Part shown: piece by piece, positions 1-64,000 of the stretch | How the letters are laid out: each line of letters opens with the position of its first letter | Numbering within the stretch: the stretch's first letter is position 1 | Origin: Blastocatellia bacterium | GTDB taxonomy: Bacteria > Acidobacteriota > Blastocatellia > Chloracidobacteriales > JADJPF01 | Length of the DNA: 64,000 nt | Direction: 5' to 3' | NCBI GenBank assembly: GCA_025057015.1 | Contig: JANWYG010000010.1 | Span: 218,506-282,505 of the forward strand | Notes under the pieces: model-generated | Told to the model about the DNA's origin: nothing | What the model saw: the letters and a program-made list of their open reading frames with translations, nothing else | The model's database searches: none | Made by a program: the position numbers and the translations under genes

Positions 1-452
1 CCAAGGAAGCTTCGGCAGACTTTCTTAATAGGCAGCGTCAAATACTCTACAAGCATGTTACTGCGGCCGATGCGGTGATCACTACGGCGCTAGTTCCAGG
101 TAAAAGAGCTCCCATTCTTGTAACTGCGGAGATGGTGCAAGGGATGCGTCCCGGCTCAGTTATACTTGATATGGCTGTAGAGTTTGGCGGAAATTGCGAA
201 TTAAGTAAACGCGACCAAACTGTAGTCCATAACGGCGTGACTATCATAGGTGAATCTAACTTGCCGTCAATGGTGGCTTATCACGCCAGCGAGCTGTATG
301 CTAGGAACTTGCTGGCTTTGGTAGAGTACGCTACTAAAGATGGAAAGCTTGCGCTTGACACGAAAGACGAAATCATAGGTGCATGTTTGCTTACTAGAGA
401 TGGACAAGTGGTTAATGAGCGCATCAAACAGCTTCTGGCTGGAGGTGAGTGA
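1..452 (+). CDS. pntAA: NAD(P) transhydrogenase subunit alpha, part 1 (C-terminal part, cut by window start)
   Basis: The frame is open from position 3 and the start lies before the window, so only about 149 C-terminal residues are visible. They match the soluble NAD(H)-binding domain I of proton-translocating transhydrogenase: a VITTALVPGKRAP stretch, then MVQGMRPGSVILDMAVE and FGGNCELS. Domain I binds NAD(H) and exchanges hydride with the NADP(H) domain of PntB. The gene stops at TGA 450-452, and the last bases contain the GGAGG that serves the next gene. The split alpha subunit (AA + AB) is the arrangement seen in many non-enterobacterial species. The identity is secure; the full length cannot be judged. 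Confidence 0.95.
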   Translation, partial: KEASADFLNRQRQILYKHVTAADAVITTALVPGKRAPILVTAEMVQGMRPGSVILDMAVEFGGNCELSKRDQTVVHNGVTIIGESNLPSMVAYHASELYARNLLALVEYATKDGKLALDTKDEIIGACLLTRDGQVVNERIKQLLAGGE

Positions 453-727
453 TGGATCTGATCGTTTTGATAACGATATTTGTGCTAGCGACTTTTGTAG
501 GATCGGAGCTAATAGGTAAAGTTCCACCGAACTTACATACGCCTCTTATGTCTGGTTCAAATGCCATTTCTGGGATTACTTTAGTTGGCGCTATCATTAG
601 TGCTGGCGCACAGGAATTTGCCCTGAGCACTGTGCTAGGATTCGTGGCTGTAGTCTTTGCTATGATTAACGTCGTAGGTGGATACTTGGTCACTGACCGT
701 ATGCTTAAGATGTTCAAAAAGAAGTAG
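452..727 (+). CDS. pntAB: NAD(P) transhydrogenase subunit alpha, part 2 (membrane)
   Basis: A 91-residue, almost entirely hydrophobic protein with about three to four membrane helices. It carries the family sequence KVPPNLHTPLMSGSNAISG near residue 25, part of the proton-translocating domain II. The start is ATG 452, which overlaps the TGA of pntAA and sits 6 nt after GGAGG (441-445); a GTG at 449 is also in frame but too close to that site. It forms the membrane domain with the N-terminal helices of PntB, so proton flow can drive hydride transfer from NADH to NADP+. The overlap indicates translational coupling. Confidence 0.95.
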   Translation: MDLIVLITIFVLATFVGSELIGKVPPNLHTPLMSGSNAISGITLVGAIISAGAQEFALSTVLGFVAVVFAMINVVGGYLVTDRMLKMFKKK

Positions 728-745
728 CACTGAAGGGGTAATGCT

Positions 746-2125
746 ATGGAGAAGCTCATAAACGTTGCTTATCTAGTCGCTTCGGTACTTTTTATACTCG
801 GTATCAAGCAGTTAGGGTCACCGAGGACAGCTCGCAACGGTAACTTTCTATCTTCGCTTGGGATGCTTATTGCTATTTTGGTGACGTTGTTTGATAAGCA
901 CGTGCTGAGCTTTCAATGGATCTTGGTAGGTATGCTTGTTGGTGGAGCTATAGGTGCAGTGATGGCTCTTAAAGTAGAGATGACTGCTATGCCGCAGATG
1001 GTGGGTCTTCTGAATGGTTTTGGTGGAGGAGCATCGGCACTGGTAGCTCTTTCAGAGTACTATCGTAGTGGCTTCAACACTCAGCTAGAGACCATCATTT
1101 CTATAATGCTTAGCTTGATCATAGGCTCGGTGACATTTAGTGGCTCGCTTATAGCTTTTGGTAAGCTTCAAGGGCTAGTCACTGGCAACAGTGTTCAATA
1201 TCCAGGTCAGCACGTGATCAATCTCTTGTTAATACTGTTAACGGTAACTTTGTCGCTACTTGTAGTCCTACAACAATCTTTACAGTGGGCGGTCATTACG
1301 GTAGTCGGACTAGGATTGCTGCTTGGCGTACTGTTAGTGATACCGATAGGTGGTGCAGATATGCCGGTCGTCATCTCGCTGCTTAACTCTTACTCTGGCG
1401 TAGCGGCTGCCACTACTGGTTTTGTTCTGCGAAATCCGATGCTTATCATTACCGGTGCGCTAGTAGGAGCTTCAGGCGTCATATTGACTAATATCATGTG
1501 CAGAGGCATGAACCGATCGCTAATGAATGTCCTGCTTGGTGGGTGGGCTACTGCAGCGCAGCTTGAAGCAGCACGTGGTAAGAAGGAGATTGTCATTAAG
1601 TCGGTCGATGCTGAGGAGGCAGCGATGTTGTTTGAATCTGCTCGGTCTGTGATAATTGTGCCCGGCTATGGTATGGCTGTTGCTCAAGCGCAGCACGCAG
1701 TGAGGGATCTGAAAAACGTGCTGGAACAAAAGGGTATAGACGTCAAGTTTGCTATTCATCCCGTAGCAGGACGAATGCCTGGCCATATGAACATACTGCT
1801 GGCAGAGTCGCAGATAGAGTATGAGAAAATGTACGCTCTTGAGGATATAAACGATGCCTTTCATCAAACTGACATAGCTTTCGTCGTAGGCGCGAACGAC
1901 GTGGTCAATCCTGCAGCGCGCAATAATCCTTCAAGTCCGATCTATGGAATGCCTATACTGAACGTGGACTATGCCAAAACGGTCATAATTAACAAGCGCT
2001 CTATGGCTGCAGGTTATGCCGGAATAGATAACGAATTGTTTGGCTATCCTAACGCGCTGATGTACTTTGGTGACGCAAGGGAAGCTATAACGCGGCTCGT
2101 AAACGAGCTTAAAAATCACTCTTGA
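746..2125 (+). CDS. pntB: NAD(P) transhydrogenase subunit beta
   Basis: 459 residues, the usual PntB length. The N-terminal ~260 residues are membrane helices that complete domain II. The C-terminal ~190 residues form the NADP(H)-binding domain III, with the GYGMAVAQAQHAVRDL nucleotide loop, IHPVAGRMPGHMNILLAES, and VGANDVVNPAA near the end. It starts 18 nt after pntAB behind a GAAGGGG ribosome site. With the two alpha parts it makes NADPH from NADH at the cost of proton-motive force, or runs in reverse. An NADP-type isocitrate dehydrogenase follows, suggesting a shared role in NADPH balance. Confidence 0.96.
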   Translation: MEKLINVAYLVASVLFILGIKQLGSPRTARNGNFLSSLGMLIAILVTLFDKHVLSFQWILVGMLVGGAIGAVMALKVEMTAMPQMVGLLNGFGGGASALVALSEYYRSGFNTQLETIISIMLSLIIGSVTFSGSLIAFGKLQGLVTGNSVQYPGQHVINLLLILLTVTLSLLVVLQQSLQWAVITVVGLGLLLGVLLVIPIGGADMPVVISLLNSYSGVAAATTGFVLRNPMLIITGALVGASGVILTNIMCRGMNRSLMNVLLGGWATAAQLEAARGKKEIVIKSVDAEEAAMLFESARSVIIVPGYGMAVAQAQHAVRDLKNVLEQKGIDVKFAIHPVAGRMPGHMNILLAESQIEYEKMYALEDINDAFHQTDIAFVVGANDVVNPAARNNPSSPIYGMPILNVDYAKTVIINKRSMAAGYAGIDNELFGYPNALMYFGDAREAITRLVNELKNHS

Positions 2126-2185
2126 GATGACCCTACGTTTTACTATAGCCTTTTAGGCGAATACAACACTGCAAGGGAGCTGGCA

Positions 2186-3655
2186 ATGAAATTTCACGTT
2201 ACTGAATCAGGTAAGAAACTAGTTACTCTGATACCTGGAGATGGCATCGGCCCAGAGGTCATAGAAAGTGCCCGTAGGATCATAGAGGCTGCCGGTGTGC
2301 CTATAGAGTGGGAAGTGCGACAAGCTGGGGCAAGCGTCTTCAAACAAGGAATTCAGTCTGGTGTGCCGCAGGACACTATAGACTCTATACGTAGAACGCG
2401 TGTAGTGCTGAAAGGGCCGCTTGAGACTCCCGTAGGCTATGGTGAGAAAAGTGCTAACGTGACGCTAAGAAAACTGTTTGAGACGTTTGGTAATATCCGT
2501 CCGGCAAGAGAGTATCCTGGAGTAAAAACGCCTTATAGTGGACGTGGCATAGATCTTGTGGTAATACGCGAGAACGTAGAGGACCTCTACGCTGGAATTG
2601 AACATATGCAGTCACCGAGCGTGGCTCAGTGCCTGAAACTTATCAGTCGAAAAGGTTGTGAGAAAATAGTGCGCTTAGCGTTTGAGTTTGCCCGCTCTGA
2701 GGGTCGTAAGAAAGTACACTGCGCTACTAAGGCGAACATCATGAAGATGACCGAAGGAATGCTCAAACGCACCTTTGAGGAGATAGCTCCTGAGTATCCA
2801 GATATCGAGGCGTATCATATCATCATCGATAACTGCGCACATCAGCTTGTCAAGATGCCGGAGCAGTTCGACGTCATCGTTACTACCAATATGAACGGTG
2901 ATATAATAAGCGATCTGACGTCGGCACTTATTGGCGGGCTCGGATTTGCCCCTTCCGCAAATATAGGTAACGAAGTGGCAATCTTTGAAGCGGTACATGG
3001 TTCGGCACCTAAGTATGCTGGTAAGAACTGTATCAACCCGACGGCAGTGATAGGCTCGGCAATAATGATGCTACGACATCTCGAGGAATTTGAAGCTGCA
3101 GCAAAAATAGAAAACGCTCTCTATGTTACGCTAGAGGAAGGTAAATACATGACGCGCGACGTAGTAGGCGATGCTAGAGCTTGTACTACCACTGAATACA
3201 CCGATGCTATTATCTCTAACCTTGGTAAGACTAGTCAGACCTGGAAGGCTCGGGAACATAAACCTATAAAACTTTTCGAGGCGAAGCCAGAATTAGGATT
3301 GATAGTCCCGGAGAAACGTCGCGTCATAGGCTTTGACCTGTTTATAGAAAAATTTGCTAGCCCTGAACAGATCGGCAAGCAACTCGAAGAGCTTACAGAA
3401 GGTACTCCGGTCTATCTCAAGATGATCTCTAACCGAGGGACTAAGGTGTATCCGTCTGTAGGTGCTATGACTGATACAGTAGATCATCATCGCTGTCGGT
3501 TGGTGCTTCGCGAGGGCCTAGAAGAGCTATCTGACGCGGATATCATTTCCTTCCTTCAAAAGGTGACTACAACCGGCCTGTTTTGGAATCATATAGAGAA
3601 GCTGCAAGAATTTGACGGCAAGTTAAGCTTCACTAAGGCTCAAGGAGAAGACTAG
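2186..3655 (+). CDS. icd: NADP-type isocitrate dehydrogenase with C-terminal extension
   Basis: 489 residues. It converts isocitrate to 2-oxoglutarate plus CO2. It begins with the isopropylmalate/isocitrate dehydrogenase signature TLIPGDGIGPE. Other landmarks are the substrate loop GEKSANVTLRK, the catalytic Tyr in ENVEDLYAGIEH, the catalytic Lys in CATKANIMK, and the metal-binding Asp in MNGDIISDL. The sequence HGSAPKYAGK has Lys-Tyr where NAD enzymes have Asp-Ile, which predicts NADP use (family knowledge). The catalytic core ends near residue 345; the remaining ~140 residues resemble the extension of the long Thermus-type enzymes rather than E. coli Icd. The ATG follows AAGGGAG with good spacing. 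It lies 60 nt after pntB on the same strand, so co-transcription is possible. Confidence 0.93.
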   Translation: MKFHVTESGKKLVTLIPGDGIGPEVIESARRIIEAAGVPIEWEVRQAGASVFKQGIQSGVPQDTIDSIRRTRVVLKGPLETPVGYGEKSANVTLRKLFETFGNIRPAREYPGVKTPYSGRGIDLVVIRENVEDLYAGIEHMQSPSVAQCLKLISRKGCEKIVRLAFEFARSEGRKKVHCATKANIMKMTEGMLKRTFEEIAPEYPDIEAYHIIIDNCAHQLVKMPEQFDVIVTTNMNGDIISDLTSALIGGLGFAPSANIGNEVAIFEAVHGSAPKYAGKNCINPTAVIGSAIMMLRHLEEFEAAAKIENALYVTLEEGKYMTRDVVGDARACTTTEYTDAIISNLGKTSQTWKAREHKPIKLFEAKPELGLIVPEKRRVIGFDLFIEKFASPEQIGKQLEELTEGTPVYLKMISNRGTKVYPSVGAMTDTVDHHRCRLVLREGLEELSDADIISFLQKVTTTGLFWNHIEKLQEFDGKLSFTKAQGED

Positions 3656-3658
3656 AGT

Positions 3659-3687
3659 GTAGGGGGAGCTCTCTTTCTCCCCGCTAC
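3659..3687. terminator. Hairpin between convergent genes
   Basis: GTAG-GGGGAG (3659-3668) pairs with CTCCCC-G-CTAC (3677-3687), a ten-pair stem with one bulged G and an 8-nt loop. It lies between the stop of icd and the stop of the minus-strand zinc-ribbon gene, whose TAG is inside the right arm. No clear T-tract follows on either side, so bidirectional termination is likely but not certain. Confidence 0.5.
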
Positions 3688-4103
3688 AGCTTAAGTCCGC
3701 AGATACTACATTTCTGCCGACTTTCGCGAAAGAAAAGTCCTATAACGCTGAGTGGTAAACAAATAACCATACCTACGGCAAATATTATCCAACCTTCTGT
3801 AGACACCGATTTTATCTTCTTAAAGTGTGTGGACCCACACCGAGGGCACCTGAATCCTGAATAGGCAGGAGTAAATGCCTTGGATACAACGGTTGGTGGA
3901 GAGGGAGTCGGTGCAGGGGGATTTAAGGGAGTTAAGTTTGGAAGGTCTGGAGTTTTTGCGCTTTCTTGCCATGGAGGTGGTACAACGAAGTTTTTCGGTA
4001 CGGTGTAGCCAGGAGTATAACCGTGGTAGGGATTTTCTGCTCCACAGTGAGTGCAATAAGCATTAGTTTCGTCAATCGATTGGCCACAAGTTTGGCAATA
4101 CAT
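3684..4103 (-). CDS. Zinc-ribbon membrane protein, function unknown
   Basis: 139 residues from ATG 4103, which has GAGG at 4116-4113 upstream; an in-frame TTG at 4124 has no such site. The N-terminus is a double-Cys zinc ribbon (MYCQTCGQ ... YCTHCG). A Pro-rich linker follows (residues ~45-80), then a second ribbon half (FRCPRCGS), a single hydrophobic segment (WIIFAVGMVICLPLSVIGLF) and a last Cys pair (KCSICGLKL). The two outer Cys pairs around the helix could close one zinc site. No enzyme motif is visible. It is transcribed divergently from the gene at 4223. A small zinc-ribbon adaptor or sensor is possible, but I do not assign a function. Confidence 0.75.
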   Translation of the reverse strand: MYCQTCGQSIDETNAYCTHCGAENPYHGYTPGYTVPKNFVVPPPWQESAKTPDLPNLTPLNPPAPTPSPPTVVSKAFTPAYSGFRCPRCGSTHFKKIKSVSTEGWIIFAVGMVICLPLSVIGLFFRESRQKCSICGLKL

Positions 4104-4161
4104 TTCTCTCAACCTCAAGAGCAAAGGATAGCATATTTATCTTAAGTTTACGATAGATCCT

Positions 4162-4190
4162 TTGTTTGGTTATTTAGCCTATGTTATTAT
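4162..4190 (+). promoter_or_regulatory. Sigma70-like promoter upstream of the 4223 gene
   Basis: TTGTTT (4162-4167), a 17-nt spacer, and TATTAT (4185-4190) predict transcription from about 4197. This places the in-frame ATG at 4181 before the transcript and supports the GTG at 4223 as the start codon. Confidence 0.6.
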
Positions 4191-4222
4191 CTTCGCTTGA
4201 TTTTTCCTGTCTGAGGTTCACT

Positions 4223-4966
4223 GTGCAGATAGTCAAACTTAAACTCAATTATGGCACAGACTTTAGGATCTTTGACTTGACTATTGCTGTTGTGGATGCC
4301 GCTGGTCGGGGATATGTCTTTGTTCCGGCGCAGATGGAAACAGAGCGTCTTTTAAGTCTTTCGCCGGGCGTTTACTTGATAAGTGCTTATTATGACTTGT
4401 TTGATGCGGGTAATAGGCGTAGTTGCGTCTATGAGAGACGTTTCGACAGCTCTGTTGTTAAGCAGATATCGGTTAATTTCCGCAAACCGACTGGCGCAGT
4501 AGAGCCTTTTTCCGAGCAAGAGCTACAGCTTTTGCGTTCGCAGCTTAGCATAGTTGGCAACAGGATAAATGCTCGTCCACAGCAAGTTTTTGTCTCAAGC
4601 ATAGTAAAGCAGCTACCGGCAGCGTATCTGGAAGAGCGCGTAGTAGTAGATAAAAACGGCAGAGTCGACTACGAGTTTAACTACGTGGAGCAAGAAGTAT
4701 ACGACTTACCTGAGGAGCAAGGCTATGCTCCGACGGTGGATTATGCCTTGGAGGTTAAGCTGCGGCCTTTTAGCACGACAGCTTTTAATTACGGAGATTG
4801 GAACGTGCGACTTTATGGAGTGAACGTAGTCGTCATTCCTTCACAGAAAGGCTATCGTAAACTTCGTGCTAGCAGTTACTTACGTCCTCGTCAGGAATTG
4901 TTTAAACAACTCCAGAAATTCATTGATGAGTGTTCTCAGCTAGCGCGTAAGCTGAATGATTTATGA
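4223..4966 (+). CDS. Conserved-looking protein of unknown function
   Basis: 247 residues from GTG 4223, chosen because CTGAGG (4211-4216) precedes it by 6 nt and the predicted promoter overlaps the longer ATG start at 4181. I do not recognise the family. It is soluble with no signal peptide or membrane helix. Beta-rich, alternating sequence dominates (for example YVFVPAQMETERLLSLSPG and VYLISAYYDL). An acidic Tyr-rich stretch lies near residues 145-175, and the C-terminus is a Gln/Leu helix (RQELFKQLQKFIDECSQL). Its stop overlaps the ATGATG start of the AI-2E-family permease, so the two are coupled. Confidence 0.7.
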   Translation: MQIVKLKLNYGTDFRIFDLTIAVVDAAGRGYVFVPAQMETERLLSLSPGVYLISAYYDLFDAGNRRSCVYERRFDSSVVKQISVNFRKPTGAVEPFSEQELQLLRSQLSIVGNRINARPQQVFVSSIVKQLPAAYLEERVVVDKNGRVDYEFNYVEQEVYDLPEEQGYAPTVDYALEVKLRPFSTTAFNYGDWNVRLYGVNVVVIPSQKGYRKLRASSYLRPRQELFKQLQKFIDECSQLARKLNDL

Positions 4967-6033
4967 TGAGTTCATCACAAAGTTCTGCAGTAAGAAATGT
5001 AACAGTACTAGTGCTGCTAATAGCTAGTGGTTACCTGCTATTTGAGATAATTCTTCCTTTCCTAAATCCAGTTCTTTGGGCAATTACGGTGGCAATTTTT
5101 GTAGCTCCTTTGCAGAGGCGCCTAGATAAGAGGATAAAGAACAAAAATATCTCTGCTGCTCTGGGGCTTGCACTAACTTTTGCAGTGGTCATCATACCTG
5201 TGTCATTTCTGGCAGTACAGTTGGTACAGCAGATCAGAAACCTTTATCAGGAAGCGCGGCATTCCCAACAAGTCGAAGCGATATACGATTGGTTGGCCGG
5301 TAGAGCTGATCTAGAAATGCTAGAACGTGTTGGTTTATCTAGCGATAGCATGCGGCAGACAGTACTAGAGAATACTGAGCGCATCGCCAAATTTGCTGCA
5401 GATGCTGCTACAAGCATACTTAAGAATACATTGTCCGTACCAGGAAGCTTTTTTTTCTTTCTGTTTACATTATTTTTTCTGCTACGAGATGGTCATAATT
5501 TTCTCGATTGGATTATCTATCATTTACCTCTAGATAGTGAGCAAAAAACTTTACTAATGCAGCGGATAATTGGAGTAATTAATGCTACGTTTATTGGTAG
5601 GTTTGTCGTGGCGTCTGCTCAAGGGCTTTTGGCTGGGCTGATGTTTGTAATACTTGGTGTACCAGGTACTCTGCTATGGACAGTGTTGATGGTGTTACTT
5701 GCTATGATTCCGCTGCTTGGTACGTTTTTAGTTTGGGTGCCAGTGGCTATTTGGCTGATAGCTACTGGAAGTCCGGTTAAAGGGATAGTACTGATTGTTT
5801 GGGGTATAGGTGTAGTAAGCTCTATAGACAATCTGCTCTGGCCGGTAATAATGAGCAGTCAAGTGAGGTTGCATACGCTTGTTGCGTTTTTCGCCGTGCT
5901 TGGAGGAATAAAGTATTTTGGGCCGATAGGACTTGTGATGGGACCTATCGTATTTGCGTGTTTTCTAACCTTGATGGATTTTGCTACCGAGCAGATTTCT
6001 TCAGAATCGACCAAGCTTTTGTCCGATAAGTAG
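4963..6033 (+). CDS. AI-2E family (UPF0118/PerM-like) membrane transporter
   Basis: 356 residues with the topology of the AI-2E/PerM family. There are paired helices at the N-terminus (residues ~12-65), an amphipathic central domain (~75-150, with VQQIRNLYQEA), and five more helices from ~155 to the end. The family motif region GVPGTLLWTVLMVLLAMIPL is followed by GTFLVWVPVAIWL. Members export small metabolites or act as Na+/H+ antiporters; the substrate cannot be read from sequence. The ATG overlaps the previous gene's stop. The final 33 bases overlap the convergent glycerate kinase gene. Confidence 0.88.
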   Translation: MMSSSQSSAVRNVTVLVLLIASGYLLFEIILPFLNPVLWAITVAIFVAPLQRRLDKRIKNKNISAALGLALTFAVVIIPVSFLAVQLVQQIRNLYQEARHSQQVEAIYDWLAGRADLEMLERVGLSSDSMRQTVLENTERIAKFAADAATSILKNTLSVPGSFFFFLFTLFFLLRDGHNFLDWIIYHLPLDSEQKTLLMQRIIGVINATFIGRFVVASAQGLLAGLMFVILGVPGTLLWTVLMVLLAMIPLLGTFLVWVPVAIWLIATGSPVKGIVLIVWGIGVVSSIDNLLWPVIMSSQVRLHTLVAFFAVLGGIKYFGPIGLVMGPIVFACFLTLMDFATEQISSESTKLLSDK

Positions 6034-7158
6034 TAGTTGGAAGGTTCTTGAGGCTGCAGCTCTTAGCAATGTTGGTGCGGCTTTGATGGCTTTCTCGAAG
6101 GTAGTTACTTCATCGATGATAGGTACTATAGCGCTGAAGCCATGTTGCTCGGCTTGTTCCTTGTCGAGCGAGGATTTGGCTGTGAAGGCTATCAGTGGTA
6201 TCGAGCGCTCTTTTGCTTCCAGGGCAAGTTGCCCAGGCGATTTACCTGCGAGCGTTTGCTGGTCTATAGTGCCTTCTGCCGTGAAGGCTAAGAAGCATTC
6301 ATCGAGCTTTTCTGCTAGCTTACCGAACTCAAAGATGAGCTTGCTGCCTGGAAGCATTTTAGCTCCAAAGAGGGCGACAAAACCGATTGCTAGACCGCCT
6401 GAAGCGCCGCTACCGGGCATACCTGCTACGTCTATACCTGAAAATCGTTTAAGTACGGCTGCCCAATTAGCTAGTCCAGCGTCAAGTTTACGTATCATGG
6501 CAGAAGTAGCGCCTTTTTGGGGGCCGAAGACTGCTGCTGCACCAAACTGGCCGAGCAAAGAATTACCTACGTCGTGGGCGATTATGAATTCTACTTTTGT
6601 GATCGCTGGGTGTAATGTGGTCAAGTCGATGTTTTGTATACGGTGAAGAACTCCACCACCCTGCCCTACACAGCGACCCCTTACATCGAGGAGTCTTACG
6701 CCTAGCGCTTGCAATGCGCCTATGCCGCCGTCGACAGTAGCACTATCGCCTATACCAAGAATTATTCTCTTTGCACCGCGTTGCACAGCTTTGAGGATTA
6801 GTTGTCCGGTTCCATAGCTAGATGCAAGCATCGGATTACGTTCGCTCTTGCTAAGGAGCGCAAGCCCGCTGCTTGCAGCTATTTCTATCACCGCTGATGT
6901 GCCGTCTGCTAGTAGTCCGTAACGGGCTATTACAGGGCGTCCACGCGGGTCTAGCACGCGTGCTTGTAGCTTCTCTCCCCCTACGGCACTTAGTATGGCG
7001 TCCACCGTGCCGCTACCACCATCTGCTAGAGGAGCCTTAATCGTGGTGATGTCGTTTGTAACATCACGTAGTCCAGCTTCTATTGCTTGGGCTGCAGCCG
7101 TGGCACTTATCGATTCTTTAAAGCCGCTTGGTGCTATAAGGATTTTGTTCTTCTTCAT
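6001..7158 (-). CDS. Glycerate kinase (GlxK/GarK family)
   Basis: 385 residues, the normal size for type-1 glycerate kinases, which phosphorylate D-glycerate with ATP. It shows the N-terminal family sequence ILIAPSGFKESISA, IKAPLADGGSGTVDA near residue 40, GIGDSATVDGGIGALQALG near 140, and PGSGASGGLAIG near 250. No Shine-Dalgarno precedes the ATG at 7158; a TATAAT hexamer lies 14 nt upstream within a palindrome, so the 5' leader should be very short. Glycerate may come from serine or glyoxylate metabolism; no partner genes are adjacent. The 3' end overlaps the preceding convergent gene. Confidence 0.9.
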   Translation of the reverse strand: MKKNKILIAPSGFKESISATAAAQAIEAGLRDVTNDITTIKAPLADGGSGTVDAILSAVGGEKLQARVLDPRGRPVIARYGLLADGTSAVIEIAASSGLALLSKSERNPMLASSYGTGQLILKAVQRGAKRIILGIGDSATVDGGIGALQALGVRLLDVRGRCVGQGGGVLHRIQNIDLTTLHPAITKVEFIIAHDVGNSLLGQFGAAAVFGPQKGATSAMIRKLDAGLANWAAVLKRFSGIDVAGMPGSGASGGLAIGFVALFGAKMLPGSKLIFEFGKLAEKLDECFLAFTAEGTIDQQTLAGKSPGQLALEAKERSIPLIAFTAKSSLDKEQAEQHGFSAIVPIIDEVTTFEKAIKAAPTLLRAAASRTFQLLLIGQKLGRF

Positions 7159-7166
7159 CGTTGATG

Positions 7167-7181
7167 CGGTATATTATACCG
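7167..7181. promoter_or_regulatory. 15-bp palindrome over divergent promoter region
   Basis: CGGTATA and TATACCG are perfect 7-bp arms around one T. On the minus strand the palindrome contains TATAAT (7178-7173), placed for the glycerate kinase gene. A plus-strand TATATT (7170-7175) lies in the same element, upstream of the acyl-CoA synthetase gene. It could be an operator for both genes, a bidirectional promoter core, or both. Confidence 0.45.
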
Positions 7182-7240
7182 GCAAAGCAAATAGATGAAG
7201 GTCGTCTTGCAGTAAGACTTTTGTCTTAGGGGGTTAGAGT

Positions 7241-8857
7241 ATGAAGGGACTCATGATGAATACGCCGCTGACGGTGCGTATGATACTGGAGCGTGCGCGC
7301 TTGTATTATGGTAGCAACGAGATAGTTACTAGGGTAGATGGTGGATACCATCGGTACAGGTACAGCGATTTTTATGATCGCGTGGTAAAACTTGCGGCTG
7401 CACTGAGGAAAATGGGTGTAGGTAAAGGTGACCGAGTTGCTACGTTTGCCTGGAACACTTTTCGGCATTTGGAGCTTTACTTTGCTGTGCCTTGCCTTGG
7501 AGCAGTAATACATACGCTGAATATCCGGTTGTCTCCAGAACAGCTTGCCTACATTGCAAACCATGCAGAGGACAAAGTTCTGTTCTATGACGCTATGTTT
7601 AGTCCTGCTATAGAACGACTTAGGCCATATCTAAATACTGTGAAGCAGTACGTAGTGTTGGATGACGCTGCTGCTACTGACAAGGACCTGGCTTATGAAC
7701 AGTTGCTAGCTGCTCAACAGGACGACTTTGAGTGGCCGGATTTAGATGAAAACGATGCTGCCGGGCTTTGTTATACTTCTGGTACTACGGGGCACCCTAA
7801 AGGAGTGTTATACTCGCATCGTTCGATCTATCTACATACTTTGACTTGTGCCATGGCTGATTGCATGGGAATTACGGAAGAGGACGTCTGTATGCCTATA
7901 GTCCCGATGTTTCATGCGAATGCTTGGGGTCTACCCTACACTTGCGCCATGATAGGAGCAAAGCAGGTTATGCCGGGGCAATTTATGCAGCCCGGGGAGA
8001 TACTTAAAGCAATAGTCGAGGAAGGAGTGACGATTACTGCTGGAGTGCCTACTATCTGGCTGGGCGTTATGCAAGTGCTTGAACAGTCACAGGTAGATCT
8101 TAGCCGGTTGAAGAAGATCATAATAGGTGGCTCGGCTGTACCAGAAGCGATGATGCGCTACTTTGATTCGAAGTATGGCATACCCGTAATTCAAGCTTGG
8201 GGAATGACAGAAACTTCGCCGCTTGGCTCGATAGCCAAGCTTAAGCAGCATATGCGCAGTTGGGACTACGAACGGCAGTTGGCCATCAGACTGAAGCAAG
8301 GTATACCTGCTCCGGGAATAGAGGTGCGTGCGGTGGACGAAAGTGGCCGCCAAGTGCCTTGGGATGGTAAGACGCTAGGAGAGCTGCAGGTACGCGGCCC
8401 TTGGGTAGCTAGCGCTTATTACAACACCACAGAGCGTGCCGAAGCCTTTCAGGACGGTTGGTTTTCGACTGGCGACGTCGTGACGATTGACTCTGAGGGG
8501 TACATCACCATCTGCGATCGCACTAAGGACTTGATAAAGAGTGGTGGTGAGTGGATTTCTAGTGTGGATATGGAGAATGCTTTGATGGGACATCCGAAGA
8601 TCAAGGAAGCTGCTGTAATAGCTGTTGCTCATGAGAAATGGGTCGAGCGGCCGTTAGCTTGTGTTGTGCTGAAAGCAGGCGAGACACTGACAGATGAGGA
8701 AGTGATAGAATATCTGCGCGGTCGTTTTGCTTCTTGGTGGTTGCCCGATGCTGTCGAGTTTATACAAGAGATTCCGAAGACGAGTGTCGGTAAGTTTGAT
8801 AAAAAAGTGCTTAGGGAGCGTTTCAAAAACTATCGTTTGCCTGAGAGGAAAAAGTAG
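7241..8857 (+). CDS. Long-chain fatty-acid-CoA ligase family protein (AMP-forming)
   Basis: 538 residues of the ANL adenylate-forming superfamily. The P-loop is YTSGTTGHPKGV (residues ~178-190), followed by the AWGMTETSPLG adenine-binding region (~325), WFSTGD (~408), the hinge DRTKDLIKSGGEW, and the C-terminal catalytic Lys in GKFDKK. It activates a carboxylic acid to acyl-AMP and then acyl-CoA; overall similarity is to medium/long-chain acyl-CoA synthetases. The ATG follows AGGGGG by 7 nt. It overlaps the next gene by one base (TAGTG), so it is coupled to the aldehyde dehydrogenase. The pair could oxidise aldehydes and activate the resulting acids, which is an inference. Confidence 0.9.
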   Translation: MKGLMMNTPLTVRMILERARLYYGSNEIVTRVDGGYHRYRYSDFYDRVVKLAAALRKMGVGKGDRVATFAWNTFRHLELYFAVPCLGAVIHTLNIRLSPEQLAYIANHAEDKVLFYDAMFSPAIERLRPYLNTVKQYVVLDDAAATDKDLAYEQLLAAQQDDFEWPDLDENDAAGLCYTSGTTGHPKGVLYSHRSIYLHTLTCAMADCMGITEEDVCMPIVPMFHANAWGLPYTCAMIGAKQVMPGQFMQPGEILKAIVEEGVTITAGVPTIWLGVMQVLEQSQVDLSRLKKIIIGGSAVPEAMMRYFDSKYGIPVIQAWGMTETSPLGSIAKLKQHMRSWDYERQLAIRLKQGIPAPGIEVRAVDESGRQVPWDGKTLGELQVRGPWVASAYYNTTERAEAFQDGWFSTGDVVTIDSEGYITICDRTKDLIKSGGEWISSVDMENALMGHPKIKEAAVIAVAHEKWVERPLACVVLKAGETLTDEEVIEYLRGRFASWWLPDAVEFIQEIPKTSVGKFDKKVLRERFKNYRLPERKK

Positions 8858-10269
8858 TGGAGCGGCCAATACTGGTAGCTGGTGCGTGGTCCCGCGAAGG
8901 CGAGCAGCTAGAGCGTAGGTCAGAGTTTACGGGAGAAGTTACACGTACTTACCTTGCGTCTAGGCAGCAGGTTGAAGATGCGATTTCTGCCGCCGCTGCC
9001 TCGGCTGAGGCTTTTGCAAAGCTACCGAGTTATAAAAGAGCTCGGATACTTGCAAACGTGGCAGAAGAGCTTCTTCATCGATCGGAAGATTTTGCCGCGT
9101 TAATAGTCAGCGAGGTAGGTAAGCCCCTGAAGGCTGCTCGTGTTGAGGTAGCCAGAGCAGCACAGACTTTTACCCTAGCTGCTGAGGAAGCAAAACGGCT
9201 TTCTGGTGATTTGCTGCCGCTCGATCTCGAACCTGCATCTGAGGGACGCTTAGCTCTTGTTCGGCGCTTTGCCATAGGTCCGGTTACTGCGATTACGCCA
9301 TTTAATTTTCCGCTCAATCTGATAGCGCACAAAGTAGCTCCGGCTGGAGCTGTTGGCAATCCGGTCTTGATTAAGCCGGCACCGCAGGCACCTTTGGTTG
9401 CTCTGGCGCTTGCCGAGGTACTTCTGAAGGCAGGCTGGCCGGCTGCTGCGCTTTCCGTGTTACCTTGCAGCAATGAGGTAGCTACTCTGTTAGTGACTGA
9501 CAAGAGGGTGAAAATGCTGTCTTTTACAGGTAGCGCAGCCGTAGGTTGGCGGCTCAAGCAGCTTGCCGCAGAAAAGCGCGTCGTGTTGGAGCTTGGCGGT
9601 AATGCTGCTGTCATAGTGCATTCAGATGCTGAGCTTGATGCAGCTGCTCAGAGGTGTGCTGCCGGTGCTTTTGCCTACTCTGGACAAATATGTATTTCTG
9701 TTCAGAGAGTATATGTGCATCGGCCGGTGTACGAACAATTTTTGGAGTGTTTGCTAGCAGCTACAGCGGGGCTTAAGTTAGGCGATCCTCGGGATGAAAC
9801 TACCGATATAGGACCTATGATCAGCGAAGCTGAGGCAATACGTGCTGAAACTTGGATAAAGGAAGCAGTTGAGCAGGGTGCAAAAGTACTTTGCGGTGCA
9901 CGGCGTCAGAAGAGTTTTATAGAGCCTACGGTGCTTGTCAATGTTGCTCCGCAACTACGAATTAACACCTGTGAAGCTTTCGCTCCCGTAGTAACTGTCG
10001 CGCCTTATGACGATTTTGACGAAGCGCTACAGCTTGTCGACGATAGCCCTTATGGACTACAGGCTGGGTTATTTACTAAGGATATAGGTAATATCTTTAA
10101 AGCTTATGAAAACCTGCACGTAGGTGGGCTAGTAGTTGGAGATATTCCTACTTATCGGGCTGAGCATATGCCTTATGGAGGAGTGAAGCAATCTGGAACT
10201 GGCCGCGAGGGTATTCGGTATGCGATAGAAGAGATGACGGAGCTTAAAACTTTGGTACTTAAACTTTAA
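8857..10269 (+). CDS. NAD(P)-dependent aldehyde dehydrogenase
   Basis: 470 residues of the aldehyde dehydrogenase superfamily. It has the nucleotide-binding ITPFNFPLNLIAHKVAPA, FTGSAAVGWRLK, the general-base Glu245 in LELGGN and the catalytic Cys279 in GQICISVQRV. A C-terminal MPYGGVKQSGTGREG completes the fold. The overall look is closest to the lactaldehyde/succinic-semialdehyde/GapN-like branch rather than CoA-acylating enzymes. The start is GTG 8857, overlapping the stop of the acyl-CoA synthetase. A GAGG lies just inside that gene's end. The 3' end overlaps the convergent TIG-domain gene by 4 bases. Substrate is not determined. Confidence 0.92.
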   Translation: MERPILVAGAWSREGEQLERRSEFTGEVTRTYLASRQQVEDAISAAAASAEAFAKLPSYKRARILANVAEELLHRSEDFAALIVSEVGKPLKAARVEVARAAQTFTLAAEEAKRLSGDLLPLDLEPASEGRLALVRRFAIGPVTAITPFNFPLNLIAHKVAPAGAVGNPVLIKPAPQAPLVALALAEVLLKAGWPAAALSVLPCSNEVATLLVTDKRVKMLSFTGSAAVGWRLKQLAAEKRVVLELGGNAAVIVHSDAELDAAAQRCAAGAFAYSGQICISVQRVYVHRPVYEQFLECLLAATAGLKLGDPRDETTDIGPMISEAEAIRAETWIKEAVEQGAKVLCGARRQKSFIEPTVLVNVAPQLRINTCEAFAPVVTVAPYDDFDEALQLVDDSPYGLQAGLFTKDIGNIFKAYENLHVGGLVVGDIPTYRAEHMPYGGVKQSGTGREGIRYAIEEMTELKTLVLKL

Positions 10270-11333
10270 TTTTGTATCCTTTCTAGGATTACTCCTTGTG
10301 ACTGACCTCCCATGAGACGGCGCTGTTGGATTATTTCCCGAAACCGGCGCCTATTTTCTTCTATCTGTCGAGGATCAATTGGAGTGGCTTCATGCTTGTA
10401 GTCGCCTGTGTCGTATTCCTGTAGTTGTGGATTAGCTTCGGGAGCTGATGAAGCAGTAGCGACGGGTATATATTCTGTTTGGTAGATTGGTTGGTAGGGC
10501 AAAGAGCTGCTTACGCTACTTCCTGAGTTTGGATTTTCTGGCAGCCTTATCGTGTGTTTTACTCCTACGGCAGTAGCTATATCTTCAAACTCGACTGTTT
10601 GCGGTGTAATAGACGTTATTGTGAAGATACCGAGGCGCTGTCCTACGACTACGGTCAAAGTCTTGTTCCCATCTTGTAGCAGTGCTTGTGGATTAGCACC
10701 GTTTGCCTCTGCAATATAGGCTAGCATTTTGTAGTTGGGCGATGGTGGTTGTAATACCGTTAAGTTGAGCGGTATAGAAAACCACTCTTCTTCTTTGCCT
10801 GGCGTTTTGACTTCTATCCTAAACTGCCCTGGTGAAGTGAACAAATGTTGTGGAAAGTCTGCTTTCAGTTCCGAGGAGCTAACGAACTTCGTTTTTACTA
10901 CCAACGGATTACCGTTGACGTAGATTCGGTTCTCTTCTGTAAATCCGCTGCCGCGCACTGTCAGCTCAAAAGATTTCGTCATTGCGTATACGGAGGTAGG
11001 GCTGACCGAATATAGCTGTATTGTAGGTTGCTTAGGTGGTGGCGGAGGTGGCGGAGGCGGCGGAGGTGGATACTCGAAGATGTTTCTGCTAACTTTGACT
11101 TCAGGTATGGAACGCTTAAGGATATCTAGTGGTAGAGCTAATGCTGAGTTGGAAGAGTCAGCTTTGACGGCTGCGTTTGACGAAGAGGGAGTTTGCCGGC
11201 TTAACTGGCTTGCTCGGACACGGTTCCTGTACTTTTCGGGTGAGACCGAGGTTGTTGTGCTGCTCGAGAAAGTGATTTTATAAATTGCTGTCGCTATGGC
11301 TATACTGATAATGATGGGTATTACTTTCTTCAT
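10266..11333 (-). CDS. Membrane-anchored Pro-rich protein with TIG-like and PilP/GspC-like modules
   Basis: 355 residues. An N-terminal anchor helix (VIPIIISIAIATAIY) is followed by a Ser/Thr linker and an uninterrupted run of 12 prolines near residues 90-102. An IPT/TIG-like beta domain follows (LYSVSPTSVYAMTKSFELTV with VRGSGFTEENRIYVNG). A second small domain at about 205-260 has the pattern LTVVVGQRLGIFTITSI ... IRLPE, like the PilP/GspC-type modules that recruit secretion or pilus parts. The C-terminus is Gln/Arg-rich. It looks like a periplasmic scaffold; no secretin or pilus gene is in the window. AAAAGG precedes the ATG closely. The domain calls are pattern-level only. Confidence 0.7.
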   Translation of the reverse strand: MKKVIPIIISIAIATAIYKITFSSSTTTSVSPEKYRNRVRASQLSRQTPSSSNAAVKADSSNSALALPLDILKRSIPEVKVSRNIFEYPPPPPPPPPPPPKQPTIQLYSVSPTSVYAMTKSFELTVRGSGFTEENRIYVNGNPLVVKTKFVSSSELKADFPQHLFTSPGQFRIEVKTPGKEEEWFSIPLNLTVLQPPSPNYKMLAYIAEANGANPQALLQDGNKTLTVVVGQRLGIFTITSITPQTVEFEDIATAVGVKHTIRLPENPNSGSSVSSSLPYQPIYQTEYIPVATASSAPEANPQLQEYDTGDYKHEATPIDPRQIEENRRRFREIIQQRRLMGGQSQGVILERIQN

Positions 11334-11368
11334 GACCTTTTCAAACGCCCTAGGTACGATAGAAGTTC

Positions 11369-11779
11369 CTATTCTTCAGGGTTGCTTTTGCGGCTGCGAG
11401 AAGAAGTACGCTTTTCTGGGTTTTTAAAGCTAGATACCGCACTATCCAGATCGGTATAGGATTTAAAGATACTATCCAGTTTCGACACCTGGATTATTTG
11501 TGATACAGCTTGCGAAGGATTGAGCAACTTGAGGTCACCGTCGGCATCTTGTGCGGTCTTAAGACACTGTATCAACGAACCTACGCCGGTGCTGTTGATA
11601 TAATTAACTCCACTTAGGTCAAGCAAGAAGAACTTCTCACCTTCGCTTACAAGCTTGTTTACGGTCTTGAGTAGTAGGTCTTCTTGTTCGTCAGGCGTGA
11701 GCCGACCTGTCAGTTTGACTATGTTTACTTCTCCTACCTTTTGTGTTCTGCATCTTGCTGGACGCCGAGTAATGTTCAT
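11369..11779 (-). CDS. STAS-domain anti-sigma-factor antagonist
   Basis: 136 residues from ATG 11779. A STAS domain (~residues 12-110) is clear: VNIVKLTGRLTPDE, then LVSEGEKFFLLDLSGVNYIN and the conserved STGVGSLIQCLKTAQDADG, whose Ser is the usual phosphorylation site in SpoIIAA-type proteins. The C-terminus is a basic Arg/Ser tail. A longer in-frame ATG at 11917 is rejected because it overlaps an extended -10 element (TGaTATAAT, 11921-11916). AAAGG sits about 10 nt before ATG 11779. It probably takes part in a partner-switching cascade with an anti-sigma kinase and phosphatase that are not in the window. Confidence 0.85.
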   Translation of the reverse strand: MNITRRPARCRTQKVGEVNIVKLTGRLTPDEQEDLLLKTVNKLVSEGEKFFLLDLSGVNYINSTGVGSLIQCLKTAQDADGDLKLLNPSQAVSQIIQVSKLDSIFKSYTDLDSAVSSFKNPEKRTSSRSRKSNPEE

Positions 11780-11915
11780 AAAGGGGCTACCTTTCTCAAT
11801 AAAGTGCAGTTTTGGTGTAACAGCTTGATTTTGAGTAAGCGATGTTTGCCCGACAAGAAAGTCACTCAAGGCCTCGATCTTTTGGCATTTTTGGCCGTCT
11901 TGAGTTTTGCGAGAC

Positions 11916-11921
11916 ATTATA
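11916..11921 (-). promoter_or_regulatory. Extended -10 element of the STAS gene
   Basis: Read on the minus strand this is TGaTATAAT, an extended -10; the -35 match is poor. The predicted transcript starts near 11908, inside the longest possible frame, and therefore supports the downstream start at 11779. Confidence 0.5.
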
Positions 11922-12042
11922 TCAGACTGCGGAGTTTTAGGCTATATATAGGGTCTCCAGTAGAAACTTTTGTGGCTCTCTAAAGCAGTTTTTAGGTACG
12001 CGAGCAGCTCTTCGTAGGGCTTTGTAGATTTTTAGAGAGGCC

Positions 12043-12070
12043 GGCGTGCCTGTTTTCAGTAAGGCACGCC
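12043..12070. terminator. 8-bp GC-rich stem-loop after the inositol-phosphate synthase gene
   Basis: GGCGTGCC (12043-12050) and GGCACGCC (12063-12070) are perfect complements around a 12-nt loop. The element lies 27 nt beyond the stop of the minus-strand gene at 12097. There is no T-run on either side, so it is a candidate terminator or RNA-stabilising hairpin. Confidence 0.5.
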
Positions 12071-12096
12071 TTTGGGGTAATACAGTAGGTTGTGCA

Positions 12097-13413
12097 TTAG
12101 TCATAGTATTCGAGCCCTAGGTGAGTGATTAACTCCTCACCTCGTATGTGTCTTAGCGTGTTTTTAAGTTTCATAAGCTGTATGAAGAGGTCATGTTCGG
12201 GATAAAGCTGAGGTGCGGTCATCGGACTTTTGAAGTAAAAGCTGAGCCATTCTTGTATGCCGTACATACCGCAGCGTTGCGCCAGATCCAGAAACAGCGC
12301 TAGGTCTAGCGCTATTGGTGCGGCAAGTATCGAGTCACGGCACAAGAAGTTGATCTTTATCTGCATAGGATAGCCGAGCCAGCCGAAGATGTCTATGTTA
12401 TCCCAACCTTCTTTGTTGTCTCCTCGAGGTGGATAGTAATTTATCCTGACTACGTGCGAGAAGTCACCGTAGAGTTCGGGATAAACTTCCGGTTGTAGGA
12501 TATACTCCAGCACAGAGAGCTTAGATTCCTCTTTAGTTTTAAACGATTCTGGATCATCAAGCACCTCGCCGTCACGGTTGCCTAGAATGTTAGTTGAGTA
12601 CCAGCCGCTTAGACCGAGCATACGGCTTTTCAGACCGGGAGCTACGATAGTCTTCATCAGCGTTTGGCCAGTCTTAAAATCTTTACCACAGATGGGAACA
12701 CCTAGTTTGATGGCAAGGTTCGTCAGTGCCGGAATGTCCACCGTAAGGTTTGGAGCACCATTTGCGAACGGTATGCGTGATTTAATAGCAGCATAGGCGT
12801 AGATCATCGAAGGGGCAATTTCAGGGCTGTTTTCTTCAAGTGCTTTCTCGAAAGTTTCTATTGACTGGTGCACTGCTGAGGGCTTCAGATATGCCTCAGT
12901 AGACGCACACCATATCATTACTAGACGTGTGCAGCCATGGAGCTTTCTGAACTGCTCGATGTCAGCTATGAGCATTTCGGCTAGCTCACGCTTGTTATTT
13001 GCTGTTTTGACGTTGGTGCCGCTTAGGCGCTTTACATAGTTTTTGTCAAATACTGCGCGCATCGGCTTTATGCACTCTAGTTCTGGTCGCAGCTGTTCGA
13101 GCAAGGTTTTTTCTAATACGCCACAATGTAACGCTGCTTCGTAGCAATTCTCCTCAAATATGTCCCAAGCGCCGAATATGAGGTCATCGAGTTCAGCAAG
13201 TGGCACGAAATCCTTAATCTTGGGTGAACGACCTTCGGTACGCTTTCCGAGTCTGATTGTAGCCATTTGCGTTAGACTTCCTATCGGTTTAGCAAGTCCC
13301 TTTCGGATTGCTTCGACGCCTGCTATGACGGTCGTGCTGACAGCGCCAAGACCTACTAGTAGCACACCTAATTTTCCAGAAGGTGGCTTAATCTCTATCC
13401 CTTTTGCTATCAT
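12097..13413 (-). CDS. ino1: myo-Inositol-1-phosphate synthase
   Basis: 438 residues, the bacterial size class. It converts glucose-6-phosphate to myo-inositol-3-phosphate with bound NAD+. The N-terminal Rossmann loop is GVLLVGLGAVSTTVIAGVEA. Later come PFANGAPNLTVDIPAL, CGKDFKTGQTLMKT (catalytic Lys region), LGLSGWYSTNILGNRDG and IKINFLCRDSILAAPI, all typical of Ino1. The ATG has GGAG 7 nt upstream. Inositol phosphate can feed phosphatidylinositol-type lipids, inositol solutes or mycothiol-like thiols; no partner gene is adjacent, so the end product is open. It is transcribed away from the gene at 13535. Confidence 0.93.
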   Translation of the reverse strand: MIAKGIEIKPPSGKLGVLLVGLGAVSTTVIAGVEAIRKGLAKPIGSLTQMATIRLGKRTEGRSPKIKDFVPLAELDDLIFGAWDIFEENCYEAALHCGVLEKTLLEQLRPELECIKPMRAVFDKNYVKRLSGTNVKTANNKRELAEMLIADIEQFRKLHGCTRLVMIWCASTEAYLKPSAVHQSIETFEKALEENSPEIAPSMIYAYAAIKSRIPFANGAPNLTVDIPALTNLAIKLGVPICGKDFKTGQTLMKTIVAPGLKSRMLGLSGWYSTNILGNRDGEVLDDPESFKTKEESKLSVLEYILQPEVYPELYGDFSHVVRINYYPPRGDNKEGWDNIDIFGWLGYPMQIKINFLCRDSILAAPIALDLALFLDLAQRCGMYGIQEWLSFYFKSPMTAPQLYPEHDLFIQLMKLKNTLRHIRGEELITHLGLEYYD

Positions 13414-13534
13414 CTTATAACTCCACAGGTGTTTTCAAAGTTGCTAAGGGTAAAATCTTGCGGGCGCATGAGTATATCGTTTGCTTGCTCAGATCTATCG
13501 CAAATGTGCGCTTGCGGCTTGATAAGGAGATTGT

Positions 13535-14071
13535 ATGTCGGATAAATTGTTGACAGTATTACTCATTCTTCTATCAATAGCTAGCTTGGCTAAGGCACAG
13601 GCACGTGGACGCATTACCTTGAGACAAGAGCCTGTAGCCTCTGCTGGAGACTCTCGTATTGCGGAAGAGCTGTTTCCTCCGATGCTGGCAGGGCTTAGGC
13701 GTTCTAAGGTAGAGTTTACGGGATCTGGAACCGGTTATGTAGCTGCTGCTGAGTATACTGACGGCTTGCGGTTGGAGTTGCGCAAAGGAGGCGCTATGGC
13801 TTCGCCGCAGCAGCTACGGGCACTTGCTGAGCATTATAAAAACCGTCCTACTCGAGAAGGAGATGTCGGATACGAGCGTCCGGTACTGATACAAGGTTAT
13901 CAAAGCCTTGAAATATATGTGTCCTACAGTGGGCTAAGGTTGTGCAATATTATTCTTGGGGATGTTGGGCAACTTTCGATTAATTCGAGACTTACGGAAG
14001 ACATTTTCAGGAAGGCTATCTCAGAGCTCGACTTGAAAGGACTAGAAAAGAAGTTAAAAGCTAAACCTTAG
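13535..14071 (+). CDS. Secreted protein of unknown function
   Basis: 178 residues with a clear signal peptide (KLLTVLLILLSIASLAKAQA, cleavage likely after AKA near residue 21). The mature part is a small mixed alpha/beta domain with VEFTGSGTGYVAAAEYTDG and LRLELRKGG; no lipobox, catalytic motif or repeat is visible. AAGGAG lies 5 nt before the ATG. The final 18 bases overlap the convergent gene at 14054. I do not recognise the family; it is presumably periplasmic. Confidence 0.75.
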   Translation: MSDKLLTVLLILLSIASLAKAQARGRITLRQEPVASAGDSRIAEELFPPMLAGLRRSKVEFTGSGTGYVAAAEYTDGLRLELRKGGAMASPQQLRALAEHYKNRPTREGDVGYERPVLIQGYQSLEIYVSYSGLRLCNIILGDVGQLSINSRLTEDIFRKAISELDLKGLEKKLKAKP

Positions 14072-14548
14072 CACTCCGTATTTAGAGTAGACCGTTCCTT
14101 CTAAGCGCAGGTAGTTCGGCTTAAAAGCGAATCTAAGAGGACGGTGGAGGGGAAAGAAAAACGTCGCCCAGCTACCACTGTAGGGTGAGATTCGAAAGCG
14201 CGGCTGCTGCAGTACGCGTAGTTGCCAACTATCATCGCCAAAAAAACTGAAATTCAGGGTTTCGTTCGATGATGTAACATTTTGCAGCATGCCTGGTAGA
14301 TAGGCTTTCCCCATATTTATAGTGTCTAGGTGTTGTAGTTCGAAGTTCAGAAGGTGGATATGCAAGCCTTCTTCGAAGGGGCAGTCATCTGTAAGTAGCA
14401 GAAGATAGCCGTTCTTACAGGCAAATTGCTGTTCTAGTATAAGTCCTTCTAAGATGAGTCCCGTTGGTTGCCCTCTGTAGATAATCTCAGAAGACGTTGT
14501 ATCTGGCTTGTTGATTCTCCTTGTAGAGAACAGGTTTGTCGATTCCAT
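14054..14548 (-). CDS. Hypothetical protein
   Basis: 164 residues, soluble and beta-rich, without signal peptide or membrane helix. Visible segments include TGLILEGLILEQQFACKNG, LLLLTDDCPFEEGLHIHLLN and RFRISPYSGSWATFFFPL, which suggest a PilZ-like or split-barrel fold, but this is only impression. GGAG lies very close to the ATG and a CATACT -10-like hexamer 10 nt upstream, so the leader would be short. It diverges from the bi-domain oxidoreductase and overlaps the secreted protein gene at its 3' end. Confidence 0.65.
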   Translation of the reverse strand: MESTNLFSTRRINKPDTTSSEIIYRGQPTGLILEGLILEQQFACKNGYLLLLTDDCPFEEGLHIHLLNFELQHLDTINMGKAYLPGMLQNVTSSNETLNFSFFGDDSWQLRVLQQPRFRISPYSGSWATFFFPLHRPLRFAFKPNYLRLEGTVYSKYGVLRFSF

Positions 14549-14610
14549 GCTCCGGTTCAGTATGGATCTAAATTACTGCTGTGCTAGAATGCACGCCTTT
14601 TGGAGGAGTT

Positions 14611-16794
14611 ATGAAGCAGGTTGTGCAGAATTTCAAGACGGGTGAGCTTAAAGTAGAGGAGCTGCCGCCGCCGGTATTACGGCCTGGTGGTGTGCTAGTG
14701 CGCACAGCATATTCTCTCATCAGTGCTGGTACAGAGCGTTCTACGGTGGCAGTAGCACAGAGTTCGCTGCTTGGTAAGGCTCGTCAACGGCCTGATCTTG
14801 TAGCTCAAGTAATTGACTCACTAAGGCGCGAGGGTTTTAGAAGTACTTATGAGAAGGTCATGGCAAGACTAGAGACGGTAAGAGCACTTGGGTACAGTAG
14901 TGCTGGCACGGTAATCGAAGTTGCTGAGGGTGTTGATAGTTTCCGTGTAGGTGAACGTGTGGCTTGCGCTGGAGTTGGTTATGCCTCTCATGCCGAGATA
15001 AACTTTGTGCCTGTAAATCTCTGTGCGCGGGTTCCTGAAGGAGTATCCCTTGCTGATGCCGCATATACTACGCTTGCTGCGATAGCTATTCAAGGTGTTA
15101 GACAGGCGCAGGTACAGATAGGCGAGGCTGTAGCTGTCATAGGTCTAGGGCTTATAGGGCAGCTTACGGTGCAGGTTCTGTCAGCGGCTGGCTGCAGGGT
15201 TTTTGGCATAGATATTGACATAGCTGCTGTCGAACTAGCCAAGCGAAGCGGTGCTGAAGAAGCCGTGTTGCGTTCTGACGACGTCCGCCGTATGGCGGAG
15301 GTGTTTACTTTTGGTCGCGGTTTCGATGCTGTCATCATCACTGCTAGTACTTCGAGCAATGATCCGGTGAAAGTGGCCGCAGAGGTAGCTCGTGACCGTG
15401 CCTGCATAGTAGTAGTTGGAGCTGTAGCTATGGACATACCCCGTGAGCATTTTTACATGAAAGAGTTACAGCTCAAGTTATCGCGCTCATATGGTCCGGG
15501 GCGTTATGATCCTGCTTATGAGGAGTTTGGTTTGGACTATCCCATAGGGTATGTTCGCTGGACAGAGAAGCGTAACATGGAAGAGGCATTAAGATTGATG
15601 GCAGTAGGCAAACTGCGCGTTGGCGAGCTCACGACTCATCGTTATAGGTTGGATCAGGCTGCTGAGGCATATGACCTAATTCTAGGCAAGGTGAAGGCCA
15701 GCCCTGTTTGCGGTGTCTTGTTGGAGTATTCGGACTCGCCGGAGCAGTGCTTGCGGATAGAGACAAAGCATGCGTCAAGGCGGGTATGTGATGCAGGTAA
15801 GATAGGCGTAGGATTTATAGGAGCGGGCAGCTTTGCTACGGCGAGCTTGTTACCTCATCTGCGTGATAGTGCTGCTGTAGTGTTAAGAGGGGTAGCAAAC
15901 TCAAGCGGTGTATCAGCAAAAAATGTTGCTGAAAGGTTTCGTTTTGCCTTTTGTACGACTTCGTCACAGCAGGTAATGGCTGATTCTGAAACTGCTGCGG
16001 TGTTCATAGCTACTCGCCATGACAGCCACGCACGGCTTGTATGTGAGGCTTTGAGTGCTGGGAAAGCCGTCTTTGTGGAGAAGCCGCTATGCTTGGAAGA
16101 AGACGAGCTGCGCAGGATAGTAGAAACCTGGAGGCAAGCTGGTTGTCCGTTGCTGATGGTAGGTTTTAATAGACGATTTGCACCGCTAGTGGCAGAGATA
16201 AAAAAAGCACTTGGCAAGAAAGCAGGCCCTTACTGTATCAATTATCGAGTAAATGCTGGTTTTATACCGAGGGACAATTGGATACAAAATCCGGTGCAAG
16301 GTGGCGGGCGGATTCGAGGGGAGGTATGTCACTTTATCGACCTGATGCAACACCTTACGGAGTCTGAACCGGTCAAGGTTTATGCTGAATGTATAAGCAG
16401 TGGCTCTCAGAAAGCGACGGATGAGGACACAGTAGAGATCAATCTGAAGTTTTCTGATGGGTCTGTTGGGAACATAAGTTATATAGCTATAGGGGATAAG
16501 AGTTTTCCGAAGGAGCGCTTGGAGCTTTTTGGGGATGGTTCAGTAGCTGTGCTTGATGATTTTAGAGCTGCTTTGTTTTTTAAAAATGGTGGCAGTAGAA
16601 GCTTAGGCGGCGGCTCGCAAGACAAAGGGCATAGTGCTGAGGTTAGAGCATTCATCGAAGCTGTGATAAAGGGCGGACAAGCGCCTATTCCTATGCGGTC
16701 GATAGTTGCTACGACTTTAACCACTTTCAAGATACTAGAGAGCTTGCGTCGTGGATTGCCGATGCCGATATCAATGAGTGAATATGGACTGTGA
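14611..16794 (+). CDS. Bi-domain oxidoreductase (MDR dehydrogenase fused to Gfo/Idh/MocA)
   Basis: 727 residues from ATG 14611, preceded by TGGAGGAG; an upstream in-frame GTG at 14581 has no such site. The N-terminal ~360 residues are a medium-chain dehydrogenase (SLISAGTERSTV, ALGYSSAGTVIEV, Rossmann loop AVIGLGLIGQLTVQVL). The remaining part is a Gfo/Idh/MocA oxidoreductase with Rossmann loop VGFIGAGSFATASLLPHL and the EKP motif in AVFVEKPLCLEEDEL. This fusion is known from polysaccharide loci, usually beside a heparinase-like protein, and is thought to modify a nucleotide sugar. That heparinase-like gene is present at 28760. The 3' end overlaps the next gene. Confidence 0.9.
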   Translation: MKQVVQNFKTGELKVEELPPPVLRPGGVLVRTAYSLISAGTERSTVAVAQSSLLGKARQRPDLVAQVIDSLRREGFRSTYEKVMARLETVRALGYSSAGTVIEVAEGVDSFRVGERVACAGVGYASHAEINFVPVNLCARVPEGVSLADAAYTTLAAIAIQGVRQAQVQIGEAVAVIGLGLIGQLTVQVLSAAGCRVFGIDIDIAAVELAKRSGAEEAVLRSDDVRRMAEVFTFGRGFDAVIITASTSSNDPVKVAAEVARDRACIVVVGAVAMDIPREHFYMKELQLKLSRSYGPGRYDPAYEEFGLDYPIGYVRWTEKRNMEEALRLMAVGKLRVGELTTHRYRLDQAAEAYDLILGKVKASPVCGVLLEYSDSPEQCLRIETKHASRRVCDAGKIGVGFIGAGSFATASLLPHLRDSAAVVLRGVANSSGVSAKNVAERFRFAFCTTSSQQVMADSETAAVFIATRHDSHARLVCEALSAGKAVFVEKPLCLEEDELRRIVETWRQAGCPLLMVGFNRRFAPLVAEIKKALGKKAGPYCINYRVNAGFIPRDNWIQNPVQGGGRIRGEVCHFIDLMQHLTESEPVKVYAECISSGSQKATDEDTVEINLKFSDGSVGNISYIAIGDKSFPKERLELFGDGSVAVLDDFRAALFFKNGGSRSLGGGSQDKGHSAEVRAFIEAVIKGGQAPIPMRSIVATTLTTFKILESLRRGLPMPISMSEYGL

Positions 16795-17935
16795 GCTGTT
16801 ATTTGACCGGCTTCTTGAGCTTTGTATTGCTGAACAATGGAGGGGGTATGACCCTTACGACGGACTGTCTAGTCCTATCTGCAGGTACTTTCCGAAGTAT
16901 CTTAGGATAGCTTGGACACAGTTCTTTAAGCGTTCACCAATAAATTTCAGGAAGCTGGTTGGTATAAAGAAGCAAGAAAATCCCAAAGCTTTGGGCTTGG
17001 CGGCACGGGCATTACTGATGGTGTATAGAGTAACTGGAAAGCAACATTACAGGCAACAGGCTGAGGAATTGCTCAAGCGGCTCTATGTCTTACGTTCGCC
17101 AGGCTACGGTGATTACTTCTGTTGGGGCTATAGTTTCGCTTGGCAATCGAGGGCGTTCTACTTACCTGCACGTACTCCGTCGATCGTATGTACGGCATTT
17201 GTAGCGGATGCTTGGCTTGAACATTACGAAGTTTGTAGTGAGCCTTCGTCTTTGGAAATAGCTATCTCGGCGTGTGAATTTTTGCTCAAGTTTCTCAACT
17301 ATAAAATCAGTGGTGATGAACTGTGTTTTAGCTATACGCCTCTTGACAATACTCAAGTGCATAATGCTAACCTTTTGGGTGCAGCATTGCTTGCGCGTAC
17401 GTCTCGTTATGTTAACTGTGGAAGTTATGTTGAGTTTGCTGTCAAGTCCGCAATGTTTAGCATTCGCCGTCAGGCTTCAGATGGGTCTTGGCCATACGGT
17501 ATGGCAGCGAATCAGCAATGGATAGACAGTTTTCACACGGGGTTTGTTCTTGTATCGCTTGCCGACGTCATAACGGCTTGCCAAAAAGCTGAGTGGAGCT
17601 CTGTATTGGAGAGGGGATTACGGTTTTATTGCCGACACTTCTTCCTTGCTGATGGTACACCTAAGTATTATCATAACTCGACCTATCCGATAGATATTCA
17701 TAGCTGTGCTCAGGCACTTGTGACGTATGCTAGGTTATCTGAATACATACCTGATGCAGAAGCTCAGCTCAATCGGCTCTTGGAGTGGACATTACGGCAT
17801 ATGTATGACAAGAATAAAGGCTATTTTTATTTTCAGCGCCGACGTTTGTACATCAATCGGATAGCTTATTTACGCTGGTCGCAGGCGTGGATGCTTTATG
17901 CTTTAGCTTGGGTTATCTATAGACTCAGGAGTTGA
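16784..17935 (+). CDS. Alpha/alpha-barrel protein of a polysaccharide locus
   Basis: 383 residues from ATG 16784 (a GTG at 16778 is also possible); it overlaps the stop of the preceding gene. The sequence is all-helical with repeated hairpins (LAARALLMVYRVTGKQHY, FHTGFVLVSLADVITACQ, DIHSCAQALVTYARL), typical of six-hairpin barrel enzymes. Many aromatic and His residues line possible substrate loops (YGDYFCWGYSFAWQ, KYYHNSTYPIDIHS). Similar proteins accompany polysaccharide biosynthesis genes, where epimerase, lyase or hydrolase roles are proposed. No signal peptide is visible. The fold call is moderate and the reaction unknown. Confidence 0.75.
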   Translation: MDCELLFDRLLELCIAEQWRGYDPYDGLSSPICRYFPKYLRIAWTQFFKRSPINFRKLVGIKKQENPKALGLAARALLMVYRVTGKQHYRQQAEELLKRLYVLRSPGYGDYFCWGYSFAWQSRAFYLPARTPSIVCTAFVADAWLEHYEVCSEPSSLEIAISACEFLLKFLNYKISGDELCFSYTPLDNTQVHNANLLGAALLARTSRYVNCGSYVEFAVKSAMFSIRRQASDGSWPYGMAANQQWIDSFHTGFVLVSLADVITACQKAEWSSVLERGLRFYCRHFFLADGTPKYYHNSTYPIDIHSCAQALVTYARLSEYIPDAEAQLNRLLEWTLRHMYDKNKGYFYFQRRRLYINRIAYLRWSQAWMLYALAWVIYRLRS

Positions 17936-17937
17936 GC

Positions 17938-19494
17938 TTGGAAAAGGCAACGGTTGCGATAGATACGGCAGCACCTATAGAGCTTGGCAAGTATTTGAAA
18001 TACGAGGAGTATCTGTTGCCGATATGTGTAGCTCTGGTGATACTGCTGGATCTGGTGGCAAGTGCGGGAAGTTTTGTCTTGGCATATTGGTTGAGGCAGG
18101 GCGAGCCTGTATTTGTAGTTCCCGTAGGTAAGATTTTCCCTGCAGATATAACAGACAATTTTAGACCTTATTTCAGCGTGCTTATATTTATTCCGTTCGT
18201 TAGGATTCTGTTGCTGCGCCACTACGATTTATATCGGTTACGTGGAGAATTTTCTATCATACAAGACTTCATCAACATATTAAAAGCTACTACCGTAGGG
18301 TCGCTTGTAATCACTTCGATTGCCTTTCTTTACCGAGGGGGCGTCGAATTTCGGGACTTTTCTTACTCGCGGCTGGTTTTTATCTATGATTGGGGTTTAG
18401 TCTTTTCTGCTTTGTTCTTGATTAGATTTTTTTTGAGGACAGCACAGACTATTTACAGGCGCTGGTCGGGAAATCTAATACCTACGCTGGTGGTTGGTAC
18501 GGGCAAGAATGCAGAGGTGTGCATAGGCGAATTGCTAGAGCGGCCTAGGTTGGGCTACCGCGTAGTTGGCGTGCTTACTGCTGATGGTGAGCCGCAGCCT
18601 AAGGTGTTCGAAGGTGTACCTGTTTTAGGGAGTTTTAGGGATTTGCCTGCACTTGCGCGGCAGTATGCCATACGCGAGGTGCTGATTACGGATGAGCGCA
18701 TTAGCCCGGACCTGATCTTTCAAGCGATAATGAAGTGTGGTCGCAAACACAGGGTAGACTTTCGTGTTGTACCAAACTTGTTTAACTGCTTGCCTAGGAA
18801 GACGGGTGTCGAGCAAGTAGGCTCGCTGCCTATGATAAAACTTTTCGAAGAACCGTTGCGCGGGCCAAATCGCTTTCTCAAGCGTGCCATGGACTTGGTT
18901 CTATCTGTTATAGCTATAGTGTTTGGTGCGCCGGTATGGCTTGCGGTGATGCTGCTGATAAAACTTGATTCACGCGGGCCTGCAATTTACGCTCAGGAGC
19001 GCGTGGGAATGGACGGGAGGATTTTTCGGGCTTACAAGTTTCGCTCGATGTACCACAACTCGGACGAGTCTCTTCATAGACAACTTATGGAGAAGACGAT
19101 CAGAGGTGAAGCAGCTAACCAAGGTACTGCGGAAAAGCCAATTTACGGTAAAGTCAAAGATGATCCACGCATTACTCGTGTTGGAGCGTTTATCAGAAAG
19201 TACAGCCTTGATGAACTGCCGCAAGTATTGAATGTTCTCAAAGGAGAGATGAGCTTCGTTGGCCCTCGTCCGCCTATTCCTTATGAAGTTGAGCATTATG
19301 AGGAATGGCATAGAGCACGTTTTCAGGTCAAGCCGGGTATAACTGGTCTGTGGCAGGTTTCTGGACGCAACAGGTTGAATTTCGAGCAGATGGTCAAGCT
19401 TGATATCTATTACATAGAAAACTGGTCGCTATGGCTTGACATAAAGATTTTGTTTAAGACGGTACCGGTAGTTCTCAAGGGTGATGCATGCTGA
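17938..19494 (+). CDS. Polyprenyl-phosphate sugar-1-phosphate transferase (WcaJ/WbaP-like)
   Basis: 518 residues from TTG 17938, chosen because CAGGAG (17926-17931) is 6 nt before it; an in-frame TTG at 17932 touches that site. Four N-terminal membrane helices are followed by a Rossmann-like domain ([20 protein letters not shown]) and a last helix at about 318-340. The catalytic bacterial sugar transferase domain then shows [32 protein letters not shown] and [14 protein letters not shown]. It transfers a sugar-1-phosphate to undecaprenyl phosphate, the first step of exopolysaccharide or O-unit assembly. It is coupled to the upstream gene and overlaps xdhC. Confidence 0.93.
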
Positions 19495-20278
19495 GCATTT
19501 GCATGAGTTAAACCGTGCGTTAGCTTGTGGCAAGCGGGTAATCTCGGCTACTGTTATAGAAGCGGCTGCTGGTCTGGAAGTTGGGGCTAGGCTGTTAGTG
19601 TTTGAAGATGGCCGTCGGCTTGGTTCGCTAGGGAATGAAAGGCTAGACGAACAGCTATGTCGCTACCTAGATGAGCATACAGTGGTTGAGGATGTTAGGG
19701 TTATTCCGCTTGAGGCTCTCGGCGAGCTGTTTCCAGCCCGGATTGTGGTAGAGCTGCTATTGCCCAAACCTAGGCTAGTTATTTGCGGTGCTGGACATAT
19801 AGCGCGTGCGTTAGCGCAGATGGCGCTCGTGTTAGAATACGCAGTTGTTGTCGTGGATGACAGGGCTGAGTTTGCTAGTAGACGGTTTTTTCCTGATGAA
19901 CGTATAACTCTGCTAGTAGGAAATTTTTACGAAGTACTTAGCCAGCTAGACGTTTCCGAGTCTTCTGCATGCGTAATAGTTACGCGAGGCCATAGCCATG
20001 ATGAAAGTTGTCTTAGGGTTTTGCTAAAGACGAGACCAGGTTATATAGGTATGATTGGTAGCAGTAGGCGAGTTCGGCTAGTCAAGGATAAGCTGCTGGC
20101 CGAGGGTTTTGCCAAAGAACTGCTTGATAAGCTTTATGCTCCTATAGGGCTCGATATAGGAGCCCGCACGCCTCAAGAGATAGCGCTGGCTATACTTTCG
20201 GAGATAGTCTTGGTGAAAAATTGCCCCCAACCGAAGGAAGTGGTGGGCTGTAGGCCGCTTTCACTTGTAATTCGTTAG
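19484..20278 (+). CDS. xdhC: XdhC/CoxI family protein (molybdenum-enzyme maturation factor)
   Basis: 264 residues from ATG 19484, overlapping the end of the sugar transferase gene. The N-terminal XdhC domain (EAAAGLEVGARLLVFEDG) is followed by the Rossmann domain with RLVICGAGHIARALAQMA and the conserved VIVTRGHSHDESCLR, then GMIGSSRRV and PIGLDIGARTPQEIALAI. Family members bind molybdenum cofactor and insert it, sulfurated, into xanthine dehydrogenase-like enzymes. No molybdenum hydroxylase gene lies in this window, so its place among polysaccharide genes is odd. Confidence in the family is high, in the partner none. Confidence 0.88.
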   Translation: MHAEHLHELNRALACGKRVISATVIEAAAGLEVGARLLVFEDGRRLGSLGNERLDEQLCRYLDEHTVVEDVRVIPLEALGELFPARIVVELLLPKPRLVICGAGHIARALAQMALVLEYAVVVVDDRAEFASRRFFPDERITLLVGNFYEVLSQLDVSESSACVIVTRGHSHDESCLRVLLKTRPGYIGMIGSSRRVRLVKDKLLAEGFAKELLDKLYAPIGLDIGARTPQEIALAILSEIVLVKNCPQPKEVVGCRPLSLVIR

Positions 20279-20347
20279 GAAAGTACTGTTTCCGATGCAA
20301 GAGCATATGGTAAACTGGTACGAGAATCTTTTTCCGACAAATCCGCT

Positions 20348-22369
20348 ATGAAATACTGTCCTGTATGTAAAAATTGCTACGAGGATGCCGAGGAGCGTTG
20401 CAGCAAGGAAGGTTTTTATCTGTTAGAGGCATTTCCGGGCGAGCGGATCGTGGATGGCAAATATCGTATAGATGCTCTGATAGGGCAAGGTGGAATGGGT
20501 ACGGTCTATCGTGCGACGCATCTGGAGCTGGATCGCGTCATAGCGCTTAAGGTAGTGTTGCCTGATTTTGTTTCTAGTTCAGAGACTTTAGAGCGCTTTC
20601 GGCGTGAAGCACGTGCTGCAGCTCGGCTCAACCATCCGAACGTGATCACTATTTATGATTTTGGAGTTTTGCAAAGTGGTCGAGCGTATCTTGCTATGGA
20701 GCTACTTACCGGAAGATCTTTGCGCGAAGAGATAGAGAAACACGGTTACCTGTCCCCTGAGCGAGTATTGCAGTTGCTAAAGCCTGTCTGCGAGGCAGTC
20801 CAAGCAGCACATAACGCTGGTGTAATACATAGAGACCTTAAGCCAGACAATATAGTAATAGAAGTGAATGAGTTCGGCACTGAAACGGTCAAAGTAGTTG
20901 ACTTTGGTATAGCAAAACTCAAAGAGACATCGGGACAGAAGCTAAATTCACTGACAGGGCCAGGTCTTGTTATGGGCACGCCTCACTATATGTCTCCTGA
21001 ACAGTGCAAAGGTGAAGATCTGGATCCCAGGTCTGATGTGTATTCGCTAGGCGTGATGCTATATGAAATGCTATGTGGTCAAGTCCCGTTTGATGCCCCT
21101 ACCCCTTCGGCGGTGATAATACAGCACGCTATAGATCCTCCGCAGCGGCTGAGTTTGAGGCGTAAGGACATACCGCCGAAAGTGGAAGAAGTAGTGATGA
21201 AAGCATTGTCTAAGAGTAGGCACGCGCGTCAACAGACGGTCAGACAGTTGTATGAGGAGCTACATTCTGCAGTGCACTCTGAATCCAAGCTAGTAGGTGG
21301 CGTCGATGTCGATAAGGTAATGCAGAGACAAAACACTTCGCTGATGACTCCTTCTCCTAGTCAATCGGTTGGAGATGGACAACGAACTCTGCCAGATGGG
21401 CTTAATAGAGTCCCTAGCGAACTTGATAGTGAGGCTGAACTGCTGAGAAGACTACAGTCTGGACAAGTTGCAGAGTTAGTTTTGGCAGGTGAACTGCTTG
21501 GGCATGAACATGTGATAAGAGCTATGTGTTATGTGCCTGGACGACAGCGAATGGTCTCCGGTAGTTCCGACGGAGTGATAAAGATATGGGATCTACAAAA
21601 AATGCAGGCTATAGGAACTCTGCTTGGCCACGAGTTGGCAGTTAATTCGCTTGCGGTGTCTCCCGATGGTTTGATAGTGGTTTCAGCCAGTTCAGATGGT
21701 TCTCTAAGGCTTTGGAGTTTGCAGAAGGAAGCTGAACTGAAGAAGCTGCATGAGTATACCGGTGCTCTACGGGCAGTGGCTTTTTCTCCGAAAGGTCGCT
21801 TTGTTGCGGTTGCAAACGAGGATAACATAGATTTGTGGGAAGTAGACTCTGCAAAACAACTAGCCCAATTTGCAGGACATGCTAAGTTGGTCGAAGACGT
21901 AGAGTTTTCTAAAGATGGCCAGCTGATAGTTTCTGGTGGCGTAGATGGAACTATAAGATTTTGGTCCGTAGCAACTGCTAGCGAGGTAGGCGTCATTTCT
22001 TGTCTAGAACACTGCGTTAACGTGATTTCTACTTCTGTAGATTACATACTAGCTACTGGTGGCAAAGAGGGTGAGATAATCCTCTGGGATATGGCTACTC
22101 GAGCTCAGCTTACTGTGCTGAAAGGACACGAAGGAGCGATACGTGCGCTCGATTTCTCGCCTACGGGTGATTATCTGATTTCTGGAGACTGGGAGGGGGT
22201 AGTGAAAGTTTGGGATACTGCCACGGGTGAGCTCCTCGTGAGTGTAGAAGCCCATGAGGGGGCAGTGATGGCAGCGGTCTTCTCTCCTAGCGAGGAACAA
22301 GTGGCTACAGGTGGCTACGACCAAGTAATAAAAGTTTGGGACTTTCGACATTTGCTCGAGGAGTTTTAA
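20348..22369 (+). CDS. Ser/Thr protein kinase with C-terminal seven-blade WD40 propeller
   Basis: 673 residues. The N-terminal zinc ribbon (CPVCKNCYEDAEERC) is followed by a Hanks-type kinase domain at about 35-300: glycine loop GQGGMGTVYRA, Lys68, catalytic HRDLKPDN with Asp163, and DFG with Asp185. The activation segment has MGTPHYMSPEQ. After a Ser/Thr-rich linker, seven WD40 repeats run from ~381 to the end (for example SGSSDGVIKIWDL, SGGVDGTIRFWS, TGGYDQVIKVWDF). No membrane helix is visible, so it is a cytosolic kinase with a protein-binding propeller. All catalytic residues are present. An extended -10 (TGgTAAACT, 20308-20316) with weak -35 precedes it; no Shine-Dalgarno is evident. 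Confidence 0.93.
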   Translation: MKYCPVCKNCYEDAEERCSKEGFYLLEAFPGERIVDGKYRIDALIGQGGMGTVYRATHLELDRVIALKVVLPDFVSSSETLERFRREARAAARLNHPNVITIYDFGVLQSGRAYLAMELLTGRSLREEIEKHGYLSPERVLQLLKPVCEAVQAAHNAGVIHRDLKPDNIVIEVNEFGTETVKVVDFGIAKLKETSGQKLNSLTGPGLVMGTPHYMSPEQCKGEDLDPRSDVYSLGVMLYEMLCGQVPFDAPTPSAVIIQHAIDPPQRLSLRRKDIPPKVEEVVMKALSKSRHARQQTVRQLYEELHSAVHSESKLVGGVDVDKVMQRQNTSLMTPSPSQSVGDGQRTLPDGLNRVPSELDSEAELLRRLQSGQVAELVLAGELLGHEHVIRAMCYVPGRQRMVSGSSDGVIKIWDLQKMQAIGTLLGHELAVNSLAVSPDGLIVVSASSDGSLRLWSLQKEAELKKLHEYTGALRAVAFSPKGRFVAVANEDNIDLWEVDSAKQLAQFAGHAKLVEDVEFSKDGQLIVSGGVDGTIRFWSVATASEVGVISCLEHCVNVISTSVDYILATGGKEGEIILWDMATRAQLTVLKGHEGAIRALDFSPTGDYLISGDWEGVVKVWDTATGELLVSVEAHEGAVMAAVFSPSEEQVATGGYDQVIKVWDFRHLLEEF

Positions 22370-22443
22370 GCTCTCAGGGCCATGAACTCCCTTTCTTCTC
22401 GTCAAGCAGGAGCTTCATATCCGCCTCTGTTGTATATGACTTT

Positions 22444-22471
22444 TTGAAAGCCTGTGTGTTTGGTATATTTA
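22444..22471 (+). promoter_or_regulatory. Sigma70-like promoter upstream of the hybrid histidine kinase
   Basis: TTGAAA (22444-22449) is separated by 16 nt from TATTTA (22466-22471). Transcription from about 22478 would give a short leader containing GCAAGG just before ATG 22497. Confidence 0.5.
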
Positions 22472-22496
22472 ACCTTTGCGGTAGGTTGCAAGGTTT

Positions 22497-25400
22497 ATGT
22501 TTAGAGTGCTTCTGCTTGCCTGTTTCTTTGTCCATGTTGCATTTGCAGGAACGCTAGGTCAACTTGCACGGCGAACCGTGTCGTTTGAGACTTTAGTGGG
22601 CTCTGCCGCAGTTACCGCCTTTGCACAGGCGCCAGACGGCTACATATGGATAGGTACTGCTGAAGCCGGACTAATGCGCTTTGACGGCATGGTCTTCGAA
22701 GTTTTTAATACCGCAAATGTAGAAGTCCTTCCTACGGAGAACATAACATCGCTTTGTGTCGCTGCCGACGGTACGCTCTGGATAGGTACTACTGGAGGAC
22801 TGCTGACCTATCGAAATAGGAAGTTCTCGCAGGAGTATTCGACAAAAAATGGCCTTCTTACGAACTTAGTCAAATCGGTGTATGAAGCTAGAGATGGTAC
22901 GCTTTGGGTGGCGACAGTTATGGATGGAGCTTACCAAGGTGGGCTTCATCGAATTAGGAATGGAGTCGTATCTACTTATACTGCTAAGGATGGCTTACCT
23001 AACGCCGATATATGGTCTCTCTACGAGAGCGATGATGGTACCCTGTGGCTTGCTACATATGGTGCTGGTCTAGTCAAATATGACGGCAAGTTCACCGTCT
23101 TTTCTACTGAAGATGGCTTGGCTGGTAATGATGTTCGTTCGGTGTGCCAGGATCCATCGGGGAGGCTCTGGATAGCGACACATGATGGCGGACTTTCAAG
23201 TTACAGCGAAGGTAAGTTCAAAAACTACACTACTGCTGATGGACTCTCTTCAAACCAGCTATTGAAAGTGCTTTGGCACAATAATGCTCTCTGGATAGGA
23301 ACTACTGCGGGAGGCTTGAATCGTTTTGTCGGTGGGCGCTTCGAGTCGCTAGGTGTCGAAGATGGATTGCCAGACAGTTCTGTAGGAGCTATGTTTGCCG
23401 ACAGCGAAGGTAATCTCTGGTTAGGCCTGCCTGGAGCTCTCTATGCCTTGCGTGAGGGAGTGTTTACTTCCTACACAACTAGGGAAGGTCTAGCTTTCGA
23501 CTTAGTCTGCCCTGTGACTCCCTCGCAGCAGGGAGGGCTGTGGATAGGGACTTTTGGCGGAGGCTTGAGTAGGTTTAAAGACGGCGTCTTTAAGAACTAT
23601 ACGATTAAAGATGGGTTACCTAGTAACAAAATCAATTCTCTTTTGGAAGCAGAAGATGGCTTGCTTTGGATAGGCACTTACGATGCTGGACTTTGTAGTT
23701 TTGATGGAAAAGCCTTTAAGCTGTACCCTTCAGTAAAGGCTAAGACAATCAAAACGATACATAGCAGCGGCTCAGCACTTTGGGTAGGTACAGACGGTCA
23801 CGGAATATACAGACTGAGTGGTAGCTCGGATGAAAGCCAAGTGGACAACTTAACTGTTGCAGATGGGCTGGCAAGCAACGTCGTCATTGTAATCATAGAT
23901 GATGGGCAAGGGGGACTGTGGATAGGTACCGATGGTGCAGGCCTAAGTCATTATGATGGTAACGGTTTCAAAAACTATACTACAGCCGATGGGCTTGTTG
24001 GTAATAAGGTCTGGGCACTTTATCTAGATACCGATGGGACGCTCTGGATAGGTACCGATACGGGTCTAAGTGTCCTGCGCAACGGCAATTTCTATAACGT
24101 TACTCGTAAAGATGGCCTGCTAGCAGAATCGGTTAATCAGATACTGGATGACGGTCTGGGCAACCTCTGGTTCAGTTCTCCGCGAGGAATCTACAGAATT
24201 GCGAAAGATAACCTTGAAGCTTTTTTTAGCCATAGGTCTACTTCTCTTGATATCGTAAGTTATGGTCGCGAAGATGGCATGGTAAGCGAACAGTGCAGCA
24301 GGTGGTTTCAACCTGCTGGCTGCAAAACTCCAGATGGTAGGCTTTGGTTTCCTACTATAAAAGGGCTTGTTAGTATTGAGTTAGCTCACTCGGCGGAAGA
24401 GTTGATGCCTCCGAAGTGTTTCATAGAATCTTTAGTAGTGGATGGCATGAAGTTTGACTTTTCTAGCGATATCGAACTTCTTGCTGATATGTCTAGGATA
24501 GAGTTTCACTATGGTTGTCCATCTTTTACTTCGCCGGAAAAGATTGTATTTCGCTATAAACTCGAAGGTTTTGACAGTGACTGGAGAGAGAGGCGTAATA
24601 GCAGCCGGTATGTGAGCTACACTAATCTGCCTCCTGGTGACTATGTCTTTAAACTGCTTGCCCGCAGGCCTGGTGGCAAGTGGAGCACTGTAGGAGTCTC
24701 TCGTCACCTGCGACTATATGTGCCGTGGTGGAAAAGCCGGCAAGCAGTCGTTGTATACATTTTGGCTGTTCCAGTGCTTGTTGGTGGGGTGTTGTTTTTG
24801 CGCGTGCGGACGCTGCGCAAGATCAACCTAGAACTCGAAGCAAAAGTTGCAGAACAAACTGCTGCTTTGTCTATAAAGGTAGCAGAATTGCAGCGTTCAG
24901 AGAGGTTATTTGAGGCGTTCATGGTGAACTTGCCGGCTTTGAGTTACATGAAAGACAAAGACGGCCGGTATGTTTATGTCAATCGAATGATCGGCAAGTT
25001 TGCTGGATTTAGTGCCCAGCAAATATTAGGCAAGACTGACAGGGAAATCTTTTCTCAGAGTTTTGCTGAGGTCTTCCAAGAAAATGACCGTCGAGTGCTT
25101 GAAGCTTTATCTCCTATGCAGTTCGTCGAATCATTCTTGGCTCCCGAAGGTGAAAAGTATCTGTTATCTGTTAAGTTTCCTATACCGACTGAAGAAGGTA
25201 CCACTTTGGGAGGTATTTCGCTTGATATCTCTGAACGGATGAGGCTTGAAAGGGAACTACTTGCTGCAAATCATCGGCTGAATACGATAATACAGGCGTC
25301 ACCGCTAGGAATAGTCATTTTTAGGCCGGATGGGACGGTACTGCGATGGAACAAGGCGGCTGAGCAAATCTATGGTTGGACCGAAGAAGAGATAACGTCT

Positions 25401-27191
25401 GGTGCGGCAAAGTGGATAGTTGCTGAAAACGTAAGCGCTGAAGTGCAAGGGTACATTGACAGACTTCTTGCAGGTGAGCGGCTAATCGAAGTGGAAATCG
25501 AGACAATACGTAAAGATGGCTCATGCATAGTTGTGCGACTGTCTGCCGTGGGGCTTGCCGATAGTAGCGGCAGGATAGAGTACATACTTGGCATAGTGAG
25601 CGATATGACAGAAAAGCGCAAGATGCGTGATGCTTTGCAGAGGGCAATGCAGGCTGCCGAAGAAGCTGCACGAGCTAAGAGTGATTTTTTGGCTAATATG
25701 AGCCATGAGATTCGCACTCCGATGAACGCAATAGTGGGGATGACTAGTCTTCTGTTAGAGACTGAACTTACGACTGAGCAACGCGAGTTTGCTTCTACTA
25801 TTCGTTCTAGCTGCGAGACGCTGCTTGCTATCATCAACGACATCTTGGACTTTTCTAAGATAGAGGCTGGTCAGCTAGAGCTTGAAGAAATTTCGTTTAA
25901 CTTGCAGGAAGCTATAGAAGAAGTATTAGATCTGTTGTCAGTACAAGCACGAACTAAGGGTTTGGAATTAGCTTATGTAGTCGAGGAAGGTGTACCTGAG
26001 TTTGTAGTGGGTGATCCTACGCGCATAAAGCAAGTGCTAGTAAATCTTATAGGGAATGCCATAAAGTTTACTGGAAGCGGAGAAGTGTCTTTATTGGTCA
26101 AAGTGTTGTCAAGTAATGATGCGCAGCGGGAGTTATATTTCTCCGTGAAGGACACTGGAATAGGGATACCTCAAGACCGCTTGAATTCGCTTTTTCAAGC
26201 ATTTACACAAGTTGATGCGTCGACGACGCGCAAGTATGGTGGAACTGGACTAGGCCTTGCGATAAGCCGCCGGCTGGTTGAGCTGATGGGTGGGAAGATA
26301 TGGGTTGAGAGCGAGTTAGGTAGAGGCTCTAACTTTCAGTTCACTGTGTCTATCCAGGCGGCATCTCGGCCAGCTGAATCTGCACTTGTGAGTGGCGATG
26401 GAACACTTGTAAACAAGAGGGTACTTGTTGTGGATGACAATGCCACTAGTAGGCGTATGCTCGAATTGCAGCTACAAAAGTGGGGAATGCAGGTACAGCT
26501 AGCGGCGTCAGGCCAAGAAGCACTGAAGCTGTTGGAGGACGGGAGCTTTGATCTATTGTTGCTTGATATGCAGATGCCTGATATGAATGGTCTAGAGCTA
26601 GCGAAGCAGATCAGTAATTGGCCAAAGCAGGTTTCTGCAAAGCTTGTTATGCTATCTTCTGTCGGACGGGTCAGAGGGCCTTTTGCGGCTTCGCTTGTAA
26701 AGCCTGTCAAAGCTGGACATTTGCGCGAGCTACTGTTAGAAGTTTTTGGAAGGGCTAGACGGCAGCACCTCAAGCAGACTCAACCCCAGCTGCCTAGGTT
26801 GTCCTCACTGAGAATACTTCTTGCAGAAGACAACCCTGTAAATCAAAAAGTTACGCTAAGGATGCTCGAACGTCTCGGTTATAGTGCCGATGTTGTGGCA
26901 AACGGGCAAGAAGCAGTGGATGCTTTACGTAGAAGGCAATATGATGTAGTGCTCATGGACGTACAAATGCCTGTAATGGATGGCTTTGAAGCAACCAGGA
27001 GAATAGTCGAGGAATGGGCTAAGGAGGCAAGACCGCGGATAGTTGCTCTGACAGCAGGTGTGCTGAAAAACGAACAAGAGGCCTGCTTTGCGGCAGGCAT
27101 GGACGACTTCTTAGGAAAGCCTATTCGTTTAGAAGATTTGAATGCAGTACTTGAACGTTGCAGCCGCTTACCTGAGCATCCGAACAGCTAG
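22497..27191 (+). CDS. Hybrid sensor histidine kinase with periplasmic propeller (HTCS-like)
   Basis: 1564 residues. A signal peptide (VLLLACFFVHVAFAGTLG) leads into a two-component-regulator propeller, with repeats such as DGTLWIGTTGGL and TADGLVGNKVWAL up to ~610. A Y_Y_Y domain follows (~640-735), then one membrane helix (~748-770), two PAS domains (from ~804 and ~928), HisKA with His1070 in MSHEIRTPMNAIVGM, and HATPase with LVNLIGNAIKFTG and GGTGLGLAISRRL. Two receivers follow, with Asp1357 (LLLLDMQMPDMNG) and Asp1488 (VLMDVQMPVMDG). Catalytic motifs are intact; there is no DNA-binding domain, so it is not a complete HTCS regulator. It likely senses an extracellular carbohydrate or polymer and passes phosphate to a separate partner. 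The location within a polysaccharide locus supports this. Confidence 0.93.
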   Translation: MFRVLLLACFFVHVAFAGTLGQLARRTVSFETLVGSAAVTAFAQAPDGYIWIGTAEAGLMRFDGMVFEVFNTANVEVLPTENITSLCVAADGTLWIGTTGGLLTYRNRKFSQEYSTKNGLLTNLVKSVYEARDGTLWVATVMDGAYQGGLHRIRNGVVSTYTAKDGLPNADIWSLYESDDGTLWLATYGAGLVKYDGKFTVFSTEDGLAGNDVRSVCQDPSGRLWIATHDGGLSSYSEGKFKNYTTADGLSSNQLLKVLWHNNALWIGTTAGGLNRFVGGRFESLGVEDGLPDSSVGAMFADSEGNLWLGLPGALYALREGVFTSYTTREGLAFDLVCPVTPSQQGGLWIGTFGGGLSRFKDGVFKNYTIKDGLPSNKINSLLEAEDGLLWIGTYDAGLCSFDGKAFKLYPSVKAKTIKTIHSSGSALWVGTDGHGIYRLSGSSDESQVDNLTVADGLASNVVIVIIDDGQGGLWIGTDGAGLSHYDGNGFKNYTTADGLVGNKVWALYLDTDGTLWIGTDTGLSVLRNGNFYNVTRKDGLLAESVNQILDDGLGNLWFSSPRGIYRIAKDNLEAFFSHRSTSLDIVSYGREDGMVSEQCSRWFQPAGCKTPDGRLWFPTIKGLVSIELAHSAEELMPPKCFIESLVVDGMKFDFSSDIELLADMSRIEFHYGCPSFTSPEKIVFRYKLEGFDSDWRERRNSSRYVSYTNLPPGDYVFKLLARRPGGKWSTVGVSRHLRLYVPWWKSRQAVVVYILAVPVLVGGVLFLRVRTLRKINLELEAKVAEQTAALSIKVAELQRSERLFEAFMVNLPALSYMKDKDGRYVYVNRMIGKFAGFSAQQILGKTDREIFSQSFAEVFQENDRRVLEALSPMQFVESFLAPEGEKYLLSVKFPIPTEEGTTLGGISLDISERMRLERELLAANHRLNTIIQASPLGIVIFRPDGTVLRWNKAAEQIYGWTEEEITSGAAKWIVAENVSAEVQGYIDRLLAGERLIEVEIETIRKDGSCIVVRLSAVGLADSSGRIEYILGIVSDMTEKRKMRDALQRAMQAAEEAARAKSDFLANMSHEIRTPMNAIVGMTSLLLETELTTEQREFASTIRSSCETLLAIINDILDFSKIEAGQLELEEISFNLQEAIEEVLDLLSVQARTKGLELAYVVEEGVPEFVVGDPTRIKQVLVNLIGNAIKFTGSGEVSLLVKVLSSNDAQRELYFSVKDTGIGIPQDRLNSLFQAFTQVDASTTRKYGGTGLGLAISRRLVELMGGKIWVESELGRGSNFQFTVSIQAASRPAESALVSGDGTLVNKRVLVVDDNATSRRMLELQLQKWGMQVQLAASGQEALKLLEDGSFDLLLLDMQMPDMNGLELAKQISNWPKQVSAKLVMLSSVGRVRGPFAASLVKPVKAGHLRELLLEVFGRARRQHLKQTQPQLPRLSSLRILLAEDNPVNQKVTLRMLERLGYSADVVANGQEAVDALRRRQYDVVLMDVQMPVMDGFEATRRIVEEWAKEARPRIVALTAGVLKNEQEACFAAGMDDFLGKPIRLEDLNAVLERCSRLPEHPNS

Positions 27192-27419
27192 CGTAAAAAA
27201 ACCCATAGACAAAGCATAAACGCTGAGAGTCACACCGCGTCCACCTACGGCATAAGACAATTCTAAAAGCAGTAAAGCTGCTACTACTGCCAAGAAGAAA
27301 GTAGCAAACGGATAAGTCGTAGCAAGCCTCGTCTTGGAAATTTTGCTACCAAGCAGTAGCCCAATTATTGTAGAAGCAGGCACTAGAAGGTACTTTGTCT
27401 GCTGTATGAAATCGAACAT
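27168..27419 (-). CDS. Small three-helix membrane protein, unknown function
   Basis: 83 residues with three hydrophobic segments (YLLVPASTIIGLLLG, ATFFLAVVAALLLLELSYAV, LSVYALSMGFFTLAVRML). It fills the otherwise empty interval between two plus-strand genes and overlaps the kinase gene by 24 bases. Its ATG (27419-27417) overlaps the ATG of the O-antigen-ligase-like gene on the other strand within the sequence CATG. An extended -10, TGgTATAAT, ends 7 nt before the ATG, so a leaderless mRNA is predicted. It could be a real small gene or a chance frame; hydrophobicity and promoter favour real. Confidence 0.55.
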   Translation of the reverse strand: MFDFIQQTKYLLVPASTIIGLLLGSKISKTRLATTYPFATFFLAVVAALLLLELSYAVGGRGVTLSVYALSMGFFTLAVRMLR

Positions 27420-28791
27420 GCGAGCGATTATACCAGTACACTGGAGTTTGAGGAATACATTTACGGTCTTGGTCTGGCTTGTGAGTCTGACGTTGGCAGC
27501 AGTCTGTGGGGTGATTGCTGTTGAGGATTTAGTAGCTGCATTGCTTTTACCTACGAGCTTGCTGATGGTATTTCTGTTCGGCCCTCCTGCATGGTTGGCA
27601 CTTGCTCCTTTTGTAGAAGCCTACATGAGATACCCTTATGAAGGATCGATTATTACTTTCAGCAGACTGGCTGTTCCTATGATATTTGCGATGAGCTTTT
27701 GTGCTCTTGTGCGTAGAAGTGCCTTGATAAATATAGGTCTTACTGAAGTTTGGTGGGGTGTTTTTAGTGCTTTCATATTGATCAATCTGGGCATTAATGA
27801 TGTTGATTTGGTAGCCATGAAGCTTGTTGTAGACGGTTTTCTACTGCCATTGCTGCTGGTGGTAGCAGTGCGTAACTGGCGCTTGTCATATGACACTATC
27901 GGCAAGATACTCGTAACGATTGCTATACTACTTCCTGTGATTGGTGCTCTCGAGTTTAGCAGCGTAGATCTATGGCCTTTCCCTGGAAGTGAACTGGTAC
28001 GAGATGGAGTAATCAGGCCGAATGGTCCTTACTCGTCCGACAACTCTTATGCTCTAATCTGTTTACTGACAGGGCTGGCACTTATCTTTTTTAGGCCTTT
28101 TGGAGTTAATTTGTGGATGAAGTTCAAGAAAGTGGCCGTAGTCTTTGCCTTTACTGGGGCTATGCTTCCGCAGTTTCGTTCGGTAGGGCTTGCCGCTGTA
28201 GGTACGACCGTGCTGGGATATATGTTTTGGAAGGGCTTTGGGCTGCGTCAGTTACTGCTGACAGGAGTGATCATTGCTTTGGCGACGACTCTGATATTAG
28301 CCGTAGGTGGTAGGCGTATGAGCGATACCACTAATTTTTTCAACAGGGTAGCTACTTACCGGGTTGCAGTTGAGATAGCTACTGCGAATTGGTTAAGCGG
28401 AGTGGGTTTTGGCCGATATGAAGCTTACTTTAATGAGCATTATAGACAGGCACCAAAACCTAAGCCTTATACCAAGCAAGAGCTGGCTCAGATGCCACAG
28501 AGTACACCGCATAACAATTTTTTGCTTGTAGCTGCTGAGTTGGGTCTAGTAGGGCTACTACTGTATCTGATAGTAGCTATAGTGCCTTTTGTCGAAGCAT
28601 ACCGCTTGTATCGTTATGATGGGGCTTGTGCTGCAGCTTTGTTTACTTTCTGGGCAAGTTATCATCTGGTTGGGTTGACGCTAAGCAGTGGTTATTATGG
28701 AGATGTGAACCTGTTTTTGATGTTTTTGCATGGAGCTTTTGTGAGGGCGGACAAAGGTGATGGTGAATCTATGGAGGCGCTTCAGAGCTAA
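27418..28791 (+). CDS. O-antigen ligase/polymerase-like membrane protein
   Basis: 457 residues from ATG 27418; the frame opens further upstream but the minus-strand gene lies there. There are about eleven hydrophobic segments. A long loop near residues 320-380 holds RVATYRVAVEIATANWLSG and the Wzy_C-type signature VGFGRYEAYFNEH ... PHNNFLLVAAELGLVGLLLY. Wzy_C proteins polymerise or ligate polysaccharide repeat units on the outer face of the inner membrane. No good ribosome-binding site precedes ATG 27418, so the exact start is uncertain. The 3' end overlaps the heparinase-like gene by about 30 bases. Confidence 0.82.
   Translation: MRAIIPVHWSLRNTFTVLVWLVSLTLAAVCGVIAVEDLVAALLLPTSLLMVFLFGPPAWLALAPFVEAYMRYPYEGSIITFSRLAVPMIFAMSFCALVRRSALINIGLTEVWWGVFSAFILINLGINDVDLVAMKLVVDGFLLPLLLVVAVRNWRLSYDTIGKILVTIAILLPVIGALEFSSVDLWPFPGSELVRDGVIRPNGPYSSDNSYALICLLTGLALIFFRPFGVNLWMKFKKVAVVFAFTGAMLPQFRSVGLAAVGTTVLGYMFWKGFGLRQLLLTGVIIALATTLILAVGGRRMSDTTNFFNRVATYRVAVEIATANWLSGVGFGRYEAYFNEHYRQAPKPKPYTKQELAQMPQSTPHNNFLLVAAELGLVGLLLYLIVAIVPFVEAYRLYRYDGACAAALFTFWASYHLVGLTLSSGYYGDVNLFLMFLHGAFVRADKGDGESMEALQS
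27427..27432 (-). promoter_or_regulatory. Extended -10 for the 27419 gene (leaderless type)
   Basis: On the minus strand this is TGgTATAAT, with 7 nt (27426-27420) to the ATG at 27419. No Shine-Dalgarno can fit. The -35 region (TTCCTC at a 17-nt spacing) is a weak match. Confidence 0.5.
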
Positions 28792-30769
28792 GACGGCGGG
28801 ACTTACGTTTAGCGAGGCGGCTGAGGAGGTAGCTCAGGCGCTATATAGGCGGCTGCTGCTGGGCTACAGGCAACTGCGGGCAGCTCTGGTGGAGTGGGAA
28901 ATATCGGATTCTGAGCTACTAAGTGCGCTCAATGTTTCGAGTAAGCGCCTGTTTGAGCATTTTTGTCAAGAAGAGCGAGTTTCTATAACAGCTCTTTGCA
29001 AAGAGACTGCAGAAGAGTTTAAGCGGCGGTTTCCAGAAGCTGTAGAAGAGCTAGTTTCGCTGGCTAATGCTGTTTGTGAACATGAGTTTGATTTCCTTGG
29101 TCGTCACTTTAGTTATCCTGGCGAGATAGATTGGCACTATGATCCCAGCAGCGGATATCGCTGGCAAGTAGAACACTATAGCCGTCTAAGCACGCAGACG
29201 GGGATCTTGGGTGTAGATATCAAGCTGCTGTGGGAGCTTGCGCGTATGCAGCATACGGTAACGCTCGCTCAAGCGTGGTTGCTTACCGATAACGAGCGAT
29301 ATGCTGGCGAGTACTGTTGGCAGATACGGTCTTTTGTTCATGCTAACCCTCTAGAGCGTGGAATACATTGGCTATGTCCAATGGAATTAGGAATAAGGGC
29401 AGTGAATCTAGCAGTAAGTTTCCAGGTGCTATGTCGCTCGCAAAGCTTTGATCTGGAGACTTTGAAAGCTTTTTTAAAGCTGATGCTTTCGCATGGACTA
29501 CACATAGAGCGAAATCTCGAATATTCGCCGAGACTAACAAGTAATCATTATCTTTGTAATTTGCTAGGCCTTCTTTGGATAGGCGGCGCATTTCCTGAGT
29601 TTAAGTACTCGCGCCGATGGGTAGAGTTTGCCTTAGCGGAGTTTAAGAACGAGATGCGAAAGCAGGTCTACGATGATGGTGGTGACTGGGAGGCTTCTAC
29701 GTCCTATCATGCACTAGTCTTAGAAGTCTTCTTATATGCTTATTTGCTGTGTCGTCAGAGAGGCTTACTCGTGGAAGAATGGCAGTGGAGAAAGCTTGCT
29801 AAGATGCTTGATTACTTGAAGGGGTATCTGAGACCTGACCTGAGAGCACCACTTATAGGAGACTGTGATGATGGCAGGATACTGACTTGGCGAAGATATT
29901 CAGCTCAGGAACAAGCTCATTTGTTGGCTCTCGGAGCTGTATGTTTGTCAGACGCAAGTTTTAAGCTTGATGAGTATGTAGGGCGACAGGAAGTGCTGTG
30001 GGTATTTGGCAAGCAGGGGCTAGAGGATTTTGAGTCGATGCCTACTAGCAAGCAAGACGGCTCGGTAGCTTTTCCTAATTCAGGACTATATGTGATGCGT
30101 TATCAGGACGACTATTGTGCCGTAGATTGTGGCGACGTGGGTATTGAAGGCAGAGGCTCGCACGCGCACAACGATGTTTTGTCTTTAGAACTGATGGTAG
30201 CTGGCAGAGCATTTTTGGTAGATCCCGGTAGTTATGTCTATACGTCAGATGTTGGAGCTCGCAACAGGTTTCGATCTACGGCCTATCACAACACAGCTCG
30301 CGTAGATGGTCAGGAGCAAAACACCATATCTACGGCTCTTTTTGTCATAGGTAATGAGGCTGAGCCGAGGGTGCTTAGGTGGGAAAGTAGACGAGAGTTG
30401 GATTTGCTAGAAGCTGAGCATTATGGTTATGCCAACTTAGGGGTAGTGCATCGTCGTTTGGTGGTGTTTGACAAAATTGCGCGGCGATGGAACATAGAGG
30501 ATAGGTTTAACGGTAGTGGAGAGCATTTGTACGAGATATTTTTCAGGTTCGCTCCTGAAGTTAGCATTGCAATTAATGGACTGACTATAAAAGCCACGAA
30601 TGAGGTATCGATAGAAATAGCAGCTGAGGGTGAAGGGCTTAGTTTGTCGCTTTTGGAAGCAGAGGTCTCGCCTAGTTATGGTGTAAAGTTGCCGTCAAAA
30701 GCTGTAGTCTATTCAGCGCGCAAGTATGCACCTTATGTCTGTCTGTTTGCTGTGTCTGTGATTAGTTAG
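28760..30769 (+). CDS. Heparinase II/III-family protein (alginate lyase-like)
   Basis: 669 residues from ATG 28760; GTG codons on both sides are in frame. The N-terminal ~400 residues form an alpha/alpha toroid with GEIDWHYDPSSGYRW, HWLCPMELGIRAVNLAVSF and LTSNHYLCNLLGLLW, where Asn/His are catalytic in polysaccharide lyases. A beta-sandwich follows with the heparinase signature RGSHAHNDVLSLELMVAG and DPGSYVYTSD. No signal peptide is visible. Such proteins regularly accompany the bi-domain oxidoreductase in exopolysaccharide loci, where they may trim or remodel the polymer. It overlaps the O-antigen-ligase-like gene. Confidence 0.88.
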   Translation: MVNLWRRFRAKTAGLTFSEAAEEVAQALYRRLLLGYRQLRAALVEWEISDSELLSALNVSSKRLFEHFCQEERVSITALCKETAEEFKRRFPEAVEELVSLANAVCEHEFDFLGRHFSYPGEIDWHYDPSSGYRWQVEHYSRLSTQTGILGVDIKLLWELARMQHTVTLAQAWLLTDNERYAGEYCWQIRSFVHANPLERGIHWLCPMELGIRAVNLAVSFQVLCRSQSFDLETLKAFLKLMLSHGLHIERNLEYSPRLTSNHYLCNLLGLLWIGGAFPEFKYSRRWVEFALAEFKNEMRKQVYDDGGDWEASTSYHALVLEVFLYAYLLCRQRGLLVEEWQWRKLAKMLDYLKGYLRPDLRAPLIGDCDDGRILTWRRYSAQEQAHLLALGAVCLSDASFKLDEYVGRQEVLWVFGKQGLEDFESMPTSKQDGSVAFPNSGLYVMRYQDDYCAVDCGDVGIEGRGSHAHNDVLSLELMVAGRAFLVDPGSYVYTSDVGARNRFRSTAYHNTARVDGQEQNTISTALFVIGNEAEPRVLRWESRRELDLLEAEHYGYANLGVVHRRLVVFDKIARRWNIEDRFNGSGEHLYEIFFRFAPEVSIAINGLTIKATNEVSIEIAAEGEGLSLSLLEAEVSPSYGVKLPSKAVVYSARKYAPYVCLFAVSVIS

Positions 30770-30797
30770 CTACAATCTGGACTATCGAATTTATCGT

Positions 30798-30826
30798 TTG
30801 GGCTAGGTGCCGTCTTTAGCTATGTT
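30798..30826 (+). promoter_or_regulatory. Sigma70-like promoter of the ABC transporter operon
   Basis: TTGGGC (30798-30803), a 17-nt spacer and TATGTT (30821-30826) predict a start near 30833. This leaves a ~30-nt leader with GGGAGGTG before ATG 30865 and argues against the in-frame GTG at 30835. Confidence 0.45.
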
Positions 30827-30864
30827 AGCATAGGGTGGTGGTAATTTTAACTGGGAGGTGTCTG

Positions 30865-32655
30865 ATGAGAGTAGGGCGTGTGGAGTTGGGCCCTGGGGCA
30901 ATTATTTTGATAGTACTGGTCATGGCGGGGCTTGTTTATGTAGGTCTTGACAAGCTAGGCGTCATATCGAAGTTGAGGGAAGGGATGCAACTTCCTGCCA
31001 CGGGAGTTTCTCTTGTACCTGACAAGCCTATGGACATAGCTGAGGATCTCAAGAATGTCTCTTTCGGGCCTTCGGAGATAGCACCTCCACAGAAGACTAC
31101 TGACAATCCTGAGGTGGCGATAGGGATATGGACGTGGCAGACGCAGAGTGGGTTGATAGATGCCGTAGGAGGCCCTGGTAAGTCTGGCGACCATTCCGAT
31201 AGTTGTCTTTGCCAGGCTGGAATAACAAATACGAGGCTCGTATTGCAAAACGATACTTCGATGCAGATACAAGCACTAGCTGCCGGGCAGATGCAGTTGG
31301 TGACTACGACAGGTGACCAAGCAGCAGTAGACATTACCGGTGCGAATAAACTTTTAAGAGGTAACAAGGCAAAGATAATATGGAGTGGGGGATATTCTTT
31401 TGGCGAGGACTGTCTTATGGGCCCTGAATCTTGGAAGCAAGATCCACAGGCTGCCCGCGGGGCGGTGATAGTTACGGCTGTACCGTATTGTGATTGGAAC
31501 GTCGTTGTTGATTGGGCAGGAGATAACCAGATTCCGGTCAATTCTGATGAGAGTGCTTATGATCCGGACGCAATTAACTTCGTCAATGCTACTGATCATA
31601 TAGAAGCTGCGCAAAAGTTTGTGCAGAATGCTAAGGTTAGTCTTAGAAATCGTAAGACTGGGCAGATGGAAGAACACACTATAACTGGTGTTGGTACTTG
31701 GACGCCGGGCGATGTTATGGCCGTGCAAGGTAGACCGACGGTTGAGTATGAGGGTAAGGTTGAGAAGCTACAGAAGATAGTTTCTACAAAAGAATACAGT
31801 TACATGATGCCAAACCTGCTTTTTGGAAATGCTGACTGGCTCAGCCAACATAGAGATTATGTAAAGACGTTGCTGCGCTGTATAGCTCGTTCTAACGAGA
31901 AGATAAAAAGTGATCCGGAGTATTTCAAAAACCGCGTAGCAGCGCTCAATGCGCTTGTATTCAATATGGAGGGTAAAGGACCTAGTTTTTGGCACAAATA
32001 CTTCTATGGTGCTGCAGAAAATGGTGTGCCACTTGGGGGGTCTCGCGTAAACAACATCAAAGAAGTGCGTCATTTATTTGGCATAGACCAGAACTTGCCG
32101 ATAGAAAAGTCTGTTTTTGGAATCACGTATCTGGATCACGCTCGTAGATTACAAAAGCTGATACCGGATAGGTTGCCGAGTTACACACCTGTAGCCGAGG
32201 CAGTCGATTTGAGCTTCATCAGAGAAATTTCAGATGAAGAAGCAGGTACGTCAGTCTATCAGGCAAAATTTGAAGATAGGCCTACTACTGGCACCGTGGT
32301 GAAAGCTAGCTATCAGATACGGTTTGCTACTGGCTCGGCTAAGATAATGCCTTCTGAAGAGCCTGTACTGCAGGAAATACGCAGTTTATTAGTTCGTGCG
32401 AGCGATACGAAGGTGGTTCTCGAAGGCCATACTGACAATACCGGGGATGTAGCTACGAATCTAGCATTGTCAAAACAGCGTGCAGAATCAGTATGGCAAT
32501 GGCTTAAGGCTTCCGATCCCACAAGGGTAAATATAAGCGACCGAAGGCTGGAGGCAATAGAAGGCTACGGACCATACCGCCCATTGCCGGGTAATACAAA
32601 TAAAGATGAAGCTGAGCGTGCAGCCAATAGACGCGTGGTTATCATACTAAAATAG
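30865..32655 (+). CDS. ABC substrate-binding protein fused to OmpA C-terminal domain
   Basis: 596 residues from ATG 30865, 6 nt after GGGAGGTG. An N-terminal membrane anchor (GAIILIVLVMAGLVYVGLDKL) is followed by a long NMT1/TauA-like periplasmic binding domain (~80-440), with VAIGIWTWQTQSG, MQIQALAAGQMQLVTTTGD and YDPDAINFVNATDHI. The last ~130 residues are an OmpA-type peptidoglycan-binding domain: IRFATGSAKIMPSEEPVLQE, LEGHTDNTGDVATNLALSKQ and ERAANRRVVI. The next two genes encode a permease and ATPase, so this is the binding subunit, apparently tethered to both inner membrane and cell wall. The ligand is unknown; sulfonate- or nitrate-like solutes are typical of the importer family. Confidence 0.88.
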   Translation: MRVGRVELGPGAIILIVLVMAGLVYVGLDKLGVISKLREGMQLPATGVSLVPDKPMDIAEDLKNVSFGPSEIAPPQKTTDNPEVAIGIWTWQTQSGLIDAVGGPGKSGDHSDSCLCQAGITNTRLVLQNDTSMQIQALAAGQMQLVTTTGDQAAVDITGANKLLRGNKAKIIWSGGYSFGEDCLMGPESWKQDPQAARGAVIVTAVPYCDWNVVVDWAGDNQIPVNSDESAYDPDAINFVNATDHIEAAQKFVQNAKVSLRNRKTGQMEEHTITGVGTWTPGDVMAVQGRPTVEYEGKVEKLQKIVSTKEYSYMMPNLLFGNADWLSQHRDYVKTLLRCIARSNEKIKSDPEYFKNRVAALNALVFNMEGKGPSFWHKYFYGAAENGVPLGGSRVNNIKEVRHLFGIDQNLPIEKSVFGITYLDHARRLQKLIPDRLPSYTPVAEAVDLSFIREISDEEAGTSVYQAKFEDRPTTGTVVKASYQIRFATGSAKIMPSEEPVLQEIRSLLVRASDTKVVLEGHTDNTGDVATNLALSKQRAESVWQWLKASDPTRVNISDRRLEAIEGYGPYRPLPGNTNKDEAERAANRRVVIILK

Positions 32656-32666
32656 AGGGTTGAAAA

Positions 32667-33458
32667 TTGCAGGAAAATAAACTGAGCTCTCTACTCAAGC
32701 TACGTGGAGAAATAACTAAACCCATCCGCTTGGCGCTGCTGAGCGGATGGATGCTTTTGTTCTTAATTTTTTGGATATTTTCGCCTATGAAAGCGCTGCC
32801 TACTCCTACTGAGGTACTGCTTGCTCTGCGTAGGATGTTTGCAGAGCAGCACCTGCTCTACCATTTGGTAGTAACTCTTAAGCTCAATATAGTCGGGTTG
32901 GTGTATGCGACTGTAGTATCGCTTCTAATATCATACCTCGGCACGCTACCGCTTTTTTATCACTTGAACAGAGCGGTTCAACTTCTCAGATATATTCCGT
33001 TCGTAGGATTTAATCTGATATTTCTGACACTTTTTACCATAGGTTTTCCTCTGAAAGTAGCTTGGCTAACTACCGGCATGAGCTTCTTTTTGGTAACTGG
33101 CATGACGGCTGTAATTGAATCTATTCCTCGAATGAAATATGAACTAGCTCAGGTACTGGGATATAATGGCTGGCAGACTTTTTACACCGTGGTAGCGCGG
33201 CCAACGCTGCCACATATGATGGACATAGTGGCACAGAATGCAGCCATAGGCTGGGTGATGATTACTTCGATAGAAACTTATGCCCGTACTGAAGGTGGGA
33301 TAGGGGCGCAGATCTATCAATATTCTTCGACGAATAATTTGGCTGAAGTATATGGCCTGTTGATGCTTATTGGGCTGATAGCTGCAGTAGAAGATGCAAT
33401 CTTCGTGTTTTTGCGGCGAATGCTATTTCCTTACAGCACGCTTGCGGAGAGGGCATAG
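32667..33458 (+). CDS. ABC transporter permease (TauC/SsuC-like)
   Basis: 263 residues with about six membrane helices. It begins at TTG 32667, 7 nt after GAGGG. The EAA-loop region reads YELAQVLGYNGWQTFYTVV followed by ARPTLPHMMDI, as in nitrate/sulfonate/taurine permeases that pair with NMT1-type binding proteins. It lies 11 nt after the binding-protein gene and directly abuts the ATPase gene, so the three form one importer operon. Confidence 0.88.
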   Translation: MQENKLSSLLKLRGEITKPIRLALLSGWMLLFLIFWIFSPMKALPTPTEVLLALRRMFAEQHLLYHLVVTLKLNIVGLVYATVVSLLISYLGTLPLFYHLNRAVQLLRYIPFVGFNLIFLTLFTIGFPLKVAWLTTGMSFFLVTGMTAVIESIPRMKYELAQVLGYNGWQTFYTVVARPTLPHMMDIVAQNAAIGWVMITSIETYARTEGGIGAQIYQYSSTNNLAEVYGLLMLIGLIAAVEDAIFVFLRRMLFPYSTLAERA

Positions 33459-34337
33459 ATGGCAAGTTATGAGGATTGTGTCGCTGGCCCACTTGAAGGT
33501 CACGTGGAACGACGTGAGGCGCTTCTCAAACTCGAACGTGTAACACAGTCGTTTAGGATGAACAATGGCGTTGAGTTGGTAGTGCTGAAAGAGTTGGATC
33601 TGGAAATTATAGACATAAAATTCAAGCCGCAAATAGTTAGCCTACTTGGGCCCTCTGGATCAGGCAAGACGACGGCGCTTAGGATAATAGCTGGGTTGGA
33701 TAAGCCTAAGTTTGGACAGGTGCTTATAGGCGATGGTGAGCAGGGTAGCCTGCGACGTGTTCGCGCAGGAGACGTAGGCGTAGTCTTCCAGCGCTATCCG
33801 TTGTTTGATGACCTGAGAGTGGTAGATAACTTGGTTGAGCCTGCGGTGCGCATCGGTAAGATGAGCAGGAAAGAAGCACTTGATCAAGCATTGCAGTATT
33901 TGGATAGGTTTAATTTGGTACGGCAAGGTTATAGCTGGCCAGTCCAGCTTTCAGGTGGACAGCGCCAGCGCGTTGCTATATTGCAGCAGCTAATAACGGG
34001 TAAGAAGTTCATCGTGCTCGATGAGCCTTTTTCCGGCCTCGACCCGATAAGTGTGTCAAATGCCATTCAATTGATTTCTGAAATAGCCCATCAACATACT
34101 TTGAATACATTCATAATCGTCACTCATGATGTCTCAGCTGCCTTGCTAATTTCGGATCATGTTTACTTGCTTGGTCGCGAACGTGATGAAAAAGGTAATC
34201 CTTTACCTGGAGCTCGGGTGGTCAAAGTCTATGACTTGATAGCTGAGGGCATAGCTTATCGGGATAACATGGAAGACCTTCCAAGATACAGGGAGTTATA
34301 CAAGCAGATCTGTAGGAAGGATTTTCCACTCTTATGA
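33459..34337 (+). CDS. ABC transporter ATP-binding protein (TauB/SsuB-like)
   Basis: 292 residues with all ATPase motifs: Walker A GPSGSGKTTALRIIAGLDKP (~66-85), Q-loop VVFQRYPLFDDLRVVDNL, signature LSGGQRQRVAILQQL, Walker B KFIVLDEPFSGLDPIS and switch His in IVTHDVSAALLISDHVYLL. It starts directly after the permease stop, with GGAGAGGG upstream. It powers import by the upstream binding protein and permease. The C-terminal ~50 residues (LPRYRELYKQICRKDF) extend slightly beyond the usual core. Confidence 0.92.
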   Translation: MASYEDCVAGPLEGHVERREALLKLERVTQSFRMNNGVELVVLKELDLEIIDIKFKPQIVSLLGPSGSGKTTALRIIAGLDKPKFGQVLIGDGEQGSLRRVRAGDVGVVFQRYPLFDDLRVVDNLVEPAVRIGKMSRKEALDQALQYLDRFNLVRQGYSWPVQLSGGQRQRVAILQQLITGKKFIVLDEPFSGLDPISVSNAIQLISEIAHQHTLNTFIIVTHDVSAALLISDHVYLLGRERDEKGNPLPGARVVKVYDLIAEGIAYRDNMEDLPRYRELYKQICRKDFPLL

Positions 34338-34351
34338 TAAGTTATCTACTG

Positions 34352-34376
34352 AGTCTTCCTAAGATATTAGGAGACT
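34352..34376. terminator. Stem-loop after the ABC transporter operon
   Basis: AGTC-T-TCCTAA (34352-34362) pairs with TTAGGA-GACT (34367-34376), ten pairs with one bulge and a GATA loop. It lies between the ATPase stop and the next gene; no T-run follows, so read-through or mRNA processing is as likely as termination. Confidence 0.4.
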
Positions 34377-34402
34377 AACTTGGCTCATATGGTGAACAAG
34401 GT

Positions 34403-35341
34403 ATGTTTTCTGGACAGGAAATTATAGCTTCGTTAAGGCTACTTGTGGTTGTAGCTAAAGCTGACGGCGAAGTTCATCCCGACGAAGAAAAAGCGCTTGT
34501 GGACGCCTTACAAGGCTTGGATTTGCCAGGAGGATACACCGCAAAAGCTCTTCTTGAAGAAGAGGTGGCTTTGGAGGAAATCCTAGCAGAGCTTAAATCG
34601 GAGGAAGTTAGGCGGCAGGCTTTTCGTGCTGCTTATTTGATGGCACACGTCGATTCTAAGTACACCGCTGCCGAACAGCGTTTGATAGAGCGCTTGCGTG
34701 AGCAGTGGTTGATCCCTCAGGAAGAGATAAACCAGTTGGATAAAGGCTTGAGTTTAGCTGATACCACACTCATGTTTAGCATCTCTGCACCTGTGGCTGC
34801 ACAGCGGGAGGATGAGGCTAACCGTAAGATTAAGCAATATCTGGTGCTTACGACGTTGACAGCGGCTATACCAGTACCGCTTGTCGGCGATCTAATGGTA
34901 GCTCCACTGCAGATGGGAATGGTGTATGAGCTTGGGACTATCTACGGCCACCATTTAGACAAAGCATCCATAAAGGCAATGCTTAGTACCTTTGGCATAG
35001 GCAAAGGGCTGAGAATAGCGATCTCAAGTTTAGCTAAGCTTGTACCAGGTTGGGGAAGCATCGTAGGTGCTGTAGGAGCTTTTTCGACTACTTATGCTCT
35101 TGCGCAAGTAGCCAAGAAGTATTTTGAGTCTAGTAGACGATTGTCGCTTGATTCCCTCAAGCCACTCTTCGCACAGAAGGAAGAAGAGGGTAAAAAACAG
35201 TTCGAACTGCAAAAAGATAGTATTGCTAACCCCGAAGTTGCTGAGCAAATCAAACGCATCGGCGAGAAAGTTTCTACTGGCGAGCTTAAGCCTGAACAAC
35301 TACAGCGGCATATCAGCGAACTGGCTGGCAAGATCGGCTGA
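34403..35341 (+). CDS. TerB-like domain fused to DUF697-like membrane domain
   Basis: 312 residues. The N-terminal ~125 residues match the TerB/tellurite-resistance helical fold, with acidic motifs VVAKADGEVHPDEEKALVD and MAHVDSKYTAAEQRLIE; Asp/Glu pairs in this fold bind metal in some members. Residues ~145-245 look like DUF697/YcjF membrane domains (TAAIPVPLVGDLMVAPLQMG, ISSLAKLVPGWGSIVGAVGA). The tail is a charged coiled helix. DUF697 proteins often associate with GTPases or membrane stress systems; none is adjacent here. The ATG follows ACAAGG. It lies 65 nt after the ABC operon and may belong to it. Confidence 0.75.
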   Translation: MFSGQEIIASLRLLVVVAKADGEVHPDEEKALVDALQGLDLPGGYTAKALLEEEVALEEILAELKSEEVRRQAFRAAYLMAHVDSKYTAAEQRLIERLREQWLIPQEEINQLDKGLSLADTTLMFSISAPVAAQREDEANRKIKQYLVLTTLTAAIPVPLVGDLMVAPLQMGMVYELGTIYGHHLDKASIKAMLSTFGIGKGLRIAISSLAKLVPGWGSIVGAVGAFSTTYALAQVAKKYFESSRRLSLDSLKPLFAQKEEEGKKQFELQKDSIANPEVAEQIKRIGEKVSTGELKPEQLQRHISELAGKIG

Positions 35342-35547
35342 TACTTTTCCACTTAAAATGCGGATTTTTTCTCCTTCTGTTAGCAACTAAAATTTTACTT
35401 CGTCGATAAAATGAATGATGATTCATTCATAGCTATTATAATCAATCTCCTAAACTGTTGGCTCAAATTTGTTAGGGAGCGTAGTTGCTCCCTAATTTTT
35501 TTGTTGTCTGTTGTCTGTGTTTTGAGTCTATCTGCTTCTGTGACTTG
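35342..35547. other. 206-nt intergenic region with inverted repeat, -10 element and terminator
   Basis: No gene is convincing here. From left to right: an 8-bp inverted repeat ATGAATGA/TCATTCAT (35411-35430, 4-nt spacer), a TATAAT hexamer at about 35435-35440, and a strong intrinsic terminator at 35472-35502. The short distance between -10 and terminator would allow an RNA of about 55 nt. Confidence 0.5.
35472..35502 (+). terminator. Rho-independent terminator
   Basis: TTAGGGAGC (35472-35480) and GCTCCCTAA (35487-35495) form a perfect 9-bp stem with a 6-nt loop, followed by seven T (35496-35502). Orientation is plus. It is 130 nt beyond the nearest plus-strand stop, so it ends either that transcript or a small RNA. 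Confidence 0.88.
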
Positions 35548-36744
35548 TCAGGTAATAGAGCTGACATATAGGACGCCGTCGCAGGTCTCCAGTTTTGTTT
35601 TAACTTCTGCTGGAGGCGGCTCAGCGAGCAAGATCTTAGCCGAAGCAGCCTGGCAGCCTTCGAAGATCTGGTTTTGCATTTCCTGTACATTGCAGCCATG
35701 TTCCTTGAGTACAGCAAAGACGGAAGCGAGCACGCCCACGCGATCCTCATGACGAATGACAAAGCCGGTTCTCGTAGAGGGAGGTTTGCGGAGGTTGACG
35801 CAGTTTGGAATCTCATCACCGGTCAAGAAACTTTGAACTATGCGGACGACTTCCTGTCCAGTTTCTGCCTCTGCTTGATCGGTGGATGCGCCTATGTGGT
35901 GTGTGCCATACAAGTTGCTAAAGGTAGCAAGTTCGGTTTTGAATTCGGCTTCGCTCGCAGCTGGTTCGTTGTTGAAGACGTCTAAGCCGGCAAGTATTTT
36001 GCCTGAGCGTAGGGCTTCGGCAAGGGCTGCTTCGTCTACTACTTCGCCTCGCGAGGTGTTGATGAAGATTGCGCCCGGCTTCATTCTTGAGAAGAATTCT
36101 GCGCCTATCATCGAACGAGTCTGCTGAGACAATGCGAGGTGCACCGTAACGACGTCTGCTTTTTCAGCGACAATAAGAGGATCAGAAGCGTACTCTATGC
36201 CGAGCTCTGCTGCGCGTTCTGGTGTAAGCGACCTTGACCAAGCTATGGCTGACATGCCGAATGCTCTACATCTTTCGAGCACGCACAGTCCTATTTGTCC
36301 GAGACCTATGATGCCGAGTTTACGGCCTTTGATGCCGGAAGCCTTGGAATACTTCTTCTTGTTCCATTTGCCCGCTCTGAGATCCTGTACGTTTTCTACT
36401 ATGTGCCTGTCGAGAGCAAGCATCAGGCCAATGGTTAGTTCTGCTACAGCTGCAGAATTCTTACCGGGACAGTTAGTAACGTAAATGCCTCGTGCTGAAG
36501 CAGCTTTTACATCTATAGTGTTCGTACCTGCGCCAGCGCGAATGATCAAACTAAGTGCTCGGGCTGCGGCGATTGTCTCGGCCGTTACTCTTGTACTTCG
36601 AACTACGAGAATATCTATGTCTTTAACTGCTTCGGGCAGCGTTTCGGCACTTAGTTCTGGCCGGTTAATTACTTCCGTACCTGGTAGTTTTTCAAGTGCA
36701 GAGATGCAGCTTGGATGGAGTCTATCGGCAAGTAAGATTTTCAT
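35548..36744 (-). CDS. serA: D-3-phosphoglycerate dehydrogenase
   Basis: 398 residues: D-2-hydroxyacid dehydrogenase domain plus a C-terminal ACT domain. It shows the Rossmann loop LGIIGLGQIGLCVLERC, catalytic Arg in FINTSRGEVVDEAAL, Glu in LDVFNNEPA and His in THHIGAST. The ACT part starts near 325 (GFVIRHEDRVGVLASVFAVL) and usually binds serine for feedback control. It oxidises 3-phosphoglycerate in the first step of serine synthesis. Its ATG overlaps the stop of mazG by 4 bases, making it the last gene of the nnr-tsaE-mazG-serA operon. Confidence 0.93.
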   Translation of the reverse strand: MKILLADRLHPSCISALEKLPGTEVINRPELSAETLPEAVKDIDILVVRSTRVTAETIAAARALSLIIRAGAGTNTIDVKAASARGIYVTNCPGKNSAAVAELTIGLMLALDRHIVENVQDLRAGKWNKKKYSKASGIKGRKLGIIGLGQIGLCVLERCRAFGMSAIAWSRSLTPERAAELGIEYASDPLIVAEKADVVTVHLALSQQTRSMIGAEFFSRMKPGAIFINTSRGEVVDEAALAEALRSGKILAGLDVFNNEPAASEAEFKTELATFSNLYGTHHIGASTDQAEAETGQEVVRIVQSFLTGDEIPNCVNLRKPPSTRTGFVIRHEDRVGVLASVFAVLKEHGCNVQEMQNQIFEGCQAASAKILLAEPPPAEVKTKLETCDGVLYVSSIT

Positions 36745-37523
36745 ACAACCTCCTTTTTCTCGTTTTGCTTGGCCTCATTCCATAGTGCATCCATTTCCTG
36801 TAAGTTACTTTGCTCTGGTCTAAGGCCGCGTTGTGCTAGAGCGTGTTCTATGTAAGAGAATCTATTGCGAAACTTTCGGTTAGCTCGTTTGAGAGCGCTT
36901 TCTGGATCGATACCGAGAAGTCTGGCAACGTTGACGGTGACAAATAGTAGGTCGCCGAGTTCGTCTTCTAGTGCTGTAAGGTTTGTGATTGCGGATTTAA
37001 ACTCAGCTATCTCTTCATCAAGTTTGCTAAGGCAAGCGGTCACGTCTGGCCAGTCGAAGTTCACTCTAGCAGCTCGTTCAGTAAGCTGTAGAGCTTCAAG
37101 CAGTGCTGGCATCGACTTGGAGACGCCGTCGAGCATCGAACCTTTGGTTGTTCGTTCGGCTTTTTTTATCGCTTCCCAGTTGCGCAGTACTTCTTCAGGC
37201 GTGCTTGCAGAATCATTCCCGAAGACGTGAGGATGTCTTCTGACCATTTTGTCATATATTGAAGCAAGCACGTCGTCTATATCAAATCGACTTTCTTCTC
37301 TAGCTATCTCGGCATGAAAGACGACTTGTAAAAGTAGATCACCGAGTTCTTCGGCCAATTTTCTATCATTTTCTTCGTCGATGGCTTCGATGACCTCGTA
37401 GGCTTCTTCTACGAGCATAGGTTTTAGGCTTGCGTGGGTTTGTTTGCGATCCCAAGGGCAGCCATCAGGCCCGCGTAACTTGCGCACTAGTTCCACTAAG
37501 GCTTCAAACTTTGGATGGTCCAT
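36741..37523 (-). CDS. mazG: MazG nucleoside triphosphate pyrophosphohydrolase
   Basis: 260 residues with two MazG helical domains. The first has PDGCPWDRKQTHASLKPMLV, EEAYEVIEAI and the metal-binding EELGDLLLQVVFHAEIA. The second repeats the motif as LEDELGDLLFVTVNVARLLG. It hydrolyses NTPs or damaged dNTPs to NMP and PPi, a house-cleaning role. Its start overlaps the end of tsaE by 20 bases and its stop overlaps serA by 4, so expression is coupled. Confidence 0.93.
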   Translation of the reverse strand: MDHPKFEALVELVRKLRGPDGCPWDRKQTHASLKPMLVEEAYEVIEAIDEENDRKLAEELGDLLLQVVFHAEIAREESRFDIDDVLASIYDKMVRRHPHVFGNDSASTPEEVLRNWEAIKKAERTTKGSMLDGVSKSMPALLEALQLTERAARVNFDWPDVTACLSKLDEEIAEFKSAITNLTALEDELGDLLFVTVNVARLLGIDPESALKRANRKFRNRFSYIEHALAQRGLRPEQSNLQEMDALWNEAKQNEKKEVV

Positions 37524-37938
37524 CTATAGTTACCTTTCGTTGATTGTCTGAAATTATCTCGAGCTTGATTCTATAGTGTTGCGGCAAGGGGTATGAAGCG
37601 AGTCTATCAGGCCACTCTATGACTACTACGGCATTTTCTTCAAATAGCTCATCTAAGCCTAGCAAGCGGACATTATCTTCGGATATTGGTAGTCTGTAAA
37701 GGTCTATGTGTACTAGCCGCAGTCGGCCGTAGTACTCGTTGATTAAGGTGAAGGTAGGGCTGGTGATCTCGCTCGGATCTATGCCTAATCCAGCGGCTAT
37801 GCCTTTTGCGAAGATTGTCTTACCGGCGCCGAGGTTACCTTCAAGCAGTATCAGAGCACGGCCTGTAAGCTGTTCAGCTAGCGAAGATGCTAGGTCGAAG
37901 GTAGCTTCAGGCTGGTCGGTTATAGTTTCGTGTTTCAA
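37504..37938 (-). CDS. tsaE: tRNA threonylcarbamoyladenosine biosynthesis protein TsaE
   Basis: 144 residues, the standard TsaE size. The Walker A motif is in EGNLGAGKTIFAKGIAAGLG, followed by the family sequence SPTFTLINEYYGRLRLVHID and VVVIEWPDRL. TsaE is the ATPase that resets the TsaB-TsaD complex during t6A37 synthesis on tRNA. It overlaps nnr by 32 bases, a pairing (nnr-tsaE) common in bacteria. Confidence 0.94.
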   Translation of the reverse strand: MKHETITDQPEATFDLASSLAEQLTGRALILLEGNLGAGKTIFAKGIAAGLGIDPSEITSPTFTLINEYYGRLRLVHIDLYRLPISEDNVRLLGLDELFEENAVVVIEWPDRLASYPLPQHYRIKLEIISDNQRKVTIDGPSKV

Positions 37939-39517
37939 GCTCTCCTCCGACTTCTAGTATGGCTGCTGGTAGCGCTGCTAGGACATCTGACGCGATCATC
38001 GAACGCTGACCGAGCTGTCGAGCTGCTATATCACCTGCTAGCCCGTGCAGATAGATTGCCGATAGCGTAGCTTCTAGTACATCCTTAGGATATTGGGCTA
38101 TCATACCTGCCACTATGCCGGTAAGTACGTCTCCTGTACCTGCTGTGGCCAGGCCGGCATTACCGGTTGAGTTGACATAAACCTGCCCATTGGGATCAGC
38201 AAGCAACGTCTTCTCACCTTTGAGGGCTACGAAAATTCCTCGCGATATAGCAAGTTCTCTTATTTGCTCCGTGCGGGTGTGCAGGTCGGGCGCTAGAGTT
38301 TTCCCAGCGCAGGCAGCAAGTAACCGAGTCATTTCGCCGGGATGGGGTGTAATTATTACCGGTCGCAGGGAGCTCCCTTTTAGGGCTTCTGGCCACAGGG
38401 TGATACAGTTAAGTGCGTCAGCGTCAAGTACAAGCGGTAGCTTGGCTTGTAGCAGCAATTCCTTGACTAGTTCGCGGGTTTCGGCGTGCGTACCTAGGCC
38501 AGGACCACAAGCTATTACCGATTTCTTGTTGGAAGCTTCAAGTAGCTGCTTTAGGGCATTTATCGAGATCGTACCTTCATCGGTTTGTGCTACTGGTTCA
38601 GTCATGATTTCCAAGCCTGCTTGTGCTAGATACTGTGCTGAGTCTGCAGGAGTAAAGACTGTTACTAGTCCAGTACCGGCGCGAAGTGCTGCTAAGGCAG
38701 CAAGTCCTGCGGCACCAGACTTGCCGCGGCTACCGGCGATCACCATTACATGACCGACTTCGTTTTTGTAAGAGCCCGCACGTCTTCTGCTCTTAGTTAG
38801 AAAGTCGGCTATGTGCTGTCTATCTACTAGGTTTAGAAAAGCACCAGATTCAGCTATCAGAGGGTCTGGTGAGCCTATAGGTACGATTTGTAGCTCACCG
38901 TTTAGGTAGGAAGCAGGCGGCAGCAGGTTGGCTATTTTAGGTGCACTCATAGCGATGGTGAGAGTTGCTCGGACGGTTGTGCCTATGATTTCTGAGGAAT
39001 TTGCTGCTAAGCCTGAAGGAATGTCTACGCTGACTATTGGTATTGTTGAAGTATTTAGTGCTTCGACTAGTTGTCTGTATATCCCCTCGAGCGGTCTAGC
39101 GGCGCCTGTACCGAACAGGGCGTCGATGTATACGTCGCAGGGTTCTGAAATTACCGGCTGTAGTTCATCAAACGAGCTTACTTGATGGAAGGCTATAGTA
39201 GATTCAGTCTTGGCTAGCTTTTGTATTATCTCGAAGTTAACCCTTGCATCGCCCCGAGTATCTTCTACTTTGCCAATCAGATATAGCGCTACGTGTCGAT
39301 GACGTAGCCAAAGGTGGCGAGCGATTACTGCTCCATCGCCGCCATTGTTACCCTTTGCGCAGAAGATCTTGAAGCGTCGAGCTTGTGGAAAACGCTCTTC
39401 TATTATTTTTGCTGCACTGCTGCCAGCAGTTTCCATAAGCAGCAGGCCTGGTATACCGTAGCGATCGGTTGTGAGCCTATCTACCCATTGCATTTGTTCA
39501 GATGTAAGTATCTTCAT
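37907..39517 (-). CDS. nnr: Bifunctional NAD(P)H-hydrate repair enzyme (epimerase + dehydratase)
   Basis: 536 residues from ATG 39517; the frame extends to 39634 but those 39 residues have no family match. The N-terminal epimerase (NAXE) domain has MKILTSEQMQWVDRLTT and FCAKGNNGGDGAVIARHLW. The C-terminal dehydratase (NAXD) domain has MVIAGSRGKSGAAGLAALAA, KSVIACGPGLG, and the nucleotide loop NAGLATAGTGDVLTGIVAGM. It repairs hydrated NAD(P)H. TATATT lies exactly 7 nt before the ATG with no Shine-Dalgarno, pointing to a leaderless transcript for the nnr-tsaE-mazG-serA operon. Confidence 0.93.
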   Translation of the reverse strand: MKILTSEQMQWVDRLTTDRYGIPGLLLMETAGSSAAKIIEERFPQARRFKIFCAKGNNGGDGAVIARHLWLRHRHVALYLIGKVEDTRGDARVNFEIIQKLAKTESTIAFHQVSSFDELQPVISEPCDVYIDALFGTGAARPLEGIYRQLVEALNTSTIPIVSVDIPSGLAANSSEIIGTTVRATLTIAMSAPKIANLLPPASYLNGELQIVPIGSPDPLIAESGAFLNLVDRQHIADFLTKSRRRAGSYKNEVGHVMVIAGSRGKSGAAGLAALAALRAGTGLVTVFTPADSAQYLAQAGLEIMTEPVAQTDEGTISINALKQLLEASNKKSVIACGPGLGTHAETRELVKELLLQAKLPLVLDADALNCITLWPEALKGSSLRPVIITPHPGEMTRLLAACAGKTLAPDLHTRTEQIRELAISRGIFVALKGEKTLLADPNGQVYVNSTGNAGLATAGTGDVLTGIVAGMIAQYPKDVLEATLSAIYLHGLAGDIAARQLGQRSMIASDVLAALPAAILEVGGELETRNYNRPA

Positions 39518-39524
39518 AGCGATA

Positions 39525-39530
39525 AATATA
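39525..39530 (-). promoter_or_regulatory. -10 element of the nnr operon (leaderless type)
   Basis: Minus-strand TATATT ends 7 nt before the ATG at 39517. The same spacing occurs before PBP1A and the 27419 gene. Confidence 0.45.
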
Positions 39531-39627
39531 TTCAGCTGAGAGCTGATGTAAAAGCGGTTTCGGTCTTGAGTCAGTTTTAGTGTTGTTGTTAAATATCTTA
39601 CAAATTCGCTTTTAGGGTCAAAGAGAC

Positions 39628-41169
39628 GTGACATCTCCGCTGGTTAAGATATCTGATCAAAGTTGGTCACTTAGTTGCCTCTGTTGTAATTGTGCTCAGG
39701 AGGTCCGCGATACTTTTAAGATGATAGTCGGGCCGACGTTTGTCGAGTACAACCATAGATTTACCTGTCCATACTGTCAGGCATATAACCAAATTCTGCT
39801 GCCTCGGGAGATGTTTCTACAGGCGCCTGATATGTCTGCTGTAGTACCAAGGACGCCGCGGCAGCAGCCATCTGCGTTTGATGAACCTGAAGAAGAGCTG
39901 AAAGAAGAGGAGCTGCCGCCTGTAGAGGAAGCTCAACAGCCGCAGGTAAAGGTAGAGAAGCCAGCTGATGCTGCTACTTCGAAAGCAGGTGCTGGCGTGA
40001 AGGTAGAAGATGCTAAGGTGAAACGAACACCATCTTTTGAAGCTGACTCGTCTTCTGCTTCACTGAAGTCTCCTGTAAGTAAGAAGAAGCCTCCTGCGAG
40101 TAAAAAGAGCGCTTTTGACGAGCCAGATGATGACGTCATTGATGCAGAAGATCTAGATGAAGCATCATCGTCGGCTGCTTCTGGTAAGTCTGTTGCCGGA
40201 ACTACTGCTAAGAAGGCTAAGTTACCTTCGAAGGAGCTGGGCGAAGAGGTAACACCTTCCAAGGCGGCTGTTGCTACGATAAAGATAGCTGGCAAGGAAT
40301 TGCCCAGGACTCATGTAATTGCAGGAGGCGGGTTAGCTTTAGTAGTGGTAGCTGGCCTTATTGTGATGTTGAGTGGAGGGAGTGCTCCTCCTGTACAGAC
40401 AACTCAGAAGCTGCCACAGGCACCGCAGCAAGCTCCAGTGCGACCACAGCAAGCTTCACCCATAACGGCGGCACAGCCGAAGCAGCAAGTTGTGCCGCCG
40501 CCTGTTGTTGTAGAGGCTAAGATGATCGAGATTCCAGCTGGGGAGTATATGATAGGGCGTAATGACGGCAGTGAATATGAAAAGCCGGCGCATAAAGTTA
40601 CGCTGAAGGCATTTGCTATAGATATCCGCGAGGTGACCAAGCAGGAGTACGCTAAGTTCGTAGAGGCCACCGGTAGGAAACCTCCTGAGGATTGGGAAAA
40701 GGGTAAATACCCTGGTCGAGGAGATGAGCCGGTTACTGGGGTCGATTGGAATGATGCGATGGAGTACGCAAAGTGGGCAGGCAAGCGGCTACCTACAGAA
40801 CAGGAATGGGAAGTGGCTGCTTCTGGCAAAGAGCATTTTATCTATCCTTGGGGAAACGAGTGGAAGGACGGCAAGGCAAATACTAGGGAGATGGGGCTTT
40901 CCGGACCTCAGCCGGCTGGCAAGTTGGATAACATAAGTCCTTTTGGGCTGTATGACACGGTGGGTAATGTCTGGGAGTGGACGGCAAGTGAGCCTACGCC
41001 TTATCCGGGAGCTCGTACTAAGGTAGCTGATGCGAGTAAGTATAGGGTGGTCAGAGGGGGAGCCTGGAACGAAAGCGCAAAGACTGCTACTACAATGGGG
41101 CGTAACTGGGTAGAGAAGGAGGTAAAGTCACCGGCGCTTGGCTTCAGGTGTGCTAAGGACCTACCCTAA
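39628..41169 (+). CDS. Membrane-anchored FGE-sulfatase (SUMF1-like) domain protein with zinc ribbon
   Basis: 513 residues from GTG 39628. An N-terminal Cys ribbon (LCCNCAQ ... FTCPYCQAYN) is followed by ~140 residues of low-complexity acidic/Lys/Ser sequence, one membrane helix (IAGGGLALVVVAGLIVMLSG, ~230-250) and a Gln/Pro linker. The last ~225 residues form an FGE-sulfatase domain (MIEIPAGEYMIGRND, KRLPTEQEWEVAA, GNVWEWTAS, VVRGGAWNES, LGFRCAKD). This C-type-lectin-like fold includes formylglycine-generating enzymes but more often serves as a binding module. The two Cys of true FGE enzymes are not evident, so a binding role is likelier. The N-terminus is probably cytosolic and the FGE domain periplasmic. 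Confidence 0.82.
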   Translation: MTSPLVKISDQSWSLSCLCCNCAQEVRDTFKMIVGPTFVEYNHRFTCPYCQAYNQILLPREMFLQAPDMSAVVPRTPRQQPSAFDEPEEELKEEELPPVEEAQQPQVKVEKPADAATSKAGAGVKVEDAKVKRTPSFEADSSSASLKSPVSKKKPPASKKSAFDEPDDDVIDAEDLDEASSSAASGKSVAGTTAKKAKLPSKELGEEVTPSKAAVATIKIAGKELPRTHVIAGGGLALVVVAGLIVMLSGGSAPPVQTTQKLPQAPQQAPVRPQQASPITAAQPKQQVVPPPVVVEAKMIEIPAGEYMIGRNDGSEYEKPAHKVTLKAFAIDIREVTKQEYAKFVEATGRKPPEDWEKGKYPGRGDEPVTGVDWNDAMEYAKWAGKRLPTEQEWEVAASGKEHFIYPWGNEWKDGKANTREMGLSGPQPAGKLDNISPFGLYDTVGNVWEWTASEPTPYPGARTKVADASKYRVVRGGAWNESAKTATTMGRNWVEKEVKSPALGFRCAKDLP

Positions 41170-42371
41170 GGACCCAGTAGATGTACTTGTGTGATCGGGC
41201 CAAAGCATTGCCTGCAGCTGTAAAGTAGCCTCTCACGGTTGAGCGAGAGCTGCTCTAGTGCTTGTCTGTCTGCCATCTTTATGGTCACTTCTCGGTCGAT
41301 AGCTATCACTTTTGATGCTTGGTTGAGTGCTATGGCAAGATCAGGTTCTAATTGCTCTAGTGTTTGAAGAAGTAGTTGTTTAGCGTGTACTCGCCTATAT
41401 TCTTCAGTCCCTGCTAGCCTTTTAGCTATGAGGGAAGTGAGTTCTTGCTGGGAGAGGCGCTCGTCATAAAGTGGCATCCAGCGCAGATAATCTTCAGCTG
41501 CTGCGGCGCGTAGCAGACAATCTAAGCAAGCTTGTTCTACGGCTTGTCGGTAGGTATTGCTTTCAAGAGACCTTCTTGCAGTTGCTACGGTGAGCGTTCT
41601 GCCTTCGATTAGTTCCTTGAGCAGATTACTAAAAGGTTTTCCAGTGAGAGTGACGCCGAAGACGTCTGATGCGAGAGTCTTGAGCGTATAGAAGTTGATA
41701 GGCTCATTGCTGTAGTGCTGGTCTAGCTCACGCTGTAACCTATTACTTTCATTCTTGAGCCGCTGAAAGGCTCGGTCTATAAGTCCTAGTAAGTCAGCTG
41801 CTGAGTCAAAATATCCTCGGATACGGTCAGGAATATTGTTTTTATATCCTACGGAATGCTCCAGTGCTGCCCAAGCTTCTTGCATTAGTGTACGTACCTG
41901 TAGCTCGAACTTTATTGAGCAAGCAGGATTGGCTGAGCCGACTGCCTTAGGGCTGAGCCTGGCCACGTAATGTATTGCGCCGTAGCCTGAAGCTTTGCGT
42001 TCTGCTCGAAGCCCTGCATTTTCAGCCCACTGCATACCTTCCCAGATATAAGCCTTGGGTGTTGCGCATAGCTGCAGCGTCTCGCAAGAAGCTATATACT
42101 CGTGTATCCGTTCGAGATCTTCTTGGAACATACAGACTATACGTGCACCGACTATGTCTTCTATGTTTTGGAGCGAGGTTGTTTCTAGCGGAAGACCTTT
42201 ACGGTGAAGCTTTGCTTTGATACTTTCAAGGCTTTTTATGCGGCTGCTTACGCGGTAGATATTTGCGCCGCTGTAGTGTTGTAGTTCAGGAGCTTCGAGT
42301 TCGTTTATCAGGCTAGTCTGTACCGCTTTGTAAAGTGGCAGCATTTGCGTGTAGTACTTTTCTATGGACAT
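41166..42371 (-). CDS. RelA/SpoT-type (p)ppGpp synthetase domain protein
   Basis: 401 residues. The synthetase domain occupies the N-terminal ~210 residues. It has SSRIKSLESIKAKLHRK, the Asp-containing IEDIVGARIVCMFQEDL, the G-loop Tyr in ASGYGAIHYVARL, and FELQVRTLMQEAWAALEH with the catalytic Glu, all expected of active alarmone synthetases. There is no HD hydrolase, TGS or ACT domain. The C-terminal ~190 residues are helical with no family I recognise. It is longer than typical small alarmone synthetases (about 200-260). It could make (p)ppGpp under specific stress or be a toxin-type synthetase. Its 3' end overlaps the convergent 39628 gene by 4 bases. Confidence 0.83.
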   Translation of the reverse strand: MSIEKYYTQMLPLYKAVQTSLINELEAPELQHYSGANIYRVSSRIKSLESIKAKLHRKGLPLETTSLQNIEDIVGARIVCMFQEDLERIHEYIASCETLQLCATPKAYIWEGMQWAENAGLRAERKASGYGAIHYVARLSPKAVGSANPACSIKFELQVRTLMQEAWAALEHSVGYKNNIPDRIRGYFDSAADLLGLIDRAFQRLKNESNRLQRELDQHYSNEPINFYTLKTLASDVFGVTLTGKPFSNLLKELIEGRTLTVATARRSLESNTYRQAVEQACLDCLLRAAAAEDYLRWMPLYDERLSQQELTSLIAKRLAGTEEYRRVHAKQLLLQTLEQLEPDLAIALNQASKVIAIDREVTIKMADRQALEQLSLNRERLLYSCRQCFGPITQVHLLGP

Positions 42372-42424
42372 AACCTTTGTTACCCTAGGATTTGGTCATC
42401 CGACGTGCTAGGTCTTCGGTACTG

Positions 42425-43324
42425 ATGAAAGTATACTACACAGATCGGTTTGAGATAGAACTGCCGGTGGGTCATCGTTTTCCTATGCAGAAATATAGGC
42501 TCGTGCGGGAGGGATTGCTTCGAGAAGGTGTACTTGTCGAACATGAGCTTGCCGAGCCGTCATTAGCTACTCGTGATGTGTTGTTGCTTGCGCATACCGA
42601 CCGGTATGTAGATGCTGTATTGAATGGAACTCTTACGCCGGCTGAAGTACGTCGTATAGGGTTCCCTTGGAGTGAAGCTCTCGTGCGGCGATCGCTTGCT
42701 TCTGTAGGCGGTTGCCTTAGTGCTGCTTGGCAGGCATTGCTGGAGGGAGCTTCAGGTTGTCTTGCCGGCGGGACACATCATGCGTTTGCCGATGCTGGGG
42801 AAGGGTATTGCGTTTTTAATGACATAGCTGTGGCTACTTTGCAACTACTACAGGCTGCTACGGTAAAGCGGGTTGCGATAATAGACCTCGATGTACATCA
42901 GGGAAACGGTAATTCGTCGATCCTTGGAGGCCGTCAGGAGGTTTTCATTTTCAGCATGCATGCTGAGAAGAATTATCCGTTTCGCAAAGTACCGTCAACT
43001 CTAGATATTAGTCTACCGGACAACACAGAGGACGAGCACTATCTTGAACTATTAGCTGAAGCATTGCCGAGAGTATTTGCTTTTGGGCCTGATATAGTCT
43101 TTTATCAAGCAGGAGTGGATATTCTGAAGGAAGATCTGCTCGGCAGGTTGTCAATTTCGTTAAATGCGGTCGCAGAGCGCGATCGGATGGTGTTTTCGGC
43201 TTGTTATGAACATGGCGTGCCTGTAGCAGTAACGCTAGGTGGCGGCTATTGTAATCCGATAGCTCCTACTATTGCTGCGCATGTAGGTACGTACCGTATG
43301 CTTAAGCATGTATGGAAGTTATAG
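42425..43324 (+). CDS. Histone deacetylase/AcuC-family hydrolase
   Basis: 299 residues from ATG 42425 (the frame runs 11 codons further up without a better start). It shows the zinc-amidohydrolase landmarks: HTDRYVDAVLNG, the His pair in GGTHHAFADAGEGYCVFNDI, the metal ligands in IIDLDVHQGNGNS, Asp in YQAGVDILKEDLLG, and TLGGGY at the end. Bacterial members deacetylate proteins (for example acetyl-CoA synthetase), polyamines or small amides. It is the first gene of a plus-strand group with an enoyl reductase and the PduS/PduT-like pair. Confidence 0.9.
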   Translation: MKVYYTDRFEIELPVGHRFPMQKYRLVREGLLREGVLVEHELAEPSLATRDVLLLAHTDRYVDAVLNGTLTPAEVRRIGFPWSEALVRRSLASVGGCLSAAWQALLEGASGCLAGGTHHAFADAGEGYCVFNDIAVATLQLLQAATVKRVAIIDLDVHQGNGNSSILGGRQEVFIFSMHAEKNYPFRKVPSTLDISLPDNTEDEHYLELLAEALPRVFAFGPDIVFYQAGVDILKEDLLGRLSISLNAVAERDRMVFSACYEHGVPVAVTLGGGYCNPIAPTIAAHVGTYRMLKHVWKL

Positions 43325-43332
43325 GAGCAAAG

Positions 43333-44310
43333 ATGCTTAGCGTCAAATTTGATCGTTTCGGTGATCCTCTCGATGTACTGCGCCTGGAAGAAGTACCTAT
43401 GCCTGAGCCTAAGGCAGGCGAAGTGTTGATCAGGCTGCTAGCGCGACCTATCAATCCGTCAGACCTGATGACGATTCTTGGTTTGTATGGTCGGTTACCT
43501 CAGTTACCTGCAACGCCTGGTTATGAAGCAGTAGGTGAGATAGCTGCTTTGGGTGAAGGTGTTGTGGGTTTTAGTGTTGGTCAGCGCGTCATACCCCTTG
43601 GCATAGCGGGTACTTGGCAAGAGTATACTGTAGCACCGGTAGATAGGCTCATCAGCGTACCTGAGCAAATGAGCGATGCTACGGCGGCACAATTCGTAGT
43701 TAATCCGCTAACTGCATGGGTAATGGTCGTAGAGGAACTCGGTTTACGACCAGGCGACTGGCTTTTGCAGACAGCGGCTGCTTCGGCTTTAGGTAAGATA
43801 GTCGTGCAGCTTGGCAAACTAAGAGGTTTTAAGACTGTGAATGTTGTAAGGCGACCTGAGCAAGTCGAACAGTTAAAGGTGCTCGGTGCCGACGTGGTAA
43901 TTTGTAGTCCTAACGGCATTTTTGCTAATGAGGTGCGACGTCTGGTTGCTGCCGAAGGTGTCTGTTATGCTATTGACGCTGTGGGTGGAGAAGTAGGAGC
44001 TGAGGTGGTACGGTCACTTGCTTCACACGCTACGATGCTGATCTACGGTGCTTTAGCGCTGGCTCCGATACCTCTTGACGTAGGGACTATGATCTTCAAA
44101 TCAATCACTATACGTGGCTTTTGGTTAGCTGATTGGTTTGAAAGAGTATCGTTGGAACGTCGCATCGAAGTGATGGCAGGGGTACTTGATTTGATGGCTT
44201 GTGGGCAAATAGTTGCGCCAGTAGAGGCTGAGTATCCGCTTAGCGAAGTCATTTCTGCTGTACGGCATGCTACTTCGTCTGGTCGTAGCGGGAAAATATT
44301 GCTCAGATAG
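43333..44310 (+). CDS. Zinc-independent medium-chain reductase (enoyl-thioester reductase-like)
   Basis: 325 residues from ATG 43333 with TAGGAG 6 nt upstream. The catalytic-domain stretch INPSDLMTILGLYGRLPQLP is typical of the 2-enoyl thioester reductase branch of MDR enzymes, where a Tyr replaces zinc ligands. It also has GYEAVGEIAALGEGV, VNPLTAWVMV and the nucleotide loop LLQTAAASALGKIVVQLGKL. It likely reduces an activated double bond with NADPH. It starts 8 nt after the deacetylase-like gene, so the two are co-transcribed. Confidence 0.87.
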   Translation: MLSVKFDRFGDPLDVLRLEEVPMPEPKAGEVLIRLLARPINPSDLMTILGLYGRLPQLPATPGYEAVGEIAALGEGVVGFSVGQRVIPLGIAGTWQEYTVAPVDRLISVPEQMSDATAAQFVVNPLTAWVMVVEELGLRPGDWLLQTAAASALGKIVVQLGKLRGFKTVNVVRRPEQVEQLKVLGADVVICSPNGIFANEVRRLVAAEGVCYAIDAVGGEVGAEVVRSLASHATMLIYGALALAPIPLDVGTMIFKSITIRGFWLADWFERVSLERRIEVMAGVLDLMACGQIVAPVEAEYPLSEVISAVRHATSSGRSGKILLR

Positions 44311-44378
44311 GTCGTCGGCAGAAATTTGGAATTTCTGGATACTACTTCAATGAAGACAATGGTTTGACGGATGAGTAT

Positions 44379-45695
44379 ATGAATATAGTAGAGGCTATAA
44401 GGAGTGCAGGCGTAGTTGGTGCTGGCGGAGCGGGATTCCCGGCGCATGTCAAAGCCGCTTCGAAAGTAGAGTATGTGATAGCTAACGGTGCGGAATGTGA
44501 ACCGCTGTTACATAAGGACTATGAGTTGATGGTTCATTTTCCGGCGCAAGTGATACGTGGGCTGAAACTGTTGATGCAGTCAACGGGTGCTGAGCGGGGA
44601 ATAATAGGCATAAAGGAGAAGAATAGCAGCGCTATTGAGGCGATTGAGTCTGCTATAGATGATCCACGAATACGATTGCATCTGCTTGGAGATTTCTATC
44701 CTTCTGGGGATGAATATGTGCTGGTGTATGAAGCTACAGGGAGGCTTATCCCGCCGCAGGGTATCCCTTTGGATGTTGATATAGTGGTAAACAATGTAGA
44801 GACTATGTACAACATAGCGCGTGCTGCTCAGGGTCTACCTGTAGTAGAGAAGTTTATTACCGTAACGGGAGCGGTAAGTAGGCCTATTACTTTTATTGCT
44901 CCCGTAGGGATGAGTTATCGTGATGCTATAGCGGCTGCTGGAGGTGCTACTGTTAGCGATTTTGCTGTCTTCGTGAGCGGTATAATGATGGGTAAACTGG
45001 AATTTAATCTGGATCTGCCGATTACTAAAACCTGTGCTGGGCTAATAGTGCTTCCTCGGAACCACTATCTTGTGAGTCGGTATGAGCAGCCTACTACTGC
45101 TATGCATCGTATTGGTAAGTCGGCTTGTGATCAGTGTAGCTATTGTACGGAGTTATGTCCCAGGTATATCCTAGGCTATGATGTACAGCCACACAAAGTG
45201 ATGCGCAGTCTTAGCTTCACTGCTACAGGCGATGATATCTGGAATCAGTATGCGCAGCTTTGTTGTGCTTGTGGGCTATGCACGCTCTATGCTTGTCCAG
45301 AAAGCCTCTATCCTAAGGAGGCTTGTGACAAAGGTAAGCATGATTTACGGTTGAAGGGAATCAAGTGGTCTGGGAAGCGCGAGGTAACGCCGCATCCTAT
45401 GTATGAGTATCGCCGTACGCCGCTCAAGATGTTAGTAAACAAGCTTGGCATAGCCGATTATGAAAGGCCGACGCCTTTTACTGTGCTTGAGCAGCTACCA
45501 AGACGTGTAGAGATACCGCTACAGCAGCACATAGGGGCTGTGGCTGAGCCGGTGGTAAGGGTAGGTGACGTTGTCAAAAGCGGGGATCTAATTGGCGAGA
45601 TACCTTCGGGGAAGCTTGGCGCAAGGGTTCATGCTAGCATTGACGGGGTAGTGCGCGAGGTATCCGACAAGATAGTCATAGAGAGGAACGTATGA
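44379..45695 (+). CDS. pduS: PduS-like RnfC-family iron-sulfur flavoprotein
   Basis: 438 residues from ATG 44379 (TTG 44364 is also in frame). It begins with the RnfC/NuoF-like nucleotide loop GVVGAGGAGFPAHVKAAS and NGAECEPLLHKDYELM. A SLBB region follows (FITVTGAVSRPITFIAPVGM). Two 4Fe-4S sites are visible: Cys250/253/256/260 (CDQCSYCTELCP) and Cys295-306 (CCACGLCTLYACPESLYP), the latter spacing being typical of PduS. The tail is a biotinyl-like barrel (VRVGDVVKSGDLIGEIPSG). PduS reduces cobalamin inside propanediol microcompartments and partners with the shell protein PduT. The stop overlaps the start of the pduT-like gene (ATGA). Assignment to a B12 role here is an inference. Confidence 0.88.
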   Translation: MNIVEAIRSAGVVGAGGAGFPAHVKAASKVEYVIANGAECEPLLHKDYELMVHFPAQVIRGLKLLMQSTGAERGIIGIKEKNSSAIEAIESAIDDPRIRLHLLGDFYPSGDEYVLVYEATGRLIPPQGIPLDVDIVVNNVETMYNIARAAQGLPVVEKFITVTGAVSRPITFIAPVGMSYRDAIAAAGGATVSDFAVFVSGIMMGKLEFNLDLPITKTCAGLIVLPRNHYLVSRYEQPTTAMHRIGKSACDQCSYCTELCPRYILGYDVQPHKVMRSLSFTATGDDIWNQYAQLCCACGLCTLYACPESLYPKEACDKGKHDLRLKGIKWSGKREVTPHPMYEYRRTPLKMLVNKLGIADYERPTPFTVLEQLPRRVEIPLQQHIGAVAEPVVRVGDVVKSGDLIGEIPSGKLGARVHASIDGVVREVSDKIVIERNV

Positions 45696-46243
45696 AGAAG
45701 AACTCGATAGGTTTGATAGAGCTTTCGAGCATAGCTGCTGGATATTTAGTGGTTGACGCTATGTTGAAGGCTGCAGATGTAGAACTGCTGCTTGCACGAT
45801 CGATTTGCTCTGGCAAGTACATGACTATGGTTAGGGGAAACGTTGGAGAGGTAAAATCGAGCGTTCAGGCTGGCATAGAAGTTGGCCGCGGCTTTATAAT
45901 AGATACCTTTGTTATTCCTAACGTACACGATCAAGTCTTTCCGGCAATATACGGTTCTGCAAAGTTCGATGAGCTTGAATCTCTAGGAGTATTGGAGTCT
46001 TTTTCTGTAGCTTCTTTGATAGAGGCGGCTGATGCTGCTGCAAAGGCGGCTGCTGTGCAGCTTCTAGAAATACGTCTTGCTATGGCGCTTGGTGGCAAAG
46101 CTTTCGTGACTATGACCGGGCCTGTGGCTGCAGTACAGTCGGCAGTTAATGCTGGTGCTGCCGTGCTTGCTGACAAAGGATTGCTCGTAAATAAGGTGGT
46201 AATACCTGCTCCACGAAAAGAACTGCTTTCAGAGATGATATAG
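45692..46243 (+). CDS. pduT: Tandem-BMC microcompartment shell protein, PduT-like
   Basis: 183 residues with two BMC domains (SIGLIELSSIAAGYLVVDAM from residue 5; LGVLESFSVASLIEAADAAA from ~98), the layout of BMC-T trimers. The motif ARSICSGKYMTMV places Cys39 where PduT has the pore Cys that ligates a 4Fe-4S cluster, and the C-terminal LLVNKVVIPAP also matches PduT. It probably conducts electrons across a shell to the adjacent PduS-like protein. No other shell, vertex or signature-enzyme gene is in the window, so the rest of the compartment must be encoded elsewhere, or this pair acts without one. Confidence 0.92.
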   Translation: MKKNSIGLIELSSIAAGYLVVDAMLKAADVELLLARSICSGKYMTMVRGNVGEVKSSVQAGIEVGRGFIIDTFVIPNVHDQVFPAIYGSAKFDELESLGVLESFSVASLIEAADAAAKAAAVQLLEIRLAMALGGKAFVTMTGPVAAVQSAVNAGAAVLADKGLLVNKVVIPAPRKELLSEMI

Positions 46244-46279
46244 TAAATCACTGTATTGCAATGACTTAGCTAGGACAAC

Positions 46280-46308
46280 TTGTAGCAACCTCTTCTGACT
46301 GCTATAGT
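46280..46308 (+). promoter_or_regulatory. Sigma70-like promoter upstream of the 3D-domain gene
   Basis: TTGTAG (46280-46285), 17-nt spacer, TATAGT (46303-46308). The leader from about 46315 contains AGGAGG 6 nt before the GTG at 46342. Confidence 0.6.
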
Positions 46309-46341
46309 CTATGCTTTATCTTAAAGAAGCAGGAGGCTATA

Positions 46342-46788
46342 GTGTATCAAAACTTTCTTAGACGCACGGTTTGCTTATTAGCTGCGCCTATGTTTCTAAA
46401 GGCACCTATGGGAGCTCAGATAAAGTTAAGGAAACTTATGAAGTTGCCTTCTTCTACTGCTATATCATTGGTCGGAAAGACTGACACTTCGAAGGTATTG
46501 GAATTTATTGCCACGGCCTATTCGATAAGGGATTATACTTCTTGTGGTGTGCGAGCTTTACCGGGCGTAGTGGCGGCTGATCCGGCTGTATTGCCTATGG
46601 GGTCGATAATTAGGCTGAGTGCGGGAGAGTATTCTGGGGTGTATCAAGTGCTAGACACTGGCCCTAGCATACGCGGTAAGCGTTTAGACATTTTTGTTGG
46701 GAGCCGCAATGAAGCCATAAGGTTTGGCAGACGGCGCGTGCAGGTGGAGATCCTGCGTTGTGGCTGGAAAGGATTTTGGGAGATATAG
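46342..46788 (+). CDS. Exported 3D-domain (RlpA/MltA-like barrel) protein
   Basis: 148 residues from GTG 46342, behind AGGAGG. The N-terminus is basic then hydrophobic (TVCLLAAPMFLKAPMGA), a plausible export signal. The C-terminal ~90 residues carry the three-Asp signature of the 3D domain: FIATAYSI, VVAADPAVLPMGSIIRLS, YQVLDTGPSIRGKRLDIFVG, and FGRRRVQVEIL. This double-psi barrel occurs in peptidoglycan lytic enzymes and spore-cortex proteins, so a cell-wall role is likely. It directly abuts the asparaginase gene. Confidence 0.83.
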   Translation: MYQNFLRRTVCLLAAPMFLKAPMGAQIKLRKLMKLPSSTAISLVGKTDTSKVLEFIATAYSIRDYTSCGVRALPGVVAADPAVLPMGSIIRLSAGEYSGVYQVLDTGPSIRGKRLDIFVGSRNEAIRFGRRRVQVEILRCGWKGFWEI

Positions 46789-47814
46789 ATGGAACCTGCA
46801 ATCTTAGCGGAGATAACGCGTGGCAGTATAGTAGAGTCTCGGCACAGAGGAGCCGTGGCTGTGGTTACTGCGGATGGTAAATTAGTTGCCTCGGCAGGGA
46901 ACATAGATTTTGTTACCTATTTACGATCGGCTGCAAAGCCTCATCAAGCTGTGGCGCTGATAACTAGTGGTGCAGCCAGGCGTTTCGAGATAACTTCTAG
47001 AGAGCTTGCTCTTATTTGTGGTTCGCATAGTGGTGAGCCTTATCACGTAGAGTGTGTGTCGGCGCTGCTAACTCGACTTGGACTTGAGAGAAGTGCTTTG
47101 CGTTGTGGCATACATACTCCTTTTAGTCGCGCTGTTGCTAGGGCGCTTGGCTCGACTGGAGTTACCGAGCTGCATAACAACTGTTCGGGAAAACACGTCG
47201 GCATGCTTGCCCAAGCTGTGCATAGGGGTTATACGCTTGATGATTACTATGCCATAGATCATCCGGTACAGCGGTATATAGCAAGTGTTTTGTCCGAGTT
47301 TGTCGACTTAGAGCCGGGGCAGTTAATAACTGCCATAGATGGTTGTAGTGCCGCAACTTTTGCTATGACGGTAAGGCAAATGGCATTGATATATGCCCGT
47401 TTGGTAAATCCTGTCGATCTCAGAGGTGAACTTGCGGGAGCAGCTAGACAGGTTGTCGATGCTATGTTACAGCATCCTGAAATGGTAGCTGCGGATACAG
47501 GCCGTATAGACACTGACCTGATTAGATTAATGAAGGGAAGTGCTATCGCAAAGGCAGGAGCTGAGGGGGTATATGCTATAGGTGTGCTGCCGTGTAAGCG
47601 GTATCCGCAGGGGCTCGGTATAGCGATCAAGGTCGAGGATGGAGATGTCAATCGAGCGAGAAATGCTGCTATTTTGGCTACTTTGGTTCAACTTGAGTTG
47701 ATAGATTCTCGGCAAACGGCCGCGCTTTCTGCGCAGTATCTTGCCCCGCTCAAGAACAATAGTGGCCTGCTTGTTGGTGAAATACTTCCTAGGGTCAAGC
47801 TCACCTTTTGTTAA
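46789..47814 (+). CDS. Asparaginase (L-asparaginase II family)
   Basis: 341 residues of the thermolabile/rhizobial-type L-asparaginase family. It shows EITRGSIVESRHRGAVAVV, YLRSAAKPHQAVAL (Ser-x-x-Lys), LALICGSHSGEPYHV, and LHNNCSGKHVGMLA with conserved Cys and Lys, features of its serine/lysine chemistry. It hydrolyses asparagine to aspartate and ammonia. The ATG follows the previous stop directly, with GGGAG upstream. No signal peptide is seen, so it is cytosolic. Confidence 0.9.
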   Translation: MEPAILAEITRGSIVESRHRGAVAVVTADGKLVASAGNIDFVTYLRSAAKPHQAVALITSGAARRFEITSRELALICGSHSGEPYHVECVSALLTRLGLERSALRCGIHTPFSRAVARALGSTGVTELHNNCSGKHVGMLAQAVHRGYTLDDYYAIDHPVQRYIASVLSEFVDLEPGQLITAIDGCSAATFAMTVRQMALIYARLVNPVDLRGELAGAARQVVDAMLQHPEMVAADTGRIDTDLIRLMKGSAIAKAGAEGVYAIGVLPCKRYPQGLGIAIKVEDGDVNRARNAAILATLVQLELIDSRQTAALSAQYLAPLKNNSGLLVGEILPRVKLTFC

Positions 47815-47839
47815 CGTACTGCTAGACAGGCTGTCCATC

Positions 47840-47868
47840 TTGAGACTAGAATTGTGACTACATATTAA
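47840..47868 (+). promoter_or_regulatory. Sigma70-like promoter upstream of the DUF4388 gene
   Basis: TTGAGA (47840-47845), 17-nt spacer, TATTAA (47863-47868). The predicted leader is only about 12 nt and contains TTGGGG before ATG 47887. Confidence 0.6.
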
Positions 47869-47886
47869 GCTTATCTTGGGGCTAGT

Positions 47887-49530
47887 ATGAATGAATGGCC
47901 TTTTCTAAGCTTCCCTAGTGCCGAGAACCTCGAACAGGGTGAGTCACTGAAAGGTGTCTTCCTGCCAAAGCTAATAGCTGAAATTTCTAATGAATGTCTT
48001 ACCGGGATGCTGTGGCTAAAGTCTGGCAATATTGTTACCGGAATACATTGGCGCAGCGGTGAGATAGTTTTTGCTGTATCTAACACAGAACGATTCGGCA
48101 TGTTTTTGGTCGAGCAGCGTCATATTTCCCAAGAGCATTTGCTTACGGTTGAAAATTTTTGTCGAGCTAACGCTACAGATATCTGTGATGGTCTCCTGAG
48201 ATTAGGGTATTTAGAAAGTAGCTCGCTCATACCTTTGTTGAAGACCTATCTTTACATAACCGTATATTCTTGCCTAGACCTAGCTGATGGATTTTATAGC
48301 TTCGAGACAGTATTGCCTAGGATACCTTATGAGCTGCTTACGTCAATCCATGTAGCGGAATTAGTGCTTGAAGCTACTCAGAATCTTTTTCCTGTAGCTC
48401 GGCTCAAATCTTTTCTAGGAGCTTATGAACAAGCAAGGTTAGTGCCTGCTGAGGGGATTAAACTTGGCGATAGTTATAAATACAAATCTCAGGCAGCCTT
48501 AATAGAACGTCTGACTGCCTCGATCAATACGTACCAAACTTTGAGAAGAGAGGTAAAATCTGAAGACGATCTGATAAGAATAATAGCTGCTTTGGTAGCA
48601 TTAGGAGCTATCAGAATGGAAGAGCTTCGGTCTGAGGCTAGCGGTGCTACTGAGGCTGAAGGCGAGGAGTACGCGCAGGTGACTGCTGCTGATATCCCTA
48701 TGTTTCTCTATGAGATAGAAAACATGCTTGGGCATTTGCGTTCGAGTAAGGATCATTACTCGAGGTTGGAAGTAGCGCGACAAGCTCCTACGTCAGAGAT
48801 AGAGGCTGTCTACAGACGGTTGTGCAAAAGATTTAGTCCCGATCGCTGTCTGCAGTTGGTAAGCAGTATGCCTTTAGTTGCTGAGCAGCTTGCTGAGATT
48901 CGCAGGTATTTGGATCAGGCATTTTCGGTACTTAGCGATAATTTGAGGAGGCGTGAGTATAATGACGAGCTGAAGCGGTCTGAAGGGGTACTGATCAAAG
49001 ATCCAATAAACCCTGTGGAGGTTACTACAGGTAGTCATAAGCGCCCTGTGGACTCTCAGGTTGATGCTCAAAAAAGTTCTCAGCAGAGCAAAGCTTCAAA
49101 GGAAGCGTCGCTTCAGAAGAACCCCTACGAGCAGCGTTTGTCGATAGACCTTTCTCGAATGCGAAATGCCGACGATTGGTATTTGTTGGGTCTGGAACTA
49201 CTTGAGCGCGGCGAAGGTGCTCGCGCAGTCAGGGTGTTCCAAAATGCTATTAAAATGCGGCCGAACGACGGTGAGTTTCACGCTGCGCTGGCCCGCGCCT
49301 GTGACGTTGCTTATGGATATAATGAACAGACGGTGAGGATGTTCGAACGAGCTATAGATCTAAACCGCTCTTGTGAGGCGGACTATCAGGCCGAGCTAGG
49401 TGTTTTCTATCTCAAGCACGGTAAGCTTGAGCAAGCTGAAGCCCGCTTAAATAAGGCGTTGGCTATAGATCCTTTGCATCGTGTTGCTACGAAGGCTTAC
49501 GCTAAGCTGAATGATAAAAAGAAGCTATAG
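47887..49530 (+). CDS. DUF4388 - J-like domain - TPR protein
   Basis: 547 residues. The N-terminal ~120 residues match DUF4388/PatA-N patterns (CLTGMLWLKSGNIVTGIHW, GEIVFAVSNTERFGMFLVEQ), found in gliding and signalling proteins. A helical middle follows. Residues ~295-360 resemble a J-domain (HYSRLEVARQAPTSEIEAVY, then RRLCKRFSPDRC), but the HPD tripeptide is SPD (Ser317), so DnaK stimulation is doubtful. A polar linker leads to TPR-like repeats at the end (WYLLGLELLERGEGARAVRV, LGVFYLKHGKLEQAEARLNK). It is probably a cytoplasmic scaffold in signalling; partner unknown. Confidence 0.8.
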   Translation: MNEWPFLSFPSAENLEQGESLKGVFLPKLIAEISNECLTGMLWLKSGNIVTGIHWRSGEIVFAVSNTERFGMFLVEQRHISQEHLLTVENFCRANATDICDGLLRLGYLESSSLIPLLKTYLYITVYSCLDLADGFYSFETVLPRIPYELLTSIHVAELVLEATQNLFPVARLKSFLGAYEQARLVPAEGIKLGDSYKYKSQAALIERLTASINTYQTLRREVKSEDDLIRIIAALVALGAIRMEELRSEASGATEAEGEEYAQVTAADIPMFLYEIENMLGHLRSSKDHYSRLEVARQAPTSEIEAVYRRLCKRFSPDRCLQLVSSMPLVAEQLAEIRRYLDQAFSVLSDNLRRREYNDELKRSEGVLIKDPINPVEVTTGSHKRPVDSQVDAQKSSQQSKASKEASLQKNPYEQRLSIDLSRMRNADDWYLLGLELLERGEGARAVRVFQNAIKMRPNDGEFHAALARACDVAYGYNEQTVRMFERAIDLNRSCEADYQAELGVFYLKHGKLEQAEARLNKALAIDPLHRVATKAYAKLNDKKKL

Positions 49531-49858
49531 GTGTTTTACTACTGCAGCTCAGGCCGACTCTGCTGTGAGAAGTCGTTTGTTATTACGATGAGATTTACCA
49601 GATTTTAGTAAAACAGTTTCTCTTGAGAAATCTCTGCTAGGACTCAATCAGATAGTTATGCAATCCTGACAACGACACGGTCCAGCTACTTGTTGGTTGG
49701 ATGAAGTGAGTGGATATCTTCGTGAGGAAGGTTTTCTTGGGTCTGTTTTGGTTAATTTGCTTAAAAAAATAAGAACTTTCCCGAAAGCTCTATGATGGCA
49801 AGAACATGCAAGAACTGCTCCGTTGTTTGTTGGCATAATATTGACCGGCGGCTGTCAT
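49531..49858. other. 328-nt region without a confident gene
   Basis: It lies between the DUF4388 gene and an AT-rich, frameshifted gene. One open stretch (49670-49795, plus) reads DEVSGYLREEGFLGSVLVNL followed by LKKIRTFPKAL and a stop, but has no convincing start; it may be the remnant of a gene. I see no hairpin terminator or clear promoter. Confidence 0.5.
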
Positions 49859-50298
49859 ATGTATAAATGTGATATGCCGAAGAAAGTATCTCAAATAGAG
49901 GGAATATTTCCTATTATCGAGCAGTATCAAGTGCAGGTATATCGGAATCAAGATTGGTGTAAAGATATATATTATTCAAAAGGTAATTATTCAAATAATA
50001 CAGCTTCTACATGCATTTTATTTCAAGGATCTGTACAGGATTTTGACGGACGAGCTTTAAAAGATTTTATCTTTTTGTCTAGGAAAGTGGAATCTCTGAA
50101 ACTAGATATTGCTTATTTTGAGGCACGCCTTGAGAATTCAAAAATCTGCTATGCGGAATTTCATCTTGATTGTGCTATGTGTGCTCGGGCTAGGTATATA
50201 ATATTAAGCCAAAGTATGGCAAGCTACCTGATAATGTAGAGAATGAAATCTGGTTTACTGCTATAAATGAAGATTGGTACTTAGTCGAGGAAGGTTGA
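49859..50298 (+). pseudogene. AT-rich gene interrupted by a -1 frameshift, function unknown
   Basis: From ATG 49859 the frame encodes ~114 sensible residues (MYKCDMPKKVSQIEGIF ... FLSRKVESLKLDIAYFEARL ... CAMCARARYI), then runs into TAG at 50237. Switching frame by -1 near 50198-50203 (TATATAATATTAAG) gives a natural continuation: NIKPKYGKLPDNVENEIWF, TAINEDWYLVEEG and TGA at 50296-50298. Counted over 49921-50100 the GC content is 58/180 (32%), far below neighbours. The protein is Cys-rich, soluble and unfamiliar. It looks like a recently acquired small protein, perhaps of the immunity type, now broken; a sequencing error is the alternative. Confidence 0.6.
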
Positions 50299-50327
50299 AA
50301 TTAGCTTGTCTGCCTAGTTAGGTAAAT

Positions 50328-52745
50328 TCATCTTTCAAGGAACTGCTCTAAGATTCTTCTTGGTCTACGGGGACGGTCTGGTTCTGTGGTGTTTGCTATA
50401 GGTGAGAACTCTTCTTCACCTTCCTGTTCATTTAGGATGCTATCGCAGGTCTGTGTCGGTTCGGTACCGCTGATAAAGTGTTCTTCATACGTATCTTCTG
50501 AGCAGCTGGGTGTAGCCACAAGCCGAGTCGTACGGTCTAGGGTGACGGTTGTGATGCCAGTTTTAGGTTTGGGGAAAGAATCACCGCCGAGATCTGGGCG
50601 TTTTGCTAGGGCTTGTTTCATAAACTGGGTCCAGATTGGTAATGCAGCTTTGGAACCTTCTAGTCCGAGCTGAGAGTTATCGTCGAAGCCGACGTAGACT
50701 ACACAGACGAGATTGGGGGTGAAACCTGCAAACCAACCGTCCCGACTAGTACCTGTTTTACCTGCTGCTGTAGCAGTAAATCCTAGGCTACGAGCGCGGG
50801 CGGCAGTACCTTTGTTGATTACGTCTTGCAGTATTGAAGTAATGATAAATGCTATTTGTGGGCTAGTTGCCCGAGAGTGGTAGGGTAAGTGTTGAAAGAG
50901 AGTTCTGCCTTCAGCGTCTGTTATCCGGGCTATGGGGTAAGGCTCGTAGCGTGTGCCGAGGTTGGCGAAGGCTGTGTATGCTGCTGCGATTTGTAGTGGG
51001 GTTGCTTCTGTAACACCAAGGGCTATCGATGGTAGCGGCTGTGGCTTAGGCAGGCCAAATTGCTCCGCTACTTTAGCAACACGGGCATAGCCAGCTTTTT
51101 CAGCAACTCTCACAGCAACTACGTTGAGCGATTGTGTGAGTGCTTCTCGAATGGTTACTAGTTGATTCGAGTAGTTCTCACCGTAGTTGTCTGGCTCGTA
51201 AGTCTGATCGTTACCATAGATAAAAGTCTCTTTTGCGTCGAGGAACTGGGATGCTGCTGTGATGATGTTGTCGTCTGTTTCTTCGTAAGCGGTCTGTAAA
51301 GCAGCAGCGTAAACTATGGGTTTAAAGACTGAACCTGGTTGTCTTCTGGCTTCTACGGCTCGGTTAAGTTGGCTTTGTGCATAATCTCGTCCTCCAACCA
51401 TGGCGAGTATCTCGCCGCTGTTGGCATTCAGTGCAACTAGGGCTGCTTGTAGCGAGCCACTTGGGTATCGTTTATATTCCTTTTCGAGCTGCGCCAAGCC
51501 GTCGCGAACTGCCTGCTCAGCCGCACGCTGTAGCTGCATATCTATCGTAGAGTAGATTCTATATGAGTCTTGGGAGACTTCTTTGCCTAGATATTCGGCC
51601 AGTTGTGCTTGTAGATAGTCGAGGAAATAAGGCGCTTCAGCGTTGGAGCTTGCCGATTTGGGGACTACTTTGAGATCACTTTTGCTGACTATGTCGGCTT
51701 CTTGCTGCGATAGTTTACCAGCTTCCACCATTGCAGTCAGAACTTGGTTCCTGCGCTCTATGGCACGTTTTGGCTGCGTGTAGGGCGAATAGTAGCTTGG
51801 TCCGCGAATGATACCTGCAAGAAAAGCTGCTTCAGAGAGAGTCAGTGCTGAGACGTCCTTTCTGAAATAAAAGTCAGCTGCTTCACCGACGCCGTTTATA
51901 GAATAGCTTCCGTCTTGTCCTAAGTGGATTTCGTTGCAGTACATCTCAAAGATTTGCTCTTTAGTGAGCCTTGTTTCAAGTAGGATTGAGATGAAGGCTT
52001 CGGACAGTTTACGTTTAAGAGTACGTTCTGGTGTAAGGAAGAAGTTTTTCACTAGTTGTTGCGTTATCGTAGACCCGCCTTGATGGGTGCGGCCTTCTTC
52101 TACATTGCGCCAAAGTGCTCTGAACAGCCCGCGGAAGTCTATCCCTGGATGATCGAAAAATCGTCTGTCTTCTATTGCGATGATTGCATCGACTAGGTGT
52201 TTAGGCAGCTCGCTAAAGCTTATTATCTTACGTTTCTCTTTTTCTTTGTTGATAGAAGTAAGCAATTCTGGTTCGATGAAGGCTTCAGTAAGAGCTTTCT
52301 TTTCGTCGAGGTCTTCGATGGCAACGATCCGTTTGCCGTCTGCTGAGAATGTGATTCTCAGCTTAGGAAACTTGTTACCGTCGATGATAGCTGCACTGCT
52401 TGGTTCAAGTTCCATTTTATTACCTGTTACGGTGAAGTATCCGCGAGTTTGATCTCTTCTATCCGATAAGTAACCGAGGTTTTGGCAGTGGGCTACTAGG
52501 CTAGCTTTGGTGTATGCCATGCCTGGTCTTAATCTCAGAGGCGCTGTGTATATCCCAGTGGTTCTAACAAATATGTTGCCTTGTAGTTTGGCATCTATCA
52601 TTTCAGAGAAGACGACGTAGTAGTAGACGAAGATAGCAATACAGATAAGGATGAGCACGCTACAGAAGAAGAGTAGTTGGGGAGTGAAGATCCTTCTCCA
52701 GAGGCTTTTGCGTTTTGGAGTAACGCGTTGTTTTATCCGTCTCAT
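50328..52745 (-). CDS. Penicillin-binding protein 1A (bifunctional glycosyltransferase/transpeptidase)
   Basis: 805 residues. One N-terminal membrane helix (LLFFCSVLILICIAIFVYYY) is followed by an extra ~100-residue domain, the GT51 glycosyltransferase with EDRRFFDHPGIDFRG and GGSTITQQLVKNFFL, and the transpeptidase with PGSVFKPIVY (SxxK), TQSLNVVAV (SxN) and AAGKTGTSRDGWFAGFTPN (KTG). It polymerises and crosslinks peptidoglycan in the periplasm. All catalytic motifs are intact. TATAAT lies exactly 7 nt before the ATG with no Shine-Dalgarno, so its mRNA is probably leaderless. It diverges from the POT transporter gene. Confidence 0.95.
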   Translation of the reverse strand: MRRIKQRVTPKRKSLWRRIFTPQLLFFCSVLILICIAIFVYYYVVFSEMIDAKLQGNIFVRTTGIYTAPLRLRPGMAYTKASLVAHCQNLGYLSDRRDQTRGYFTVTGNKMELEPSSAAIIDGNKFPKLRITFSADGKRIVAIEDLDEKKALTEAFIEPELLTSINKEKEKRKIISFSELPKHLVDAIIAIEDRRFFDHPGIDFRGLFRALWRNVEEGRTHQGGSTITQQLVKNFFLTPERTLKRKLSEAFISILLETRLTKEQIFEMYCNEIHLGQDGSYSINGVGEAADFYFRKDVSALTLSEAAFLAGIIRGPSYYSPYTQPKRAIERRNQVLTAMVEAGKLSQQEADIVSKSDLKVVPKSASSNAEAPYFLDYLQAQLAEYLGKEVSQDSYRIYSTIDMQLQRAAEQAVRDGLAQLEKEYKRYPSGSLQAALVALNANSGEILAMVGGRDYAQSQLNRAVEARRQPGSVFKPIVYAAALQTAYEETDDNIITAASQFLDAKETFIYGNDQTYEPDNYGENYSNQLVTIREALTQSLNVVAVRVAEKAGYARVAKVAEQFGLPKPQPLPSIALGVTEATPLQIAAAYTAFANLGTRYEPYPIARITDAEGRTLFQHLPYHSRATSPQIAFIITSILQDVINKGTAARARSLGFTATAAGKTGTSRDGWFAGFTPNLVCVVYVGFDDNSQLGLEGSKAALPIWTQFMKQALAKRPDLGGDSFPKPKTGITTVTLDRTTRLVATPSCSEDTYEEHFISGTEPTQTCDSILNEQEGEEEFSPIANTTEPDRPRRPRRILEQFLER

Positions 52746-52752
52746 AACTGCG

Positions 52753-52758
52753 ATTATA
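52753..52758 (-). promoter_or_regulatory. -10 element of the PBP1A gene (leaderless type)
   Basis: Minus-strand TATAAT with 7 nt (52752-52746) to the ATG at 52745. TTCTAA at a 17-nt spacing is a moderate -35. Confidence 0.55.
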
Positions 52759-52821
52759 TGCGCAAAGCCTGCACATTAGAATTATCTTTTCTGCTGCCTG
52801 AACTAGGACAGAAGATCTTTC

Positions 52822-52864
52822 TTGACACTAAAGCTTTTTTGCGGCAGTTTAGACACTTCTAAAC
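52822..52864 (+). promoter_or_regulatory. Consensus -35 and stem-loop upstream of the POT operon
   Basis: A perfect TTGACA (52822-52827) is followed at 20 nt by TTTAGA, a poor -10 spacing. GTTTAGA (52847-52853) and TCTAAAC (52858-52864) form a 7-bp stem with a CACT loop overlapping that -10. This could be an operator or attenuating hairpin for the six-gene operon. Confidence 0.4.
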
Positions 52865-52913
52865 TCTTAGCAGAACCGCATTTCCTGAAGAAATTTCTAA
52901 GTGAGGTAAGCTA

Positions 52914-54455
52914 ATGGCAGTAGCAGAGACGCCGAGTCAGCCGGCACCGCCGGAGTATAGTCAACTTCTTGGGCATCCACGTCCCTTGTGGATGTTGTTT
53001 ATGTCGGAGTTCTGGGAGCGTTTTGCGTTTTATGGTATTCGCTGGGCGCTAGTACTTTACATAGTCGCACAATTTTATGGTGGTAGAGGAGAAGGACAGC
53101 AGCCTGCAGGTTTTATCTACGGCTCTTACTTAGCGCTGGTTTATGCTGGTGCGATTTTTGGCGGATACGTAGCAGATAAATACATAGGTTATCAGAGATC
53201 GATACTTGTAGGCGCTGTTTTCATGGCTATAGGACTCTTTATGATAAGTATTCCCAACCAGGAGATCTTCAAGTTAGGTTTAGCTACCATAGTTGTCGGT
53301 AACGGAATGTTCAAGCCTATCATTTCGACTATAGTTGGGCGTATATATGCTCCTGGGGATGAACGGCGGGATTCAGGCTTTACCATTTTCTATATGGGCA
53401 TCAACCTTGGAGCGATGCTTGCTCCGCTGATTACGCAGTATCTTGCTCGCAAAGTGTTTGGTTCTGAGACGATGCCTGCCTACAAGGTGGTGTTTTTGGC
53501 TTCTGCCGCAGGTATGATCATTAGCACGGTTTGGTTCTGGCTGGGAAGGAAACAGCTCAAGGGTGTAGGTGGCCCGCCACCAGGCGGTGAGAGTCCTAAG
53601 CGCATATTGATAGTCGCTCTCGGAGCACTGGTAGTCATACCTGTCGTTTACTTTCTCCTAGCTATAGGCGCCGAACGGCTACAGTTACTGCTTACGGTAA
53701 TGTTTATAGTCCTTGCCGTGATGCTTGTCTTAGAGGGTATTAGAAACGGCCCTGTAGCCCGTGATAAGGTGATAGCTATGATGATCATCTTTGCTTTCAA
53801 CATCCTTTTCTGGATGTTCTTCGAGCAGGCCGGAAGCTCGTTTACTTTTCTAGCTGATGAGATAGTAAATCGAGATATCTTCCCACCGGGCTGGCTACAG
53901 AATATGGTCTATACCTTGGGCGGTGAACGAGTGTTCCCTACGGCTTGGTTTCAAAGCGTAAATTCTGTGGCTATTATCACTCTGGCTCCGGTGACAGCCT
54001 GGATCTGGGTTAAACTTGGTCGTTGGAACCCTTCTATTCCTCGCAAGTTTGGAATGGGGCTTATCTTCAACGGGCTGGCGTTCTTGCTACTAATGTTTGC
54101 CCTTTCCAAACTAGTTGACCCCGTAACTAATAAAATACCCTTCTGGACGCTGTTTGCTGTCTATTGGATTCAATCTATAGGCGAGCTTTGCCTCTCACCA
54201 ATAGGCTTGTCAATGGTGACCAAGCTTGCACCGGTGCGGCTAGTGGGGTTTGGCATGGGAGGATGGTTTCTTTCGACCGGTATAGGAAATAATCTTTCTG
54301 GCATTTTTGCCGGACATGTTTCTGGAAGCGAAGGTATGACTACGGCGTCAGCACTTGCAGGATATACTTTTGGTTTCTATGCGCTGGTTGGTGCAGGCCT
54401 CCTGCTGTTTTTGCTGGCACCGCTAATACAAAAACTGATGCATGGAGTCAAATAG
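52914..54455 (+). CDS. POT-family proton-dependent oligopeptide transporter
   Basis: 513 residues with 12-14 membrane helices. Family landmarks are the N-terminal FWERFAFYGIRWALVLYIV (ExxER-like region), the loop GGYVADKYIGYQRSILVGAV, and the PTR2-like YMGINLGAMLAPLITQYLA. Further on come FEQAGSSFTFLADEIVNR and YWIQSIGELCLSPIGLSMV. Members import di- and tripeptides with protons. GTGAGGTAA lies 8 nt before the ATG. It is the first gene of a plus-strand operon; its end overlaps the tandem-PgsC gene by 14 bases, which suggests that peptide uptake and that system work together (inference). Confidence 0.9.
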   Translation: MAVAETPSQPAPPEYSQLLGHPRPLWMLFMSEFWERFAFYGIRWALVLYIVAQFYGGRGEGQQPAGFIYGSYLALVYAGAIFGGYVADKYIGYQRSILVGAVFMAIGLFMISIPNQEIFKLGLATIVVGNGMFKPIISTIVGRIYAPGDERRDSGFTIFYMGINLGAMLAPLITQYLARKVFGSETMPAYKVVFLASAAGMIISTVWFWLGRKQLKGVGGPPPGGESPKRILIVALGALVVIPVVYFLLAIGAERLQLLLTVMFIVLAVMLVLEGIRNGPVARDKVIAMMIIFAFNILFWMFFEQAGSSFTFLADEIVNRDIFPPGWLQNMVYTLGGERVFPTAWFQSVNSVAIITLAPVTAWIWVKLGRWNPSIPRKFGMGLIFNGLAFLLLMFALSKLVDPVTNKIPFWTLFAVYWIQSIGELCLSPIGLSMVTKLAPVRLVGFGMGGWFLSTGIGNNLSGIFAGHVSGSEGMTTASALAGYTFGFYALVGAGLLLFLLAPLIQKLMHGVK

Positions 54456-57417
54456 TCGCTCTATTGCAGCGAAGTGTGCTAAAGTAGCGCTGCTTCTTAT
54501 AGCCGTCGCTGGCTTCTTGGTCAGCGACGTGCGCCTACCTATCTTTTACGAGAATGGTCTTGGTAGCTCTATCTTTCCGCCGGTACTCGTTGGCGTAGTA
54601 GTGATGACCCTCGGAGCAGAGCTTTTCGGCTGGGTCTACTCTGGACTGCTCGTGCCTGGGTTTATCGCACCTATAATCATCCTTGAACCTCGCTCGGCAG
54701 TACTGATGGCCGTAGAAGCAATACTCAGCTACCTTTTTGTACTGGGACTATCTACGCTTGGTACAAAAACAGACCTGTGGTCTGAATTCTTTGGGAGAGA
54801 ACGCTTTTTCGCAATACTAATAGTAAGCGTAGGTGTAAGGCTTCTGCTGGAAGCTGCTGTGCTGCCTCACTTAGGCATATTGATTAGCGGAGAGGTGTCG
54901 AGTGTAGGATTTGTCTTTGTCCCGCTTCTTGCAAATATGTTTTGGAACTCTGGGCTCAGAAAAACTTTCTGGCCAGTTTCTTGCTCGATATTTCTGACTT
55001 GGCTAATTACTAGATACCTGCTCATCGAACATACCAACTTTTCTCTAAGCCGGCTAAACCTGATCTATGAAGCAGCTTCTATAGAGTTTGCCAGCGGAGC
55101 TAAATCGCAAATAATACTTCTTACGGCTGCATATCTTGCTTCACGCTCTAACATACTCTACGGTTGGGACTTTAACGGCATACTAGTTCCGTCTCTACTT
55201 GCTCTAGTGGTCGTATATCCAACAAAGTACGTAGCGACACTCGTAGAAGCAATAAGCGTCCTTCTGATAGCTAAATTCATCGCCAGTAGAAAGCGTTTTG
55301 AGACGACTACTATAGAAGGGCCGAGGAAGACGCTCTTCCTTTTTACCATCTCTTTTCTGGTAAAAATGGTTATAGATGCCACGTTAGGACTACGTTGGCC
55401 TGGACTTACAGCAATAGATTTCTATGGTTTTGGCTATATACTGTCTACGCTGATGGCAGCGAAAATGTGGCAGAAGGGCGCAAGTATAGTCTTGCTACCT
55501 ATCTTGCGCACTTCTTTATTCGCTGCTTTGGTAGGAAACGTTTTAGGTTTTACTCTTTCGTTCATAGGTAAGCAAGAGATTGTAGCAAGTACCGATGCCA
55601 GAGCGAGAGTGTTACGAATGCATAGCAAAGAACTTTCTCGCCAGTTGCTGCTGTCTAAGATGCGACTCAACTCGAAGGAAGTCGTTACTCCGGATAGGTA
55701 CTTGCAGTTTGCTAGGTTGTTCGAGCAGCTATCAGAAAGCCAGAACAGCGGACGTCAAGACTTCGAGCGTTATGTTGCTGAGCTTGTAAGTCTTGACTGT
55801 GAGCTAGTGCTCTTTGTCAATGATGACGGTACAACCTCGGACATCTTATTGAGGGAAGTCAAGGAAAATGCAGGATTTGGGTTTGTACTGTTTTCCGCTA
55901 AGCCTCATAATAGCCTGTTGATATACGCTCTAGATGCTCATCGGAACTTGGGTTCACTACAACTAGCAGATAAACTGTACCGTAAGCTAGGCGCTGGCAT
56001 TTTGATAGCTACGGAAAAGTCTGAAGTAGGCAATCTTTTATGTGCCCGCTCGGAGATGGCGGTGCTCGAGCTGAGATCGAGAGTGTCGATGACCGCTGTG
56101 ACTACTGTTAACGTGAAAAACTGTCTGCCAGAAGCTCTCAGTCTTACGGAGCTGCGCTCACTGCTCGGAGATTTTAATTTAGTTACCGATGCACCGTTAA
56201 TTGGAAGCTCTGAAGGCTACGTTCAGCTTATCGCTTCACAAGCGAAGATTGATTCCGTATTAGCGGCTCCTGAGGAGGTGGAAAACGCATATCTGGTCGA
56301 ATGGTTTTTTAGACAACGGAGAGCAGTAAGTAGCGTAAACATTGCACCTGACGAGGCCAAGTTCTACGATGAAGAATTGCTAAGATCCCTTCTAATAGGA
56401 GCGGATACGCCGTCGGTGCGATCTGCTGCTAAGACTACCGGATATCAACTGTTGAGTTTCCGAAGTGGCGATGTGACTGCTAACTTCGATAACTTGGCAG
56501 CATATAAGGTACTTAGATCAGTTGTGGGTAATCAAACGACGGTAGTGATAAACAAGCGACGTTCTGGCTTACCGGTAATAATCGAGGTTCCCAGGCCATT
56601 TTCCGAGCCTAACGCTTTGCTTTTTGCGTTTCAGCTTATGGACTATCTCGATGCTTGGGCATTGATTATTTCTGGTTCAGACGAAAATGATGCCTTGTTT
56701 GACATTGCTCATAGGCGAGTGCAATCTTTGATGTCTTCTGCAGGCCAGTTTCCTTTAGTAGTGCAAGTGCGTAGCTCCATAGGCGAACGCTATGATGTGG
56801 TGCTGAATGCAGGCTTCGAACTGACTGACATATCTGCACTAACTCCTGCTGCTAGCAAATTTGTTGAGAAGCTGCAGTACATAGGTCAGAAAATCGCTTT
56901 CTACGATGGATCACTGGAAATGCTTCGATATGCAGGAAAACAGAACACTCAAGCTAGATATTCTGCTCGTTTTCCAAAGAGTTTTCTCACACTTTGGAAG
57001 TTAACTCCTCTGCCTGTGAGTTTATACGAGGAAGCACAGCTTTCTAGAAAGCGTCTAGCAATGCTGGGTGTTAGCCAGCTTGTAGGAGACTTTCGCAAGT
57101 GGGCGACAACTCAGAAGCGCTTGGCAAGACCTACTGACATAAGCGATGTGATTTCGGCTCTTGCGCGTTATTCGCGGTATCACAACATTAATGACCTGGA
57201 AGAGGCTTTGTCTATTGCAAGGAGGATTGGGTTTACTACGATATGCTACTACGATGGGCCTAGCTGCCAAACTTTTTTAGTGCTTCTCTATGGCGACAAG
57301 CTAGCTTATGTGCTGAGGCTCAGCTTGCTTGCTGATGATAAAATATTCAAGGGAGCTAATGATCTGGATAGGTTTGTGTACGATGAAAAACTTGTGGGGC
57401 TGAGATTTAATGAATAA
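54442..57417 (+). CDS. Tandem PgsC/CapC-like membrane protein with large C-terminal region
   Basis: 991 residues. The first ~385 are membrane-embedded and hold two copies of a PgsC/CapC-like unit. Unit 1 (~55-205) has YSGLLVPGFIAPIIILEP and SVGFVFVPLLANMFWNSG; unit 2 (~225-375) has FNGILVPSLLALVVVYPTKY and FYGFGYILSTLMAAKMWQKG. These match the VPG-x-A loop and the terminal GYIIPGLIA-type element of poly-gamma-glutamate synthase subunit C. The C-terminal ~600 residues are soluble and unassigned. Two stretches (FVLFSAKPHNSLLIYALDAH around His489; VIIEVPRPFSEPNALLFAFQ near 712) look like degenerate amidohydrolase elements. It overlaps both neighbours, so it is fully coupled. Normal PgsC is ~150 residues, making the duplication and fusion notable. 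Confidence 0.75.
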   Translation: MESNSRSIAAKCAKVALLLIAVAGFLVSDVRLPIFYENGLGSSIFPPVLVGVVVMTLGAELFGWVYSGLLVPGFIAPIIILEPRSAVLMAVEAILSYLFVLGLSTLGTKTDLWSEFFGRERFFAILIVSVGVRLLLEAAVLPHLGILISGEVSSVGFVFVPLLANMFWNSGLRKTFWPVSCSIFLTWLITRYLLIEHTNFSLSRLNLIYEAASIEFASGAKSQIILLTAAYLASRSNILYGWDFNGILVPSLLALVVVYPTKYVATLVEAISVLLIAKFIASRKRFETTTIEGPRKTLFLFTISFLVKMVIDATLGLRWPGLTAIDFYGFGYILSTLMAAKMWQKGASIVLLPILRTSLFAALVGNVLGFTLSFIGKQEIVASTDARARVLRMHSKELSRQLLLSKMRLNSKEVVTPDRYLQFARLFEQLSESQNSGRQDFERYVAELVSLDCELVLFVNDDGTTSDILLREVKENAGFGFVLFSAKPHNSLLIYALDAHRNLGSLQLADKLYRKLGAGILIATEKSEVGNLLCARSEMAVLELRSRVSMTAVTTVNVKNCLPEALSLTELRSLLGDFNLVTDAPLIGSSEGYVQLIASQAKIDSVLAAPEEVENAYLVEWFFRQRRAVSSVNIAPDEAKFYDEELLRSLLIGADTPSVRSAAKTTGYQLLSFRSGDVTANFDNLAAYKVLRSVVGNQTTVVINKRRSGLPVIIEVPRPFSEPNALLFAFQLMDYLDAWALIISGSDENDALFDIAHRRVQSLMSSAGQFPLVVQVRSSIGERYDVVLNAGFELTDISALTPAASKFVEKLQYIGQKIAFYDGSLEMLRYAGKQNTQARYSARFPKSFLTLWKLTPLPVSLYEEAQLSRKRLAMLGVSQLVGDFRKWATTQKRLARPTDISDVISALARYSRYHNINDLEEALSIARRIGFTTICYYDGPSCQTFLVLLYGDKLAYVLRLSLLADDKIFKGANDLDRFVYDEKLVGLRFNE

Positions 57418-59512
57418 GCTGGCAGTCCTATTTTGTCTACTATTTTTTTTCGTATTAGCCTTACTTTGGCAGCGTAGCTTTGTGGCGCCGCAGAAGACTG
57501 GCAAGCCAGCATTCAGACTTGTCAAAGGTTCTGCCCTCAAGTTTGCTTTGTCGCCCACCGATACCGAACTGCAGATAGATAGTAACCTCGAGGCGCTTTC
57601 TGAAATAGCTGAGTATGTCTATAGCATCCGGGTTGAGGTGTTGAGTGGTAACAGGAAGATTTTTGAAAGGATTTTTTATGAAAAGACCCGCAGCTCTGAT
57701 CCTGGTGGGCTTAGCCAGTCGCGTTCTACTGTAGTGGTACTAAACGGTGTACCTTTTGGGGCAAAGATGTACATTAGTCTTGAAGCTGCTCCAACTGATT
57801 CTGCTCTTGTGAGAGTATCTAGAGTGAGAAGAGGAGAACTTGCAGTGTTTGATGGCAGTAGGACGGAGAATGTCCTAGTTAGGCGATCTGAGTTAATAGC
57901 ACCAGAAGGAGTGCCAGGCAGCGATTATTCACAAGTAGAAGTTGCTGCCGAAATGCCGTCTGTCGAGCAAGAGCTACCAAAGGTTATTCAAGGGCTCTTG
58001 TTAGGCCCTCGTCAGGGATTGGTCTATCAGCTAAGTGGTAGGTATAAACTAGAAGTTATAGATGAAAAAGGACATAAGCTGCCGCCGACGTCGGTAACTG
58101 TTGCTGAAAAACTGTACAGAGAAGGTAGGGTAGTTACGTTTAGAAATGCTCTTGATAGGCCTATTTATCTGCAGGTTGAGCAGATGGAAAGTGATAGCTG
58201 GACGGTACCTATGCCGCTTGGGGAAGAGATGCGCTATTGGATGTTAACTGAAAGTTCGAAATTAATAGCAGACTTCGTAAATACTCCGCGGCGAGTACGC
58301 TTGGTTACGCGTGCGAAACTGGCCGCTCTGCAGGAAAAGGAGGATTATCTGGTCAGGTTTCGTTGTTTAGACGGAGATAAGGTACTGCTAGAGGGGCAGT
58401 ACGCTGCAAGATCATACTTCGAGCCTTTTGACAGATTCGTTCCTGAGGAAATATTTGCTCGTACTGAGGTTGTCGGGACACGGCATGTAGCTTATCTCTA
58501 CTTGCCACCTGGAACTAAGCGTCTCGAGCTGTCTTCTGAAAGCCAAGTGCTGGCGGTATTGATGACTGAGCCGGCGACTAGAGTTTATGCCGACGGCAGC
58601 TGGTTCTATTTTCGTCCTTCAAATTTTGAAGAGCTTCTAGAAGGCAATAAAGTCCGAACGATAGCTGCTGCTTCGACAAACAGTATGAGAGCTGAGTTGG
58701 TAGGCTATCTGCCGCCAAAAAAGATGCTTCGCAGTGTTGAGGGACTCGAAGCTGTACTGCTACGTCCTCAGGGGCTCTATTTCGTCGAGGTATTTGAACC
58801 GGTTTCTGATATCTCCAATCTAGAGAGTTACTATGAAGCTGTAGAGTCGAAGGATTTACCTTTGTCGATAACGGCTGATAAAGCTTATTTGCGGTATAGC
58901 TTACAAAGCTCTCAAGCTGAAGTGGGTACTAGTGAGAAAAAGATGGTCATTTCTGGGCATACTCCTGTAGGCAAACTAGCGCTGCAGAAGCCTAACTCTT
59001 TGGAGTTCATTAACTCTCTTGCCTCGGATGAGTACTATATTAGCCGCAATAAGGCTCTCGAACGATTGCAGCCAGATGCAAAAAGGCATCTATCGGCTAA
59101 CTATCGGGCGGAACGCGACTACTATCCTGTATCTGCTGGCCAACCACTCGAGGTGAGTTTTGACTATGAGCCGACGATAGCGGGCATAAATATCTTTGTC
59201 AGAGCAAGTAGTGAGGGAGAGACGTTACTGCGTGCCAGCGTGTTTTCTGCTGCTGAACTTGTAGCCTCTCGTACATATAGGGTAAGAAGCGTAGCAGATA
59301 TGCAGGCGGTTTTGACAAACAGGCCAGAGGAAGTGCTGGGTCAAGCAAAGCGGTTTTTTCTGCCCTTGCGCTTATCTTCTCCGGGCACGTATCTTCTTAG
59401 GCTAGAGCTGATTGGTGGAGAGCGTGTCTACGTTCGGTTGCTTTACTATAGACAACCAATAGAAGTACGACAACAAGATGAGATGCACTTTTGGGTAGAG
59501 TCAAATGAATAG
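57410..59512 (+). CDS. Large exported beta-rich protein, unknown function
   Basis: 700 residues. It starts with an uncleaved anchor or signal (LAVLFCLLFFFVLALLWQRS). The rest is periplasmic and beta-strand-rich with no recognised domain; sequences such as LYLPPGTKRLELSSESQVLA, FLPLRLSSPGTYLLRLELIG and ISLEAAPTDSALVRVSRVRR suggest several Ig- or jelly-roll-like modules. No catalytic motif, lipobox or Cys pairs stand out. It overlaps the tandem-PgsC gene and the hydrolase gene by 8 bases each, so it must act in the same process, perhaps as an extracytoplasmic scaffold or polymer-binding subunit. Function not assigned. Confidence 0.72.
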   Translation: MNKLAVLFCLLFFFVLALLWQRSFVAPQKTGKPAFRLVKGSALKFALSPTDTELQIDSNLEALSEIAEYVYSIRVEVLSGNRKIFERIFYEKTRSSDPGGLSQSRSTVVVLNGVPFGAKMYISLEAAPTDSALVRVSRVRRGELAVFDGSRTENVLVRRSELIAPEGVPGSDYSQVEVAAEMPSVEQELPKVIQGLLLGPRQGLVYQLSGRYKLEVIDEKGHKLPPTSVTVAEKLYREGRVVTFRNALDRPIYLQVEQMESDSWTVPMPLGEEMRYWMLTESSKLIADFVNTPRRVRLVTRAKLAALQEKEDYLVRFRCLDGDKVLLEGQYAARSYFEPFDRFVPEEIFARTEVVGTRHVAYLYLPPGTKRLELSSESQVLAVLMTEPATRVYADGSWFYFRPSNFEELLEGNKVRTIAAASTNSMRAELVGYLPPKKMLRSVEGLEAVLLRPQGLYFVEVFEPVSDISNLESYYEAVESKDLPLSITADKAYLRYSLQSSQAEVGTSEKKMVISGHTPVGKLALQKPNSLEFINSLASDEYYISRNKALERLQPDAKRHLSANYRAERDYYPVSAGQPLEVSFDYEPTIAGINIFVRASSEGETLLRASVFSAAELVASRTYRVRSVADMQAVLTNRPEEVLGQAKRFFLPLRLSSPGTYLLRLELIGGERVYVRLLYYRQPIEVRQQDEMHFWVESNE

Positions 59513-60401
59513 TATTTACTTGGGCTTGTTTGTCTTGCTTGGTTTTCACAATCAGGGTGATGAACTAGAGCGGTTGTACAATCTCTCTCAAGAAGCAGCA
59601 AAGTACGCTGAAGTTTATGCGCCGCCTGCACAGGAGCTTCGTCAAAAGTTCAGTGATGCTTTTGCAGAGCTTGCCGAAGCAGTGTATATAGGCAATACGA
59701 GCAAAGCACTAGCTGCTGTTCCACAGTTTGCGAGCTTGGGATTCTGCTTGGTTAAGACGAAATCTGCTGGTAAGACACTTTTTATACTGATTGAGGAAAC
59801 TGGTAAGGAAAGAGGAGGAGGTTTTTATGTTCTACGAGAAAAGCCGCGCTCGGCTATTGTAGTTATGGCTCCGCATCGATTTTTCGACGTTGGTACAGGT
59901 AGGATAGCCCTTGGCGTTTTTCGCAATGAGCAGGGGTTTGCTCTGATGACAAACACTTTTCATAGGTATACCGGAGCACTTAGCGAACGCCGAGACAAGT
60001 ATGGTACTGATGTTGCTCATCGAAGCGACAACTTTTACTTTTCTGCCTTCAAGGCTCTTCTAGATAGGTTTCCAAAAGCTACATTTATCCAAATACACGG
60101 TTTTGATAGCGTCAAGCGCAATAGCCAACACGATTTAATCTTAAGCTCTGGAAATACGTTGAATCCATTGGTAGAGCGACTTGCCGAGAGGTTAAGAGCG
60201 GTATTGAATGGCTACGTGGTTTCTGTCTATGGGAAGAGCGTAGAAGAACTAGGTGGTACAACAAACGTACACGCAAAAGAAGTTGCAGCTAGAGGCTCTA
60301 CAGCACGGTTCTTTCATATAGAACTATCAGATAGACTCCGAAAAGAACTTTTGCACAACAAAGCTCTTGCGAAGGCTTTTGCAAAAGCTTTAGCTATTTG
60401 A
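59505..60401 (+). CDS. Poly-gamma-glutamate-hydrolase-like zinc amidohydrolase (putative)
   Basis: 298 residues. A short N-terminal hydrophobic stretch (SIYLGLFVLLGFH) may direct export. Candidate zinc-site motifs appear in the order expected of the gamma-PGA hydrolase/N-formylglutamate amidohydrolase group: MAPHRFFDVGTGRIAL (His124, Asp128, Thr131), VAHRSDNFYF (His172), FIQIHGFDS (His198) and FFHIELSDRLR (His271, Glu273). Family enzymes use an APHGG-x-IExGT-like metal loop; here the GG is replaced, so substrate may differ. It sits immediately after the 700-residue protein and just before the CHASE2 protein. The call rests on motif pattern only; an N-acetylmuramyl amidase-like or carboxypeptidase role is possible. 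Confidence 0.6.
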   Translation: MNSIYLGLFVLLGFHNQGDELERLYNLSQEAAKYAEVYAPPAQELRQKFSDAFAELAEAVYIGNTSKALAAVPQFASLGFCLVKTKSAGKTLFILIEETGKERGGGFYVLREKPRSAIVVMAPHRFFDVGTGRIALGVFRNEQGFALMTNTFHRYTGALSERRDKYGTDVAHRSDNFYFSAFKALLDRFPKATFIQIHGFDSVKRNSQHDLILSSGNTLNPLVERLAERLRAVLNGYVVSVYGKSVEELGGTTNVHAKEVAARGSTARFFHIELSDRLRKELLHNKALAKAFAKALAI

Positions 60402-60404
60402 AAA

Positions 60405-63014
60405 ATGCTTTTTAGAGCCCAACTGCTCGTCATTCTGGCTGTTGCCTCTACAGTTACGGTAGCTCACTTCCTGGGTGCTTTCTCTATCTTTGATCTGTGG
60501 GAATGGGATTTTGTCTTAAGGAACAGGCCGTTAAGTAGACCGTCTCCGTCAGTGCTTATAATCTCTTTGGATAGCAAGAAATGGCCGCTTGACGACAACG
60601 AACTTATTGAATTGACAGGTAAGCTAGAATCGGAAAGGCCTGCGGCTATAGTCTATACGTTTCATCTTAGTGAAGCAGTAAGGAAAGCTTTCCAAGGTCG
60701 ACGTGTAGTTTACCCTTTGGCTGCGACAAAGAGTCTAGGTGTTGCTTCCGTAGGCCAAGTGTCGCTGCACTTACCTGCGGCAATGAACTTGCTTACTCCT
60801 GCTGAAGATGGCGTACACCGCAAGCAGCAAGTAGTGTTTGCTACCGAATTTGGCGTACAAGCTTCGGTTTCGCTGGCGGCGCTTGTGGTGGCAGGCCTAG
60901 CTGAAACTAAGATAGAGCTCATCCCTGGCAAGCTTAGAAGTGGTGGTATAGAAATACCTTTGGACGAGCAGATGCGAACAGAAGCTATATTCGTAGGTCC
61001 TCGCCAGACCTATCCTTATATTCCTGTCGAGAAAGTGTTGAACGGAGATATTCCAGAGAAGTTTTTGACCGATAAAATGCTTTTCTTGGGTCCGACGAAC
61101 TCTGGTAATGCTAGGGAAGTGAAGACTTCGACTACGTTGATAGATAGCCCTATGCCTGAGGTCGAGTACTGGGCGCAGCTAACCGGTAGCTTGCTTGTTG
61201 GACGGGTGGCAACACGTCTGCAGCAGGAGCGCCTTTTAGTCGGGCTTTTTGTCTCGCTTGTTCTGCTGGGCTTTTTATTCAGCAGGCTGACACCTATCAG
61301 TGGAATGCTTTTCTCTACTTTACTTGTTGTTGTCACTTATATCTTTAACCTGTTTGCGATAGAAAAGGCATATTTTCAGGTTCCGTTCTACAGCTTTCGC
61401 GTCGGGCTGGTGCTGTTACTGGCTGGATTGAGTATCGCTCGCGTTGCTACGGTCTACTCTCTTTTGACTAGGATAATGCTGAAGCTGAAGCTGCGCAAGC
61501 GCGGCGTGATGATGGGTGACTTGCACTTTGTGAAGAACTGGTGGGAGCAAGCTGCAGATCTGGCGCTGAACTATCTAGACGTCGAAGCACAAGTTTTTTT
61601 TGAAAAGCTGCCTGCACACAAGCATATGCGCGTAGCTTATCTACGAGGGATATCTGCGGATGAGATAGTTGAGAAGCGCCGCGACTATACCCGCACACCG
61701 TTTGTGACTGCATTAGAAATTCGCGGGCCGATATTCGTCTCAAGATTCTTGTCTGGGCAACGTGCCGTGCTTCTTGTACCGATGGTATTTGGAAAAGTGT
61801 TATTAGGTTATTGGGTGATAGCTGCTTCTGCGGGCGAAGAGTATCTCAAAAGGCGTATGCTGATTATAACTCTGCTTGCAAGGGAGCTATCGGCTTCACT
61901 TTTTTATAATCAAGGAATGAAGATTAGTAGGACCGCTTTCGTCTTTAGCTTAGAAGATGTGTATTTGAGACTGAATACGCTGGAGAAACTTGCGGAGGAG
62001 CTACTAAATGAAAGTAATTTACTGTCCTCGGTTTTGAATACTGAAGTCGAGGGTGTAGTAGCTTGTGATCTGCTTGGACGTGTCTTTATCTACAACAATA
62101 CTTTAGTTGAGATGTTGTCTAAAGCAGGTCTTGAGTTAGATACAGAAAATGTGTTTAACACCGTTCATAGACTGGTCTGGGAAGACCAGAAACTGTTTAG
62201 GGAAGAGTTAACCTATGCAGTGCTGCGTAATACGAAAGTTACGTTTCGAGTTAATATTGCCGAAGCTGCTTATAGTTTGATCGTTCGCCCTATAGTCGAT
62301 CCTGAAAGCGAAGATGTGCAGCCACACGGACTAGTGCTAATCCTGCAGAACATCGAGGAACAAAGGCAAGCAGATAGCATGAAAGACAGTTTCATACACA
62401 ATATCTTTGGGCAGCTACAGAATTATCTTACTCCTATAGTCGGCTATAGCGAGCTGCTTTGCGAGATTGGTTCTGAAGAAGAGCGACAAATAGCAAGTGT
62501 TATTTATGAGAGAGCGAAAAAGTTAGCAGAATTGATAAATCGGGTATCACCTATAACTGACTCAGCCAGCGAAGTCACAAGTTCTGCGCAGCTAGAGGTT
62601 TTACCAACTGATATGATCCAGTTGCTTACGCAGGTCATAAAGGAAGTGAGTTATGGTGCCTACAAGCGGCAGATAGAAGTACAATTTGAACATCCTAACG
62701 TGATTAATTTCGTAGTGTGCCCTCGAAAAAAGCTTTATAGGGCTTTAGTTGACTGTCTGGAGTTCTTGATTGTCATCGCTCCCTCAGGAGCTACTATAAA
62801 AGTGTCGCTTGTCGAAAAGACGGATGATGTAGAGCTAAGCCTCAGCGTAATCGATTTCAGCTTACCACAAGATTTGATGGACAAGATCTCAAGAGAAGCT
62901 GGATCTAAGTTATTGGAAGTCGAGGCATTTATGCTTGCACAGGGCAATAAGTTCAGGCTAGATTACGGTAGCCATATGACTGTACAACTAAATATTCAAA
63001 AAGGTTGGAACTGA
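60405..63014 (+). CDS. CHASE2-PAS protein with degenerate histidine-kinase core
   Basis: 869 residues. A membrane helix near the start, an extracytoplasmic CHASE2 domain (~30-270; WEWDFVLRNRPLSRPSPSVL, EKFLTDKMLFLGPTN) and three C-terminal CHASE2 helices (~275-360) are followed by a GAF-like region and a PAS domain (~545-655). The HisKA-like segment reads FIHNIFGQLQNYLTPIVGYS, where the usual SHE is FGQ, so the phosphoacceptor His is missing. The HATPase N-box (LVDCLEFLIVIAP) lacks Asn and the G boxes are not recognisable. It therefore looks like a pseudokinase sensor. A receiver-only gene follows after one base. It could control its partner by binding rather than phosphate transfer. Confidence 0.78.
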   Translation: MLFRAQLLVILAVASTVTVAHFLGAFSIFDLWEWDFVLRNRPLSRPSPSVLIISLDSKKWPLDDNELIELTGKLESERPAAIVYTFHLSEAVRKAFQGRRVVYPLAATKSLGVASVGQVSLHLPAAMNLLTPAEDGVHRKQQVVFATEFGVQASVSLAALVVAGLAETKIELIPGKLRSGGIEIPLDEQMRTEAIFVGPRQTYPYIPVEKVLNGDIPEKFLTDKMLFLGPTNSGNAREVKTSTTLIDSPMPEVEYWAQLTGSLLVGRVATRLQQERLLVGLFVSLVLLGFLFSRLTPISGMLFSTLLVVVTYIFNLFAIEKAYFQVPFYSFRVGLVLLLAGLSIARVATVYSLLTRIMLKLKLRKRGVMMGDLHFVKNWWEQAADLALNYLDVEAQVFFEKLPAHKHMRVAYLRGISADEIVEKRRDYTRTPFVTALEIRGPIFVSRFLSGQRAVLLVPMVFGKVLLGYWVIAASAGEEYLKRRMLIITLLARELSASLFYNQGMKISRTAFVFSLEDVYLRLNTLEKLAEELLNESNLLSSVLNTEVEGVVACDLLGRVFIYNNTLVEMLSKAGLELDTENVFNTVHRLVWEDQKLFREELTYAVLRNTKVTFRVNIAEAAYSLIVRPIVDPESEDVQPHGLVLILQNIEEQRQADSMKDSFIHNIFGQLQNYLTPIVGYSELLCEIGSEEERQIASVIYERAKKLAELINRVSPITDSASEVTSSAQLEVLPTDMIQLLTQVIKEVSYGAYKRQIEVQFEHPNVINFVVCPRKKLYRALVDCLEFLIVIAPSGATIKVSLVEKTDDVELSLSVIDFSLPQDLMDKISREAGSKLLEVEAFMLAQGNKFRLDYGSHMTVQLNIQKGWN

Positions 63015-63015
63015 G

Positions 63016-63387
63016 ATGGAGTTTACAAAGTGGGTGTTGGTAGTGGACGATGATCCGATAGTGCGGAAGCTAATCTCGGTGGTGGCTAAGAGTTGCAACT
63101 TTGAAGTTGTGGAAGCAAATAACGGCAGGGAAGCTCTGGAGCTACTTAAAACTGATTACACTTATCTTCCTGATCTGATACTAGTTGACTTGTACATGCC
63201 AGAGATGGACGGAGCTAAGTACTGCCAAGCCTTACGTGATGAACTAGGGTATCCGCTCGAGCGGGTAGTAGTGATTTCGTCTGCTTCTATGAAAAAAGAC
63301 AGGGACCTGATAGCTTCTCTTGGAGTGAGAGATTTTTTGAAAAAACCGTTTTCTATGACTGACATTAGGAAATTGTTTCAGATTTAG
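63016..63387 (+). CDS. Single-domain response regulator (CheY-like receiver)
   Basis: 123 residues comprising one receiver domain: acidic pocket LVVDDDPIVRKL, phosphorylatable Asp in LILVDLYMPEMDG, Ser in VVISSASMKKD and the conserved Lys in FLKKPFS. No output domain. It starts directly after the CHASE2 pseudokinase gene (1-nt gap), a last position in the six-gene operon. All key residues are intact, although its immediate neighbour lacks kinase residues, so it may receive phosphate from another kinase. The 3' end overlaps the convergent gene by 4 bases. Confidence 0.93.
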   Translation: MEFTKWVLVVDDDPIVRKLISVVAKSCNFEVVEANNGREALELLKTDYTYLPDLILVDLYMPEMDGAKYCQALRDELGYPLERVVVISSASMKKDRDLIASLGVRDFLKKPFSMTDIRKLFQI

Positions 63388-64000
63388 GATTCCTTCTCCT
63401 TTGAACGCAACTGCTTTTTGAGCCAACCTCCTTTTTGCCTTACGGTCAACTCGCGAAGTATCGCCGCCGCTCTCTCGTGTGAGATAGTTTGTCGAGTGAG
63501 CTCTCTCAATACTAAATCAGCCTGTTTACGTCTACGCTTGCTGTCTTGACTTTCTAATAGTATTTCTAGCTTATCCAGCATTCGATCTACAAAGTTATTT
63601 TGAGATGCCTTGTTGGAAGCTTGTGTAGTAGCTTCTGCAGCTTGTAGAGCAGCCTTGAGCTTTTGTTGCATGCTAAAGATTTGGTTTATGGGGGATGCGA
63701 GAGCTGTTTTGATAGCTTCTATGGCGGCAGGCCTAGTAACAAGGCCGTATTCGTCGAAATAGATGAAAAAATCTGCTGCCTGACTGCGTTTTTTTTCGCT
63801 CGGATCGAGAAGTTGTCTACCCATTTCCTTAACACGTTCCAGCGCTACCCATCGATACACAAAATCTAGGCCGGTGCCTTTGATGTTCTGCATACCTATT
63901 ATGCGTAGCAAATAGTTTGGCGGGGAAGCTTCTGCTATCTTTAGTATGATCTCGTCACCAGTGGCATGAGCATCCTCTACGACCAAGAGTTTTGACAAAA
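63384..64000 (-). CDS. C-terminal part of an unidentified protein (cut by window end)
   Basis: At least 204 residues are visible; the first in-frame start-like codon is a TTG at 63998, so the gene most likely begins beyond the window. The visible part has LLVVEDAHATGDEIILKIAE and LLRIIGMQNIKGTGLDFVYR, then helical and very charged sequence (DKLEILLESQDSKRRRKQAD) with a basic C-terminus. No membrane helix or known motif is clear. I do not recognise the family. Confidence 0.6.
   Translation of the reverse strand, partial: LSKLLVVEDAHATGDEIILKIAEASPPNYLLRIIGMQNIKGTGLDFVYRWVALERVKEMGRQLLDPSEKKRSQAADFFIYFDEYGLVTRPAAIEAIKTALASPINQIFSMQQKLKAALQAAEATTQASNKASQNNFVDRMLDKLEILLESQDSKRRRKQADLVLRELTRQTISHERAAAILRELTVRQKGGWLKKQLRSKEKES

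Follow-up and report, generated by a model that had tools for sequence, protein, structure and literature searches.

The microcompartment (BMC) closest to the one described here is the ACI type of Sutter et al. 2021 (PMC8217296). In the excerpts of that study used here it consists of a class II aldolase with an encapsulation peptide, a triplet of BMC-P genes, at least one BMC-H gene and, in the main locus, a 2-hydroxyacid dehydrogenase; the aldehyde dehydrogenase (AldDH) is consistently found on a satellite, and the hosts are Acidobacteria, mainly of subdivisions 4 and 6. The same excerpts describe the FRAG types and dispersed shells in Ignavibacteriae. A satellite locus, as worded in the relevant part of Axen et al. 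2014 (PMC4207490), holds an insufficient contiguous set of shell genes and belongs to a genome with a fuller BMC locus elsewhere. In Citrobacter, PduS is an NADH-dependent protein with FMN and two [4Fe-4S] centres that co-purifies with PduT; the PduT cluster has a midpoint potential of +99 mV and PduS has midpoints of -150 to -262 mV, so that a flow from lumen to cytosol would run downhill, and the authors suggest that electrons pass out of the compartment (PMC2982820, in the part consulted). PduS and PduT have also been discussed as redox accessories of glycyl-radical compartments (PMC6325248), and a PduT-like shell protein as a redox carrier in Listeria (PMC8547011), each in excerpted text. 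Dispersed BMCs, the ACI type, satellites and the idea of electron export are already in print.

The window analysed here is a stretch of 64,000 nucleotides from a Blastocatellia genome (positions 218506-282505 of the 554-kb contig C15). Blastocatellia correspond to Acidobacteria subdivision 4, one of the two main host groups of the ACI type. The window carries genes for a PduS-like oxidoreductase and a PduT-like shell protein (Table 1), whose ORFs share a 4-bp overlap, ATGA, that is read directly in the DNA. In a profile search the PduS-like protein shows all four domains (PF01512, PF10531 (SLBB), PF13534 (Fer4_17) and PF13375 (RnfC_N)) listed for PduS in the excerpt of PMC6325248, and it combines them with two tetracysteine motifs in one protein of ~49 kDa. 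Its orthologues in three other Blastocatellia genomes are 69-75% identical. The sole cysteine of the PduT-like protein, Cys39, aligns with the CPGK cysteine of 3pac and of 3nwg, the best PDB match (E 1.7e-50); in 3n79, which together with 3pac makes up the other closest solved relatives, the position is Ser. All domain scores of the pair are far above chance. Against TIGR02526 (eut_PduT) the shell protein scores 130.2 bits, under the curated cut-off of 250.3, and is therefore called 'PduT-like'. The G+C content of the pair is 0.48 versus 0.471 for the window. DNA, domain and PDB alignment evidence thus bears out the original prediction of a PduS-PduT pair with an ATGA overlap, a tandem BMC protein and Cys39.

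Table 1. Positions of the redox pair within the window and of the two enzyme genes at other loci of the same genome (L008, L009).
Feature	Position	Strand	Remarks
PduS-like NADH/FMN/2x[4Fe-4S] oxidoreductase	44379..45695	+	438 aa from ATG, stop TGA; alternative TTG start at 44364
Complex1_51K (NADH/FMN) domain of PduS, GAGGAGF motif	44397..44819	+	PF01512, E 3e-46
PduS tetracysteine motif 1, C250xxC253xxC256xxxC260	45126..45158	+	kept in 83/83 aligned sequences
PduS tetracysteine motif 2, C295xxC298xxC301xxxxC306	45261..45296	+	kept in 83/83 aligned sequences
RnfC_N barrel-sandwich domain, PduS C-terminus	45492..45677	+	PF13375, E 1.5e-14
PduT-like tandem BMC-domain (BMC-T) shell protein	45692..46243	+	183 aa; two PF00936 stretches, E 1.3e-45
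Cys39 codon of PduT, predicted pore ligand of a [4Fe-4S] cluster	45806..45808	+	Cys in 74/74 aligned PduS-linked PduT
Class II aldolase	L008 9093-9887		PF00596, E 6e-47; adjoins BMC-H and BMC-P
AldDH, satellite locus with BMC-H on C23	L009 7999-9831	-	CoA-acylating acetaldehyde-dehydrogenase type

A search of the whole genome (3.33 Mb, 23 contigs, 97% complete) with PF00936 and PF03319 found no other shell or vertex gene on C15, within the window or beyond it, and thus no full BMC operon just outside the window that would make the pair ordinary. Three other contigs do carry such genes: two single-domain BMC-H genes (C10:111374, C23:109631) and three BMC-P genes (C10:111661, C12:53386, C12:53115). 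The original prediction, that the window holds no further shell gene, was right locally and misleading globally, and the complete lack of other BMC genes that it would have read as backing for a new role does not apply. The C10 locus comprises Rex, class II aldolase, BMC-H and BMC-P, the C23 locus BMC-H with an AldDH (612.9 bits against TIGR02518, cut-off 620.1), and the C12 locus two BMC-P genes with a TIGR02536-like gene beside GlpX. No BMC locus lies closer than 14.5 kb to a contig end, so breaks in the assembly do not account for the dispersal. The genome carries an ACI-like microcompartment split into four loci, the pair included, and the pair is very probably a remote part of a BMC whose remaining genes are scattered over the same genome. 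It fits the definition of a satellite locus in that a fuller BMC set exists elsewhere; because strict satellites in the excerpt of Axen et al. 2014 hold no other BMC-related genes and PduS is present here, we call it 'satellite-like'.

As in the ACI type, shell genes lie next to a class II aldolase gene whose product has a conserved tail at its C-terminus, a BMC-P triplet and at least one BMC-H are present, the AldDH is on a satellite, and Blastocatellia relatives carry the same genes. Unlike the ACI type as described in the excerpts, the main locus is split, with two BMC-P genes on another contig, an extra PduS-PduT satellite exists (the main text of Sutter et al. 2021, PMC8217296, mentions neither protein), and no 2-hydroxyacid dehydrogenase adjoins the main locus, for which reason we speak of 'ACI-like' and not of 'ACI'. 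PF02826 (2-hydroxyacid dehydrogenase) has six matches in the genome, one of them in the window 7.6 kb upstream of PduS and none within ~10 kb of the other three BMC loci, the nearest on C10 being 28 kb off. The idea that PduS-PduT replaces a lost dehydrogenase of this kind as NAD+ recycler found no support, because each of the eight genomes checked has PF02826 matches (2.4e-44 or better). With the FRAG types, as excerpted, the genome shares shell genes at several genomic places and the BMC-P triplet, and FRAG-carrying Ignavibacteriota hold the closest outside PduS, with PduS-PduT likewise separated from the remaining shell genes; in the FRAG types most shell genes stand far from any known enzyme, whereas aldolase and AldDH adjoin shell genes here. 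The PDU metabolosome of Citrobacter and Salmonella has the four PduS domains, the two tetracysteine motifs, the pore cysteine of the BMC-T and the gene adjacency in common with this pair, which differs in lying outside a pdu operon, in a genome where no PduL was found, and in the sub-threshold TIGR02526 score of its PduT. The SPU-like/class II aldolase loci (Axen et al. 2014, PMC4207490, in part), represented here by locus L112 from KSB1, share PduS-PduT, BMC-P triplet, AldDH, BMC-H and aldolase. L112 differs in being a single cluster, on one strand, with the genes DeoR, three BMC-P, RpiB-like, PduS, PduT, PduL, AldDH, BMC-H, class II aldolase and AckA, and its AldDH is ~30% identical to that of our genome.

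Several features of the enzyme loci were recorded. The aldolase tail follows the pattern [ST]L[TKS][RK]xEL in 8/8 Blastocatellia aldolases compared; encapsulation peptides were not significant by hydrophobic moment in this genome, the best amphipathic window of its aldolase tail being equalled by 255 of 1000 shuffles. In the AldDH, a long linker rich in Pro and Gln contains an LVxxFLAER-like helix, which several relatives share; a second C-terminal segment, KTIITPSARELGE, is similar to a motif of the L112 RpiB-like protein. The TIGR02536-like gene (L010 9042-9695, minus strand; an ethanolamine operon family of unassigned function, score below the cut-off) adjoins BMC-P and its product ends in a CxxCxxC motif; shorter relatives adjoin BMC-P in G004, G005 and G154. 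Rex, a redox-sensing repressor responding to NADH/NAD+, precedes the aldolase-BMC-H-BMC-P genes in five class genomes (L008 8382-10425 on C10, L015, L022, L029 and L159), and its position beside the aldolase suggests control of compartment expression by the NADH/NAD+ ratio. Genes for a succinate dehydrogenase-type flavoprotein and iron-sulphur protein, named by eye, lie near this locus (L008 3930-6466, L015, L029).

BMC domains were detected in 32 of 39 genomes, this one counted, and the seven without all belong to genus g6. The order Rex-aldolase-BMC-H-BMC-P recurs in G001, G002 and G017; G154 has an intact Rex-aldolase-H-P-P-P locus, G027 has H-P-P-P, and BMC-H-AldDH satellites occur in the class genomes read. 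In the 8.4-Mb genome G004 the microcompartment is nearly fully shattered, with seven shell genes on seven contigs (C88, C70, C97, C112, C24, C116 and C105; L011, L018, L019, L161), one of them near a contig start. PduS at 69% identity or more is present in only four of 162 class genomes (G000, G154, G004 and G005), a rarity which indicates that the ACI compartment usually works without it. In all four, PduT adjoins PduS, the flanking genes differ, no other BMC gene was found near PduS in the stretch examined, and shell genes exist elsewhere; the contamination of G154 is given as 4, and its contig may be misbinned. Co-presence of PduS and BMC in the class gave a Fisher p = 1 (4 and 28 versus 0 and 7) in a rough table that mixes in the PduS-bearing G154 from outside the 39-genome set. 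A putative PduS fragment in G009 was discarded, as it stands beside Rnf-type genes and reads as the end of an RnfC. In G017 and G021, which lack PduS, a single BMC-T gene encodes Pro at the position of Cys39; its product may be a shell protein of the same compartment with no redox function. In these lone tandem genes (L013 8669-9223 and L014 8863-9690, both minus strand) Pro-Arg-Gly replaces the cluster cysteine.

A PduS scan of genome contigs, from which the best 80 of 579 loci were kept with flanks of up to 6 kb (less on short contigs), returned mostly Ignavibacteriota/Bacteroidota and Bryobacterales-type Acidobacteriota. Among these best 80 of 579, a PduT scoring above 150 bits adjoins PduS in 71 loci and is partial or split in three more (L072, L089, L141), in four the contig stops at PduS or shortly beyond it (L067, L079, L084, L114), and L119 and L122 offer room after PduS yet contain no PduT. 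In L141, from a Bryobacteraceae MAG, PduT lies in two overlapping frames (7145-7920), a frameshift or an assembly error. Only three of the best 80 of 579 loci (L066, L112, L140) have further BMC genes near PduS. BMC-P was found in all 40 of the genomes searched from behind the 80 loci, and PF00936 matches in 39/39 of them (L064, i.e. G005, left out). Among the matches listed, read by eye, PduT was seen in 38 of the 39 genomes; it is on a different contig from the other BMC genes in 35, a separation that counts only as a lower bound because many contigs are short, and it shares a contig with another BMC gene in at least three (G165 at ~5 kb, G177 at ~42 kb, G189 at ~32 kb). G169 and G200 have no BMC-H among the matches listed. 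At least one genome (L112) combines PduS-PduT with a compartment of class II aldolase, AldDH and BMC-P triplet, and a second (L140, also KSB1), which resembles L112 as far as the locus extends, combines it with a BMC-P triplet and AldDH; in both the pair is inside a clustered BMC locus.

On this evidence the pair is probably a satellite of a dispersed, ACI-like catabolic BMC (at least four contigs) that exports electrons from AldDH-made NADH through the pore cluster of PduT. The class II aldolase, presumably encapsulated, would release an aldehyde, the putative substrate of the CoA-acylating AldDH, which would convert it to acyl-CoA and NADH. PduS, bound to PduT on the inner face of the shell, would take up electrons from lumen NADH through FMN and then the two [4Fe-4S] clusters and pass them to the predicted [4Fe-4S] cluster on Cys39 in the PduT pore, from which they would exit to cytosolic acceptors, restoring lumen NAD+ without an alcohol dehydrogenase. 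AldDH-made NADH is the inferred donor, given that searches for PduL and for a glycyl-radical enzyme came back empty: PduL (PF06130) is absent from 12/12 Blastocatellia genomes tested, with a positive control, so that the classical PduL/AckA branch is not evident. Counter-points to this reading are that the pair shares no operon with any ACI gene and that an NAD-linked 2-hydroxyacid dehydrogenase, given the PF02826 matches, could itself recycle NAD+. The original prediction had proposed a satellite feeding electrons into a compartment elsewhere. Its satellite half is supported, with two BMC-H, three BMC-P, aldolase and AldDH genes on three contigs; the direction of flow is probably outward and not inward.

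An unlikely alternative keeps the inward direction: the pair would import or generate reductant in the lumen for the reactivation of a B12- or glycyl-radical enzyme, in the way that PduS serves diol dehydratase. Citrobacter PduS does reduce cob(III)- and cob(II)alamin (PMC2982820, excerpt), and PduS-PduT is common in glycyl-radical compartments (PMC6325248, excerpt). However, the search for glycyl-radical enzymes that the original prediction had called for detected no PFL-like enzyme in the genome, with a working control, and inward reduction of low-potential centres is improbable for a PduT at the published +99 mV (PMC2982820, excerpt). A search for diol dehydratase (PF02286) had no match in the genome, and its control was equally silent. 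Rather less likely still is a satellite in which PduT only anchors PduS and the latter delivers to a soluble carrier, with no transfer across the shell. The published Citrobacter data, as excerpted, show binding of PduS to PduT and not trans-shell transfer (PMC2982820), but the strict conservation of Cys39 in PduS-linked PduT, set against Pro in the two lone BMC-T proteins, argues against this reading.

That the pair is a repurposed, BMC-independent redox module, as the original prediction offered as its second option, is very unlikely. The pair is physically isolated and follows two genes on its own strand, a histone-deacetylase-fold protein (PF00850) and a PIG3-type quinone/enoyl reductase, which overlap by 13 bp and leave a 68-bp gap before the PduS ATG; the prediction was correct about these neighbours, which could be partners of such a module. 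Against this, no PduS-PduT genome without BMC-P exists among the 40, which makes a BMC-independent role unlikely, and the neighbours differ in all four class genomes. Among the 83 PduS loci (two of them the same place) no homologue of the neighbouring deacetylase, quinone reductase, 3D-domain or asparaginase genes was found, and an operon partnership with deacetylase or quinone reductase was dropped, as neither gene recurs beside the pair in other genomes. At a distance of 10 kb from the pair (window 30835-34337) there is an ABC transporter accompanied by a large substrate-binding-like protein; a comparable one adjoins the aldolase-BMC-H locus of G005 (L020 1706-5348), probably by chance. That the pair is what decay has left of a lost PDU- or FRAG-type locus would suit the rare and patchy occurrence in the class, but it is just as improbable, as both ORFs are intact, all eight PduS cluster cysteines and PduT Cys39 are retained, and the pair stays together in four genomes despite different surroundings.

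For the history of the satellite, an 83-row PduS tree places the four Blastocatellia rows in one set (support 95/89), nested in an 11-row set (99/96) otherwise made up of Ignavibacteriota, Bacteroidota, Chlorobiota and one unplaced MAG. Forcing Blastocatellia together with the 31-row Bryobacterales group was rejected (p-AU 3.9e-5), as was forcing the 31 Acidobacteriota rows alone together (1.7e-4); the groups for these tests were named after the tree groupings had been seen. Identities to Blastocatellia, Bryobacterales and Ignavibacteriota, respectively, are 83/64/45% for BMC-P1 and 74/50/42% for the aldolase, as against 72/62/71% for PduS, in a comparison with few Ignavibacteriota, one Bryobacterales genome for the shell numbers and G154 left out. 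PduT (81/74/76%) follows the PduS order, weakly. Shell and enzymes rank Blastocatellia before Bryobacterales before Ignavibacteriota, except for BMC-H2, where Ignavibacteriota (81%) are ahead of Bryobacterales (77%). Since PduS nests among Ignavibacteriota/Bacteroidota and shell and enzymes look acidobacterial, the pair seems to have been gained horizontally from another phylum; this is the simplest reading, with the direction of donation unproven. For PduS, vertical inheritance inside the order (G000, G004 and G005 as one clade) was not rejected (p 0.18), so that transfer within the class is not shown.

New here are the association of the pair with an ACI-like BMC, its near-universal isolation and its apparent transfer; a search of titles in the open-access literature found none on PduS-PduT with ACI or FRAG compartments. 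With chances that we put somewhat below even, PduS-PduT might be an electron-export module complete in itself, passing from phylum to phylum without the rest of the organelle and fitting into resident BMCs of differing type (FRAG in Ignavibacteriota, ACI-like in Acidobacteriota), where it would replace or supplement internal NAD+ recycling. The module would be a ready part for engineered shells. ACI-like BMCs with and without the pair in one class form a natural contrast that makes the role of the PduT cluster directly testable. If the pair serves BMCs with which it is not encoded, trans-shell electron export would be a general, swappable function and not a peculiarity of PDU/GRM compartments.

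Follow-up and report, generated by a model that had tools for sequence, protein, structure and literature searches.

Analysis of a 64,000-nt stretch of a Blastocatellia bacterium genome (hereafter, the window) uncovered a 991-aa protein (54442–57417, plus strand) in which two PgsC/CapC membrane units lie in one chain and are followed by a tail of about 600 aa made of hydrolase-like domains that have lost their catalytic residues. This protein, referred to here as PgsCC-tail, is probably the inner-membrane translocation subunit of a system for trans-envelope secretion of a poly-γ-glutamate (PGA)-like polymer. Most work on poly-γ-glutamate concerns Bacillus, in which the polymer has only one membrane to cross.

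The open frame is uninterrupted over its 991 codons, and the Pfam domain PF14102 (Caps_synth_CapC; cut-off 27 bits) matches it twice, with 73.3 bits for copy 1 (aa 45–200; 54574–55041) and 67 bits for copy 2 (aa 220–375; 55099–55566). All 40 PgsCC relatives tested exceed the same cut-off. The protein scores 58.5 bits against the equivalog model TIGR04011, under its cut-off of 96.45, and it is not a single unit of about 150 aa but two PgsC units joined to a tail of about 600 aa. Local alignment of the two copies, which extends over their length, scored 95, compared with a mean of 36.5 (sd 6.4, maximum 72) for 500 shuffles, and profile-profile comparison of the copy 1 family with the copy 2 family gave an E-value of 9e-6. 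A classical 157-aa PgsC, encoded adjacent to a classical PgsB in a planctomycete that has the PgsCC type as well, was aligned over its full length by both copy 1 (score 115; shuffle maximum 63) and copy 2 (score 93; shuffle maximum 62). The original prediction of a PgsC/CapC duplicated in one chain is thus borne out, as are the VP(G/S)xxA loop and the terminal GxxxxxLxA element that it placed in each unit: the window protein contains VPGFIA and VPSLLA, and the G-x5-LxA pattern occurs in GFVFVPLLAN and GYILSTLMAAK. No relative was recovered from the PDB by sequence search, whether the query was the PgsCC protein, the profile of its family, or the hydrolase profile described below.

The two halves have diverged from each other. 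Copy 1 keeps the PgsC-like VPG(F/Y) motif, whereas copy 2 carries YGWDFNGILVP in the window protein, a YGWDFNGI-P variant that is fixed, with nearly every position identical, in 44 relatives; for this reason the two halves probably have different roles. A tree built from 20 relatives has a single branch (support 98/96) that separates every first copy from every second copy, so that the copies form separate clades across phyla. The doubling is therefore old and is most simply explained by a single event before these lineages split. Basic residues in the 44 relatives concentrate on the loops at residues 109–122, 169–176, 281–296, and 343–350 (averages of 1.8–3.7), compared with 0–0.95 on the alternating loops, and this pattern would place the loops with the FGRxR and EGxRK motifs in the cytoplasm and the tail in the periplasm. 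For B. subtilis PgsC, one intracellular loop has been predicted (PMC6029982), which agrees with this assignment.

The tail was best understood by comparison with a protein encoded two genes downstream (59505–60401, plus strand), a stand-alone γ-PGA-hydrolase-like protein that scores 15.4 bits against PF05908, under the cut-off of 22. Aligned stand-alone hydrolases of these operons share an invariant PHxxxD, R, D, HG, S, FxHxE, and R (PHxxxD...R...D...HG...HxE), and all conserved motif residues are present in the window protein; none of the 33 stand-alone hydrolases of relatives matches PF05908 at an E-value of 0.01. In hhalign comparisons with these hydrolases, tail domain D1 (aa 400–640; 55639–56361), predicted to be periplasmic, was matched with a probability of 99.2 (E 3e-19) and domain D2 (aa 641–935; 56362–57246) with a probability of 99.7 (E 3e-25), while D1 and D2 matched each other with an E-value of 1e-23. 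As a control, the membrane PgsC copies gave no match to the hydrolase profiles in profile-profile comparison. A profile built from stand-alone hydrolases only found two tandem matches in the tails of relatives, with E-values down to 1e-33, and no match in shuffled or reversed tails; profile drift was therefore rejected as the source of the similarity. The window protein's own tail has no direct match to the hydrolase-family profile, being too diverged, and is linked to it through its relatives. In addition, some 70 residues near the C-terminal end (D3, aa 896–965; 57127–57336) may be a truncated third copy, given an hhalign match to the N-terminal part of D2 (probability 78.5, E 1.7e-5) and a similar order of helices and strands in the AlphaFold2 model. 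The tail thus consists, as originally proposed, of degenerate copies of the downstream domain.

In the AlphaFold2 model of the full protein (pLDDT 81.8), D1 and D2 have an identical order of strands and helices. The expected resemblance of the tail to N-formylglutamate amidohydrolases and γ-PGA hydrolases was recovered for D2, at modest Z values of 9.4 (2odf) and 8.3 for the former and 7.5, 6.9, and 6.4 for the latter (21dc, 3a9l, and 5onj, the first two from phage), along with a Z of about 8 for the CCP5 deglutamylase. Foldseek matched the tail to YndL with bound PGA at a probability of 0.99, but the E-values of its fold matches are weak (0.01–0.05). Since the structural scores are modest, the link of the tail to the hydrolase fold rests mainly on the profile comparisons.

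Catalytic residues have been lost from both domains. The positions of the metal-binding histidines are occupied in the window protein by Asp498 and Arg545 in D1 and by Arg718 and Arg777 in D2. Two amidohydrolase-like spots had been picked out from the sequence, around His489 and near residue 712; His489 does lie within D1, but the catalytic-histidine positions proved to be Asp498 and Arg718. Among 44 relatives, the first metal histidine is absent from D1 in 41 and from D2 in 39, and the second is retained in only one and two, respectively, having been replaced by arginine in 36 of 44 for D1 and in 35 of 44 for D2; 30 of the 44 proteins carry this arginine in both domains. With metal ligands missing from nearly all relatives, these sequence comparisons identify the tail domains as conserved pseudo-enzymes, and the apparently selected arginines suggest binding of a polyanion. 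The proposal that transport and processing parts are fused in this protein accordingly holds for the joining of hydrolase-like domains to PgsCC, but not for processing as such. It is very unlikely that the tail domains are instead enzymes of altered chemistry, whether active or regulated: most relatives keep an acidic residue at the position of the Asp, and D2 of one relative keeps both histidines, as such a reading would expect, yet the loss of the metal histidines is close to general and arginine is fixed in place of the second. The exceptional relative (L069:3-2711) is the only one of the 44 with both metal-type histidines in D2, and its D2 is perhaps near the ancestral active form. The domains are treated below as pseudo-enzymes.

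In the window, PgsCC-tail is encoded in a run of six plus-strand genes, in the order POT transporter, PgsCC-tail, P2, hydrolase, CHASE2 kinase, and response regulator. With intergenic gaps of −14, −8, −8, 3, and 1 nt, these genes form a tight operon. P2 (57410–59512) is a 700-aa protein with one N-terminal membrane helix and no Pfam match, and is a conserved partner of PgsCC-tail. The gene following the hydrolase (60405–63014) encodes a CHASE2 sensor (PF05226, 79 bits) with a degenerate histidine kinase: the phospho-acceptor histidine is absent from all aligned homologues (L011–L065) that reach the H-box, being glycine in the window, and the N-box is degenerate as well, so that the family is a conserved pseudo-kinase adjoining a single-domain response regulator (63016–63387; PF00072, 83.5 bits). 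The POT-family peptide transporter (52914–54455), which overlaps the start of PgsCC-tail by 14 nt, perhaps imports hydrolysis products; it was rejected as a conserved part of the system, being found only in the window genome and absent from relatives. No PilZ domain, the mark of c-di-GMP control, was matched in the scanned window proteins, no glycosyltransferase was found among the scanned cluster genes, and no glutamate racemase was seen in the cluster. Elsewhere in the window, a gene at 45692–46243 resembles, by eye, those for bacterial microcompartment shell proteins, and a gene at 47887–49530 encodes a protein with a DUF4388 domain, a DnaJ-like domain, and TPRs.

Facing this operon on the minus strand is the gene for a PgsB ligase, whose C-terminal end is encoded at 63384–64000 and the remainder beyond the window (C15:282506–286115). 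The complete protein is 1408 aa long (ORF L010:13890–18116) and comprises an N-terminal half with HEAT repeats and a C-terminal PgsB half that scores 194 bits against TIGR04012, under the equivalog cut-off of 222.7. A P-loop (GGWGTRGKSGTER) follows a single membrane helix and is conserved in relatives. PgsB homologues were found in 43 of 44 genomes tested that carry PgsCC, and are nearly always giant fusions (frames of 1187–1929 aa, the shorter ones probably cut by contig ends). PgsA/CapA (PF09587) was considered as a fixed part of the system and rejected, since only about 4 of 31 genomes encode it near PgsB.

Behind the HEAT-PgsB gene, the window genome encodes a protein of 1175 aa in which TPRs are combined with a C-terminal barrel, followed by a 789-aa TPR protein. 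TPRs were found by Pfam in these two proteins and in none of six relatives. The barrel was modeled from a homologue (L048:19710-21857), for which 14 long strands were predicted with high pLDDT, and whose homology with the window genome's protein spans the barrel (E 1e-14). The modeled barrel resembles CymA and OmpG (Z 17–19) and the polymer exporters PelB (Z 14.9), BcsC (13.9), and PgaA (12.9). One relative (L030:16567-22401) has a barrel protein with an OmpA peptidoglycan-binding domain (PF00691, 73 bits); this domain was rejected as a common feature of the exporter, as it is missing from five others. Because PgsB and a putative outer-membrane exporter are encoded just past the edge of the window, we regard the locus as a whole secretion system. 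The polymer could instead stay in the periplasm or serve as a storage compound, with the barrel protein serving some other purpose, in keeping with the listing of CapB and CapC of lucinid symbionts among storage-compound genes (PMC11168628) and with the opposite orientation of the barrel gene in the window genome. We consider this improbable, as most lineages have the barrel gene between those for the hydrolase and PgsB, the genes overlapping, and the nearest functional matches to the barrel fold are polymer exporters. Export through the barrel is the reading retained here.

When one genome per species was scanned for just two exact peptides, 59 further loci with the same PgsCC-tail architecture were recovered, spanning Myxococcota, Pseudomonadota, Campylobacterota, Verrucomicrobiota, Planctomycetota, a Wallbacteria MAG, and another acidobacterium. 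The usual gene order is CHASE2 pseudo-kinase, response regulator, PgsCC-tail, P2 (membrane-anchored and about 820 aa in these relatives), intact hydrolase, barrel protein, and PgsB. A P2 homologue is present at 53 of the 59 loci, a stand-alone hydrolase at at least 45, and the barrel protein at 39, counts to be read knowing that many contigs end early. Myxococcaceae loci (L015–L021, L027–L029, L031–L033, L035, and L068) encode a second, more diverged stand-alone hydrolase directly upstream of PgsCC. In the window's own lineage PgsCC is rare, as PF14102 occurs in only 2 of 162 genomes of its class and the nearest relative of the window protein comes from another acidobacterial MAG.

Taken as a machine, these parts would operate as follows. 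B. subtilis can make PGA with just PgsB and PgsC (PMC6029982), and on this basis HEAT-PgsB and PgsCC are proposed to make and translocate the chain, with the ligase polymerizing an amino acid at the cytoplasmic face and docking on the conserved basic FGRxR and EGxRK loops of PgsC. The doubled PgsC would act as a covalent dimer of diverged halves that forms the path through the inner membrane. In the periplasm, the two dead tail domains may bind the polyanion and pass it along uncut, since the arginine that replaces the catalytic histidine in both D1 and D2 would suit the binding of carboxylates, while P2 and the TPR scaffold could bridge the periplasm and the intact hydrolase could trim, release, or clear the polymer. 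The outer-membrane barrel would then export the chain, and the CHASE2 pseudo-kinase and response regulator may tune the system.

The identity of the polymer, which we infer from the homologies of its putative synthase and hydrolase, is the likeliest error in this proposal. PgsB and PgsC fall under their equivalog cut-offs, the hydrolases are a distinct family (0/33 at the Pfam threshold given above), and the cluster lacks a visible racemase, all of which would suit a different polymer of γ- or ω-linked amino acids, or a short peptide that tags some other molecule. Such a product is nevertheless unlikely, since the P-loop region of PgsB and both PgsC copies are clear homologues, and the hydrolase and tail resemble γ-PGA hydrolases and further enzymes that act on glutamate compounds: N-formylglutamate amidohydrolase (FGase), the CCP5 deglutamylase, and succinylglutamate desuccinylase. 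A PGA-like polymer is therefore preferred.

Many phyla were found in genome surveys to carry PGA genes, including homologues of PgsB and PgsC (PMC5542703, PMC4497714). The PgsCC-tail architecture and operon are undescribed in NCBIfam, Pfam, and the open-access literature searched, and may be described elsewhere; an eLife paper on "CapCone", surfaced by the CapC search, is unrelated. An account of PGA export across a Gram-negative outer membrane was likewise not found in the open-access literature searched. The operon offers a concrete candidate for each step of such export and, if the proposal is true, would explain how these polymers pass the Gram-negative outer membrane. It also presents conserved dead enzymes as possible polymer guides, a role open to test.

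Compared with known systems, the locus shares with Bacillus PgsBCA/CapBCA a PgsB ligase with a GxRGKS P-loop after a membrane helix and the membrane protein PgsC, the pair that forms the minimal synthase (PMC6029982). It differs in that a single chain holds two PgsC units and two pseudo-hydrolase domains, PgsB is joined to a HEAT-containing part of about 700 aa, PgsA is mostly non-adjacent, and a hydrolase, P2, and an outer-membrane barrel are added. The stand-alone protein and the tail may share a fold with PghP/YndL (PF05908) and N-formylglutamate amidohydrolases, and the former keeps the PHxxxD...HG...HxE signature; unlike PghP/YndL, it falls under the Pfam cut-off, and the tail copies are without metal ligands. 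Synthase-dependent polysaccharide systems follow a plan of an inner-membrane synthase, a periplasmic cleaving enzyme, an α-repeat scaffold, and an outer-membrane barrel (PMC9384988), and a layout like that of the Pel, PNAG, cellulose, and alginate systems is predicted here from sequence and models, with a putative scaffold. With somewhat less assurance than for the translocation role, we favor the view that these loci represent a distinct and widespread class of trans-envelope machine, a polyamide counterpart of the Pel, PNAG, and cellulose systems with its own outer-membrane channel and a periplasmic pseudo-hydrolase guide on a doubled PgsC. If true, the class would parallel the synthase-dependent polysaccharide systems with a wholly different polymer chemistry: in contrast to those systems, its putative synthase is an ATP-dependent amide ligase of the Mur-ligase type rather than a glycosyltransferase, and its polymer is predicted to be a polyamide.
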